This document shows positions 1 through 38,236 of a stretch of 38,236 nt of DNA, piece after piece. The DNA is from a virus: IMG/VR virus record IMGVR_UViG_3300044816_000091, positions 1 to 38,236 of that record. One strand, given 5' to 3'. The position numbers were made by a program, and so were the translations under genes. Below the pieces are notes generated by a model. That model was given only the letters and a program-made list of their open reading frames with translations, made no database searches and had not been told where the DNA came from. Each line of letters starts with the position of its first letter. The first letter of the stretch is position 1.

Positions 1-248
1 CTACGAGAACAATTGGCGCATCCACTCTGGCGTCAGCATTGGAACGATGGCGACCTATTTCAATGACATCTACTATTGCGATGCGCTGAACGGCAACATT
101 TACAACGGCTTCCAATCCCTCACAGACAACGGGACGCCGATCATGATGGACCTGCGCACCAAGTCGTTTGACCTGGGCGACAACCTGCATTTAAAAACCG
201 TTCGTTCATTAAAGATCAACGGAGTAAATACAGGGACATTAATGCACG
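1..248. repeat. Terminal overlap, left copy (circular junction)
   Basis: This stretch is repeated at 37989-38236. I count five differences, at window positions 40, 55, 58, 82 and 121. All five fall on third codon positions of the tail gene and are synonymous (Ile, Thr, Tyr, Asp, Leu). The contig therefore closes to a circle of about 37,988 bp, and the two ends probably come from co-existing strain variants. A true terminal repeat is less likely because the copies differ and the reading frame runs straight through. Confidence 0.9.
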
Positions 249-508
249 TTTATTACTCGGTAAACAATGGTTCCACGTGGAACGAAATGTTGAATTCCTC
301 CGGCACGCTGGGATTTCAAACGACCGCCGACCTTTCGCAATTCATCGAATTTTTTGTCCCCGTTTTTGACGGGTCAGTGCCGGTGTCCGGCGCCAACGTT
401 ATGTTTCGCGTGGTTTCATCCGATGCCTTTGCTTGCGCCATTTTGCAAATGACGCCCACGGTCTACGTGCGCAAGGGCAAGGCGATTACGGAGGCGATGG
501 CCGCATGA
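2..508 (+). CDS. Large tail protein, C-terminal part (continues from the right end)
   Basis: This is the end of the gene that starts at 34972. The codon phase from the right end enters here at base 2, and the ATG at 47 is an internal Met rather than a start. The joined gene would encode about 1,174 residues. The C-terminal piece reads as beta-rich, with alternating Thr, Ser, Gly and aromatic residues and no Cys-rich or membrane segment. Its TGA overlaps the ATG of the next gene (ATGA at 505-508). A structural tail role is inferred from size, composition and position between connector-like and ejection-like genes. Confidence 0.85.
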   Translation, partial: YENNWRIHSGVSIGTMATYFNDIYYCDALNGNIYNGFQSLTDNGTPIMMDLRTKSFDLGDNLHLKTVRSLKINGVNTGTLMHVYYSVNNGSTWNEMLNSSGTLGFQTTADLSQFIEFFVPVFDGSVPVSGANVMFRVVSSDAFACAILQMTPTVYVRKGKAITEAMAA

Positions 509-774
509 TCAAACAAGAACGCCAGGTTACGCCGCCGATTGAGGCCGATTCCAAGCTTGTCGATTATTCGTCGATCGTGCAAAAGAATTTTCAGGACCTT
601 TTTGGAGTTGCGCACGTGCATGTTGGCCCCAACGGGGTTTTAGCAACAGCGCCGCTCGCCACGTCCGGCGCGGTGGGCGATATTGTGATCGTCAACGCGG
701 CAGGAGTCGTAACGCTCTACATCAAAGTCACAGCGACCCAGTGGTATCACCTGGGACCGGCAATTAAAGGCTAA
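505..774 (+). CDS. Small virion-associated protein, 89 aa
   Basis: The start is placed at 505, where ATGA overlaps the stop of the tail gene. A longer reading from 433 would lie inside the tail gene and is rejected. The N-terminus is polar (MIKQERQVTPPIEAD), followed by a Gly/Val-rich stretch around residues 40-80 that reads as a small beta domain ending WYHLGPAIKG. Translational coupling to the tail gene suggests a tail or tail-tip accessory. I do not recognise a named family. Confidence 0.75.
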   Translation: MIKQERQVTPPIEADSKLVDYSSIVQKNFQDLFGVAHVHVGPNGVLATAPLATSGAVGDIVIVNAAGVVTLYIKVTATQWYHLGPAIKG

Positions 775-783
775 GGAGATTTT

Positions 784-1731
784 ATGGCAGACCAAGGAAC
801 ATCGGTAGCAAGCGGAGCCGAGCAAGGCGCGGCAGCCGGATCAGTCGCGGGGCCTTACGGCGCACTGGCAGGCGGCGCAGCGGGAGCCATTGCCGGGCTT
901 ATTGGATCGGGCCAGGGCGAGTCGACGATTGATCTATCGGCTCTTTATAGCACCATCCAAAATGCCGGGCAATACCAGCAGCAGATTATCAATTCGCTGC
1001 CTGCTGAAATCCAGGCGAACCTCAAACAGTATGCCGCCACCCAGGACGCGGCGGGCTCGACCTACCAAAGCAATATCCAAGGCCAAGGCGCAAATTATTT
1101 GGCCCAGGTGCAAGGTCTTTATGGTCCAAACAGTGACGCCGCGACCGCTGCAAATGCCGCGAACAAAGCTCAAATATATTCAACCGTTCCAGGCTCCGAA
1201 AACGCGATTCGGCAAGCCATGGCCGCGACCGGCGGCTTATCCCGTGGCAACGCAGGAGCAGCAATTGCCGCGCCTGTAATGGCCGCAGCGCAGCAATATG
1301 GTCAATCCGCAGCCAACACGACCGCGACGCAAACCGCAGCCGGCCAAGGGGCTACAGCGCAGGCGCTTGCGACCGTCAACAGCATGGACGCAACCGCGTT
1401 TCAAAATTTGTTTGGTATGAGCAAGGATCAGGCCACGACAATCTTAAACACCGGCAATGCAACGCTGCAAAACCAATTGGCGCAGCTCATCACGCAATCT
1501 ACGAACCAGACGAATCAAATGCTCGGAGTCGAAGGGACTCAAGCGCAGAACGGGTATCAGAACGCACTGCAACAAGCCGGGAATCAAAATGCCATCTACA
1601 CGGGGCTCGCAAACGCGGGGATTAACGGACTTGCCGGTTGGTCTTCAACTCCGTCGACGAGTACGGGCATGGATACGACGAGTCCAGCTTACATGGCAAA
1701 CGCAGCGGCGAATAACCCGAATAACAATTAG
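784..1731 (+). CDS. Internal virion / DNA-ejection-like protein, 315 aa
   Basis: A strong ribosome site (AAGGAG) precedes the ATG. The first 45 residues are a glycine-zipper-like run (GAAAGSVAGPYGALAGGAAG and on), able to insert in or cross membranes. The rest is Ala/Gln/Asn/Thr-rich, nearly free of charged residues, and helical in pattern, ending in an Asn/Ala/Pro tail. This composition and the position between tail and lysis genes match the small ejection proteins of podoviruses (the P22 gp7/gp20/gp16 class), which leave the capsid with the DNA. Sequence membership in those families is not claimed. Confidence 0.7.
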   Translation: MADQGTSVASGAEQGAAAGSVAGPYGALAGGAAGAIAGLIGSGQGESTIDLSALYSTIQNAGQYQQQIINSLPAEIQANLKQYAATQDAAGSTYQSNIQGQGANYLAQVQGLYGPNSDAATAANAANKAQIYSTVPGSENAIRQAMAATGGLSRGNAGAAIAAPVMAAAQQYGQSAANTTATQTAAGQGATAQALATVNSMDATAFQNLFGMSKDQATTILNTGNATLQNQLAQLITQSTNQTNQMLGVEGTQAQNGYQNALQQAGNQNAIYTGLANAGINGLAGWSSTPSTSTGMDTTSPAYMANAAANNPNNN

Positions 1732-1742
1732 CGGAGAATAAA

Positions 1743-2996
1743 ATGGCTGACAACTACAACATTGATTTGAACGCGGCGGCGCAAGGCGCTAGCGCAGCGA
1801 ATAGTCTGGGGTCAACGATTGCCCAAAACGCGCAAACACAATTAGAGCACTCGCAGCTCGTTGCTCAAGCATTCGAGAAAACAAAGCAGGCCCAGATTGC
1901 GACCAAGGAACAGCAAACCGAATTCGACACCGGCGCCTATTTATCCAAGCAGGGCCTTATGCAAAAGCAGCAGGCGTTGGGCCAGCTCAAAATCGTTATG
2001 CAGAAGCAGGGGATGTCCGACGCGGATCAGGATTCGATCATGCAGACGGCGGAGCAAACCTTCCCGGATGAAATGGATGGCACGGCTCTCTGGCGCTGGT
2101 TCTCGGCGCTGCGCGAACCGAAAGCCGTGGCCGCTACGCGAGGCGCGACGTTTCAGGCTACACCACAAGACGTGGCCAGTGGGCAAAAAGATTCTTCCGG
2201 CAATCCGGTCGTGGAAGGCCAAGGCTACATTACGGACACTGACGGGAATTGGATTCGTTCCGGGCCAAGTCAAGATCAGCTTGATGCCAAGACCGATTCA
2301 AAAAAGGAAGCCAGCGACGAAAAGGCTGCCGCTAAAAAGCACGATTCTGACGAGAAAACGTGGCGGCAATTGGGCGGCAAGATTCAGGCAGCCATTTCGG
2401 GGCGCTATGGCGTCGTCGGCCAAGTGGGGACCACGATCACCCGCGCAGATCGAGCTATCAACACGCTGAACCATGCGGGCGGCGCCGATGGGATGCTGAC
2501 CAAGCAGGATTTGGAAAATCTATCGACGGATATTGCAGCCATTTACCAGGGCGGCGTTCCGGGCGTCACGCAGATCGTGGAAAACAGCTATGGGACCACG
2601 CTGACCAACATGGTCGAAACATTGCGCCACTACACTGGCTTTATCGCCCACCTCGGGAACACGCAAGTCTTGGCGGACACCAAAACAAAGCTGATGGGCG
2701 TTTTGACGGACATGCGCAATAGCGGCCTGGCCCAGATTGGGAAATTTGTCGAAATGCAATTCCCGGCCTACCGGGAAATTATCCAGGAAGATCCGGAACG
2801 TTGGGAACAGGAAAAAGAGGCCGTGACCGCCTTCATGTCCTCTGGACTCCTTAATTCGAGCGGACAGGTTATGCCGCCCACCGGCGGGCCTCCAATGGCT
2901 CCTGTAGGCGCTGCCGCCACGCCCGCGCCCGCTCCTGTAGCATCGGCGGCAACGCAGACGACAAAATCCGGCACGGTCTATTCGGTGAATCCCTAA
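1743..2996 (+). CDS. Internal virion / DNA-ejection-like protein, 417 aa
   Basis: Preceded by GCGGAGAAT and eight bases to the ATG. The N-terminal 90 residues are Ala/Gln/Lys-rich and probably coiled coil. Residues 170-200 are a highly charged Lys/Asp/Glu helix. The C-terminus is Pro/Ala-rich. Its stop overlaps the ATG of the next gene by one base (TAATG). As the middle member of three consecutive low-complexity helical proteins, it is most likely part of the ejected internal-protein set. No enzymatic motif was seen. Confidence 0.65.
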   Translation: MADNYNIDLNAAAQGASAANSLGSTIAQNAQTQLEHSQLVAQAFEKTKQAQIATKEQQTEFDTGAYLSKQGLMQKQQALGQLKIVMQKQGMSDADQDSIMQTAEQTFPDEMDGTALWRWFSALREPKAVAATRGATFQATPQDVASGQKDSSGNPVVEGQGYITDTDGNWIRSGPSQDQLDAKTDSKKEASDEKAAAKKHDSDEKTWRQLGGKIQAAISGRYGVVGQVGTTITRADRAINTLNHAGGADGMLTKQDLENLSTDIAAIYQGGVPGVTQIVENSYGTTLTNMVETLRHYTGFIAHLGNTQVLADTKTKLMGVLTDMRNSGLAQIGKFVEMQFPAYREIIQEDPERWEQEKEAVTAFMSSGLLNSSGQVMPPTGGPPMAPVGAAATPAPAPVASAATQTTKSGTVYSVNP

Positions 2997-4951
2997 TGGC
3001 GAGCTTAACTGTCAAAACGCCTGACGGGAAATCGTTAAGCGTTCAAATTCCGCCAGGGACAGACCCCTCTCAATACGAAACGCTGGCTGATGACGCGCTG
3101 CAACATTACACCGCAGCCAACGCGCCGGGTCCGATTGCGTCCATTGTCGGCGGCGCAGCAAAGGCCGCGCTTGCGCCATTCACTGCGCCCGTTACCATGC
3201 TTGCCGGCCAGAGCCCCACACAATTGCCAGACCAAAATACGTTGTCCAATATTGGCGGCCTTGCCAAAAAAGCCTGGAACGTTTCAGGGATTCCGGAACG
3301 CGGGCTTCAAGGTTTGGCGACCATGGGCGAAGATGCGGTGGGCGCTGTCCGTTCGGGCGAACCACCTCCGGGAGGCTGGGGAAACTCCGTTCAAAATGCC
3401 GCACAGGTTGTACAGGGCACGCAAGCGCCGCCGAAAGCCGCTGGGTTTGTTGCCGGGATGCTCGATCCCCGCGCCCTTGGCATTGGCGAATTGGCCAACC
3501 CAGTCGTTAAAGGCGTTGTGTCCAGCATTGCCGACAAAGCAGCACCCATTGCGGACTGGCTGGGATCTCGCGTTTTGCAATTCACAAAAAAGATGGTGGG
3601 CAATCAATTCGGACGTGGCATGGCGGATTCAGCTTCCGAATTTGCAACGCAGGCGCACCCTGAAATTCAGCAAGCCATTATGGATGCGACGGGCGGAGTC
3701 GCCCCGAAAGCGGCGGGCGTTGCCAGTGACGCCGGGGCTGACGCAGCGGCAACCGCCGAAAAAGGATTGTCCACCGTTAAAACACCTTCGACGACAGGAG
3801 AACCCCATGCACTTTTTGATTACAACGATCCGATCACTGGGAAATCGTCTTACAAAATCTATGGGGACACTGAAAAGCTGGGGTACAAAGCTGATCAGTC
3901 GGGTTACAAAACGGTTCCAAACGTTCCGTACAAAACTGTCCAAGAAAAAGGACTCTCCGTTATCGGAAAAACCGAAAAAGCCGCAAAGTTAGGCCACGAG
4001 CCTCTTGACGATGTCGGGGGCGCCGCAGCCGGCGAAGAAGGCCCGATCCTAGAAGGTGAAGTCGTCGGCGGTCCCAAAGGCGCTGAATACGACGAGCACG
4101 CGCCGGTTACGGAAGAAGCTGGACCCGATGAGGCGATTGAATCCTTGGGCCGTCCCACCATTTCAGCCGGGGCAAGCACGGACGATATGTTTAACCACGT
4201 AAAAACCCAGCTCGGAGTGGTTGGAGATGCGATAGGCTCGACCATGGACGGGCTTACCAACGCAGGCCACTTGTGGGACCCAAAACCTGCTCTCAAACAG
4301 TTAGAGTCCATGTATCAACGGAACAATTCTGGGTCTGTCATTCCGCCGTGGGATTTTAGTCCCCAGGGGGAATACAACCAGGCGGTGAGCAAAGTTATTA
4401 ATGCGATCAAAGCCAAGGCGCTCGATGACGAAGGCACTATCCATGATCTTTCGTGGCAAGATGCCAATACGCTCAAGGGCATGATTCAGCAGATGGCGAA
4501 CTACACGAAGCCGAAATTTGATCCTGAAAACATGGTGTATTCCAGCGCGGGCGCCGCCGTGCGAGAGGCGATTGATAATCAGGCAGCAAAAGCCATGTCC
4601 CAAACAGGACAAGATATTCAGCCGTTCCAAGTGTTGCGTGGGGCGTATAGCAAATTAAAGGTTTTGGAAGAATCGCTCAATAATAAATACGCCGGGGAGT
4701 TGTCCGCCAAAAGCTCAATCCCGGTGATGCGCACGGCGGGCGCCGGAGCACTCTTGGCATCCGGCAAGCCGATGGCCGCAGGCGCAATGCTGGGCGACTA
4801 TTTCATTCGTAAGTATGGGCCGCAGGTTGGGGCACAAATCATGAGAGCCATTGCCGACAATTCGGGATCAATCGGAACTGCCGCCGGGAACGTCACGAGG
4901 GCCGTGCCTCCGGCGGTCAGTGCGATAACTCAAGGACTCCAAGGACAATAA
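2996..4951 (+). CDS. Largest internal virion / DNA-ejection-like protein, 651 aa
   Basis: Starts in a TAATG overlap with the previous gene. A short beta-type head (MASLTVKTPDGKSLSVQIPP) is followed by Ala/Gly-rich helical segments. A charged central part around residues 270-380 carries several Tyr/Lys/Gly turns. The C-terminal region near residues 575-610 is hydrophobic and Ala/Gly-rich and could be membrane-active. No lytic transglycosylase or peptidase signature was found, although some phages carry one in their largest ejection protein. The role is inferred from size, composition and order. Confidence 0.65.
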   Translation: MASLTVKTPDGKSLSVQIPPGTDPSQYETLADDALQHYTAANAPGPIASIVGGAAKAALAPFTAPVTMLAGQSPTQLPDQNTLSNIGGLAKKAWNVSGIPERGLQGLATMGEDAVGAVRSGEPPPGGWGNSVQNAAQVVQGTQAPPKAAGFVAGMLDPRALGIGELANPVVKGVVSSIADKAAPIADWLGSRVLQFTKKMVGNQFGRGMADSASEFATQAHPEIQQAIMDATGGVAPKAAGVASDAGADAAATAEKGLSTVKTPSTTGEPHALFDYNDPITGKSSYKIYGDTEKLGYKADQSGYKTVPNVPYKTVQEKGLSVIGKTEKAAKLGHEPLDDVGGAAAGEEGPILEGEVVGGPKGAEYDEHAPVTEEAGPDEAIESLGRPTISAGASTDDMFNHVKTQLGVVGDAIGSTMDGLTNAGHLWDPKPALKQLESMYQRNNSGSVIPPWDFSPQGEYNQAVSKVINAIKAKALDDEGTIHDLSWQDANTLKGMIQQMANYTKPKFDPENMVYSSAGAAVREAIDNQAAKAMSQTGQDIQPFQVLRGAYSKLKVLEESLNNKYAGELSAKSSIPVMRTAGAGALLASGKPMAAGAMLGDYFIRKYGPQVGAQIMRAIADNSGSIGTAAGNVTRAVPPAVSAITQGLQGQ

Positions 4952-4952
4952 C

Positions 4953-5132
4953 ATGAAACCCTTCAACGCCAAACCCGCATCATTTCGAAATGTCGCGCAG
5001 GCCAGGTCCGCGCTGAACCAATCACAAAATCTTGCGCCGGAGCAGCAGACTCACCTCCGCCGCAAAGTGCACATGAAATTTCCGGGCATCGGGAAAGCTC
5101 ACGCAATGGCGCGGGCTCTAAAAGGCGTTTAA
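4953..5132 (+). CDS. Small basic protein, 59 aa
   Basis: This short gene begins two bases after the preceding stop. The product (MKPFNAKPASFRNVAQARSA and on, ending ARALKGV) is rich in Lys, Arg, Gln and Ala and has no acidic cluster. The AAAAAAGGAG ribosome site of the next gene follows its TAA directly. It is likely a minor virion or DNA-associated protein, but the family is not recognised. Confidence 0.55.
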   Translation: MKPFNAKPASFRNVAQARSALNQSQNLAPEQQTHLRRKVHMKFPGIGKAHAMARALKGV

Positions 5133-5146
5133 AAAAGGAGATTCAA

Positions 5147-5365
5147 ATGAACATTCCATTACTCACCAAGCTCGCGCACTTAATCGAAGAAATCTTTAAA
5201 GCCGAAGCGCCGGTCGCGGAAAATATTGCGATCACCACAGTGGAATCAGATCCCAAGGTTCAAGCCGTGACCGCCGCTTCTCTTGCCATGCTCCAAGCCG
5301 CGAAGGATTTAAAGGCCGCCAGCGCAGCGGTGGAAATCCCGGAGCAGCCGACGCCTAATGAGTAA
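5147..5365 (+). CDS. Small Ala/Glu-rich protein, 72 aa
   Basis: The start is fixed by a strong AAAAGGAG site nine bases upstream. The product is acidic and helical: MNIPLLTKLAHLIEEIFKAE, then an Ala-rich helix and a PEQPTPNE tail. The 3' end overlaps the start of the DUF1353 gene by eight bases, placing it at the head of the lysis-proximal set. Function unknown. Confidence 0.65.
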   Translation: MNIPLLTKLAHLIEEIFKAEAPVAENIAITTVESDPKVQAVTAASLAMLQAAKDLKAASAAVEIPEQPTPNE

Positions 5366-5807
5366 GTTTCTTGACTCGCTCGAAACCACGGAGGTCAGCG
5401 ATTCGATTTTCGAGGTTTCGGAACATCCGTTCCGTTATCAGAGCGATTTGGCAAAGCGGCAATTCACCGTTCCCGTTGGGTTCTTTACGGACTTTGCGAG
5501 CGTTCCACGTTTGGGCATTATTTACGCCATGCTGGGCGATCGTGCGCACCAGCCCGCGGTCGTGCACGATTGGCTCTATTACGCCGCTATCACCACGCGG
5601 CAAATGGCCGACGATGTATTGATGGAGGCCATGGGGCTCCTGGGCTTACCCTGGTATCAGCGGTATCCGATTTGGTGGGGCGTTCGAATCGGAGGCTGGG
5701 CCGCGTGGAACACGCACCGCACCGCCGGACATCCCGAGGTCGGAAAGTTTGCAGACAGCCCGGACATCTTGAGCAAAACCAATGCTGCTTTTGCGAAAGG
5801 GAAATAA
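5358..5807 (+). CDS. DUF1353 family protein, 149 aa
   Basis: The motifs GFFTDFASVPR (about residues 41-51) and QPAVVHDWLYY (about 68-78), followed by an Asp-containing helix and a Trp-rich segment near the C-terminus, are characteristic of DUF1353 (PF07087). This family is widespread in tailed phages and often encoded near lysis genes. The conserved Asp, Ser, His and Asp suggest an enzyme or metal site, but no activity is established. It overlaps the upstream gene by eight bases. Confidence 0.85.
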   Translation: MSKFLDSLETTEVSDSIFEVSEHPFRYQSDLAKRQFTVPVGFFTDFASVPRLGIIYAMLGDRAHQPAVVHDWLYYAAITTRQMADDVLMEAMGLLGLPWYQRYPIWWGVRIGGWAAWNTHRTAGHPEVGKFADSPDILSKTNAAFAKGK

Positions 5808-5810
5808 TCT

Positions 5811-6005
5811 ATGGAGCATGAAGAAACACCACCGCGCTCGGGGACCATTTCGGTGACGTGGGCCGAATGTCCGAACGTGGATTGCGATAGTCGCGCATGG
5901 ACGACTTGGGACGTGGATTATTACGCGGATAAATTCAAGTGTGGAACGTGCCAAGCCCGTCTTGGCCGCCCCATCTTTGCAGGGCCGATAAAGCCGAAGG
6001 GGTAA
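5811..6005 (+). CDS. Small zinc-ribbon-like protein, 64 aa
   Basis: Two Cys pairs (CPNVDC near residue 20 and CGTC near residue 44) are spaced as in a small zinc ribbon. The gene starts three bases after the DUF1353 stop, behind a purine-rich site (AAAGGGAAAT). It could be a structural or nucleic-acid-binding accessory; no family is assigned. Confidence 0.65.
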   Translation: MEHEETPPRSGTISVTWAECPNVDCDSRAWTTWDVDYYADKFKCGTCQARLGRPIFAGPIKPKG

Positions 6006-6008
6006 ACC

Positions 6009-6320
6009 ATGAACAAATTTTCTGTAGCTCTTATTGCCTGCGTAGCGTGTATTGATTGGACTCGTTTTTCCGGAACTGTGAAGTCGGTAAATTTAAAAGC
6101 CGCCACGGTGACCATCCAACTTAAAGGTGGAGACATCATCACAATTCCGGTTGATTATCAAGTCGTTCTAACCAATAAAGACCATGAGGTATTGCGGGGG
6201 CTTAAAAGCGTGTCGCTCGACGACAAAATAACCCTCACGAGAACCGAAGCGGCGCCGCCGCCAGCGGAAGACATGACGGGTATGGCCCAGCCCGAGAATG
6301 CAACACACACAGCGCGATGA
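6009..6320 (+). CDS. Lipoprotein-like small protein, 103 aa
   Basis: The N-terminus MNKFSVALIACVACIDW carries a possible lipobox (LIAC) after a short hydrophobic stretch, so it may be a lipid-anchored envelope protein. Residues 20-80 read as a small beta domain (FSGTVKSVNLKAATVTIQLK). The tail is Pro/Glu-rich. It lies between DUF1353 and the coiled-coil membrane protein, so an outer-membrane spanin-like or other lysis role is possible. The hydrophobic stretch is short and the lipobox assignment is uncertain. Confidence 0.6.
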   Translation: MNKFSVALIACVACIDWTRFSGTVKSVNLKAATVTIQLKGGDIITIPVDYQVVLTNKDHEVLRGLKSVSLDDKITLTRTEAAPPPAEDMTGMAQPENATHTAR

Positions 6321-6915
6321 CTTTGATTCGGGCCGCCGCGACGAGGATCGTCGATGGCTGAAAATTCAAGAAGACGTAATGAACATCGTCACGACCCAGC
6401 GCACAAACCAACAGGCGTTGGCAACGCTCGAAATCGAAATCGGGAAACTGACGGAACATGTGGAAGAAGTCGACGATCATTTGCGTGGGGTCGCCGGAAA
6501 AGAGTCGATGGATACCCGTTTGACCGTCCTGGAACACGAGACGCACAAAGACAGCGTGCTCTTGCACCACGTCGTCAAGAAATTCGATCAGATGGAACGG
6601 ATGATCTCCGTTCAGCTTGGCGAAATCAAAGCGGACCTGGCACACCTGAAAATGCAGAAGGCCATGCAGCAGGAAGTGGAAAAGAGCAGGACGGATCGGG
6701 TGATGGCGTGGCTGGGGTTTTGGGGGCCAATTATTATAGCGACGCTGGCGCTTATCGTTCCTCTCGTCGAGACGGTTGCAAGCCATTGGGACAAAATTAC
6801 AGGAAAATCAGCGCCCAGCTATAGCGACCAGTGGGTTTCGGCAATCCGGAAACAACGAGAAGATCCCAAAGAAAAAAAACGTTTGCATGAAAAATACGGG
6901 AAGGACGTGGACTGA
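6298..6915 (+). CDS. Coiled-coil, single-membrane-span protein; holin/lysis candidate, 205 aa
   Basis: Residues 25-130 are charged heptad-like helix. A membrane segment follows at about 136-160 (MAWLGFWGPIIIATLALIVP and on) and then a basic cytosolic-type tail rich in Lys/Arg/Glu. The gene overlaps the lipoprotein-like gene by 23 bases and ends directly before the endolysin. The context supports a holin or lysis-regulating membrane protein, although one span and a long coiled coil are atypical of classical holins. Start 6298 has no clear ribosome site; Met28 at 6379 is an alternative. Confidence 0.6.
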   Translation: MQHTQRDDFDSGRRDEDRRWLKIQEDVMNIVTTQRTNQQALATLEIEIGKLTEHVEEVDDHLRGVAGKESMDTRLTVLEHETHKDSVLLHHVVKKFDQMERMISVQLGEIKADLAHLKMQKAMQQEVEKSRTDRVMAWLGFWGPIIIATLALIVPLVETVASHWDKITGKSAPSYSDQWVSAIRKQREDPKEKKRLHEKYGKDVD

Positions 6916-7323
6916 ATGATCTTCAAAAACTTTGACCCTATTAGAGATCCCTTAATCGTCGGAGTGGCCGACGCGACGATGGCCCGGCTCGACGACGCCC
7001 GCACACAAGCCGGCGTCCCGTTTCATATCACGTGCGGTTGCCGGTCCTTGGAGCACAATGCCTCGCTTAAAGGCGCCGTAAAAGATTCCGCGCACATTCC
7101 AGGGCCGGACGGGTTTGGCCACGCGGTCGATTTATCGGTGACGGACGATCACGATTTGTTCTGTATGCTTTTAGGACTGATCAAAGTGGGCTTTCATCGG
7201 ATTGGCATTTACGTCACGCGGTGCATGGACAACCCTAACCGTTTTATCCCGCGCCACATTCACGTCGATGATGACCTGACAAAACCGCCCGAAGTAGTCT
7301 GGATTTTACTCGAACAGAATTAA
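6916..7323 (+). CDS. Endolysin, M15-type (D-Ala-D-Ala carboxypeptidase / L,D-endopeptidase fold), 135 aa
   Basis: The zinc-peptidase core is visible: CGCRSLEHN near residue 40, SAH (58-60) followed by GHAVDLS (68-74), and RHIHVDDD (113-120). His60 (or His69), Asp72 and His116 are the likely zinc ligands. The spacing between the SxH and AxD parts is about five residues longer than in the usual SxHxxGxAxD motif. Length fits the small M15/VanY-like endolysins that cut stem-peptide bonds of peptidoglycan. It has no signal peptide, so it would need the upstream membrane protein for release. It is the last gene of the late operon. Confidence 0.85.
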   Translation: MIFKNFDPIRDPLIVGVADATMARLDDARTQAGVPFHITCGCRSLEHNASLKGAVKDSAHIPGPDGFGHAVDLSVTDDHDLFCMLLGLIKVGFHRIGIYVTRCMDNPNRFIPRHIHVDDDLTKPPEVVWILLEQN

Positions 7324-7501
7324 ACATAAAGAGGCTAACAGGGCGGTCGGGATATTGTTCAGCGATAAATCGCATATGGCTGCAATTCCGGCAACGTTCT
7401 ACAGTGCCGGGGAAAAACTCTGCATCGCCGCCATCTTTACGTTTTTCCCAACAGCCTAGGGCCTCTTTTTCGTATTCCTCGAAATCGTGGAGGCAGGTCA
7501 T
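7244..7501 (-). CDS. Small Cys/His protein at the end of the recombination operon, 85 aa
   Basis: The start is set by an ATGA overlap with the stop of the DUF1064 gene (7498-7501). The N-terminal part has a CxH (residues 3-5) and a CRNC (37-40), like other small Cys/His proteins of this phage. Its last ~26 codons overlap the endolysin 3' end on the opposite strand by 80 bp, so the C-terminus is constrained by the other gene or the two messages are antisense. Function unknown. Confidence 0.55.
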   Translation of the reverse strand: MTCLHDFEEYEKEALGCWEKRKDGGDAEFFPGTVERCRNCSHMRFIAEQYPDRPVSLFMFNSVRVKSRLLRAVLSGHHRRECGAG

Positions 7502-7803
7502 TTGGTTTCTATGATCGTTATCGGATAAAGGGATTCAACTTGTTTTTTTTTGAGCACGTACATAGGCGTTTTAAAACCTTTAATATCAACAAACCGCACC
7601 TCGCCCGTTTTCCAGAATTCAGCAAAGTCACATACGTAGCGTACTCCGCCGGGAAGATGGAACGGGACTTGCCGCAAGAAAAACAAGAGATCGCCCGATT
7701 TTTTAGCCAGTAGGAGAGACGCGTAGTATGCGGCCTCGCGCTTAGAGCTAAACTTGATCCCGTCTGTAACGGTGGGGATGGCATGGAATTTATGCCACAC
7801 CAT
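7498..7803 (-). CDS. DUF1064 family protein (phage nuclease-like), 101 aa
   Basis: The sequence follows the DUF1064 (PF06356) pattern: MVWHKFHAIPTVTDGIKFSS, KREAAYYA, a QVPFHLP segment, YVCDFAEF and VRFVDIKGFKT. The E...D...D-x-K order (DFAEF then VDIKG) looks like a compact PD-(D/E)XK nuclease core, and a DNA nuclease role is inferred. It overlaps the upstream 51-aa gene by 14 bases and the downstream gene by ATGA. The operon context of annealing protein and exonuclease supports a role in DNA recombination or junction processing. Confidence 0.8.
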   Translation of the reverse strand: MVWHKFHAIPTVTDGIKFSSKREAAYYASLLLAKKSGDLLFFLRQVPFHLPGGVRYVCDFAEFWKTGEVRFVDIKGFKTPMYVLKKKQVESLYPITIIETK

Positions 7804-7945
7804 CGGGCGACCGCTCTTTCAGGTAATTTTCGTGGATGACTTCCACCTTCCCGTGTTCATTTAAAACGCGCAAAAAGCCGTCTGGCAGGTCCCAGGTGAT
7901 GATAATTTGGCTGCCGTCCACCAAGCGCCACCGTTCCCCCTTCAT
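7790..7945 (-). CDS. Very small protein, 51 aa
   Basis: Starts in an ATGA overlap with the upstream gene and ends 14 bases inside the DUF1064 gene, so it is coupled on both sides. The product (MKGERWRLVDGSQIIITWDL and on) reads as one small beta domain with a charged C-terminus, ERSPDGVA. A start two codons earlier (7951) is possible. No family is recognised. Confidence 0.55.
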   Translation of the reverse strand: MKGERWRLVDGSQIIITWDLPDGFLRVLNEHGKVEVIHENYLKERSPDGVA

Positions 7946-8451
7946 GTGCATTGATCGCCTTCGGCCATCAGCTCGGCATAATTAAATCGTTCTTTTAAGC
8001 AATCCGTAATATCCACCTGCTCCTGGGATTCTCCCATGATCCGATCGTTGTAAACGAATTTGACCCGAGGAACCCTTATTTTTCTCTCAATGAAGGCGAT
8101 GCCGATTTCCGTCAATTTCCAAAAGCCGGAGGTTCGGCGCATTGTGTCCTCTGGAGTCTTTGGACATTCTTCGATCAATTTCCACATGGCAAGCTTGGCG
8201 AAATCGCCGCTTGTTTTACGATCCGGGCAGAGGCGATCGACGTGCATGTACTCCCCCGGATGGCCTCGACTCATCCGATAAAATCGGATGAGTCCCCGAG
8301 CGATCGTCGAATGAATTTGGCGTGGATAGAGTTTGCAAAACTGGTTACAGCACGGACAGGCCAGCCCTTTTTCTAATCCACGCTGGACGCTCTCCCGCGC
8401 ATCCGCGAGCGTGTCCCGATCTAAGAACAGATTTGTCTGCTCCGCATTCAT
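7942..8451 (-). CDS. Zinc-motif, winged-helix-like phage protein, 169 aa
   Basis: Start 8451 is chosen from the ATGA overlap with the nuclease gene; 8463 and longer readings are open but lack better ribosome sites. A CPCC motif near residue 32 is followed by IHSTIARGLIRFYR, GEYMHVDRL, GDFAKLAMWKLIEE, a SGFWKLTEIGIAFIE segment and IRVPRVKFVYND. This matches a recurrent uncharacterised phage family whose middle resembles a winged-helix DNA-binding domain. It sits among recombination genes and may bind DNA or regulate the operon. Confidence 0.7.
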   Translation of the reverse strand: MNAEQTNLFLDRDTLADARESVQRGLEKGLACPCCNQFCKLYPRQIHSTIARGLIRFYRMSRGHPGEYMHVDRLCPDRKTSGDFAKLAMWKLIEECPKTPEDTMRRTSGFWKLTEIGIAFIERKIRVPRVKFVYNDRIMGESQEQVDITDCLKERFNYAELMAEGDQCT

Positions 8452-9047
8452 CGGGTTTTCCATCGGTGGAGTCTTAGCACGCTGTCCCACTCGTCCCAAT
8501 TCACGCCGTAATTGAATTCCGCCGCTGTCCCGTCGTCGTGCAGCTCGACCACGATAAACGGCAAAGGCTCTGCCTCGGGGGGAAAGCATTGGTCTACGAG
8601 AACCTTATACGCTTGCCCTTGCAAGTCAGCCACGCGGTCGTGCTCTTTCGAGCATTTCCAGTCGTAGATGGCCCGATCGGTGATGAGGTCCGGTGTACCT
8701 GCGAATCTCTGATCACGATCACAGAAGGGTTTCTCAAGCGCCAAGATTTTCTCGTCGTGGTGCGCATCCCAATACTGTAGAAATGCTTCGAATTGATGTT
8801 TGATCGCCTCATCCAAAGACGTGGGATCGAGGTTGCCTTGCAAATACAATTCGATCGCTTTATGCGTGGCGATGCCCCGATCCCGATAAAACGGATCAAC
8901 GCCTTTATAGTCTTTCGAAAGACCGACTTTTGCCAACATTTCCGAAACCGATGGAATGCGCTTTTTCCCGCAGAAATATTTATGGCCTTCCGGCTCGAAA
9001 TAAAACGGCCCCGCATCAATCGTTGCCGTAAGGGATTTCGTTTTCAT
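8448..9047 (-). CDS. RecB/Cas4-like PD-(D/E)XK exonuclease, 199 aa
   Basis: The motif order is that of RecB-family nucleases: RGIATHKAIE near residue 57, LALEKPF with Glu105, GTPDLI with Asp120, YDWKCS with Asp129 and Lys131, and a distal LQGQAYK Gln motif at 142-148. Start 9047 is chosen because AAAGGAGA lies six bases upstream; the longer reading from 9191 would overlap the upstream gene heavily. It probably makes single-stranded ends for the RecT/Bet-like protein encoded nearby, a lambda-Red-like arrangement. Confidence 0.85.
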   Translation of the reverse strand: MKTKSLTATIDAGPFYFEPEGHKYFCGKKRIPSVSEMLAKVGLSKDYKGVDPFYRDRGIATHKAIELYLQGNLDPTSLDEAIKHQFEAFLQYWDAHHDEKILALEKPFCDRDQRFAGTPDLITDRAIYDWKCSKEHDRVADLQGQAYKVLVDQCFPPEAEPLPFIVVELHDDGTAAEFNYGVNWDEWDSVLRLHRWKTR

Positions 9048-9423
9048 CGGCGTCTCCTTTCGCGTATTCGGTGAAATGAACGCGGGTAATCGTGGAATCT
9101 TTTTTGTCCGGGGATTGTGTTGATGTGGCCATGAAGGAAAGGCCTTCGGCGTCGTTGGTGTCCCAATCAAAAACTTCGGGCTCTGTCTCATGGAATCCTA
9201 AAACACGCAATAGCCCGGCCAGCATATTGGGCATGAGCGCAATTTCGCCCAGACAGTTGTTGCCCTTGTCATCCTGATATTGGAGCGACCACACGAAAAA
9301 TTCTGAATTGTTTTTCCCGTAGAGTTTTAGGACCGGCGCCGTAACAACATATCGGCGGCGTCCGTCCGGAATCAGCGGCAGCTTTTTGAATGTTCTTTTT
9401 GTGTTTGTGATTTCTCGGCTCAT
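9016..9423 (-). CDS. Single-strand-DNA-binding-like protein, 135 aa
   Basis: The product has an OB-like beta pattern (RYVVTAPVLKLYGKNNSEFF, then VWSLQYQDDKGNNCLGEIAL) and an acidic tail ending DADENEIPYGND, as in phage single-strand-binding proteins. The assignment rests on pattern and location between the annealing protein and the exonuclease. Its ribosome site and ATG (9434-9421) are complementary to the loop of the small RNA encoded at 16096-16181, which suggests translational control in trans. It overlaps the nuclease gene by 32 bases. Confidence 0.6.
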   Translation of the reverse strand: MSREITNTKRTFKKLPLIPDGRRRYVVTAPVLKLYGKNNSEFFVWSLQYQDDKGNNCLGEIALMPNMLAGLLRVLGFHETEPEVFDWDTNDAEGLSFMATSTQSPDKKDSTITRVHFTEYAKGDADENEIPYGND

Positions 9424-9433
9424 AGCTATCCCC

Positions 9434-9604
9434 TTATTTGTTTTTGTTTAGTTCTGCGAGTAAATTGTCGGCGCATTGGAGTGCGGTCTTTGCGTCGGGA
9501 ACGTCCCCGTTCGACGCGAAACCGTGCATCATCAGAACTGCAAATACTTCTCGTTTGGTTAATCCTATTTCCGAGTCAAATGCTGGATCGTCGTGTGGGA
9601 TCAT
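9434..9604 (-). CDS. Small conserved-type phage protein, 56 aa
   Basis: The ATG overlaps the stop of the annealing-protein gene (ATGA at 9604-9601). The product contains GLTKREVFAVLMMHGFASN, a pattern common in short phage proteins encoded near recombination genes. It is helical with no Cys pair. Function unknown. Its stop lies 10 bases before the next start codon, so this gene ends where the putative sRNA target begins. Confidence 0.65.
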   Translation of the reverse strand: MIPHDDPAFDSEIGLTKREVFAVLMMHGFASNGDVPDAKTALQCADNLLAELNKNK

Positions 9605-10254
9605 GCGACCACCTGCGTTTCGACCGCGTTGGGCTTTTCAAGCGGCTTAGGCATGGAGACGGTGCCGCGCGTGGTGATGGTGTGCGTGGCCCCGTCTTCG
9701 CTCATTTCGAGGCCTAGCTCATCGGCGGTATACATCCCGGCAATCGCATCACCAAAGGTCAGGCGCAAGTTTTCGGCCAGCGCCCGCCACTGGAACATAA
9801 TGCCCGGCTGCTTTTTGTAATTGTCTTTTCCAATGAGTCCCAACGCAGTGGCCTCTTTAATCCCAAAGCGCGTCACTACCGGGTCGAACCCTTTGCGCTT
9901 AATGGTGACCACGGCTTCTTTCTCGTCCTTTTTCACGTCGAAGGCTTCCAGTTCTTTTGTGCGGCGGGCCAAGGCCAGCATGAGTTGGGGCGACACGCTA
10001 ATTTTGCCTTGGATGATGTTGATGGATGAGAAAGCCTCCATCGGCCCGATGCCAATTTCGCGGCCTTTAAAGATGATGGCGACGGCTTTCTCAACAGTGT
10101 TAATGGCGGGCGGTAGGAACCCGGATTTCACCAATGCTTCGGCTTGCTGGCGGTCCACTTCCCATTGCTGCAAGACGGGGGCAAAAGTGGCAATCTCGCC
10201 CGTTTTTTTGTTCACAGTTTCAGCAGGTAGCATTTCGTTTTCGTTCGGTTTCAT
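9601..10254 (-). CDS. RecT/Bet-like single-strand annealing protein, 217 aa
   Basis: The core GREIGIGPMEAFSSINIIQG (about residues 68-87), then GKISVSPQLMLALARR, a middle KEATALGLIGK and RALAENLRLTFGDAIAGMYT match a phage recombinase/annealing family often called RecT-like. Such proteins anneal complementary single strands during recombination. Partnership with the PD-(D/E)XK nuclease and single-strand-binding-like protein of the same operon supports this. The start overlaps the upstream zinc protein gene by 35 bases. Exact subfamily (RecT versus Bet-like) cannot be decided by eye. Confidence 0.75.
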   Translation of the reverse strand: MKPNENEMLPAETVNKKTGEIATFAPVLQQWEVDRQQAEALVKSGFLPPAINTVEKAVAIIFKGREIGIGPMEAFSSINIIQGKISVSPQLMLALARRTKELEAFDVKKDEKEAVVTIKRKGFDPVVTRFGIKEATALGLIGKDNYKKQPGIMFQWRALAENLRLTFGDAIAGMYTADELGLEMSEDGATHTITTRGTVSMPKPLEKPNAVETQVVA

Positions 10255-10390
10255 CGTAATCCTCCTGTTCGCGGCAATAGATGCACTTCATGTAGCTCAC
10301 GGGATCACCAGGGCATGTGCAATCGCGCAAATCGCGGACGGGCATTTGGCAGTTGGAGCAGATGTACAGGTGATCGTGGGTCAGGCTCAT
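10220..10390 (-). CDS. Small four-Cys-pair zinc protein, 56 aa
   Basis: It has CSNC (11-14), CTC (24-26) and CIYC (36-39), which could fold one zinc ribbon. The C-terminal tail is charged (REQEDYDETERKRNATC). The ATG overlaps the stop of the excisionase-like gene (ATGA) and the 3' end runs 35 bases into the annealing-protein gene. It is probably nucleic-acid-binding, from motif only. Confidence 0.65.
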   Translation of the reverse strand: MSLTHDHLYICSNCQMPVRDLRDCTCPGDPVSYMKCIYCREQEDYDETERKRNATC

Positions 10391-10596
10391 TGAGCGTGCT
10401 TTTCAATCCACCAGAGCAAGGCATCGAGTTTGAATTTTCGTAGGCGCCCAACCTTGTAGGAAGGCAACGGGTCGGCTTTATTGCGGATCATCTTGAAGAG
10501 GGTGACTTTGCCCACCCCCAGCATTTCCTGCGCTTGTTTCGTGGATAACATCCGGCTGTCGTAATACGCTGCGGGCAATTGCTCGGCAGTTTCCAT
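10387..10596 (-). CDS. Excisionase/MerR-type helix-turn-helix protein, 69 aa
   Basis: Residues 16-60 read as an Xis/AlpA-like winged HTH: MLSTKQAQEMLGVGKVTLFK, then a basic wing KVGRLRKFKLDALLWWIE. AGGGGGAGC lies five bases before the ATG. It is the first gene of the - strand recombination operon and is divergent from two ribbon-helix-helix genes. It may direct excision with the integrase, regulate the divergent region, or both. Confidence 0.8.
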   Translation of the reverse strand: METAEQLPAAYYDSRMLSTKQAQEMLGVGKVTLFKMIRNKADPLPSYKVGRLRKFKLDALLWWIEKHAQ

Positions 10597-10751
10597 AGTG
10601 CTCCCCCTCTTGACAACAAATGAACCATGATGTACCCTAATGTATTCCTAATGGTTTCCGTTAGGTTCGAAGTGAACTTGTTCGATTAACCAACTTAGTA
10701 CATCACCGTACATCTCGGTGATGCACCGAAAGTACAAAAGAGGTTAAAAGC
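10597..10751. promoter_or_regulatory. Divergent control region with GTACATC boxes
   Basis: This 155-bp gap separates the leftward recombination operon from the rightward RHH genes. The heptamer GTACATC occurs at 10698-10704 and 10708-10714, ten bases apart, and inverted at 10629-10635. A perfect inverted repeat CATCACCG/CGGTGATG lies at 10701-10708 and 10716-10723. CCTAA...TTAGG and GTTC...GAAC half-palindromes lie between. A perfect -35 (TTGACA, 10610-10615) points right but its -10 (TACCCT) is poor. Operator function for the adjacent RHH proteins is inferred. Confidence 0.6.
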
Positions 10752-10931
10752 ATGTCAAGCAAAAAGATCTATACGACGGTGGGAATGGCCGAAGAAGTGG
10801 TGCAGCTATTGCGCGAAGAAGCCAAAAAAGACTATCGGAGCGTAGGTGTTATGCTCGAAAAGATTTTAAGGGAGCGTTACAAATTGCCGTGGGAGCGGGA
10901 AAAGGAGATGCCAGATGCCGACCAGCCATAG
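10752..10931 (+). CDS. Ribbon-helix-helix protein 1, 59 aa
   Basis: The pattern KKIYTTVGMAEEVVQLLREE (short beta strand then helix) followed by SVGVMLEKILRERY is that of Arc/CopG-type repressors, which bind DNA as dimers through an N-terminal strand. The start at 10752 follows a weak AGAGG site. It overlaps the second RHH gene by 17 bases. The divergent position next to repeated GTACATC boxes makes it a candidate regulator of the recombination operon or its own promoter. Confidence 0.7.
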   Translation: MSSKKIYTTVGMAEEVVQLLREEAKKDYRSVGVMLEKILRERYKLPWEREKEMPDADQP

Positions 10932-11160
10932 ACGTTTCAGTGTGATTGTTCCACCGGACTTGGAAGAAGTTCTAACCGCCGATGCAAAAGCCAATGACCG
11001 TGCGGTGGCCAACCAGATTATTTGGATTGCGCGGCGTTACTACCAAGACCGCCGCAATGAGGCGGAGGTAATTAACCTAACTCGAACAGGCGAGGCCGAT
11101 CGTCGGAAAGAAGTAGTTTTTCGGACGCAAAAGAATCCGCAAGCTGTTGTTGAGTCTTGA
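10915..11160 (+). CDS. Ribbon-helix-helix protein 2, 81 aa
   Basis: The N-terminal RRFSVIVPPDLEEVLTADAK and VANQIIWIARRYYQD give a strand-helix-helix RHH pattern. A polar C-terminal extension of about 35 residues follows. AAAGGAG lies ten bases before the ATG. Encoding two RHH proteins in tandem could allow hetero-oligomers or separate operator use. The last 89 bases are open on the other strand as well (see 11072-11275). Confidence 0.7.
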   Translation: MPTSHRRFSVIVPPDLEEVLTADAKANDRAVANQIIWIARRYYQDRRNEAEVINLTRTGEADRRKEVVFRTQKNPQAVVES

Positions 11161-11275
11161 GATCTTCATGGGCCTCTGCATCAAGAGCAAAGCGGAAAAA
11201 TTCGTTCCCCTGGCGCAGGTGATAGTGAAATAAACCGTCGTAATACATGATCGAAATGATGGGCTTCAAGTGCAT
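11072..11275 (-). CDS. Possible small convergent gene, 67 aa
   Basis: The translation looks protein-like (MHLKPIISIMYYDGLFHYHL, then FFRFALDAEAHEDL). It covers the otherwise empty stretch after the RHH genes and overlaps RHH 2 antisense by 89 bases. No ribosome site is seen before the ATG. It may be real or a by-product of the opposite strand. Confidence 0.3.
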   Translation of the reverse strand: MHLKPIISIMYYDGLFHYHLRQGNEFFRFALDAEAHEDLKTQQQLADSFASEKLLLSDDRPRLFELG

Positions 11276-11285
11276 TGGCTCGTGA

Positions 11286-11303
11286 TGTTACATTGCCGTA
11301 ACA
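11286..11303. promoter_or_regulatory. Inverted repeat upstream of the integrase
   Basis: TGTTAC and GTAACA, separated by six bases, lie about 60 bp before the integrase start. The half-site TGTTA/TAACA is shared with the palindrome at 21472-21486 beside the late-region promoter. An operator role is inferred; no clear -10/-35 pair was found next to it. Confidence 0.4.
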
Positions 11304-11360
11304 ATTCTCGTCAAGCAAAAAGGTTTCCGTCAATGATTGCACGCTAAAGGGAGAATCTTC

Positions 11361-12512
11361 ATGGCCGAATTTACGGTTTGGAAAGATCGTACAGCCGCTG
11401 GAAGCTTCCGGGTCCGCCACATCGATCCCAAAATTAGCAAAATCCCCGTTACAGATTACGTGGTCAAAAAAGACGAACGCATGGTGATCGACGGCAAAGA
11501 GCGTACCGCGCTCTACATCGCTGAATATTATGTCGGCATTGTGCGCGACCGTTACCGGCGCGGAACTATGGGAATTCCTGACCCGTCGCTATTGCAGGAA
11601 AACCTACAAACCCTCATTGATCAGTACCTCGAAGAAAACAAAAATTTAGGCTGGAAGACCATTTCGCATTACGCCAACTCCTTGAAATTTCTCTGCATAG
11701 ACAACTCCATTTCCACCTTGGGCGCCCTCTTGGGACTCGACTTTAAAGTCTACGTGGAAGAAATGCAAACCCGAAAACGGAAAAACCCCCAGCTCGTCGG
11801 CCTTGCCAATACCACGATTAGAAATCGCTTGGTGGACATTGCCATGTTCTGCGCGTGGCTGGTCAAGCAAAAGAAAATTCAAAAATCGCCTGTGCCCGAA
11901 GGCCTCGCGCCACCCGTGACCAAAGCGCGGCCTCGCTTTTATACGGATGACGAATTTGCTGCGCTTGAAAAAGAAATTAAGCGGATCAATAAGTACGCCC
12001 ACATTGGTTGCCGGCTGGCGCACGATTACGGATTGCGGCGCGTTGAAATTACGGGGGATGGCAAAGAGCGGATGGAAGGCGTTTTATGGGAAGACATTAT
12101 CTGGCACCCGGATGGCCGGGCGGATCTTTTCTTGCGTCCCGAAGTCACCAAGGGCGGAACGGGATCACGCAAACTTCGCTTGGCCCCAGAATTCTTAAAA
12201 CTGATTGGCCCAAAAAAAAGCGGACCCATTGTGCCCTTGACATACGATGCGTTTTGGCGTTACTTCAAACGAGCGCGGCGGGACTCCAAGGTAAACAAAA
12301 AATTGACACTCCATGGCCAACGCCACACGTTTGGAAAAGACTTCCTGCAAAAGACCGGAAGTAACCAGGCGGCGCTGCGCGACCTCATGGGCCACAAGGA
12401 CGTGAAGACTACCGAGATCTATTCGCAATTCGAGCAAAGCTACTTGGATGACACCATGGAAAAGCTGCACAAGGCCCGCAAGAACGGCGCCCCGGTCGTG
12501 GTGCGACGATGA
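11361..12512 (+). CDS. int: Tyrosine recombinase (phage integrase), 383 aa
   Basis: The catalytic set is present: Arg at 226/227 in GLRRVE, HGQR with His318 and Arg321, His345 in LMGHKD and the nucleophile Tyr354 in TTEIYS. An arm-binding/SAM-like core-binding domain precedes it (about residues 75-185). Start 11361 is chosen because GGGAGAAT lies seven bases upstream; a reading from 11337 has no such site. It would integrate and excise the circular genome at an att site, probably the adjacent tRNA region. Confidence 0.93.
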   Translation: MAEFTVWKDRTAAGSFRVRHIDPKISKIPVTDYVVKKDERMVIDGKERTALYIAEYYVGIVRDRYRRGTMGIPDPSLLQENLQTLIDQYLEENKNLGWKTISHYANSLKFLCIDNSISTLGALLGLDFKVYVEEMQTRKRKNPQLVGLANTTIRNRLVDIAMFCAWLVKQKKIQKSPVPEGLAPPVTKARPRFYTDDEFAALEKEIKRINKYAHIGCRLAHDYGLRRVEITGDGKERMEGVLWEDIIWHPDGRADLFLRPEVTKGGTGSRKLRLAPEFLKLIGPKKSGPIVPLTYDAFWRYFKRARRDSKVNKKLTLHGQRHTFGKDFLQKTGSNQAALRDLMGHKDVKTTEIYSQFEQSYLDDTMEKLHKARKNGAPVVVRR

Positions 12513-12519
12513 TTCCCGA

Positions 12520-12539
12520 GGTGTTGGTGAGGTGTTGGA
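12520..12539 (+). repeat. 20-bp direct repeat, copy 1
   Basis: The copy begins eight bases after the integrase stop and matches 12751-12770 at 19 of 20 positions (T/C difference at the fifth base). It contains two GGTGTTGG units. It is a candidate integrase arm site. Confidence 0.6.
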
Positions 12540-12750
12540 GCGAGGAATTTACGAACTTTGATGGTATTCAATGTTCCGTGACGAACTCCTTAAATCATTG
12601 GGCCACACAACGCGAGATCGACGGTAAAATGGCTGTTTGCGCTTTTTCTGACGACAAATAAATTAGAAATACCAGAAGTCTGAAATGGTGTGACAACTGT
12701 TTCGTAAAGAAATGCATTAGTTGATTTATAGATACGTTTTTGACTTTCAA

Positions 12751-12770
12751 GGTGCTGGTGAGGTGTTGGA
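12751..12770 (+). repeat. 20-bp direct repeat, copy 2
   Basis: Second copy of the repeat at 12520-12539, located 29 bases before the tRNA gene. The two copies are 231 bp apart in the same orientation. Confidence 0.6.
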
Positions 12771-12799
12771 TTCGTTATTTTTCGTGAAGTGCCCGTTTT

Positions 12800-12871
12800 G
12801 CCGACGTAGCTCAATGGTAGAGCACTCCCTTCGTAAGGGAGATGTTGGAGGTTCAAGTCCTCTCGTCGGCT
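12800..12871 (+). tRNA. tRNA-Thr (anticodon CGU)
   Basis: A full cloverleaf is visible: acceptor GCCGACG/CGTCGGC, D arm GCTC/GAGC, anticodon stem CTCCC/GGGAG with loop TTCGTAA (CGT at 34-36), T arm GGAGG-TTCAAGT-CCTCT, discriminator T. CCA is not encoded. It reads ACG, a codon that is very frequent in the late tail genes. It could be a phage-supplied tRNA or a copy acquired at the integration site downstream of int. Confidence 0.93.
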
Positions 12872-13004
12872 TTGATTTTAAGTGCAGGTTCCGAAGACGG
12901 TATGCGTGATAGACTATCTGTTAGTGGATCGAAAATGTAAACTTAGTAAGGGCTAGGCGTGGCGTGGTAGTTCCTTCATCCATCGAAATAAAAAAGGAAT
13001 TGCT

Positions 13005-13199
13005 ATGCCGCATGTGCTCTGTGTCCATCGTTGGAAGAAAAATAACGTTAATGATTCCCTGCTCTGCTGCATCTGTGATGAAACGTGGGACGTTCAAAAA
13101 CTAAAAACACCACCAGAAATTATTATCGGGAAAATAGACGTTCCCGAAGAATTATATTTCGGAACGGCGCCCCGGCCCCTTTCTCCGCCAAAGTCGTGA
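13005..13199 (+). CDS. Mini zinc-finger-like protein A, 64 aa
   Basis: Start follows AAAAAGGAATTGCT. The pattern CVHRW (7-11), CCIC (21-24) and ETW, with PPEIIIGKIDVP after it, gives a C-H-C-C metal site. The same pattern returns in the next gene, so the two are tandem paralogues. Its stop overlaps a GTG start (GTGA). Function unknown; a small nucleic-acid- or protein-binding adaptor is possible. Confidence 0.65.
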   Translation: MPHVLCVHRWKKNNVNDSLLCCICDETWDVQKLKTPPEIIIGKIDVPEELYFGTAPRPLSPPKS

Positions 13200-13369
13200 A
13201 CGGTGTGCTACAAGTTTATTGCAAACACAAATGGACCAAACACGGGCCGGATACGGTTCGCTGCGAAATCTGCCGTGAGATATGGCGCAATGCGTCCAAG
13301 ACCGAAGAACCCAAGGTCGTGATTGGGTACGTGAAGGAGCCCCGCAACAGTAAACCAAAAGAACCCTAA
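13196..13369 (+). CDS. Mini zinc-finger-like protein B (GTG start), 57 aa
   Basis: The start is taken at GTG 13196, which overlaps the previous TGA; an ATG reading from 13085 would lie inside the paralogue and is rejected. CKHKW (10-14), CEIC (24-27), REIW and VVIGYVKEP align with protein A, so the pair arose by duplication. A Lys/Pro-rich tail follows. Confidence 0.6.
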   Translation: MNGVLQVYCKHKWTKHGPDTVRCEICREIWRNASKTEEPKVVIGYVKEPRNSKPKEP

Positions 13370-13384
13370 TGAACCATAAAGTAC

Positions 13385-13412
13385 TTTACTTCCCCTAGTC
13401 TCTCGCTATACA
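13385..13412 (+). promoter_or_regulatory. Candidate sigma-70-like promoter
   Basis: TTTACT (13385-13390) and TATACA (13407-13412) are separated by 16 bases. They overlap the palindrome AAAGTACTTT at 13378-13387. This would serve the chain of small genes starting near 13451. Both boxes match 4 of 6 consensus positions. Confidence 0.45.
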
Positions 13413-13450
13413 ATTCCGTTGGAGTTGGAGCGGCGTGGAAGGGGGAAGAC

Positions 13451-13519
13451 ATGGGGCACGTACCAAAAGCACACCTGCAAGCAGCCGGCCTTTCCGTACA
13501 GGAAGGTCCGCGCTTATGA
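13451..13519 (+). CDS. Possible leader peptide, 22 aa
   Basis: The ATG follows AGGGGGAAGAC. The product is MGHVPKAHLQAAGLSVQEGP plus RL. The stop overlaps the ATG of the next gene (ATGA at 13516-13519), the same coupling used by neighbouring genes. It may be a true microprotein or only a coupling leader. Confidence 0.35.
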   Translation: MGHVPKAHLQAAGLSVQEGPRL

Positions 13520-13716
13520 AGACCGCCGAAGAAGTTTCAAGCGAAGTGTGGGCGGGATATTGTTCCCGCCAACAAGATCAATCAATCAAAAAGCTGTATC
13601 GCGAAGCTATGACCGCATACGCCAATGAACGTTTGTCTGCGGCCATTGCGCTTTGCGTAGATGACGGCCAATACCTATTGGCCCAAAAAATTCGGGATCT
13701 AAGAGATGGCCTATGA
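13516..13716 (+). CDS. Small helical protein, 66 aa
   Basis: The start at 13516 is chosen because it overlaps the leader stop; the longer frame from 13435 reads Arg/Ser-rich and unlike protein. The product (MKTAEEVSSEVWAGYCSRQQ, then YREAMTAYANERLSAA) is helical. Its stop overlaps the next ATG (ATGA). No family is recognised. Confidence 0.55.
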   Translation: MKTAEEVSSEVWAGYCSRQQDQSIKKLYREAMTAYANERLSAAIALCVDDGQYLLAQKIRDLRDGL

Positions 13717-13862
13717 AGGCGCCCGAAAATGTCCACGGCCATTCCTGCCTTGTTTGTTTGCGCTCGTACTTTGTTACTCCTAAAGAATGTTCCAACCGTT
13801 TAAATGTCTGCCCAAAATGCTATCCGAAATACGCAAAAACCAAAACCAAGGAGACATTATGA
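13713..13862 (+). CDS. Small zinc-ribbon protein, 49 aa
   Basis: Cys pairs CLVC (12-15) and CPKC (33-36) with a basic tail (YPKYAKTKTKE). It overlaps both neighbours by ATGA. This is one of several tiny zinc proteins in the 13-17 kb region. Confidence 0.6.
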   Translation: MKAPENVHGHSCLVCLRSYFVTPKECSNRLNVCPKCYPKYAKTKTKETL

Positions 13863-14071
13863 TCGTCAAAATTCAGCGGCCCCTTATGAGCACTGATCCA
13901 AATGCCCCGGTATTGATTTACAACCAAGATCGGACGTTTGAAACAATGGTCCCTTTTGATCGGATGATGCAATTTATCATGGGCGACCGCGTGAAAATGT
14001 ACGCCGAGGTTGAAATCCTTCCCGATAATAGCCTCGGCATTTTGCGCGACCTAAAAGAATCGGAGTGGTAG
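13859..14071 (+). CDS. Small hypothetical protein, 70 aa
   Basis: Start 13859 is set by AAGGAG six bases upstream and the ATGA overlap; the longer frame from 13787 is rejected. The product MIVKIQRPLMSTDPNAPVLI, then FETMVPFDRMMQFIMGDRVK, reads as a mixed alpha/beta fold. The next gene starts directly after its TAG. Confidence 0.65.
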   Translation: MIVKIQRPLMSTDPNAPVLIYNQDRTFETMVPFDRMMQFIMGDRVKMYAEVEILPDNSLGILRDLKESEW

Positions 14072-14467
14072 ATGCTGGACGTTAACGGCTTTTTCGATTA
14101 CAGGGACCCGAGCTACGGCAATGATTCGTCGTGTTGGCTACGAATTTACCAGCTCGCAGGCGGAATTGCTGTGGCTATAGCGACGGAGATAGGAGACAAC
14201 AAAGGACCGAGTATTACAAATACGGCGGAGGCGTGGGCGCGGGAAGCACAAAAAGAGTACAGCCTAGACCCCAACAAAACCTGGTTCGTTGAGCATTACG
14301 ACAGACGCGGAAATGGTTCTTATGGGGCGCCGGTTAAAGAAATGGAAGCGGAAACGTATGACATAGTTTCGTTTCAGTGGGATTACGACGGCCTGCCGCG
14401 TCAACCGAAATGGCGGCCAATTCCAAAAAAAGAATTGGAAGCGCTTATCGGTGAACAGCTTAAATGA
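14072..14467 (+). CDS. Hypothetical protein, 131 aa
   Basis: The ATG follows the previous TAG without a gap. The sequence is rich in Trp, Tyr and Asp (FFDYRDPSYGNDSSCWLRIY, WFVEHYDRRGNGSYG). It is soluble with no zinc motif or membrane span. It ends in an ATGA overlap. No family is recognised. Confidence 0.65.
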   Translation: MLDVNGFFDYRDPSYGNDSSCWLRIYQLAGGIAVAIATEIGDNKGPSITNTAEAWAREAQKEYSLDPNKTWFVEHYDRRGNGSYGAPVKEMEAETYDIVSFQWDYDGLPRQPKWRPIPKKELEALIGEQLK

Positions 14468-14637
14468 ATATCCCCATGCGCGTGGTTTGCTATCAATGCA
14501 AAGGCGATGTGCCTTTAACGGCACGCAAAATAGTCTGGCGCAACGAATGGTGGGGCGTGTGCTGTGGTGTAGAGTATGTGCTGCAAGCGACTTTGATTAA
14601 TGCAGATGCAGCTATCCGACGAAAGGTTTCTGACTAA
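14464..14637 (+). CDS. Small Cys-pair protein, 57 aa
   Basis: Contains CYQC (9-12) and vicinal Cys at 33-34 after a Trp-rich turn (WRNEWWGVCC). It may bind a metal. It is coupled by ATGA upstream and TAATG downstream. Function unknown. Confidence 0.55.
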   Translation: MNIPMRVVCYQCKGDVPLTARKIVWRNEWWGVCCGVEYVLQATLINADAAIRRKVSD

Positions 14638-14858
14638 TGACCGCACTGAATTTCATCGAAAACACTTACGAGGGAATGCGCCGGATCTGCTATGGCGACG
14701 AGGGCGCAACGTTTGTCCCCGTCTGTGAAAAGTGTGGACGTTTTGTAAAGGCAGATCAAAACGTGGTCTTTACTTACGACGGCCCGCCGCTCGATGCGCC
14801 AAACGCGACTTGTAAAAAATGTGGCCGCGTCCAAATGCTTTTCGAGGGGTATATATGA
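14637..14858 (+). CDS. Small zinc-ribbon protein, 73 aa
   Basis: CEKCGRF (about 30-36) and CKKCGRV (about 59-65) form a clear four-Cys ribbon separated by FTYDGPPLDAPNAT. The start overlaps the preceding stop by one base and the stop overlaps the next ATG. It resembles stand-alone zinc ribbons of phages without known role. Confidence 0.65.
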   Translation: MTALNFIENTYEGMRRICYGDEGATFVPVCEKCGRFVKADQNVVFTYDGPPLDAPNATCKKCGRVQMLFEGYI

Positions 14859-15175
14859 CACCGGGAGAACGCGCAGAGAAGATGATTCAGTACCAAATTG
14901 AAAATGACTCCTTGCAATTTGATTACAAGGCCTTCTATGCCGCCGAGATCCGGCAAGCGGAACAAGATGCTTATGCTCACGGCCACTTAGCCGGAGTACA
15001 CACAGCTATGCCAGGGATTATTAAAGAGGCCAAAGCCGAAGCCTACGAAGACGCGGCGAAGATTGCGGAGAGACTCTGTACCATCGAAAATAATGCTCAT
15101 GCCAACAGTGACTATTGGAACGCTTGTAAGGACATTATAAGAGAGATCCGCGCCCGAGCGAAGGAGATCAAATGA
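14855..15175 (+). CDS. Helical hypothetical protein, 106 aa
   Basis: Start 14855 comes from the ATGA overlap; the frame opens at 14819 but that part lies in the zinc-ribbon gene. The product is an Ala/Glu-rich helix bundle (MTPGERAEKMIQYQIE, EAKAEAYEDAAKIAERLC). It ends with a strong AAGGAG site for the following 24-residue gene. Confidence 0.65.
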   Translation: MTPGERAEKMIQYQIENDSLQFDYKAFYAAEIRQAEQDAYAHGHLAGVHTAMPGIIKEAKAEAYEDAAKIAERLCTIENNAHANSDYWNACKDIIREIRARAKEIK

Positions 15176-15246
15176 TGGAACAATTTTGGCCGTTTAGTTT
15201 GATTATCGGATTGCTATTAGCCCTGATTCCATTGGTGATGAAATAA
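15172..15246 (+). CDS. Transmembrane microprotein, 24 aa
   Basis: The product is a short cap (MMEQFWPF) and one hydrophobic span (SLIIGLLLALIPLV) ending Met-Lys. AAGGAG lies seven bases upstream. It is locked by ATGA to the gene before and TAATG to the gene after. A one-span microprotein could modify a host membrane complex or act in superinfection control, which is inference only. Confidence 0.55.
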   Translation: MMEQFWPFSLIIGLLLALIPLVMK

Positions 15247-15476
15247 TGACATTTACCGATGAGGATTTGAAGCAGTGGAAAATTTCACTATCAGGACAAG
15301 GGACATCTTTTTTGTTTCAGCGTAACGATCTTGAAGGACTCATCGCCCGCCTGGAAGCGGCAGAGAAGCTTAACGATGCATATATGAGAAGGACATGCCG
15401 ACATATCAGTAGGCATCCGGGTGACACGGAAATCCATAAGGCAATGGACGTATGGCGCAAGGCGTCGGGGAAATGA
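15246..15476 (+). CDS. Small paralogue pair, member 1, 76 aa
   Basis: Begins MTFTDEDLKQW and contains LEGLIARLEAAEKLN and WRKASGK. The same order appears in the next gene, so the two are tandem duplicates. The last part has a CRH element. It overlaps both neighbours. Function unknown. Confidence 0.6.
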   Translation: MTFTDEDLKQWKISLSGQGTSFLFQRNDLEGLIARLEAAEKLNDAYMRRTCRHISRHPGDTEIHKAMDVWRKASGK

Positions 15477-15664
15477 CATTTACCGATGCAGAATTAGAGA
15501 TACTCAAGCGCATGGTTGATGTTGGGAATTTGCCCGTTTCCTCAAGCGCATTAAGAGGGCTTATAGAACGATTGGAAGCGGCGGAACAGTGGGCACATTG
15601 CAGATGCGTCGATAATCGTCCTTGTCCAAATGAGAAGGATTGGCTAAAGAAGGCGGGGAAATGA
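15473..15664 (+). CDS. Small paralogue pair, member 2, 63 aa
   Basis: Start 15473 (ATGA) is chosen over 15452. It begins MTFTDAELEIL, has LRGLIERLEAAEQW and ends WLKKAGK, in line with member 1 at 15246. It adds a CRC and a distal Cys that could hold a metal. A coiled coil around the LEAAE part is likely. Confidence 0.6.
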   Translation: MTFTDAELEILKRMVDVGNLPVSSSALRGLIERLEAAEQWAHCRCVDNRPCPNEKDWLKKAGK

Positions 15665-15915
15665 CCTCTTGCCTCTGCGTGGTTATTGATGGCCGGGTTA
15701 TTCTTTGTCGAGTCCATGCCGCAGCATTTGATATGTTGGATGCCTGCAAGATGGTGGACATCTATTTTAAAGCACTGTGCGAACAATGGGCGGCGAATGA
15801 TGGTCGTGTAGTGTCCAAGCGTGGGACAGTCATTAACGCTTCGAAAGATGTCGCAGAATTGTGTGAAGTCGCAGCTCGTAAAGTGTCGGAAGCTATTTCC
15901 AAGGCGGTGGAATAA
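15661..15915 (+). CDS. Small hypothetical protein, 84 aa
   Basis: Start 15661 (ATGA) is used. The N-terminus MTSCLCVVIDGRVILCRVHA has three Cys; the rest is an Ala/Val helix. It ends in a TAATG overlap with an RHH-like gene. No family is recognised. Confidence 0.6.
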   Translation: MTSCLCVVIDGRVILCRVHAAAFDMLDACKMVDIYFKALCEQWAANDGRVVSKRGTVINASKDVAELCEVAARKVSEAISKAVE

Positions 15916-16064
15916 TGAAAGACCCAGAAAAGATTTATCTGGAAATTCCTCTTAATCCAGAGTTATTAAAATTGATTTCTGCCGATAGCCAAGCACACTA
16001 TCGTGATCCCGTTAATCAAATCCTCTATATTTTAGAAGAGCGGTATCGAAAGAAGGATAATTGA
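15915..16064 (+). CDS. Ribbon-helix-helix-like protein 3, 49 aa
   Basis: KIYLEIPLNPELLKLISADS followed by VNQILYILEERYRKK has the RHH strand-helix-helix pattern and resembles the two RHH proteins near 10.8 kb. It is the last gene of the chain. A terminator begins within its final codons. A role as a DNA-binding regulator is likely; the target is unknown. Confidence 0.6.
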   Translation: MKDPEKIYLEIPLNPELLKLISADSQAHYRDPVNQILYILEERYRKKDN

Positions 16065-16077
16065 CTTCTTTTTTTTT
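16049..16077 (+). terminator. Intrinsic terminator of the small-gene chain
   Basis: AAAGAAG (16049-16055) pairs with CTTCTTT (16065-16071) around a nine-base loop, followed by a run of T to 16077. It overlaps the stop of the RHH-like gene and the -35 box of the next promoter. Confidence 0.65.
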
Positions 16078-16089
16078 GTTTTGTAAATT
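16061..16089 (+). promoter_or_regulatory. Promoter of the small RNA
   Basis: TTGACT (16061-16066) and TAAATT (16084-16089) are separated by 17 bases. They match sigma-70 boxes at 5/6 and 4/6. The expected start, about seven bases on, is near 16096, where the first arm of the RNA structure begins. Confidence 0.65.
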
Positions 16090-16095
16090 CCGCGC

Positions 16096-16181
16096 ATGAG
16101 AGAAATCCAATTCCTAAACACGATTTTCTGGCGATCCCCGGATTTCTCTCATAGCTATCCTCTGGGATCGCCTACTTTTTT
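16096..16181 (+). ncRNA. Candidate antisense small RNA against the SSB-like gene
   Basis: About 86 nt with its own promoter and terminator. Two perfect inverted repeats interleave: 16096-16108 with 16140-16152 (13 bp), and 16130-16138 with 16164-16172 (9 bp). The second forms the terminator stem. Its 25-nt loop (16139-16163) is complementary to the ribosome site, ATG and early codons of the gene at 9016-9423: 16141-16148 equals 9409-9416, and 16149-16163 equals 9420-9434 except for one C/T. The 5' arm copies the target-like sequence and can cover the loop. No coding frame is seen. Confidence 0.6.
16130..16181 (+). terminator. Terminator hairpin of the small RNA
   Basis: GGCGATCCC (16130-16138) and GGGATCGCC (16164-16172) form a 9-bp stem with a 25-base loop, followed by TAC and six T. 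The antisense stretch is displayed in the loop. Read-through would enter the gene at 16188. Confidence 0.7.
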
Positions 16182-16187
16182 AAGACT

Positions 16188-16430
16188 ATGACTGTTGCCG
16201 AACTGATTAAAAGGCTCACCGAATATGATCCATCACTAGAAGTTGTATTCGATTGGGAAGGTGGGCACTCCGAAGCAAAGTCTTTTGAAATAGTGAAAGC
16301 AGAATACGGGAATGTCCTATCCATCGACGTAGATGATTATGGTGGCTATAACCGTAGACATCAGATGGCCCTTGGATTAATCAGAGATCCTGATGCAGAA
16401 GAAGATGAACCCGAAAATAAAGTGAAGTAG
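16188..16430 (+). CDS. Small acidic phage protein, 80 aa
   Basis: The product begins MTVAELIKRLTEYDPSLEVV and continues with acidic beta segments (VLSIDVDDYGGYN), a pattern common in short phage early proteins of unknown role. There is no ribosome site before the ATG, and the small-RNA terminator ends seven bases upstream, so translation could depend on read-through or internal start. The C-terminal tail is Glu/Asp-rich. Confidence 0.65.
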   Translation: MTVAELIKRLTEYDPSLEVVFDWEGGHSEAKSFEIVKAEYGNVLSIDVDDYGGYNRRHQMALGLIRDPDAEEDEPENKVK

Positions 16431-16434
16431 ATTT

Positions 16435-16600
16435 AGCCGCCATTAACGTTTGGCGGGTGCGTAGCGTCAATGGGTAGGCTTACAAGCCTTCGTCATTTGA
16501 GAGAAAGAATCGGAATTTAGCCTTTGAGTCATTCCGAAAGACGCTAGGGAAAAATAGAACGGTCAACCTTCCAGTATGCTCTTTAAAGAGTATTTTTTTT
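16435..16600 (+). ncRNA. Structured RNA with three-way junction and terminator
   Basis: No frame is open here, but paired segments are dense. CCGCCA/TGGCGG (16437-16442, 16451-16456) makes one hairpin. TAGCGTC/GACGCTA (16462-16468, 16540-16546) closes a junction that holds AGGCTT/AAGCCT (16476-16489) and TCGGAAT/ATTCCGA (16510-16516, 16531-16537). A terminator follows at 16576-16600. It could be a regulatory RNA or a structured 3' region of the gene before it. No promoter was found directly upstream. Confidence 0.5.
16576..16600 (+). terminator. Intrinsic terminator
   Basis: The self-complementary CTCTTTAAAGAG (16579-16590), extended by ATG/TAT pairing, makes a 7-bp stem with a TTAA loop. 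Eight T follow (16593-16600). Confidence 0.75.
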
Positions 16601-16615
16601 CTTTTCCCTAAACAC

Positions 16616-16747
16616 TAGTAATTAACTTAATTAACTTAATTAATAATTAAATTTGGCCGTGGTCGTTGCCTTGGCCCTTCCCACTATAAGCTGCCGTACC
16701 GCTTTACTCTTTCCCTAGCGCGATAGCGCGTCGGGAAAGAGTAAAGC
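16616..16747. other. AT-rich repeat plus 15-bp hairpin; possible replication origin
   Basis: ATTAACTTA repeats in tandem at 16621-16629 and 16630-16638, with a partial third copy, inside about 40 bases of nearly pure A/T. Then GCTTTACTCTTTCCC (16701-16715) is matched by its perfect complement at 16733-16747, with GCGC pairing in the loop. Iteron-like AT repeats beside a long hairpin fit a phage replication origin or another protein-bound site. There is no T run after the hairpin, so it is not a simple terminator. Confidence 0.4.
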
Positions 16748-16799
16748 ATCCCCGCCCGCCGGATGGCGGAGCATGGGAAAGGAGCAGGAGAAAAGGCCT

Positions 16800-16970
16800 A
16801 TGAAAAAGTTCCGTATGGTTTCAGACGTTGTCTTTGAAGCAGAATCAATTGATGACGCGATGGCAAAACTTGCCAAACATTTTGCATCGTTTGAAACAGA
16901 AACTCAAGATGAGGACGGTTTAGAATTTAATGGCGATATCGAGATTGTGCCTTTGGATGACTCTGAATGA
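16800..16970 (+). CDS. Small acidic protein, 56 aa
   Basis: Start 16800 is chosen; the frame also opens at 16773. The product MKKFRMVSDVVFEAESIDDA, then MAKLAKHFASFE, and an acidic end (EIVPLDDSE) forms a compact alpha/beta pattern seen in short phage proteins. It overlaps the next gene by ATGA. Function unknown. Confidence 0.6.
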   Translation: MKKFRMVSDVVFEAESIDDAMAKLAKHFASFETETQDEDGLEFNGDIEIVPLDDSE

Positions 16971-17164
16971 ATGGAGGGAATCAGGACCGTATGTATCCTC
17001 CAGGTTCAAAGGTTCGCGTATTGCGTGGGGCGTTGGCGGGGCAAATTCTAACCGTTCGTGCTTGTTCGTTGGATGAGATTTATTTAGCGGAGTGTCCCAA
17101 AAGTCAGTCGATGTCTAAGTTGAATGTTGAGCCTATCGAAGTGAAGCCGGGAAAATCAAAGTGA
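16967..17164 (+). CDS. Small SH3/KOW-like protein, 65 aa
   Basis: The motif PGSKVRVLRGALAGQILTVR resembles a KOW or SH3-like beta barrel as in small RNA- or DNA-binding proteins. Start 16967 is taken from the ATGA overlap; Met9 at 16991 is possible. Its TGA overlaps a GTG start. Confidence 0.55.
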   Translation: MNGGNQDRMYPPGSKVRVLRGALAGQILTVRACSLDEIYLAECPKSQSMSKLNVEPIEVKPGKSK

Positions 17165-17265
17165 CGGGAACGATTGGGCCACTTTGGAAAGCCTGTGAAC
17201 ATTGCGGCGTTTTAATTCCATCTGAAACGATTATTTGTCCTGTTTGCCGGAAAGAGCTGAAATAA
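17161..17265 (+). CDS. Zinc-ribbon microprotein (GTG start), 34 aa
   Basis: GTGA overlap with the gene before. CEHC (12-15) and CPVC (26-29) make a minimal zinc ribbon with ETII between. It is the last + strand gene before the convergent amidoligase operon. Confidence 0.5.
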   Translation: MTGTIGPLWKACEHCGVLIPSETIICPVCRKELK

Positions 17266-17298
17266 GCAGGTGAGGTGCATCACCCAGATACACCTGCA
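17266..17298. terminator. Hairpin between convergent operons
   Basis: GCAGGTG (17266-17272) and CACCTGC (17292-17298) form a 7-bp stem with an inner GGTG/CACC. It begins right after the microprotein stop. There is no strong T run, so termination is uncertain. Nothing else is seen up to 17372. Confidence 0.4.
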
Positions 17299-17372
17299 AG
17301 GCCCCAAGGATTCGTTTTAAGCGAAGTTTTTGAAGAAATGCGACCAAGATGCGTTGGCGATTGGGAAGGGCG

Positions 17373-17552
17373 TTAATTCGTGTTTGGGTTAGATTCGCAC
17401 TTTACGCATGTTCCGGCTGACATATTGCACGCTTGCATACACGTGTCGTAGCCGTAGTAATAGCAGGTCTTATCCCCGGTGTTATTGACGGTGCACCATG
17501 TGGCATTACCCTGGACGTAAGATAGGACGGCAACGGCGATTAAGAATTTCAC
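17373..17552 (-). CDS. Secreted Cys-rich small protein, DUF3551-like, 59 aa
   Basis: The start is GTG at 17552, because AAGGAGG lies seven bases upstream; the longer ATG reading from 17612 runs through the previous gene. The N-terminus VKFLIAVAVLSYVQGNA is a signal peptide. The mature part has six Cys (WCTV, TCYYYG, DTCMQAC, GTCVKC) and ends ESNPNTN, resembling DUF3551 proteins of alphaproteobacteria. It is the last gene of the amidoligase operon strand and may be exported after lysogeny. Function unknown. Confidence 0.65.
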   Translation of the reverse strand: MKFLIAVAVLSYVQGNATWCTVNNTGDKTCYYYGYDTCMQACNMSAGTCVKCESNPNTN

Positions 17553-17554
17553 GG

Positions 17555-17719
17555 TTAATCCTCCTTGACGGCTTTCATTCCAGCGGCGGCGTCTAAGTAC
17601 ATTTTGGCCCATACGCTTAAATCGAGCTTCTTTTTCTTAGCAGCTTTTTCGTAGGCCTCGCGTCGTTTTTGACCCTCTTCATTACTTCCTAGACCGATAG
17701 TTAAATTCCATGATGGCAT
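17555..17719 (-). CDS. Small basic protein, 54 aa
   Basis: TAGGAGGACACT gives a strong start at 17719. The product has a Lys-rich helix (KRREAYEKAAKKKKLDLS) and ends VKED. Its end contains the ribosome site of the secreted protein, so the two are coupled. Directly upstream lies one copy of the 23-bp element, suggesting an internal promoter. No family is recognised. Confidence 0.6.
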   Translation of the reverse strand: MPSWNLTIGLGSNEEGQKRREAYEKAAKKKKLDLSVWAKMYLDAAAGMKAVKED

Positions 17720-17741
17720 AGTGTCCTCCTATATGTTAATG

Positions 17742-17764
17742 CACTGTATTGTATTGCATTACAA
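17742..17764 (-). promoter_or_regulatory. 23-bp repeated element, copy 2 (internal)
   Basis: Reads TTGTAATGCAATACAATA and on, on the - strand. It matches 20826-20848 at 20 of 23 positions, all three differences being transitions. TTGTAA could be a -35 with a poor -10 (CATTAA) 17 bases on. It sits just upstream of the 54-aa gene and is more likely an operator or promoter than coding. Confidence 0.55.
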
Positions 17765-17768
17765 GGTT

Positions 17769-17888
17769 TTATTTTCCCTCTGATATGACCCAACATCGTA
17801 AACTGCAAAATCCCCGCTTGATAAATTTCTGATCGCATTTAAATCCGTAATCGTAAATCACCATGTAGCAGCGTTTGCAAAGTCCCAT
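17769..17888 (-). CDS. Cys-rich microprotein, 39 aa
   Basis: Starts in a TAATG overlap with the preceding gene. The product MGLCKRCYMVIYDYGFKC and on has five Cys (4, 7, 18, 29, 34) and basic/aromatic residues, with no signal peptide. It may be a small metal protein or a peptide substrate in this operon; both are inference. Confidence 0.5.
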   Translation of the reverse strand: MGLCKRCYMVIYDYGFKCDQKFIKRGFCSLRCWVISEGK

Positions 17889-18118
17889 TAGTTCAGCCTC
17901 GCAACGTCTACGGCGGCGGGGCGCTTAGGTTCTTTCGTGCGCAGGTTTTCTCCATAGATGGAATACCAAGCATCCAAGATTAAGCGCGTTGCTAATAAAA
18001 AGCCCGTCATTTTGTCTATTTGCCGTTGATCGTTCATTTTCCGTTTAGCGATGTAGAGGCAATGTGTCGCTTTAGAGTGCATGTGGATAATGCGGCTAAG
18101 TAGTTTGAATTTTTTCAT
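17888..18118 (-). CDS. Helical basic protein, 76 aa
   Basis: AGGAGG inside the end of the amidotransferase gene precedes the ATG. The product MKKFKLLSRIIHMHSKATHC, then TGFLLATRLILDAWYSIYG, is amphipathic helix rich in Lys and His, with a KEPKRPAAVDVA end. No family is recognised. It follows the amidotransferase closely (two-base gap), so a shared function is likely. Confidence 0.6.
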   Translation of the reverse strand: MKKFKLLSRIIHMHSKATHCLYIAKRKMNDQRQIDKMTGFLLATRLILDAWYSIYGENLRTKEPKRPAAVDVARLN

Positions 18119-18120
18119 GG

Positions 18121-18867
18121 TTAGTTGCCTCCTGGGATATCAGAATTTATTTTTGTCACGGTCAAATGTTTGTCATTGTCTGGGAATTTATAGGCATCAT
18201 AAGAGGGAACAATTTCCGTTTCGATAACGTCCGATTGATAGCGATGTGTCCGGTTTGTGGGGATAGATTTTGCAGATTCAATTGCGCCTTTATGGAAGGT
18301 GTAAAGCTTCCCTTCGATTAATTCTTTTACGTCCTTAGCTCCGACACGTTCTAGAAATGCGCGTTCACTTGCAAGGTAGACCGCTTTTTTAATCGTGCCC
18401 CTGAATAATGGATTACCTTTGCGGTAGGCGTGAAGCTTCCCATGCTCTAGCCATACAAGCGCGATTGATCCAATAAACTTTGAGAAGTCACGCGCCTTGA
18501 TTCCGTGGATAAGGGCCATAGAGTCAACGGCGTAATCCCCAAAATCTTCTGAATTTTGAATGACGCCATTATGTGCAAATGCGATTCCGTCTATCAGGAA
18601 GGGATGCGCGTTAGGACTAGTGACAGCGCCATGAGACGCTAAGCGCGTATGGCCTAACATCGCGTGAGACTTCCCGGCGTTATCAATCGCGTCTTTTAAT
18701 GTGATGGGAAATGCCGTGAGCGGATGCTGGGCAATTTTTCGAATTTTCGCTTTATTATCCCAATAGGCAATCCCGGCAGAATCTTTCCCTCGTGAGACAT
18801 TGGCGCAACACAACGACATAATAATTTCTGGCTTTAACTGTCCTGCCCCTGCCATTAATCCGCACAT
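18121..18867 (-). CDS. Class II glutamine amidotransferase (Ntn-type), 248 aa
   Basis: The mature nucleophile Cys2 (MCGLMAG), Arg75 in GHTRLASHG, NAHPF (86-90) and the oxyanion pair Asn100-Gly101 in AHNGVIQN are the hallmarks of GATase II, which releases ammonia from glutamine. Only the glutaminase domain is present, so ammonia must be passed to another protein; the amidoligase encoded one base upstream is the obvious partner. GGAG lies nine bases before the start. Length is slightly above a single GATase II domain. Confidence 0.88.
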   Translation of the reverse strand: MCGLMAGAGQLKPEIIMSLCCANVSRGKDSAGIAYWDNKAKIRKIAQHPLTAFPITLKDAIDNAGKSHAMLGHTRLASHGAVTSPNAHPFLIDGIAFAHNGVIQNSEDFGDYAVDSMALIHGIKARDFSKFIGSIALVWLEHGKLHAYRKGNPLFRGTIKKAVYLASERAFLERVGAKDVKELIEGKLYTFHKGAIESAKSIPTNRTHRYQSDVIETEIVPSYDAYKFPDNDKHLTVTKINSDIPGGN

Positions 18868-18868
18868 G

Positions 18869-19984
18869 TTAGTAGGCTCCGTTCGTTGGGGTAATGAGAA
18901 AATGCTCTGGGTTAAAACCTTCTAAGGTTGATACGACGGCGACGGGCATACGTTCGATAAGGTTTGCATTGACAGCTAGGCGTTCCGCGCGTGAGCGTCC
19001 GCGTTGTATTTCTTGACGGCGTTCCTCGCGTTCCGTAGCCGTATAATGCTCTCTTTCGATACGTTCACTTTCTATACGGTTATTGTTTTCGATATGGGCT
19101 AGACCATGCGCGTTATCCATTTCAATGGCTAGGGCCTGGGTATGTGCGGTTCCTACGTTGCGGATGCGTCTGCCATTTTCACAGGCATTCGCTAGGCAGA
19201 CTAGGCGGTCAATTTCGTTAGCTATATCGACACGTCCAACGTGAGAAGAAAATAATTGAACGGCGGTAGTGTATGCGACTTGATTGGAACTAGGCCGTAA
19301 CAGGCTATCCCGAATACCTGCAAACATCTGATTTAATTTATTGGCTTCACTTTGTAAAAGTGTAGGATCGGCAATCATGCGCCAAGCGCTTTTAGCCATG
19401 GCGTGACTTGCTGCAATCCACGCCAACAAATAGGCGTAACGTTTTGTAGATCCTAAGAGCCGAATTTCTACGGTGCCAATACCGCCTGGTCTAAACATTT
19501 CAACGATGTTTACCCATTGATAGCGGAACGGGGAATTCCCATATTTTTCTGGGCTATAGCGGCGGGTAGAAATAGCGTCATTGTTTCCGGTCCAACGACG
19601 GCAATAATTATTTGAGCGGCGAGATTCTGGCACAGACGAAAAGGCAGTTTCTTCTACGCTACGTGCAAGCAGCACAAAATTACCTGCCCATTGCTGGCGC
19701 TGTATCGGAGTTACGCGCCCTTGCAGTCCGATATGCACGTGGAAACCACAAGAGCGGTCTACGTGTAAATCGTTGTCGGCGGTCAAGGTCCGCAATGCTT
19801 CTAAACTTTCCGGAATGCGCGTGACGTATTCCGGGGCAATCTTATATTCAATCCCTTGACCTGCTACTGATCCGTCGCGTTCACGGATGACGGATGCAGG
19901 AGTTTCACGCGATCCATGCGTTGCTTCTAATTCCCATCCTAGAGAAAACGTAGGCTCTAGGGTGATACGCGCGCGCCGTGGCAT
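18869..19984 (-). CDS. Amidoligase (glutamine-synthetase-like COOH-NH2 ligase, PF12224 type), 371 aa
   Basis: The family motifs appear in order: LGWELEA (15-21), RDGSV (36-40), GIEYKIAP (44-51), CGFHVHIG (79-86) and VEIRLLG (172-178). The Glu, His and Arg residues match the metal/ATP site of GS-like ligases, which form amide bonds from a carboxylate and ammonia or an amine. A long charged helical tail (about 290-350) may bind the substrate. It starts directly at the stop of the 97-aa gene, so translation is coupled. The substrate is unknown. Confidence 0.85.
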   Translation of the reverse strand: MPRRARITLEPTFSLGWELEATHGSRETPASVIRERDGSVAGQGIEYKIAPEYVTRIPESLEALRTLTADNDLHVDRSCGFHVHIGLQGRVTPIQRQQWAGNFVLLARSVEETAFSSVPESRRSNNYCRRWTGNNDAISTRRYSPEKYGNSPFRYQWVNIVEMFRPGGIGTVEIRLLGSTKRYAYLLAWIAASHAMAKSAWRMIADPTLLQSEANKLNQMFAGIRDSLLRPSSNQVAYTTAVQLFSSHVGRVDIANEIDRLVCLANACENGRRIRNVGTAHTQALAIEMDNAHGLAHIENNNRIESERIEREHYTATEREERRQEIQRGRSRAERLAVNANLIERMPVAVVSTLEGFNPEHFLITPTNGAY

Positions 19985-20278
19985 CTAGGCGCCCATCCTG
20001 ATTAAAGGATCTACGCGCATTTCGCCGTATTTCGCCGTAATCATTCCATAGGGTTTAGTACGCCCACGGAATGAGCGCCCTTCCGGTTTGAAATACCACT
20101 TCACTTTATCCTTAGAAAACCGTAAGCCCATGGCCACTAGCGTGGCACGTGCTGGGAATGTTTCGCCGGATACCCAGATCCATTTACCAACGACGACGAC
20201 GGTTAGGGTAGGCAATTGGAATTTAATCTCTTTCGCTTTTAAGGCCGTTGCTTCCGGTACGGCATATTGGATAGGCAT
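19985..20278 (-). CDS. Small domain protein upstream of the amidoligase, 97 aa
   Basis: The core KWIWVSGETFPARATLVAMG, then LRFSKDKVKWYFKPEG, matches a small domain seen in phage and mobile-element proteins, sometimes beside J domains, with WIWVSG and WYF signatures. AAAGGAGC is eight bases upstream. A binding or targeting role for the amidoligase system is inferred from the contiguous order. Confidence 0.65.
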   Translation of the reverse strand: MPIQYAVPEATALKAKEIKFQLPTLTVVVVGKWIWVSGETFPARATLVAMGLRFSKDKVKWYFKPEGRSFRGRTKPYGMITAKYGEMRVDPLIRMGA

Positions 20279-20292
20279 TTAATTAGCTCCTT

Positions 20293-20478
20293 TTAATCTT
20301 GATTAGCTTCACAAGGCCCACTGCAATTTTCGTCAGAATCGGCAGACTCTTGAGCTTCCGGCGCGTCATGGATGCGGATATAAACGACTTTGGTATCAGC
20401 GACTAGGCGATGTTTCGCGTACGTTTCGCCCATCAGGAAAGATCCGGCGAGAGCAACGGCAATTAAGAAGAGGCGCAT
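20293..20478 (-). CDS. Membrane-anchored or exported small acidic protein, 61 aa
   Basis: MRLFLIAVALAGSFLMGETYA reads as a signal peptide or anchor. The remainder is acidic with two Cys (QESADSDENCSGPCEANQD). It is the third gene of the operon. It could be an envelope-located partner or substrate of the amidoligase; function unknown. Confidence 0.6.
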   Translation of the reverse strand: MRLFLIAVALAGSFLMGETYAKHRLVADTKVVYIRIHDAPEAQESADSDENCSGPCEANQD

Positions 20479-20479
20479 G

Positions 20480-20665
20480 TTATTTAATCTCCCAGATGTG
20501 AAACTCTTTTAGGGTTTCTTTTTCCAAAATGGTTAAGCCTAGGTGAGCGCCATACTGCAAGCTGTATTTCTCTTGCGCATTGCGAATAGCTTTTTTAGAT
20601 TTGTATGTGCCAACCTTAAAGCTTGTGCCCGTCACGCTTGAGACGAAATGAACGATATAAGCCAT
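20480..20665 (-). CDS. Small hypothetical protein, 61 aa
   Basis: The product MAYIVHFVSSVTGTSFKVGT, then KSKKAIRNAQEKYSLQYG, is an alpha/beta pattern with a basic middle. It starts two bases after the previous stop and ends one base before the next start region. No family is recognised. Confidence 0.6.
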   Translation of the reverse strand: MAYIVHFVSSVTGTSFKVGTYKSKKAIRNAQEKYSLQYGAHLGLTILEKETLKEFHIWEIK

Positions 20666-20667
20666 GG

Positions 20668-20814
20668 TTATTTGACCTCTTGGCAGGTCACGCTTGTGAC
20701 GGTCTTACCGTTGGCAATAGCGAAGGTAATCCATTGAATGAGGGTTTCGCGGGTGTGGCATTCAAACATCACTCCGTCAACGGCTAAGAAGTAGATCATC
20801 GTTTTGTTTTCCAT
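20668..20814 (-). CDS. First gene of the amidoligase operon, 48 aa
   Basis: The product MENKTMIYFLAVDGVMFECH, then TRETLIQWITFAIANGKTVT, is compact with two Cys. No ribosome site precedes 20814, and the promoter-like -10 ends five bases upstream, so the message may be leaderless; Met6 at 20799 is an alternative start. Function unknown. Confidence 0.5.
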   Translation of the reverse strand: MENKTMIYFLAVDGVMFECHTRETLIQWITFAIANGKTVTSVTCQEVK

Positions 20815-20819
20815 ACTTA

Positions 20820-20848
20820 TGTATACACTGCATTGCATTGCATTGCAA
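20820..20848 (-). promoter_or_regulatory. Operon promoter with 23-bp element, copy 1
   Basis: On the - strand TTGCAA (20848-20843) and TATACA (20825-20820) are 17 bases apart. The spacer is made of ATGCA pentamers. The 23 bp at 20826-20848 recur at 17742-17764 (20/23). The expected start lies at the first codon of the 48-aa gene. A shared regulator of both sites is inferred. Confidence 0.6.
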
Positions 20849-20872
20849 TGGTTATTATTTATAGGCCTATGA

Positions 20873-20901
20873 TTGACAGGCTAGGTAATAAGAGGTATTG
20901 A
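20873..20901 (+). promoter_or_regulatory. Rightward promoter, divergent from the amidoligase operon
   Basis: A perfect -35 TTGACA (20873-20878) and TATTGA (20896-20901) are 17 bases apart. It lies 25 bases from the leftward promoter, so the two could be co-regulated. Confidence 0.5.
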
Positions 20902-21184
20902 ACGGTGACGGACTATTTAGAGTCCTAGCGCATGGGCCATAAAAGCTAACCTTTGAGCCTGTCGCGCCAACACCCGGCAAGGTGAGAGAATGCCCCGGTT
21001 AACCCCACTAAATCATTCTGAAATGAACTCCATTCCATTCGCATCTCTTTACGTTCAATTTGTCCAAGCCATTAATTTAAATTTGATTTATTGGTTTAGA
21101 TAGATCAATTCGGCTTCGGGTTCATTTGGGTTAAAAGGCAATCAGGAAGGGATTTAATAATGGGAAGGGGGGAATTTAAAGCGT
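20902..21184 (+). other. Long structured leader, no gene seen
   Basis: About 280 bases precede the KTSC gene. Hairpins include GGACT/AGTCC (20910-20914, 20921-20925) and CACC/GGTG (20971-20974, 20981-20984). GACAGGCT at 20875-20882 is matched by AGCCTGTC at 20956-20963. The part from 21060 is AT-rich. A 26-codon frame at 21023 is the only open stretch and is not supported. It may be a regulatory leader. Confidence 0.4.
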
Positions 21185-21454
21185 ATGCTTCTTACGTCAA
21201 TCTCTAGCACAAACCTCAATGCAGTAGGCTACGATCCGCAGACCGCAGAATTACAGGTTCAATTTCGTAATGGTGATGTCTATTCATACCGTAATGTACC
21301 CCAAGATACCTATGACAGAATGATTAGTGGCGATGCTGGGCGTGTATTTGCGTCGGAGATTAAACCACAACGTTACGCTATGCCGTTCACTAAGTTAGGC
21401 ACGATGCAGCTAATTGTTACCTCATCAACACCTCAAGATATCCAAAATCTTTGA
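21185..21454 (+). CDS. KTSC domain protein, 89 aa
   Basis: SSTNLNAVGYDPQTAELQVQ, FRNGDVYSYRNVP, YDRMISGDAGRVFASEIK match the KTSC domain (PF13619), a small fold found alone in phages and fused to some lysyl-tRNA synthetases. RNA or nucleotide binding has been suggested for the family; the role here is unknown. The ribosome site (AAGGGGGG) lies farther than usual from the ATG. Confidence 0.8.
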   Translation: MLLTSISSTNLNAVGYDPQTAELQVQFRNGDVYSYRNVPQDTYDRMISGDAGRVFASEIKPQRYAMPFTKLGTMQLIVTSSTPQDIQNL

Positions 21455-21471
21455 TAGTCAATACTGTACAT

Positions 21472-21516
21472 CTGTTAGCGTAACAGGTTGACAGAACAAT
21501 CATTAACAGTTATGTA
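21472..21516 (+). promoter_or_regulatory. Late-region promoter with palindromic operator
   Basis: CTGTTA-GCG-TAACAG (21472-21486) is a perfect 15-bp inverted repeat. It is followed by TTGACA (21488-21493), 17 bases and TATGTA (21511-21516). A third TAACAG half-site lies at 21504-21509 between the boxes. The next genes are the start of the late operon. No gene is seen in 21455-21601. Confidence 0.5.
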
Positions 21517-21601
21517 GTGTCATGTTGCCTCGGTTAACGTTGCTTAACATCAGGCAGGTAGGTGGGGGGAGACGGTTCACATACCCCCATGCCATGCGCA
21601 T

Positions 21602-21817
21602 ATGTATTACCCCCGCGCAGGATTTTCCATCAAAATGACTTCTGAAATGAACTCAAGTGATTTCAGGAAAGCGGTAGCGAGAATCAAATCATTGCCGCCC
21701 ATGGAAGACCTTCGGTTGGAAATCAAGAATATCCCTTTGTTCGAACAGTTGAAGGCCGCCGGGAAGATGCGCGAGATCGAGCCGGGTGTTTGGGATTATG
21801 TTCCGGAGGGTGTTTGA
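21602..21817 (+). CDS. Small hypothetical protein, 71 aa
   Basis: The frame is open from 21602, but no ribosome site is clear and Met12 (21635) or Met16 (21647) could be used. The product SSDFRKAVARIKSLPPMEDL, then LFEQLKAAGKMREIEPGVWD, is helical. It ends with GGAGGGTGTTTGA, which holds the site and TTG start of the next gene. Confidence 0.55.
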   Translation: MYYPRAGFSIKMTSEMNSSDFRKAVARIKSLPPMEDLRLEIKNIPLFEQLKAAGKMREIEPGVWDYVPEGV

Positions 21818-21987
21818 AGAAATATAAAAAGCGGTGGAGCATGGATGCGTACTCGCGTGGGGTTGGACAGGCACACAAGATTCAAGGCCGGCTGGATAAA
21901 CAATTTGGGAAGTGCAAAGAATTGCTGGGGCGCTGGATCAGTGTGGACCAGGATAAGCTCAGAATGAAACGGGAGGCCTTGCGATGA
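21814..21987 (+). CDS. Small basic protein (TTG start), 57 aa
   Basis: TTG at 21814 overlaps the preceding TGA and follows GGAGGGTG, so it is preferred over ATG 21841. The product is rich in Lys/Arg (KKYKKRWSMDAYSRGVGQAH) and helical. It ends in an ATGA overlap with a membrane protein. Function unknown. Confidence 0.5.
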   Translation: MKKYKKRWSMDAYSRGVGQAHKIQGRLDKQFGKCKELLGRWISVDQDKLRMKREALR

Positions 21988-22118
21988 CTCTTTCGCCTTG
22001 GATTATTTCGCGGTGCATTGGCGTGGCGTTGGCCGCGTTTTTGTGGATTCATTATTTGGGAATGCCTTACGGCTTAATTGCGGCGGTCGCAACAGCCTTG
22101 TTATTTCTACCTGCGTAA
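21984..22118 (+). CDS. Two-span membrane microprotein, 44 aa
   Basis: MTLSPWIISRCIGVALAAFL and then LGMPYGLIAAVATALLFLPA give two hydrophobic segments. GGGAGG precedes the start, which overlaps the previous stop. It could be a small holin, an anti-superinfection protein or an unrelated membrane factor. Confidence 0.55.
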   Translation: MTLSPWIISRCIGVALAAFLWIHYLGMPYGLIAAVATALLFLPA

Positions 22119-22130
22119 TTATGAGCGTGC

Positions 22131-22349
22131 ATGATCGCAATGACACCGAGGAAGGAATTAATCTGGGACTGGCTCCCAGTGTTGACGCCGGAGGATCGTC
22201 CGGCGGTCCAGCGCCTTTTGAACTGGAAATTGGTCCAGACGAAACGGATATACCGCCTGAACGGAATCGCCCGGTGGGTCGAATATCCGGCAGAGTCGGA
22301 TGGCCCCCCTATCCTGGGGTACGAGGCCGACGCCGAGGAGATCCGGTAG
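22131..22349 (+). CDS. Small Trp-rich protein, 72 aa
   Basis: The frame with KELIWDWLPVLTPEDRPAVQ, then YRLNGIARWVEYPAESDG has high third-position GC like the genes around it. An overlapping frame (22121-22360) reads Gly/Pro/Arg-rich and is rejected. Start 22131 or 22140; no strong ribosome site. No family is recognised. Confidence 0.6.
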   Translation: MIAMTPRKELIWDWLPVLTPEDRPAVQRLLNWKLVQTKRIYRLNGIARWVEYPAESDGPPILGYEADAEEIR

Positions 22350-22369
22350 ACGGATACTAAGGAGAATTT

Positions 22370-23062
22370 ATGCCCGACATTACGACTACGATTGAATCCA
22401 GCGAAGCGACCGTAAAAGCGGTACGCGAAACCGTCCCGGTAGGAATCGGCGGCGAAGCGATCCAGCGAATCCCTTATTCGCCGGCGTTAGAAAAGTTGAT
22501 TGAGTCCGGCACGACTTCCCGCGTGATCGCCTCAACCACCCGCTGCATTCGTATTGTCGAAGTGCCGATCAAGGGCGGTGGGACCGCCAAGTTCCATTGT
22601 TCAAGAGCGTGCGTCGGAGTGAACGGCCAGCAGCTTTGCCCGGATCATGACCGTGCCGCGTTTGCCCCCGCCCAAAATGCGACGGGTCCAAAACCTGCCG
22701 TGACCAATTCCGCCTCCATCCATTTGACCGAGGCCGAATTGCGCGACATGGGCATTAAAGATCCTGCGATCGAGGGGGGAAATGTCGTGACAAAAGCCCC
22801 CCCGACGCCTAAACCTAAGCCATTGGCAAAGCCATTACCTAAGCCATCCCCGAAACCAAAACGAGCACCTGTGGGTAACGTGGTGGATAAGATCGGAATT
22901 GAGCTGGGCTTAGACGACCTGGGCACCCACGATTTTTCTGGGCTTATGAGCCGCCTTTTGATAAGTGCCTTGGACCAACTGCCTGCGACCAATATTGCTC
23001 GCATGAAACAGATCGTAGCCCTACAGGAACGCATCCAGGAATGGGGAGCCCATCATGATTGA
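22370..23062 (+). CDS. Hypothetical protein with Cys/His motif and Lys-Pro repeats, 230 aa
   Basis: TAAGGAGAATTT precedes the ATG. Residues 58-92 hold Cys59, FHCSRAC and LCPDHD, a possible zinc site. Residues about 144-168 are a Lys-Pro repeat (PKPKPLAKPLPKPSPKPK) acting as a linker to a helical end. It lies just before the terminase genes, so packaging or DNA binding is possible. It overlaps the next gene by eight bases. Confidence 0.65.
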   Translation: MPDITTTIESSEATVKAVRETVPVGIGGEAIQRIPYSPALEKLIESGTTSRVIASTTRCIRIVEVPIKGGGTAKFHCSRACVGVNGQQLCPDHDRAAFAPAQNATGPKPAVTNSASIHLTEAELRDMGIKDPAIEGGNVVTKAPPTPKPKPLAKPLPKPSPKPKRAPVGNVVDKIGIELGLDDLGTHDFSGLMSRLLISALDQLPATNIARMKQIVALQERIQEWGAHHD

Positions 23063-23510
23063 AACCCAGAAGGCCGGCTTCACCGATCTCTACAACGCCT
23101 TCTACAATTTCTTCCTCGAATCCATCCGCCAAGACTCAAGCATCTGCAACAAGATCCGCCTGCAAACCCTGACCCAATATTTCGATGAGCTGCCGCTTTA
23201 TAAAGTCATCAACCCAATCATCACTCGAATTAATTCCAACGTGGAAGACCGCCGCGCCATTTCCCGCGCCGCCCTTTGGGACGCGCTCTTTGCGCACCAC
23301 AACGGCCAGATGTTCAAGTTCTATGAGACGCACGAATTGAAAGCGCCGGAGCCCGTCGGGACTATCAATGACAGTGCCTTTGTGACGATTATCGAGGGAA
23401 GTGACAAATTTCCGATCAGCGAAACGGCCACCTTCTCGTCTGCCCCAGAGCCAGTCTTTACGGAAATCCACGCGAAGCGCGGGCGTGGGCGTCCAGCAGG
23501 AAAGAAATAA
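23055..23510 (+). CDS. Hypothetical protein upstream of terminase, 151 aa
   Basis: The N-terminal half is helical (TDLYNAFYNFFLESIRQDSS). The C-terminus KRGRGRPAGKK is AT-hook-like and would bind DNA. It is followed by the terminase genes without a gap. It may assist packaging or be a regulator; not assigned. Confidence 0.65.
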   Translation: MIETQKAGFTDLYNAFYNFFLESIRQDSSICNKIRLQTLTQYFDELPLYKVINPIITRINSNVEDRRAISRAALWDALFAHHNGQMFKFYETHELKAPEPVGTINDSAFVTIIEGSDKFPISETATFSSAPEPVFTEIHAKRGRGRPAGKK

Positions 23511-23804
23511 GTGGCGAATAAAAGCACGAGCCAGGATTTCCAGCCCGGCAATTCGCACAGCTCGGGGCGCAAGAAGGGCTCGAAGAATAAGCCTGTCACC
23601 GTTTGGATGCTTGAGTCTTTAGCCAAAAAGGGCTACGACTTCGAAAAAGAATTGGTCGCTGGTTTGAAGAACCGCGATTTTGAAATGCTCGATCGCTTGA
23701 TCAAGCTGGCGCCGCACATCGCCAACCGTCCGAAGGAAACGGTTGGCATGGAAGGCATTGAAGGCCTCGTGATCAAGGAATTTAAAGAAGACGACACGAA
23801 GTAG
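23511..23804 (+). CDS. terS: Probable terminase small subunit (GTG start), 97 aa
   Basis: The start is GTG at 23511, directly after the previous TAA. The N-terminus QPGNSHSSGRKKGSKNKPVT resembles the basic, Gly-rich head of DUF5681-like small terminase proteins. The rest is helical and then acidic. Its place before the large terminase supports a DNA-recognition role in packaging. It is short for a small terminase, so confidence is moderate. Confidence 0.6.
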   Translation: MANKSTSQDFQPGNSHSSGRKKGSKNKPVTVWMLESLAKKGYDFEKELVAGLKNRDFEMLDRLIKLAPHIANRPKETVGMEGIEGLVIKEFKEDDTK

Positions 23805-23831
23805 CACTGGGGAAGGAAACGGACGTGCCCT

Positions 23832-25214
23832 TTGGCAGAAGTCGTTTTCCAGCCGCATAAGTATCAAGCGGCAGTTTTAAAAGATCAGCACGACATTATT
23901 CTTGCCATCGCCGGCAAACGCGGTGGGAAGTCTTCCGTTGCTGCCGTAAAATTCATCACCCTCATTTCCGACAACATCCAAAAGGGCAACGAAGGCGACT
24001 ATCTCATTTTAGGCCCGACGTATGGCCTTTTGCGCAACGGCACGATTCCCACGCTCATGAAGTATTGGCCGCGCAAGCTGGGCGTGTACCGGCGCTCCGA
24101 ATCCCGCATCGAGTTGCCGAATAACCATTACGTGTTTATCCTGTCTGCCGATGAGCCCGACCGTATCGAGGCCTTCGGTATTTTGGGCGCCTGGCTCGAT
24201 GAAGCCGGCCAATTCAAGCAAGAAGCCTGGGACAAGGTGCAGCAGCGGTTCACGATCAAGCCCGGTTTTGGCTCGGGCAAGACCATTATTTCGACAACGC
24301 CCTATGGCCTGCCAACCTCCTGGCTGAATAAAGATTTGATCGAGCGCCGCGCCGAGATGCCCTGGCTCTCCTACCACAACTGGTCGACGCTTGAAAATCC
24401 CTTCATCGACCACACCAACATTTTAAGGTCCAAAGTCACGATGAACGCGCAGGTTTATTTGCGCGACGTGGGCGGCGTCTACACCTCGATCGACGGATTA
24501 ATTTATCCGGACTTTAGCCGCGAGTCCGATGTGGTCAAACCGTTCACGATTCCCACGCATTGGCCGGTCTTCTCCGGCATCGACTACGGCTTCACCGATC
24601 CGACCGTGATCCACATGTGGGCCAAAGATCCGGAGACGGCGACTTTTTATCTGATCGACGAATTTTACGAATCCAAAAAATCGCTGCGCGATTATCAAGA
24701 CTTCCTGATCACCTACATGGGCCGCGTGAAGCAGCTCTTATTCGATCCGTCCGCCGTGGGCATCATGTCGGAATTGCAGCGCCTCACCAAAATGAACTTG
24801 GTCGCCGCCGATAACGATGTCGACCAAGGCATTGCCCGCGTCACGCGCCTGATTAAGTCCGGGCGCCTCAAAATCTTTAACAAATGCGAAAAGACCATTC
24901 TCGATATGGAGTCCTACGTTTACGCCGAAGGCAAAAACAAACCGGCGCACAATTGCTCGCACGGTCCCGACGCGATGCGCTACGCCTTCTCCAAAGATTT
25001 GATGGGCATTTATCCGGAACTCAAACGCAACGCACGCGGCGAAGTGGAAAACCCGCTCGTTGATAAAGATGGCGTGTTCCACCCGCCAGTATTATCGCGC
25101 TCGCAGATTTTCGATTTGAAAGTGAAGCAGTTCATGGGCGCCAAAGAAAAAGAACCGACCGATGCGTTTGAATACGCGCCGAAATTTGATCCGTATGCAA
25201 CGGTGGGGGATTAA
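23832..25214 (+). CDS. terL: Terminase large subunit, 460 aa
   Basis: ATPase motifs: AGKRGGKS (27-34, Walker A), AWLDEAG (120-126, Walker B) and TTPYG (155-159, coupling). Nuclease acidic residues: GIDYGFTD (Asp251, Asp256), FDPSAVG (Asp305) and PDAMRYAF (Asp380). It cuts and pumps DNA into the prohead through the portal. The start is TTG at 23832; GGAAGGAAAC lies somewhat far upstream. Its stop overlaps the portal ATG by one base. Confidence 0.93.
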   Translation: MAEVVFQPHKYQAAVLKDQHDIILAIAGKRGGKSSVAAVKFITLISDNIQKGNEGDYLILGPTYGLLRNGTIPTLMKYWPRKLGVYRRSESRIELPNNHYVFILSADEPDRIEAFGILGAWLDEAGQFKQEAWDKVQQRFTIKPGFGSGKTIISTTPYGLPTSWLNKDLIERRAEMPWLSYHNWSTLENPFIDHTNILRSKVTMNAQVYLRDVGGVYTSIDGLIYPDFSRESDVVKPFTIPTHWPVFSGIDYGFTDPTVIHMWAKDPETATFYLIDEFYESKKSLRDYQDFLITYMGRVKQLLFDPSAVGIMSELQRLTKMNLVAADNDVDQGIARVTRLIKSGRLKIFNKCEKTILDMESYVYAEGKNKPAHNCSHGPDAMRYAFSKDLMGIYPELKRNARGEVENPLVDKDGVFHPPVLSRSQIFDLKVKQFMGAKEKEPTDAFEYAPKFDPYATVGD

Positions 25215-27268
25215 TGGCTGAACCCGGCGTCAAAGATTTCGTCCAGGACATTCTCAACGAGGAAGGTGCGCAAGACACCGCCGAGATGGGAATGCCGATT
25301 CAGATTTCAGGTGGCGAAGACACGGCCCCGAATCAGTCGGAAGCCGATTATTCCCTTGGGGTTCAAAAAGAAATCCTCGAAAAATTGATGGGCGATTTCA
25401 AACAGCGCGAAGATTGGCGCCGGCCTTACGAGTCCCTGTGGTGGCATTTGTATTTGGTCTTTATGTCGGGGCAAGTCGCCAGCAAAATGCCGTCGCGTTC
25501 CAAAGTCTTCATCCCGATTTGCTACCAGATCATTGAAGCCGCAACGCCGAAACTCATTTCCTTTTTATCCGACAACGATTCCCAATTTGACGTAAAGCCG
25601 ACCGACATTAAAGAGGCGCAGATTGCCGACAACATCAAACGGCTTTTGCAAAAGCAATTATCGCAAGCGCGTTTCGGGACCAAATACGAATCGTTCGTGA
25701 AGCAGCTCTTGATGTACGGCACGAGTTACTTTTTTGTCGATTGGAAAGTGCGCTGGGCGTGGGTGTGGGAGCGCGTGCCATCGAAAACAATTGAGCTTGA
25801 TCCTAACACCGGCGTCAACATGACGACCACAAAATACGTGGACCAGAAAACCTACAAAATCGTTGAGCGCCGACCGGAACTCAATTTCATGGACGTGATG
25901 GACGTGTTCCCGGCGCAGGATTACCCGACGGTCGAAGATCAGCCCGGCATTTTTATTCGTCGCGTCATGAATAAAGACGAATTCCAGCGCCGGGCGACGG
26001 GCGACCATCCCTATTTTGATAACGCCACGCTCGTGGAAGATTCCGGGACCTCGAACAAATTCCAAGAGTCCCGCCAGCAGCGCAAAAGCGCACGCGGAGA
26101 ATCCAGCACCTTATCGTCCACCCAAGTCGAGCTGATCGAATATTGGGGACCCTACGATTTAGACGGGTCGGGCAACCCGTGCGAATGTCAGATCGTTATT
26201 GCCAATCGCTCGGTCATTGTCCGGGCTGTCCCAAATCCCTACTACCACCAGCAGCGCCCGCTCGTGAAGGTCTGCTTCTCCTCCGTCCCCGGCGAGTGGT
26301 ACGGCATTGGCTTGCTTGAACCCGTTTTCTATCTCCAAAATGAACTGAACACCGTGCGCCGGCAGCGCCTCGACAACATCAATCTCTGCATCAACCGCAT
26401 GTGGAAGGTTTTATCGACCGCCGATGTGGATCTGGACAAATTGGTGAGCGCCCCCGGTGGAATTGTGCTGACGGACAACATGGACGCGATCCAAGCGATG
26501 CCGCCCAACGATGTGACGCAATCCGCATTTTCAGACGCGGAAAAAATCGTGCAAGACATGTTCAACGCAACGATCCCCGCGAGTCTGACTGGCTCCATCG
26601 ACGATTTAAAGGGCACCGGGTCCGGTGGATTGGGCGCAGCGCGAGTCGCCGTCTCGCAGGCCTTGGAGAAATTTGCGACTGCCGCGAAAAATGTCGAAGA
26701 AGAAGGCGTTAAGCGCGTTCTCGAATTGTTCTACCAGCTCGACCTCCAATTTTTAAACAACGCGGAAATCCTGAAAGCGTTTTACGGCGACATTTTCCCG
26801 ACCGCACCGGATGGCACCAATTTAGTCACGCCCGAAATGATCCGCGCCCAAGTGAACTTCACCATGACGGTCCTTTCCGAGATGGTGAACAAGGACGCGA
26901 AAATTTCGCAAATGATCGCCTATTTCCAAACGTTCCAAGCGGTCTTGACGCCGCAATCGCAAGAGATTATCGCCAAGCAAGTGTGGGAGCTGGAAGGCTT
27001 TGACGCCGATCAGATCCATGTCACGCCGCCGGCGCCTGCGCCGCAGCCGGGGATGCCTGCTCTGCCGGGAGGGGCGCCGCCGGCTTTGGCCGGGTTGCCA
27101 CCGGGATCGGGTCCTAAAGGCGGCTTGCCGGTCGGCGTGCCGTCCAACACCGTGCCCATGACACCCAGCCAGTCCATGCAGGCGGGCAACGCCATTTTGA
27201 AGCAATCCGGGCAAACCAATATCAATTTGCCGGGCGTTTCCAACCCCAAAATCGGAGGGCCTAATTAA
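25214..27268 (+). CDS. Portal protein, 684 aa
   Basis: Size, position between terminase and scaffold, and the alternating helical/beta body (KVFIPICYQIIEAATPKLIS; LMYGTSYFFVDWKVRWAWVW) fit the large portals of podoviruses. A middle LIEYWGPYDL and a long helical part (about 370-560) follow. The C-terminal ~75 residues are Pro/Gly/Ala-rich and unstructured. The portal forms the dodecameric DNA channel and the terminase docking site. Start overlaps the TerL stop (TAATG). Confidence 0.85.
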   Translation: MAEPGVKDFVQDILNEEGAQDTAEMGMPIQISGGEDTAPNQSEADYSLGVQKEILEKLMGDFKQREDWRRPYESLWWHLYLVFMSGQVASKMPSRSKVFIPICYQIIEAATPKLISFLSDNDSQFDVKPTDIKEAQIADNIKRLLQKQLSQARFGTKYESFVKQLLMYGTSYFFVDWKVRWAWVWERVPSKTIELDPNTGVNMTTTKYVDQKTYKIVERRPELNFMDVMDVFPAQDYPTVEDQPGIFIRRVMNKDEFQRRATGDHPYFDNATLVEDSGTSNKFQESRQQRKSARGESSTLSSTQVELIEYWGPYDLDGSGNPCECQIVIANRSVIVRAVPNPYYHQQRPLVKVCFSSVPGEWYGIGLLEPVFYLQNELNTVRRQRLDNINLCINRMWKVLSTADVDLDKLVSAPGGIVLTDNMDAIQAMPPNDVTQSAFSDAEKIVQDMFNATIPASLTGSIDDLKGTGSGGLGAARVAVSQALEKFATAAKNVEEEGVKRVLELFYQLDLQFLNNAEILKAFYGDIFPTAPDGTNLVTPEMIRAQVNFTMTVLSEMVNKDAKISQMIAYFQTFQAVLTPQSQEIIAKQVWELEGFDADQIHVTPPAPAPQPGMPALPGGAPPALAGLPPGSGPKGGLPVGVPSNTVPMTPSQSMQAGNAILKQSGQTNINLPGVSNPKIGGPN

Positions 27269-27627
27269 TGAACGAATCAGACTTTCTAACCGAGGAAGAA
27301 AAGCAGGACCAAATCAAGTTGGGGCTTTTAAGCGCCCAAGTTGAGCGCGGGCTTCTTTTTGAAGACTGGTTGCGCTCGGCGCCGGGCTTAATGTTTTCCC
27401 AAATGCTCGAAGCTCAAATTTCAGATGCCAAAAACGCCTGGCTCGCGGCGGCAGACCGCGACAAGGCGGAGATGGTGCGCATCCAGTCGCAGGTCTATTT
27501 GAAAATCAAGCAATGGATCGCGTCGCAAATTCAGGCCGGGAAAGTGGCCAAGGTTGGATTGCAGCAATTTAGTGAAGAAGGCACTGTGCTGTCGAACATG
27601 ATTCGAAAGCCGGAACGCCCCGAATAA
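27268..27627 (+). CDS. Small helical protein between portal and scaffold, 119 aa
   Basis: TAATG overlap with the portal. The product is charged helix (FLTEEEKQDQIKLGLLSAQV; AWLAAADRDKAEMVRIQSQV). It may be an assembly or connector accessory; no family is recognised. Confidence 0.65.
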   Translation: MNESDFLTEEEKQDQIKLGLLSAQVERGLLFEDWLRSAPGLMFSQMLEAQISDAKNAWLAAADRDKAEMVRIQSQVYLKIKQWIASQIQAGKVAKVGLQQFSEEGTVLSNMIRKPERPE

Positions 27628-27652
27628 ATCGGACAAGCAAAGGAGCCACACC

Positions 27653-28507
27653 ATGAGCGAAACCACGATTGTGAGTCAGGGAGATATTGAAACACGAGCC
27701 GACAAGCTGGCGGAAATCCCGCCGAAGAAGCCGGATGAGGTTCCTGCTGCCGACCAGGACCGTGACGCATCCCCGGACGCGCCAAAGCCAGACGGCAAAG
27801 CGATGCCCGACCCGGCAAACCCTGAAAAAAAGCCGGCGGATGATCCGAGCGAATTGCGCAAGTGGAACACTCGCGTTTCCATGGAGCTATCTGACGTAAA
27901 AAAGCGCCTCGAAGATTTGACGGAAGTATTGAACAAAACCCAGAAGAAACAAGTCGACTGGAAAGAGCTGGCGAAAGACCCGGCGAAGCTGCAAGCCGCG
28001 CTTGAAGCGGAGCGCAACGAGTGGGACCAGAAATTTAATGACGCGCAATTTGAATCGACCCGCGAAATCACGCAGCTTGAAAACGAGCGGCGCAAACACG
28101 ATCCAGCCTATCCGCGCTGGGTTGAATTGCAGCCCGTGATTGTGGATTTGGCGGCCAAAGCCGACTCCCGAATTAATTTTAATCAGCACCCGAAAAAGGC
28201 CCTGGACCAAATGTACGAATTGGCGAGTGAAATTGCCGATCAGGACCCGAATTTTAAGCGGGCGCAAGTGCAGACACCCGCAGGACCCAAGACCTACACG
28301 GAAGAAGAAGTCAATAAGCGCGTCGAGGAAGCTCGCGCAGAAGCCCGTGAAAAGGCCTCCAAGGGCTTGAGCGCCGAAGAAGCGGCGGCAGGCGTAGGTG
28401 GCATGGGTAAGAGTGCCCCCAAGGGCAAAGGCGCGGTCGACAAAGACGCGCTGTGGTCTATGCCGCTTGCATCGCTCAAAAACGCCATTCAAAAGGCAAG
28501 CAGCTAA
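27653..28507 (+). CDS. Scaffold-like protein, 284 aa
   Basis: The position directly before the major capsid gene and the composition are typical of scaffolding proteins: an acidic, Pro-rich N-terminal 65 residues, a long coiled coil (about 70-150, KKRLEDLTEVLNKTQKKQVD) and a charged C-terminal helix (EEEVNKRVEEARAEAREKAS) ending in a basic tail. Such proteins shape the prohead and leave before packaging. AAAGGAG precedes the ATG. Confidence 0.75.
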   Translation: MSETTIVSQGDIETRADKLAEIPPKKPDEVPAADQDRDASPDAPKPDGKAMPDPANPEKKPADDPSELRKWNTRVSMELSDVKKRLEDLTEVLNKTQKKQVDWKELAKDPAKLQAALEAERNEWDQKFNDAQFESTREITQLENERRKHDPAYPRWVELQPVIVDLAAKADSRINFNQHPKKALDQMYELASEIADQDPNFKRAQVQTPAGPKTYTEEEVNKRVEEARAEAREKASKGLSAEEAAAGVGGMGKSAPKGKGAVDKDALWSMPLASLKNAIQKASS

Positions 28508-28519
28508 CAATTTGAGCCC

Positions 28520-28649
28520 CCCCGCGAGGGGACAAGGCGAGACGCAAAGAATAAGGGACAAGCGACGTAGCGCCCCCTGAACGTATGAGTCGGCGGCCAC
28601 TGGCCGTTAACGTTCGGATTCAACCTGCATTCCCGGATTTTGAGCCGGG
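28520..28649 (+). promoter_or_regulatory. Structured leader of the major capsid gene
   Basis: The 173-bp gap before the capsid gene holds no frame. CCCC-GCGA-GGGG (28520-28531) is a hairpin with a GNRA loop. GAACGT/ACGTTC (28579-28584, 28610-28615) encloses CGGCC-ACT-GGCCG (28594-28606). CCCGG/CCGGG (28632-28636, 28645-28649) is a third. None has a T run. They could stabilise or process the capsid message. The gene's GAGGG site lies after the last hairpin. Confidence 0.55.
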
Positions 28650-28680
28650 TCAGGAATGAGAATTAAAAGAGGGCCTATTC

Positions 28681-29625
28681 ATGTCACTTAATGTAAATCT
28701 GACGACAACCAGCGGCCTCAATGATGCGTCGGCCATTTATTATGACCGCAAATTGTTGACCCGCTTGATGATCAACCTGTTTCTGCAAGACAACGCCGAA
28801 ACACGCAACCTTCCCAAAGGTTCGGGAACGCAGTTGCAGTTTCTTCGCCCCGTAAACTTGGCCGCCATCACGTCGCCGTTAACCGAAGGAACAAACCCCA
28901 ACGGTCAAACCTGGCAGACGACCAAGATTTTGGCAACGCCCGTGCAATACGGCGGATACATCGCGTACTCCGACCGCTTGATCATGGAAGCGTATGACAA
29001 TATCACGGAAGCCATGCACGACGTGCTCGGCTATCAAGCCGGTCTGTCTTTGGACACGATCTGTAATGTGGCCTTGGATGGAAACGTCACGACCCAATAC
29101 ACCGGAACAGCCGTGAGTGAAATCACGACCGCCAACGCCGTCTCTGCGCTGGACTTCCGCAAAGCCGCAAAGAAATTGAAAACCCTTGGCGTCCTTCCGT
29201 TTGAAGATGGCTGCTACCACGCCGTCATTCACCCGGCGACCGCTGCTGATCTGCAAGCCGACACCGCAGCCGGTGCGTGGCTTGATGTGAACAAATACGT
29301 TTCCGGCGGATCTTCGCATGAAGATTTACTCATGGGAGAAATCGGGAAATTGTATGGCATCCGGTTCCAGGAATCCTCCAACATCACGACCGGCACTGGC
29401 GCTTCAAGCGCGGTCACGTACCACAACTACGTGTTCGGCAAAGAAGGCTTCGGCGCGGTTGATGTGGCCAACCAAGGCATTCAGAAAATTGTTCACCAGC
29501 CCGGAGATTCCGGCGTTGCTGACCCGTTAAATCTGAACGGAACGATCGGCTGGAAAGCCTTTGCTGTGTTCCCGATCCTCGATGCGAACCGCATTGTGGA
29601 AGTGATTGGAACGTCAGCGTATTAA
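28681..29625 (+). CDS. Major capsid protein, N4-gp56 family type, 314 aa
   Basis: The pattern KGSGTQLQFLRPVNLAA, LTEGTNPNGQ, ATPVQYGGYIAYSDRLIMEA, ITEAMHDVLGYQAGLSLDTI and a late EGFGAVDV is that of the N4-gp56 family of HK97-fold capsid proteins. Length is slightly below the usual of about 320-400 residues. The preceding scaffold-like gene and structured leader agree with high expression. Confidence 0.9.
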   Translation: MSLNVNLTTTSGLNDASAIYYDRKLLTRLMINLFLQDNAETRNLPKGSGTQLQFLRPVNLAAITSPLTEGTNPNGQTWQTTKILATPVQYGGYIAYSDRLIMEAYDNITEAMHDVLGYQAGLSLDTICNVALDGNVTTQYTGTAVSEITTANAVSALDFRKAAKKLKTLGVLPFEDGCYHAVIHPATAADLQADTAAGAWLDVNKYVSGGSSHEDLLMGEIGKLYGIRFQESSNITTGTGASSAVTYHNYVFGKEGFGAVDVANQGIQKIVHQPGDSGVADPLNLNGTIGWKAFAVFPILDANRIVEVIGTSAY

Positions 29626-29668
29626 TCACGGGGCCTTCACCCTGTGCCATAAAAACACGTGTACGGTT

Positions 29669-29688
29669 CCGCCGGCTTCCCCCGGCGG
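29669..29688 (+). terminator. GC hairpin after the capsid gene (partial terminator)
   Basis: CCGCCGG (29669-29675) and CCGGCGG (29682-29688) form a 7-bp GC stem with a six-base loop, followed by only TTTAA. An ACACGTGT palindrome lies at 29655-29662. It may set the ratio between the capsid and downstream genes. Confidence 0.5.
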
Positions 29689-29721
29689 TTTAACGCACTC
29701 ACTATCGGACAAGGAGAAATT

Positions 29722-29943
29722 ATGTTTCCAGATAACTCGATGAAAAGGACCACCACTGGCTCACCCAATGATCCCGGCAATGTTCCGGTTGTGGGCGCTG
29801 CGGATTGTCCCTATTGTGGCAACACCATCCATTTGTCAAAGGCTGCCGCCGAAGGGCCTTCGATTAAATCCAAATCCAACACGGCGGCTAAAATGCCGAT
29901 GGACCAACTTAAAAATGTGATTTCAGCGGAGCGCGGCGAATGA
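29722..29943 (+). CDS. Small protein with Cys pair, 73 aa
   Basis: Start 29722 is chosen by AAGGAG nearby; the frame from 29659 runs over the hairpin. The product has CPYCGNTIHLS near residue 29, a half zinc knuckle with His, and a charged C-terminus. It overlaps the next gene by ATGA. It may be a head decoration or completion protein; unassigned. Confidence 0.6.
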   Translation: MFPDNSMKRTTTGSPNDPGNVPVVGAADCPYCGNTIHLSKAAAEGPSIKSKSNTAAKMPMDQLKNVISAERGE

Positions 29944-30275
29944 TCCCGCCAGATCGACCTGTCCGCAAAAGCTTCGCGCCGATGCAGGTGTCTTTGAGCG
30001 GTCTGCCGCCGGGCATCAAGATTGGCGATTCGATCCAGCTCCAAGTGGACGACATCGACAAAGCAACCTCAATGGCGACGCTATCCGCCGATCAAGCGTT
30101 ATCGCATCCCGACAACGAGCCGTTTGCCGCGCCCGATGACGACTCGGACACGCCGACCACGCAGGATGGCGCCCCAGCGCCGGGCGGCAATGACACGAAG
30201 GTTCTCTTGGGGCCGATGAGCGGGCTCAAAAATTACCTGGTCAAAAAATCGCAGGACAATCAGGCGCAGGTGTAA
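29940..30275 (+). CDS. Hypothetical protein, 111 aa
   Basis: ATGA overlap. An N-terminal beta part (QVSLSGLPPGIKIGDSIQLQ) is followed by an acidic, Pro/Asp-rich linker and a basic end. It lies in the head-completion part of the operon. Stop overlaps the next ATG (TAATG). Confidence 0.6.
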   Translation: MIPPDRPVRKSFAPMQVSLSGLPPGIKIGDSIQLQVDDIDKATSMATLSADQALSHPDNEPFAAPDDDSDTPTTQDGAPAPGGNDTKVLLGPMSGLKNYLVKKSQDNQAQV

Positions 30276-30787
30276 TGCTCGCGGGCGATTTCTTGGTGGC
30301 GCTGAAAGTCCTCAACCCGAAACTTCGGGTGTATTCCCTTGGCGACAACGGAAAGCTGGCCGGGATTTATTACCTCGACCACGAAGGGCATTACCAGGAT
30401 GTGTGCTCAATCGACAAAAACGAAATTCCTGAATTTCCGATCCATGACGATGACGGGCATTTGGTGAAAGCCGGTTGGCGTCGGGCTGTTTTCATTTTGC
30501 TGCAACACCGGCTCACGACCTCGCGCCGCGTGCGTCGCTTGTGGCCGGGATTTTTCATGCGGCGCGAACCGGCGGCGTATGTGCCCAAGGGTGATCCGAT
30601 AGAGCGGCGCCTCAATACGCTCGACCCGGATCAATCGACGCTTTCGCCCGAAGAATTGCTTTCACTCGCGGAGACGATCCGCAAAAAAGACAGTGCGCAG
30701 CGGCAGGAAGAACGCGAACACGACAAATGGTTTTTGAAGAAATGGAAATCGAACGGCGGCGCAGCATCAGACAGGCCGGCCTATTAA
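30275..30787 (+). CDS. Hypothetical protein, 170 aa
   Basis: TAATG overlap. The N-terminal half is an alpha/beta domain (LKVLNPKLRVYSLGDNGKLA, IYYLDHEGHYQDV). The C-terminal half is charged helix (ETIRKKDSAQRQEEREHDKW). No family is recognised; a head-tail joining role is possible from order. Confidence 0.6.
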   Translation: MLAGDFLVALKVLNPKLRVYSLGDNGKLAGIYYLDHEGHYQDVCSIDKNEIPEFPIHDDDGHLVKAGWRRAVFILLQHRLTTSRRVRRLWPGFFMRREPAAYVPKGDPIERRLNTLDPDQSTLSPEELLSLAETIRKKDSAQRQEEREHDKWFLKKWKSNGGAASDRPAY

Positions 30788-30820
30788 ATGTGGCTAAAAA
30801 ACTAAACACAAGGAGATCCA

Positions 30821-31309
30821 ATGAGCGAGCATAAAAACGTCACTCACGAAAAAGAAAAAGAGAACGGACACAAAGATTCCCGGCCCGGCAAAGAAGGCCA
30901 GCCGGAATTGAAGCAGTTACGCCTCGAAAAGGGCGTCAATGAGCACGACACGGTTCTGATGGTCGGCAGCACAGCCGGCGTCGGTCCCCACGCGGGCACC
31001 GTTGAAGTGGACGGCGAAAAAATCCACTACCGAATGGCATCCCCTGATTCCCTGCATGGCTGTATTCGCGGCGAAGAAGGTGAAGGCGGTGCCAAGCATG
31101 ACGTAGGCGCGATCGTGAAATTCCTTCCGCCAGAGGAAACACCCGAAGAAGAACAGCGTCGCTTGTTGGATGAAAAAGCGCATCGCACGCAGCTCAACGT
31201 CAACAAGATCAGCGCCGAAGAAGACGCTCGGATCAAAGACGAAGCAGCGCGTCGTGGTGATGGTCCCCTGATCGCAAAAAGAGTCCGTGAAGGTCAGAAT
31301 CCATCGTAA
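30821..31309 (+). CDS. Charged virion-associated protein with DGE.I.Y motif, 162 aa
   Basis: AAGGAG precedes the ATG. A Lys/Glu/His-rich head (HKNVTHEKEKENGHKDSRPG) leads to VLMVGSTAGVGPHAGTVEVD, GEKIHY and a CIRGEEGEGGAKH turn. This resembles residues 30-85 of the tail protein at 32502, so both may share a small beta domain. A helical charged tail follows. Likely a minor head or tail component. Confidence 0.6.
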   Translation: MSEHKNVTHEKEKENGHKDSRPGKEGQPELKQLRLEKGVNEHDTVLMVGSTAGVGPHAGTVEVDGEKIHYRMASPDSLHGCIRGEEGEGGAKHDVGAIVKFLPPEETPEEEQRRLLDEKAHRTQLNVNKISAEEDARIKDEAARRGDGPLIAKRVREGQNPS

Positions 31310-31318
31310 GGAGTCGTT

Positions 31319-32023
31319 ATGACCGGCAATGACATTGTAGCCGCTTTACGTGCGGAGGTCCTTGAGCCCAGCCCGGCGTTCTTTACGAGCGCCGTGCTGC
31401 TGCTCTGGATCAACAACGCGCAAAAAGCGTATGTGCGCCAAACGCGCTGTTTGCAAAACTTTGCCACGACCTCGACGGTCCAAGGGCAAGCGGATTATCC
31501 GATGCCTTCGGATTGGCTTTCGTCGGAGAAGGTGTTTTACAACAGCCCGACGAACGGCATTGATAACTGGGCGCCGCTCTCGCCCACGAGCGTTGCAAAA
31601 ATGGCGCAAGAAAGTCGGAACTTCCTATCGACAGATCCTAACGCACAGTCGAATCCCGGCAAATATTACGTCGTCAACAACACGCTTTACATTTACCCCC
31701 GGCCCAAAACGTCGGGCACCAATGACATCTACATGTTTTATGAGTCCAAGCCCATCACGCTAAATGCTCTGTCAGACGCGCTATCTATCGACGATAGCTT
31801 GTCCGACGGCATCGAGGCGTATGTGCTCTGGAAGATGTGGAAGATGGACGGCGAAGACGCGCTGGCCGAAGAACAGCACCAACGCTACATGGCCGAAATT
31901 GGCCAAGGCCTCAAATGGAAAAAGCAACGGACGTTAGACTCGCGCTGGAAAATTGACATTGAAACAAGCGTGCCCTTTGGCGTCGGAAGTCAATCGCTCG
32001 GCATGAACCCGCTGAATTTATAA
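31319..32023 (+). CDS. Head-to-tail adaptor-like protein, 234 aa
   Basis: TAAGGAGTCG precedes the ATG. The N-terminus TGNDIVAALRAEVLEPSPAF, FFTSAVLLLWINNAQKAYVR and a beta middle (YYVVNNTLYIYPRPKTSGTN) with an IDDSLSDGIEAYVLWKMWKM helix match the pattern of phage adaptor proteins that dock on the portal. Position after head genes agrees. Confidence 0.7.
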   Translation: MTGNDIVAALRAEVLEPSPAFFTSAVLLLWINNAQKAYVRQTRCLQNFATTSTVQGQADYPMPSDWLSSEKVFYNSPTNGIDNWAPLSPTSVAKMAQESRNFLSTDPNAQSNPGKYYVVNNTLYIYPRPKTSGTNDIYMFYESKPITLNALSDALSIDDSLSDGIEAYVLWKMWKMDGEDALAEEQHQRYMAEIGQGLKWKKQRTLDSRWKIDIETSVPFGVGSQSLGMNPLNL

Positions 32024-32033
32024 GGAGACTCAA

Positions 32034-32492
32034 ATGGACAACGAAATGATCAAACTATCGGGCTCGGTCGACGTAAAGCTTTTTGGCCCCGACGGGCAAA
32101 TTAAACAGCAGCACAAAGAGCACAACTTGGTGGTTACGGTCGGCAAAACGTATTTGGCGACTTGGCTTGCCGCTGCGTCGCAAGCCGGAAAGTTCATGTC
32201 CTACATGGGCTTAGGCACCGGGACGACCGCCGCTGCGTCTGGCGATACGGCACTGCAAACCGAAATGTCTGGCGGCGGCTATGCCCGGCAAATTGGCGTT
32301 TTAAGCAATTCCACGAACGTGTGGACCAACACCGCGACATTCTCGCCCGGCGTTGGAACCGGCGCGATTACCGAAGCGGGCCTTTTCAGCGCCGTCACAA
32401 CCGGCACGATGTTCGCTCATCAAGTGTTTAGCGCCTACAACAAGCAAGCGGGCGACACTTTGATTTTCACGTGGTCAGTGACTTTTAGCTAA
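32034..32492 (+). CDS. Phage virion protein of a conserved GTGTTAA type, 152 aa
   Basis: AAGGAG site. The middle YMGLGTGTTAAASGDTALQT, and the later TFSPGVGTGAITEAGLFSAV and IFTWSVTFS match a family found in many phages near tail genes. It is beta-rich and lacks enzyme motifs. Probably part of the tail or its fibres. Confidence 0.7.
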   Translation: MDNEMIKLSGSVDVKLFGPDGQIKQQHKEHNLVVTVGKTYLATWLAAASQAGKFMSYMGLGTGTTAAASGDTALQTEMSGGGYARQIGVLSNSTNVWTNTATFSPGVGTGAITEAGLFSAVTTGTMFAHQVFSAYNKQAGDTLIFTWSVTFS

Positions 32493-32501
32493 GGAGAATT
32501 T

Positions 32502-33731
32502 ATGTCTGCACAATGGCCAACAGCCGCCGCAACTGACGCGAATCTTTCGGTCGCGGTCAACTCGCTCCAAACGACGCTTTCCGCCGGGATTGATAACGTC
32601 GTCACGACCATTCCGCTCACGTCGACGACGGGGTTTCCGACGACCGGCTATATCACGATTGATAATGAAGTCATTGCCTACACGGGCGTTTCGGGCGGCA
32701 ATTTAACCGGCGCCACACGTGGATCTGACGGGACGAGCGCGGCGTCGCATTTATCTTTAGCAGCGGTGTCGGCCACGATCGTCGCCGCGCACCACAATTC
32801 ACTCAAAGACGAAATCAAAGCGGTTGAAACAGATTTGTTCAATGCGATCAGCGCGATTACGCCTGCTACGGCAACCTCGACCGCAGCAACTCTCTATGCC
32901 CGATTCCAGCATTTAACCAACCAAATCAAAAACGGGTTTGGCCTCACGAATTGGTACGACGCAGTAACCGCCATGTTGCCTTTGGTCGGCGGGACGTTGA
33001 CGGGTTTACTTTCCTCAACCGTCTCAGGAGCATCGAATAATTTCTTGGCTATCACTACTGCGACGAATGCCCAAAAAGCGTACCTTGCGCTATTTAGCGC
33101 TTCTAACAGTAGCCAACTGGACATTTCATCCAATCGTGACGTTGTGGCGGGAGTGAGCAATAAGACAGGTCAAGGTTCCGTCGATGTTAATTTTGTTTCC
33201 GCTCCGAGCGACGGACATTTAGATGTGTCTGCCTCGTCCGTCAACAATGGAGCGCCGACTCTCGCCGCGACTTTTAGCGATGTTGGATGCGCCTTAAAAG
33301 GGACGACCACCAACAACAACGCGGCGGCGGGCTATGTTGGGGAATATGTCTCTGCGTTTGCTTCAAGCGTTGCTGGACTTACAAACAACACGTTCACCAA
33401 CATCACGAGCATCAGTCTGACGGCGGGCGATTGGGACGTGTGTGGGTACGGCGGATTCTCCCAGAGCACCACCGCGAATTCGTACATGGCTTCTGCCCTT
33501 TCTGCTTTTTCGGGGAATACGACAACAGACACAAACACGGGGAATACAGTCTATGGCCCAACGGCTTCCGGTTTTACCAGCGGCTCCGGTTTCTACGGCG
33601 GCATCTGCGTGATCCCCCGCTGGCGTGTCAGCATCACAACGACAACGACGATCTATGTCAAAACCTATAGCCCAACCGTCACTGGTTCGCCGCTTATGGC
33701 GGGCGCTATTTCAGCAAGGAGGATGCGTTAA
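32502..33731 (+). CDS. Tail fibre or tail-associated protein, 409 aa
   Basis: AAGGAG site. Residues 30-85 (TSTTGFPTTGYITIDNEVIA, YTGVSGGNLTGATRG) form a small domain like that of the protein at 30821. The rest is Thr/Ser/Ala/Asn-rich. The C-terminal part (DWDVCGYGGFSQSTTANSYM, and on) resembles trimeric tail-fibre or C1q-like tips. It is a likely host-contact or base protein. Stop overlaps the next ATG (TAATG). Confidence 0.65.
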   Translation: MSAQWPTAAATDANLSVAVNSLQTTLSAGIDNVVTTIPLTSTTGFPTTGYITIDNEVIAYTGVSGGNLTGATRGSDGTSAASHLSLAAVSATIVAAHHNSLKDEIKAVETDLFNAISAITPATATSTAATLYARFQHLTNQIKNGFGLTNWYDAVTAMLPLVGGTLTGLLSSTVSGASNNFLAITTATNAQKAYLALFSASNSSQLDISSNRDVVAGVSNKTGQGSVDVNFVSAPSDGHLDVSASSVNNGAPTLAATFSDVGCALKGTTTNNNAAAGYVGEYVSAFASSVAGLTNNTFTNITSISLTAGDWDVCGYGGFSQSTTANSYMASALSAFSGNTTTDTNTGNTVYGPTASGFTSGSGFYGGICVIPRWRVSITTTTTIYVKTYSPTVTGSPLMAGAISARRMR

Positions 33732-33883
33732 TGGACACTATCTACACCCTTCGCTCCGATGGTGCCTATGTCACGTATGAGGGAATGACGCAGGAGCAAA
33801 TCACCGACATGCTCTCGGCGCAAGGGCTGACATGCACGTTTATTGATAAAGAAACTTACGATGCCCACGTGACAAGGCCCTAA
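33731..33883 (+). CDS. Small protein, 50 aa
   Basis: Bounded by TAATG overlaps on both sides. The product MDTIYTLRSDGAYVTYEGMT, then EQITDMLSAQGLTCTFIDKE is a compact alpha/beta unit. Likely a tail chaperone or minor part; unassigned. Confidence 0.6.
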   Translation: MDTIYTLRSDGAYVTYEGMTQEQITDMLSAQGLTCTFIDKETYDAHVTRP

Positions 33884-34521
33884 TGGTAGCCTCGGGACCC
33901 TCACTTTACGCCAAACGTCAATATGCCCAAGCCGGCTATTCGGAACGGACGGTCATTATTGCTCTCACTGATGCTTGTTCGGGCTCTGATGCCCTCGTGC
34001 TCAATATCCAGGCTTCGCTGACGGATAGCCTGGCGCCTACGGATGTAAAAGTAGCGAATATTACGACGATTCTCACGGATGTGTTGGGCGCCGCCGACGC
34101 TGTGCTCACCTCGGTAATTCAAACCGGCGCCGCCGACGGGGTGAGTGTTGCCGATGTGTTGGCGACTGTTATTGCAGCATCATTTTCGGAAGCCCTTTCC
34201 GCGAGCGAAACATTTACGGACACGGACCTTTTGGCGTTGGCCGACACGCTGGGCATGACCGACGCCATGGGGTCCACGACCGAAATCATTGGGCTTTCCG
34301 ATTTCATTTTGATCAAAGAATTTATCAGCCTTCGGCTCCGGCGCTCAATCGTTTGGGCCGAAGGTGGGACTTCGCATCGCGGAGTCGTCCCGCACATTTA
34401 CGGGCAAGTGCTTTACGCCAGAAACATGTACTCGACCAATATTGCAATTTTGTGGGGCGCGATTCAGAGATCCAGGACGCCGGGATTCACAAATACCGAC
34501 GGGCACAAGTACAACAATTAA
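33883..34521 (+). CDS. Repeat-containing tail-associated protein, 212 aa
   Basis: Several units of the type LTD-x-L-x-x-x-D-A-V (residues about 28-140: ALTDACSGSDALV, SLTDSLAPTDVKV, ILTDVLGAADAVL, ALADTLGMTDAMG) show internal repeats. A basic C-terminal domain follows (SLRLRRSIVWAEGG). Such short acidic repeats are common in phage structural proteins. It starts in a TAATG overlap. Confidence 0.6.
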   Translation: MVASGPSLYAKRQYAQAGYSERTVIIALTDACSGSDALVLNIQASLTDSLAPTDVKVANITTILTDVLGAADAVLTSVIQTGAADGVSVADVLATVIAASFSEALSASETFTDTDLLALADTLGMTDAMGSTTEIIGLSDFILIKEFISLRLRRSIVWAEGGTSHRGVVPHIYGQVLYARNMYSTNIAILWGAIQRSRTPGFTNTDGHKYNN

Positions 34522-34533
34522 ATGGAGATTACG

Positions 34534-34965
34534 ATGAAAAATAAAGCGTTATTGGCCTCAATTTTTTTAAGCCTCGCGGGTGTTGCAAGCGCCGCGTGGA
34601 TGTTCACGGCAATTCTGACCTCCGGGACGATCACGACGAATCACTCGTATGTTCTGGACGTAAATACAATTCCGTCGGATTCTTCGATCAGTCGACTCTC
34701 GGCGCAGGCCGTCTATGCCATTTCTGGCTCGACCGCTGCTTATACGGGGAACGTGAGCATGGCATGGTTGGCGTCGAACGACGGAGTGAACTACAACACG
34801 CTCCCTGTTTCTAGCGCCACATACCTCGCGTCGGCGGCGACGACAACGGCGACTTCGACAAGTTGGGATTTTGGCAATTTCAATTACCGCTATATCGAAT
34901 TGTCCGTCATTGCGCCATCGAGCGGAACGCTAAGTCTCGCGGTCACACTCAACGGGAAACGCTAA
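34534..34965 (+). CDS. Signal-peptide-bearing virion or envelope protein, 143 aa
   Basis: Start 34534 is preferred to 34522 because GGAG lies six bases upstream. MKNKALLASIFLSLAGVASA is a signal peptide. The mature part is a beta sandwich rich in Ser/Thr (SWDFGNFNYRYIELSVIAPS). A secreted form inside a tail operon is unusual; it may be exported or the segment may act as a membrane anchor in the virion. Confidence 0.6.
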   Translation: MKNKALLASIFLSLAGVASAAWMFTAILTSGTITTNHSYVLDVNTIPSDSSISRLSAQAVYAISGSTAAYTGNVSMAWLASNDGVNYNTLPVSSATYLASAATTTATSTSWDFGNFNYRYIELSVIAPSSGTLSLAVTLNGKR

Positions 34966-34971
34966 AGGGCC

Positions 34972-37900
34972 ATGAATAAATCGTCACTCAACATTCCGGC
35001 GCAAGATGGGAAATGGGGCTCCTACATTTCCAAGTATCCGCCCGACTCCAACGTAGTGGCCAATAATTCTTTCACGAAGGGTTCGCGGAATTTAATTACG
35101 TCGGCCTCGGGCCAAGCGGAAAAACGTCAGGGCGGAATCATCTGGAATCCGGCCAGTCTTTTGACTGGCCCCGCGCTCGATCAATTCGAAGGCGTTTTCT
35201 CGACGGGCCAACGCCTATTTATCGTCAACGACGCGGGAACACTCAAAGCATCGACGGGAAATGGCCTTTTTGCCAATTTGGTCGGTGGGACCGGATTTAC
35301 AAACCCGGCGAACTTTGAATTTGTGACCTATCAAAGCAAAGTGTACGGCTGTAACGGGGTCGACGCGCCGATTGTCATTGATATTGCAACTTCCTATGGC
35401 GGCGTCTCGTATACCGCGACGCCGGCCAAGGTCCGGCCCATGGGATCAACCGCGCCGGGCTCGGCGCCTACATCCGGCACTCCTACGTCTGGCGGATCGG
35501 TTCCGGCGGGTGCGCACACGTACAAAGTCACCTATCTTTATTACAACGGCGTCGAAGAATCAAACCCGTCGGCAGCGTCATCCATTCAGACGGCGGCGGG
35601 ACCCAATTTTACGATCGGGCTATCGGCCATTCCCGTGGGTGGCTACGGCGTGACGGGGCGAAATATTTACCGCGACAATAACGACGGCAATTATTTGCTT
35701 TTGACCACGATCAATAACAACACGACCACCACGTTTTCGGACACGCTCGTGATCGGGTCCACGCCAACGCCAATCCCATCGCTCAACTTCGGGCCGCCGC
35801 TTTTTAAATATTGCCTCTTGTACTTAGACCGCATTTTCGTGATCGACATTGCGGGCAAGAATATTTATTGGTCACTGGCCGGAGCGCCGGACGTGTTTTA
35901 TCCGCAAAATGCCATCGCGGGTCCACCCGACGACATCATGACGGGATTTGGATTCTTAAACGGCTTGCCTTACGTGTTCGGGCAGCATACGGTCGGGACC
36001 ATTTTAGGAACCACGGACAGCTCGTTTTACTACAACTCGCTTTCAACCGCTGTGGGTTGCGTGGATAACCGCTCAATCCAAACGCGCCTGATCGTGTCCG
36101 TCCCCACGCTTATGTGGCTGGCAGCATTGCCCAACCGGGGCATTTATTACACGAACGGGTCCATCATCCAGCACATGTCAGACAATATTCAGGACTTAAC
36201 GTTCAACCTGGCGCAGATCTCCTATTTGTCTCGGCTCAATTCGCAGGCGTCTCAATCGGATTTTGAGGGCGGGACTTCAACCGCCGGCATTGACTTGTTC
36301 ACTAATCCCGGCACTATCCAAACGATCAATCCAAAAGTGCTTTATTCCCATTCGGCGGATTGGGCCGCTGGCGTCCTTTCCAATCTGGCGCCGGTAGGGG
36401 ATACGCTTCAAGTCCCAACGACTTTTGCGCCGTCTCTGGGATCGGGAATCCTGACGGGCGATGGACAAATTTCTGGCAGCAACGTGCGGCTTCCGGCAGG
36501 CTCCGACTTCACGGGTGAAAGTCTAGGCGGTGCGGGCACGGTCAACTGGAATTCCGATGCGGTGAACACACGCTATTTCTCAAACAACATTGCCCAGTCC
36601 ATTATTCCTTCCGTCACGGGCACGCTGGGGACAATCTCGGGGCTTGGGTTCAACATGTATGCGGCCAACGCGTCCGCCGGGAATTTCAATATCGTGGTTG
36701 CGGTCTATAGCGACGCGGGCGGCTTACCCGGTTCATCCATCGGATCGCAAACCTTCTCCCTCCCTGGCGGCAACGGCGCGGATCAGCCTCTTTCGATCCC
36801 CACGGCCACCATTAATGCCTCCTTGACGGGAGGAACGCGATACTGGATCGTGGTCAGCATTACGCTGATCAATAACGGTGGACAGTTTGATCAGTTGACT
36901 TTCACTAGCGGGTCATGGTCCGGCGGCGGCCCGGCCTATTCTAAATCAAGCGGCAGCACGTGGGCGCCCTTTGGCCCGCCCAGCAATTCCACTCATCGCT
37001 CGATCGCTGGGACTTACACATTCTCGAAAACGCCCGTTGCGGACTCGGGCGGCTGGATCTCCGGAGCCTACGATTCCTTGAGCACGACCGTGACTTCTGG
37101 AATGTCCTTGGTTTTGTCCGCCGGATCTTACCCAGCTTCAACAAGCGGCAGCGCCGTCGTCCAAGGCAGCACCAACGGGTCAACCTGGGTCACAACAGAC
37201 ACCCTTTCCAATCCGTCCGGGAGCAATTCGCTCACAGGCGGGGTCTATCGGTATTGGCGGATTCTCCTGAACCTGGCCACGACGGATAATCGGTCAATCC
37301 CCTTGATTGGAACGCCGACGCTCAAATTCAACAGCACTGGCACGTGGACTTCCCCCGCCATTGCGCTCACGACAGACGCAACCGCGCTCAACAATTTAGT
37401 CCAGTCGGTCATGGTTCCGGCTGGGACATCAGCGATCATCCAGATCGCAACGTCAGCGTCTTCGGGCTCCGGCTATTCCAGTTACACGGCGATCGGATTG
37501 GCCACGCCAAACACTTACGCGAAAATCAAAGTCACGCTCACGTCTTCATCGTCCGACGGAAGTACATCGGCGTCGCTTGTGACGGCGGAATTGGATTGGA
37601 CGGTGGTTTCAACGTTCATTTCGTCCATCGTAGACACCGGACAAGTCCCGAGTGGTTGGGGCATCTTCGAATTTCAAAGCAATGCGGTGTCCAGCGCAGT
37701 CTCGCCTTATTTCCGCACCGCGTCCAGCTCCGGCGGGATTCCTTCGGCCACGTTTGCCTCCGTGATCAATGGCGCGTTCCCGACCAATGCAGTATTCGAG
37801 TTTTTCCAATACAAAATGATCCTGACCGCCACCGCCGATCAGATTCCGCAGGTGAGCACGGTTACGACCAACTGGCTTTTGACGAGCGGCGCCAATGTGC

Positions 37901-38236
37901 GGGCGGCCAGCCTGTTTTTCAACAAGTCCTATTACCTCTCGGTGGCCACCGCAGGATCTTCATTCAACAACCTTTTAATCGAATACGACTACGAGAACAA
38001 TTGGCGCATCCACTCTGGCGTCAGCATCGGAACGATGGCGACGTACTTCAATGACATCTACTATTGCGACGCGCTGAACGGCAACATTTACAACGGCTTC
38101 CAATCCCTTACAGACAACGGGACGCCGATCATGATGGACCTGCGCACCAAGTCGTTTGACCTGGGCGACAACCTGCATTTAAAAACCGTTCGTTCATTAA
38201 AGATCAACGGAGTAAATACAGGGACATTAATGCACG
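34972..38236 (+). CDS. Large tail protein, N-terminal part (runs off the right end into 2-508)
   Basis: An unbroken frame of 1,088 codons runs from ATG 34972 to the contig end and continues at base 2 of the window, giving about 1,174 residues. The N-terminal 100 residues (MNKSSLNIPAQDGKWGSYIS, and on) are followed by a long beta-rich body with Ser/Thr/Gly-rich linkers and repeated beta-sandwich-like blocks (for example YKVTYLYYNGVEESNPSAAS near residue 186 and RYWRILLNL near residue 762). It is probably a tail hub, needle or fibre of a podovirus. No hydrolase motif was recognised. Confidence 0.8.
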   Translation, partial: MNKSSLNIPAQDGKWGSYISKYPPDSNVVANNSFTKGSRNLITSASGQAEKRQGGIIWNPASLLTGPALDQFEGVFSTGQRLFIVNDAGTLKASTGNGLFANLVGGTGFTNPANFEFVTYQSKVYGCNGVDAPIVIDIATSYGGVSYTATPAKVRPMGSTAPGSAPTSGTPTSGGSVPAGAHTYKVTYLYYNGVEESNPSAASSIQTAAGPNFTIGLSAIPVGGYGVTGRNIYRDNNDGNYLLLTTINNNTTTTFSDTLVIGSTPTPIPSLNFGPPLFKYCLLYLDRIFVIDIAGKNIYWSLAGAPDVFYPQNAIAGPPDDIMTGFGFLNGLPYVFGQHTVGTILGTTDSSFYYNSLSTAVGCVDNRSIQTRLIVSVPTLMWLAALPNRGIYYTNGSIIQHMSDNIQDLTFNLAQISYLSRLNSQASQSDFEGGTSTAGIDLFTNPGTIQTINPKVLYSHSADWAAGVLSNLAPVGDTLQVPTTFAPSLGSGILTGDGQISGSNVRLPAGSDFTGESLGGAGTVNWNSDAVNTRYFSNNIAQSIIPSVTGTLGTISGLGFNMYAANASAGNFNIVVAVYSDAGGLPGSSIGSQTFSLPGGNGADQPLSIPTATINASLTGGTRYWIVVSITLINNGGQFDQLTFTSGSWSGGGPAYSKSSGSTWAPFGPPSNSTHRSIAGTYTFSKTPVADSGGWISGAYDSLSTTVTSGMSLVLSAGSYPASTSGSAVVQGSTNGSTWVTTDTLSNPSGSNSLTGGVYRYWRILLNLATTDNRSIPLIGTPTLKFNSTGTWTSPAIALTTDATALNNLVQSVMVPAGTSAIIQIATSASSGSGYSSYTAIGLATPNTYAKIKVTLTSSSSDGSTSASLVTAELDWTVVSTFISSIVDTGQVPSGWGIFEFQSNAVSSAVSPYFRTASSSGGIPSATFASVINGAFPTNAVFEFFQYKMILTATADQIPQVSTVTTNWLLTSGANVRAASLFFNKSYYLSVATAGSSFNNLLIEYDYENNWRIHSGVSIGTMATYFNDIYYCDALNGNIYNGFQSLTDNGTPIMMDLRTKSFDLGDNLHLKTVRSLKINGVNTGTLMH
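37989..38236. repeat. Terminal overlap, right copy
   Basis: Matches bases 1-248 at 243 of 248 positions and keeps the tail-gene frame. See the left copy. The unit genome is counted without this stretch. Confidence 0.9.

Follow-up and report, generated by a model that had tools for sequence, protein, structure and literature searches.

Predicted phage small RNA with a terminator loop complementary to a distant gene start and to its own 5' end

A short region of a phage genome has the layout of an 86-nt RNA, with a terminator loop that is complementary to the start of a gene located 6.7 kb away and, in part, to the first nucleotides of the same RNA. We tentatively read the region as the gene for an antisense RNA that acts in trans on the SSB-like gene of a recT/exonuclease operon and is gated by self-pairing (probability roughly 0.48, judged from sequence). 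The RNA would be untranslated (~16096-16181) and would repress that gene through a terminator loop antisense to the gene's translation start.

The window (the whole stretch of DNA analysed, a 38,236-base IMG/VR viral record) encodes an integrase, RecT, an exonuclease, a large terminase and a major head protein. A terminal direct repeat of 248 nt (1-248 and 37989-38236; 98% identical, 5 differences) and a structural reading frame that is unbroken across the end-to-end join make the record look essentially complete, from a circularly permuted or circular genome, and it seems to represent a complete phage genome of ~37,988 bp.

The coordinates given in an earlier note on this DNA were all right on direct reading (Table 1). 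The hexamers TTGACT (16061-16066) and TAAATT (16084-16089) are separated by a 17-nt spacer, and the predicted +1 (16096) lies 7 nt past the -10 hexamer. Raw 9/12 promoter matches are commonplace (4 sites in the window versus 7.3 expected); in a simple log-odds scan this site has the highest score in the window, a maximum that was also reached in 80 of 100 Markov shuffles, so the score alone is unremarkable. The stem arms GGCGATCCC (16130-16138) and GGGATCGCC (16164-16172) are followed by TAC and T6, and the hairpin is the top-scoring terminator-like hairpin in the window by our own scoring. The best promoter-like and best terminator-like sites lie within ~120 bp on the same strand and in the right order; what is notable is the position of the promoter beside the best terminator, rather than its score. 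A short RNA is thereby framed by a discrete promoter and an intrinsic terminator, both predicted, as is expected of an sRNA. A weak AT-rich hairpin (AAAGAAG/CTTCTTT) with a T run at 16044-16080 overlaps the -35 region and spacer of the promoter, and could be a weak terminator for upstream genes.

Table 1 Features of the predicted RNA, its putative target and the neighbouring genes.
Feature	Position	Strand	Basis
Sigma70-like promoter, TTGACT-17-TAAATT	16061-16089	+	Direct reading; top log-odds site, maximum expected in shuffles
Predicted 86-nt RNA, +1 to end of T6	16096-16181	+	Positions of promoter and terminator
5' arm ATGAGAGAAATCC, perfectly complementary to loop 16140-16152	16096-16108	+	Exact 13-nt inverted repeat
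Possible 31-codon leaderless ORF; stop overlaps ATG of gene 16188 (ATGA)	16096-16191	+	Translation; no Shine-Dalgarno
Terminator hairpin, 9-bp stem 16130-16138/16164-16172, 25-nt loop 16139-16163	16130-16172	+	
Antisense segment of loop, 23 nt, to start region of gene 9016-9423	16141-16163	+	Alignment, duplex energy
T6 tail of terminator	16176-16181	+	Direct reading
Downstream gene, 80 aa, small phage protein	16188-16430	+	phrog_5861/7217, E 2e-4 and 8e-4
Target region: Shine-Dalgarno AGGGGAT, spacer, ATG, codons 2-5 of SSB-like gene	9409-9434	-	Direct reading, duplex energy
Target gene, 135 aa, SSB-like mainly by position	9016-9423	-	Downstream of recT, upstream of exonuclease
recT	9601-10254	-	PHROG RecT-like, 3.5e-17
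Exonuclease	8448-9191	-	PHROGs, 6.7e-18

The loop match that had been reported to a distant start region was borne out with exact coordinates: 16141-16148 equals 9409-9416, 9417-9419 are three extra bases, and 16149-16163 differs from 9420-9434 at a single position, a C/T difference that is a G-U wobble when taken as RNA-RNA pairing. The loop is antisense to the ribosome site, the ATG and the first codons, and the match ends where the stem begins, both as previously claimed; complementarity to a ribosome-binding or start region encoded elsewhere is a second property expected of an sRNA. The loop-target duplex has 23 pairs, with one G-U and one 3-nt bulge (-33.9 kcal/mol), and among the 61 start regions tested, the second-best reached -18.3 kcal/mol. 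The target start region is weakly structured (MFE -3.0), leaving a total of -23.0 kcal/mol after the costs of opening both partners. When the whole 86 nt is allowed to pair, the target ranks sixth by raw duplex energy (-36.4) and best among the eight examined after opening costs (-8.5).

Chance resemblance in an ordinary intrinsic terminator would account for the match most simply, and the case was picked from many features in a first reading. The match has a local alignment score of 18, equalled by none of 4,000 shuffled loops (both strands, whole window), and the Gumbel P of finding so good a match somewhere in the window is ~5e-4, before its antisense position on a start site is counted. 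About 1% of arbitrary 25-mers from the window score as high elsewhere in it (4 of 400), so the match by itself is moderate, suggestive evidence; lying on a start site, in antisense orientation and inside a terminator loop, it becomes stronger. Together with the self-complementarity described below, which is independent of it, this makes chance a very unlikely explanation.

The product of the proposed target gene has a single detected homologue (in L004; 35-37% identical), which is likewise encoded beside recT and exonuclease genes, and no family match was found for it. A two-sequence AlphaFold model was poor (pLDDT 56) with an OB-like strand order, and its fold hits, none of them significant, include DUF669 proteins and OB-fold ssDNA-binding proteins. 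The description of the target as single-strand-binding-like therefore agrees with the operon position beside recT and the exonuclease gene and gains no significant fold match from the model; we keep 'SSB-like' as a weak label, a fair guess from operon position and a low-confidence OB-like model. The sequence ATAGCTAT occurs in only two places in the window. An operator was considered for it and rejected, given a palindrome of merely 8 bp.

A feature absent from the earlier note is that the loop is also complementary to the beginning of its own RNA, in an arm that starts at the predicted +1. The self-complement of 13 nt compares with at most 10 nt in shuffles of the RNA outside the stem. The arm also copies the first codons of the target, minus one codon; past the first codons, sense homology of 16096-16130 to the SSB-like gene was not significant (rest, 857 of 3,000 shuffles; whole, 114 of 3,000). 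The 13-bp (S1) and 9-bp (S2) helices interleave as an H-type pseudoknot with loops of 21, 1 and 11 nt, so that the sequence offers two interleaved helices and loops long enough to span the grooves. The pseudoknot energy, a crude sum of helix energies with a penalty of 9.6 rather than the output of a validated predictor, is -34.7 kcal/mol; the best nested fold reaches -24.5, and shuffles give -3.4 (sd 3.8, with -18.6 as the best). When six phage genomes were scanned coarsely, in steps of 25, one site came out better than -34.7; in that scan the frame cuts the element itself, which scores -28.0. Long-loop terminator-like hairpins were compared across the window and seven related records, and no other hairpin combines a strong match to a distant site with a strong match to its own upstream sequence.

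These two complementarities suggest how the RNA might work. It would fold as an H-type pseudoknot in which the 5' half of the loop is taken up by the RNA's 5' end (AUGAGAGAAAUCC). The pseudoknot leaves free AGCUAUCCUCU, the loop part complementary to the Shine-Dalgarno and spacer, and the 5' arm covers the part complementary to the ATG and first codons. Contact with the mRNA would begin at this free anti-Shine-Dalgarno part. The 5' arm would next give way to the mRNA's own ATG and first codons, which it resembles, and ribosomes would be shut out. On geometric grounds a closed 25-nt loop on a GC-rich stem is probably too small for 23 A-form pairs at once, so pairing would have to start in part of the loop; full pairing with the stem opened has a net energy of only -8.5. 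The loop also has a second, perfect partner in the RNA's own 5' end, which would compete with the target, and the picture of a free loop is for this reason incomplete. The proposal of a trans-acting antisense RNA that blocks translation thus keeps its complementarity, its accessible target and its compact promoter-RNA-terminator layout, and must accommodate a loop that may be occupied by the RNA's own 5' end and a stem that would have to open. In a more specific form, which we consider unlikely, the RNA would be self-capped: its 5' end mimics the target's first codons and caps the coding half of the loop, the anti-Shine-Dalgarno half serves as a toehold, and specificity comes from strand displacement that needs both parts of the target. 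In a 5' arm that mimics the target start, toehold-gated pairing would have a natural counterpart, and antisense repression of this gene, if true, would link plus-strand transcription to the shut-off of phage recombination. To our knowledge, few phage antisense RNAs have been characterized, and the most familiar examples target genes for immunity or lysis-lysogeny.

The second partner of the loop also allows a role in cis, as does the layout, in which the stop codon of a 31-codon ORF overlaps the next ATG. The element would then be a terminator or pseudoknot within a plus-strand operon that stops or tunes transcription between the genes at 15915-16064 and 16188-16430, perhaps in a way linked to the translation of the 31-codon ORF, and its resemblance to 9409-9434 would be secondary. 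It lies between two same-strand genes, the gene at 16188 has no clear Shine-Dalgarno, and stepwise folding predicts the 13-bp hairpin at first, then a nested structure without it once the 3' arm of the terminator has been made. A classic either/or transcription attenuator was rejected, given that no base belongs to both the 13-bp and the 9-bp helix and that the two can coexist in a pseudoknot; only an inner 4-bp helix conflicts. A cis role leaves unexplained why the loop matches a start site at a distance of 6.7 kb, with a Shine-Dalgarno part for which the 5' arm has no counterpart, and the 31-codon ORF may be incidental; we regard this reading as doubtful.

The match might alternatively record how the sequence arose, a duplicated or template-switched gene start region having landed in the terminator loop with no regulatory role. 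The minus strand (AGAGGATAGCTATGAGAGAAATC) resembles the start of gene 9016-9423, with a Shine-Dalgarno, an ATG and a 12-codon frame; the 3-nt gap is in codon register and amounts to exactly one codon (MSREI versus MREI), and a 13-nt inverted copy is of the kind that template switching produces. The match, however, ends where the stem begins, none of the phage's other start regions has been copied in this way and no minus-strand gene follows; we regard this origin as distinctly unlikely.

We compared the predicted antisense RNA with known RNAs. The nearest in effect is C4 of phages P1 and P7, an RNA of ~77 nt with loops complementary to the ribosome-binding site of a phage mRNA, the translation of which it blocks (PMC12197685, PMC5320573). 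Both are short phage RNAs with loop complementarity to a ribosome site; C4 is an RNA of three stem-loops that RNase P processes from a longer transcript (PMC5320573), whereas the fold here is one terminator hairpin plus a 5' arm. Rfam searches of the whole window at the gathering threshold found only tRNA, and C4 was not among the permissive Rfam matches of 15900-17400. The RepG sRNA of Helicobacter pylori pairs in trans through the terminator loop itself with a distant mRNA leader (PMC8295292). The likeness lies in the use of a terminator loop as a trans-acting pairing site, although RepG is chromosomal and its C/U-rich loop acts on a homopolymeric G-repeat. We know of no self-pairing 5' arm in RepG. 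OOP of lambda and sar of P22 are encoded in cis, opposite their targets, which fits a review's definition of asRNAs. Both are short, phage-encoded and act by antisense repression of a phage gene (PMC12197685), whereas here the target is encoded far from the RNA and the pairing is confined to a loop. If the proposal is right, the element would act much as these RNAs do; it is outside every named family tested, and the pseudoknot cap is its unusual part.

Relatives of the element were sought in several ways. Viral contigs scanned for exact copies of TCTCATAGCTATCC yielded 96 stretches, none of them in a context with this hairpin, and a scan for GGATAGCTATGAG plus GAAAT gave five hits, all by chance. 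Blastn against phages and plasmids matched only the T-rich promoter, no element turned up in 14 related records searched by blastn or in 448 kb of related loci searched with a covariance model, and scans of viral contigs with the RecT, SSB-like, head, 18869-19984 and downstream proteins plus two DNA patterns found no second copy. A genome scan for hosts or prophages found no match to RecT and, for the head protein, a single distant hit in Erysipelotrichaceae. Eight structural relatives share the virion genes (major head protein 66-82% identical) and have a different early region; in L004, which has recT, an SSB-like gene and an exonuclease gene, the start region of the SSB-like gene (GAGGAGAAAAAATCATG) is unrelated to the loop. 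The absence of homologues neither supports nor refutes function.

In one close structural relative (L116, G006; 15150-15311), two oppositely oriented terminator hairpins stand next to the integrase gene; their ends are near-identical (TTATTTTTTATGCGC), and their 7-nt apical loops (ATAGTGC and GCACTAT) are perfectly complementary. This pair was considered as an analogue of the element and rejected, as it lies beside the integrase gene and has no distant target. In the window, a tRNA-Thr (CGT; 12800-12871) lies just downstream of the integrase gene (11337-12512) and is a possible attachment site or a carried tRNA, and a 30-nt direct repeat (12510-12539 and 12741-12770; 83% identical) between the two possibly represents att-related arms. 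A 340-bp non-coding stretch (16430-16770) contains a terminator-like hairpin with T8 (~16578-16600), 9-nt tandem repeats (TAATTAACT; 16619-16643) and a perfect hairpin of unusual length with an inner GCGC-GATA-GCGC (16701-16747), and is a candidate origin or second RNA.
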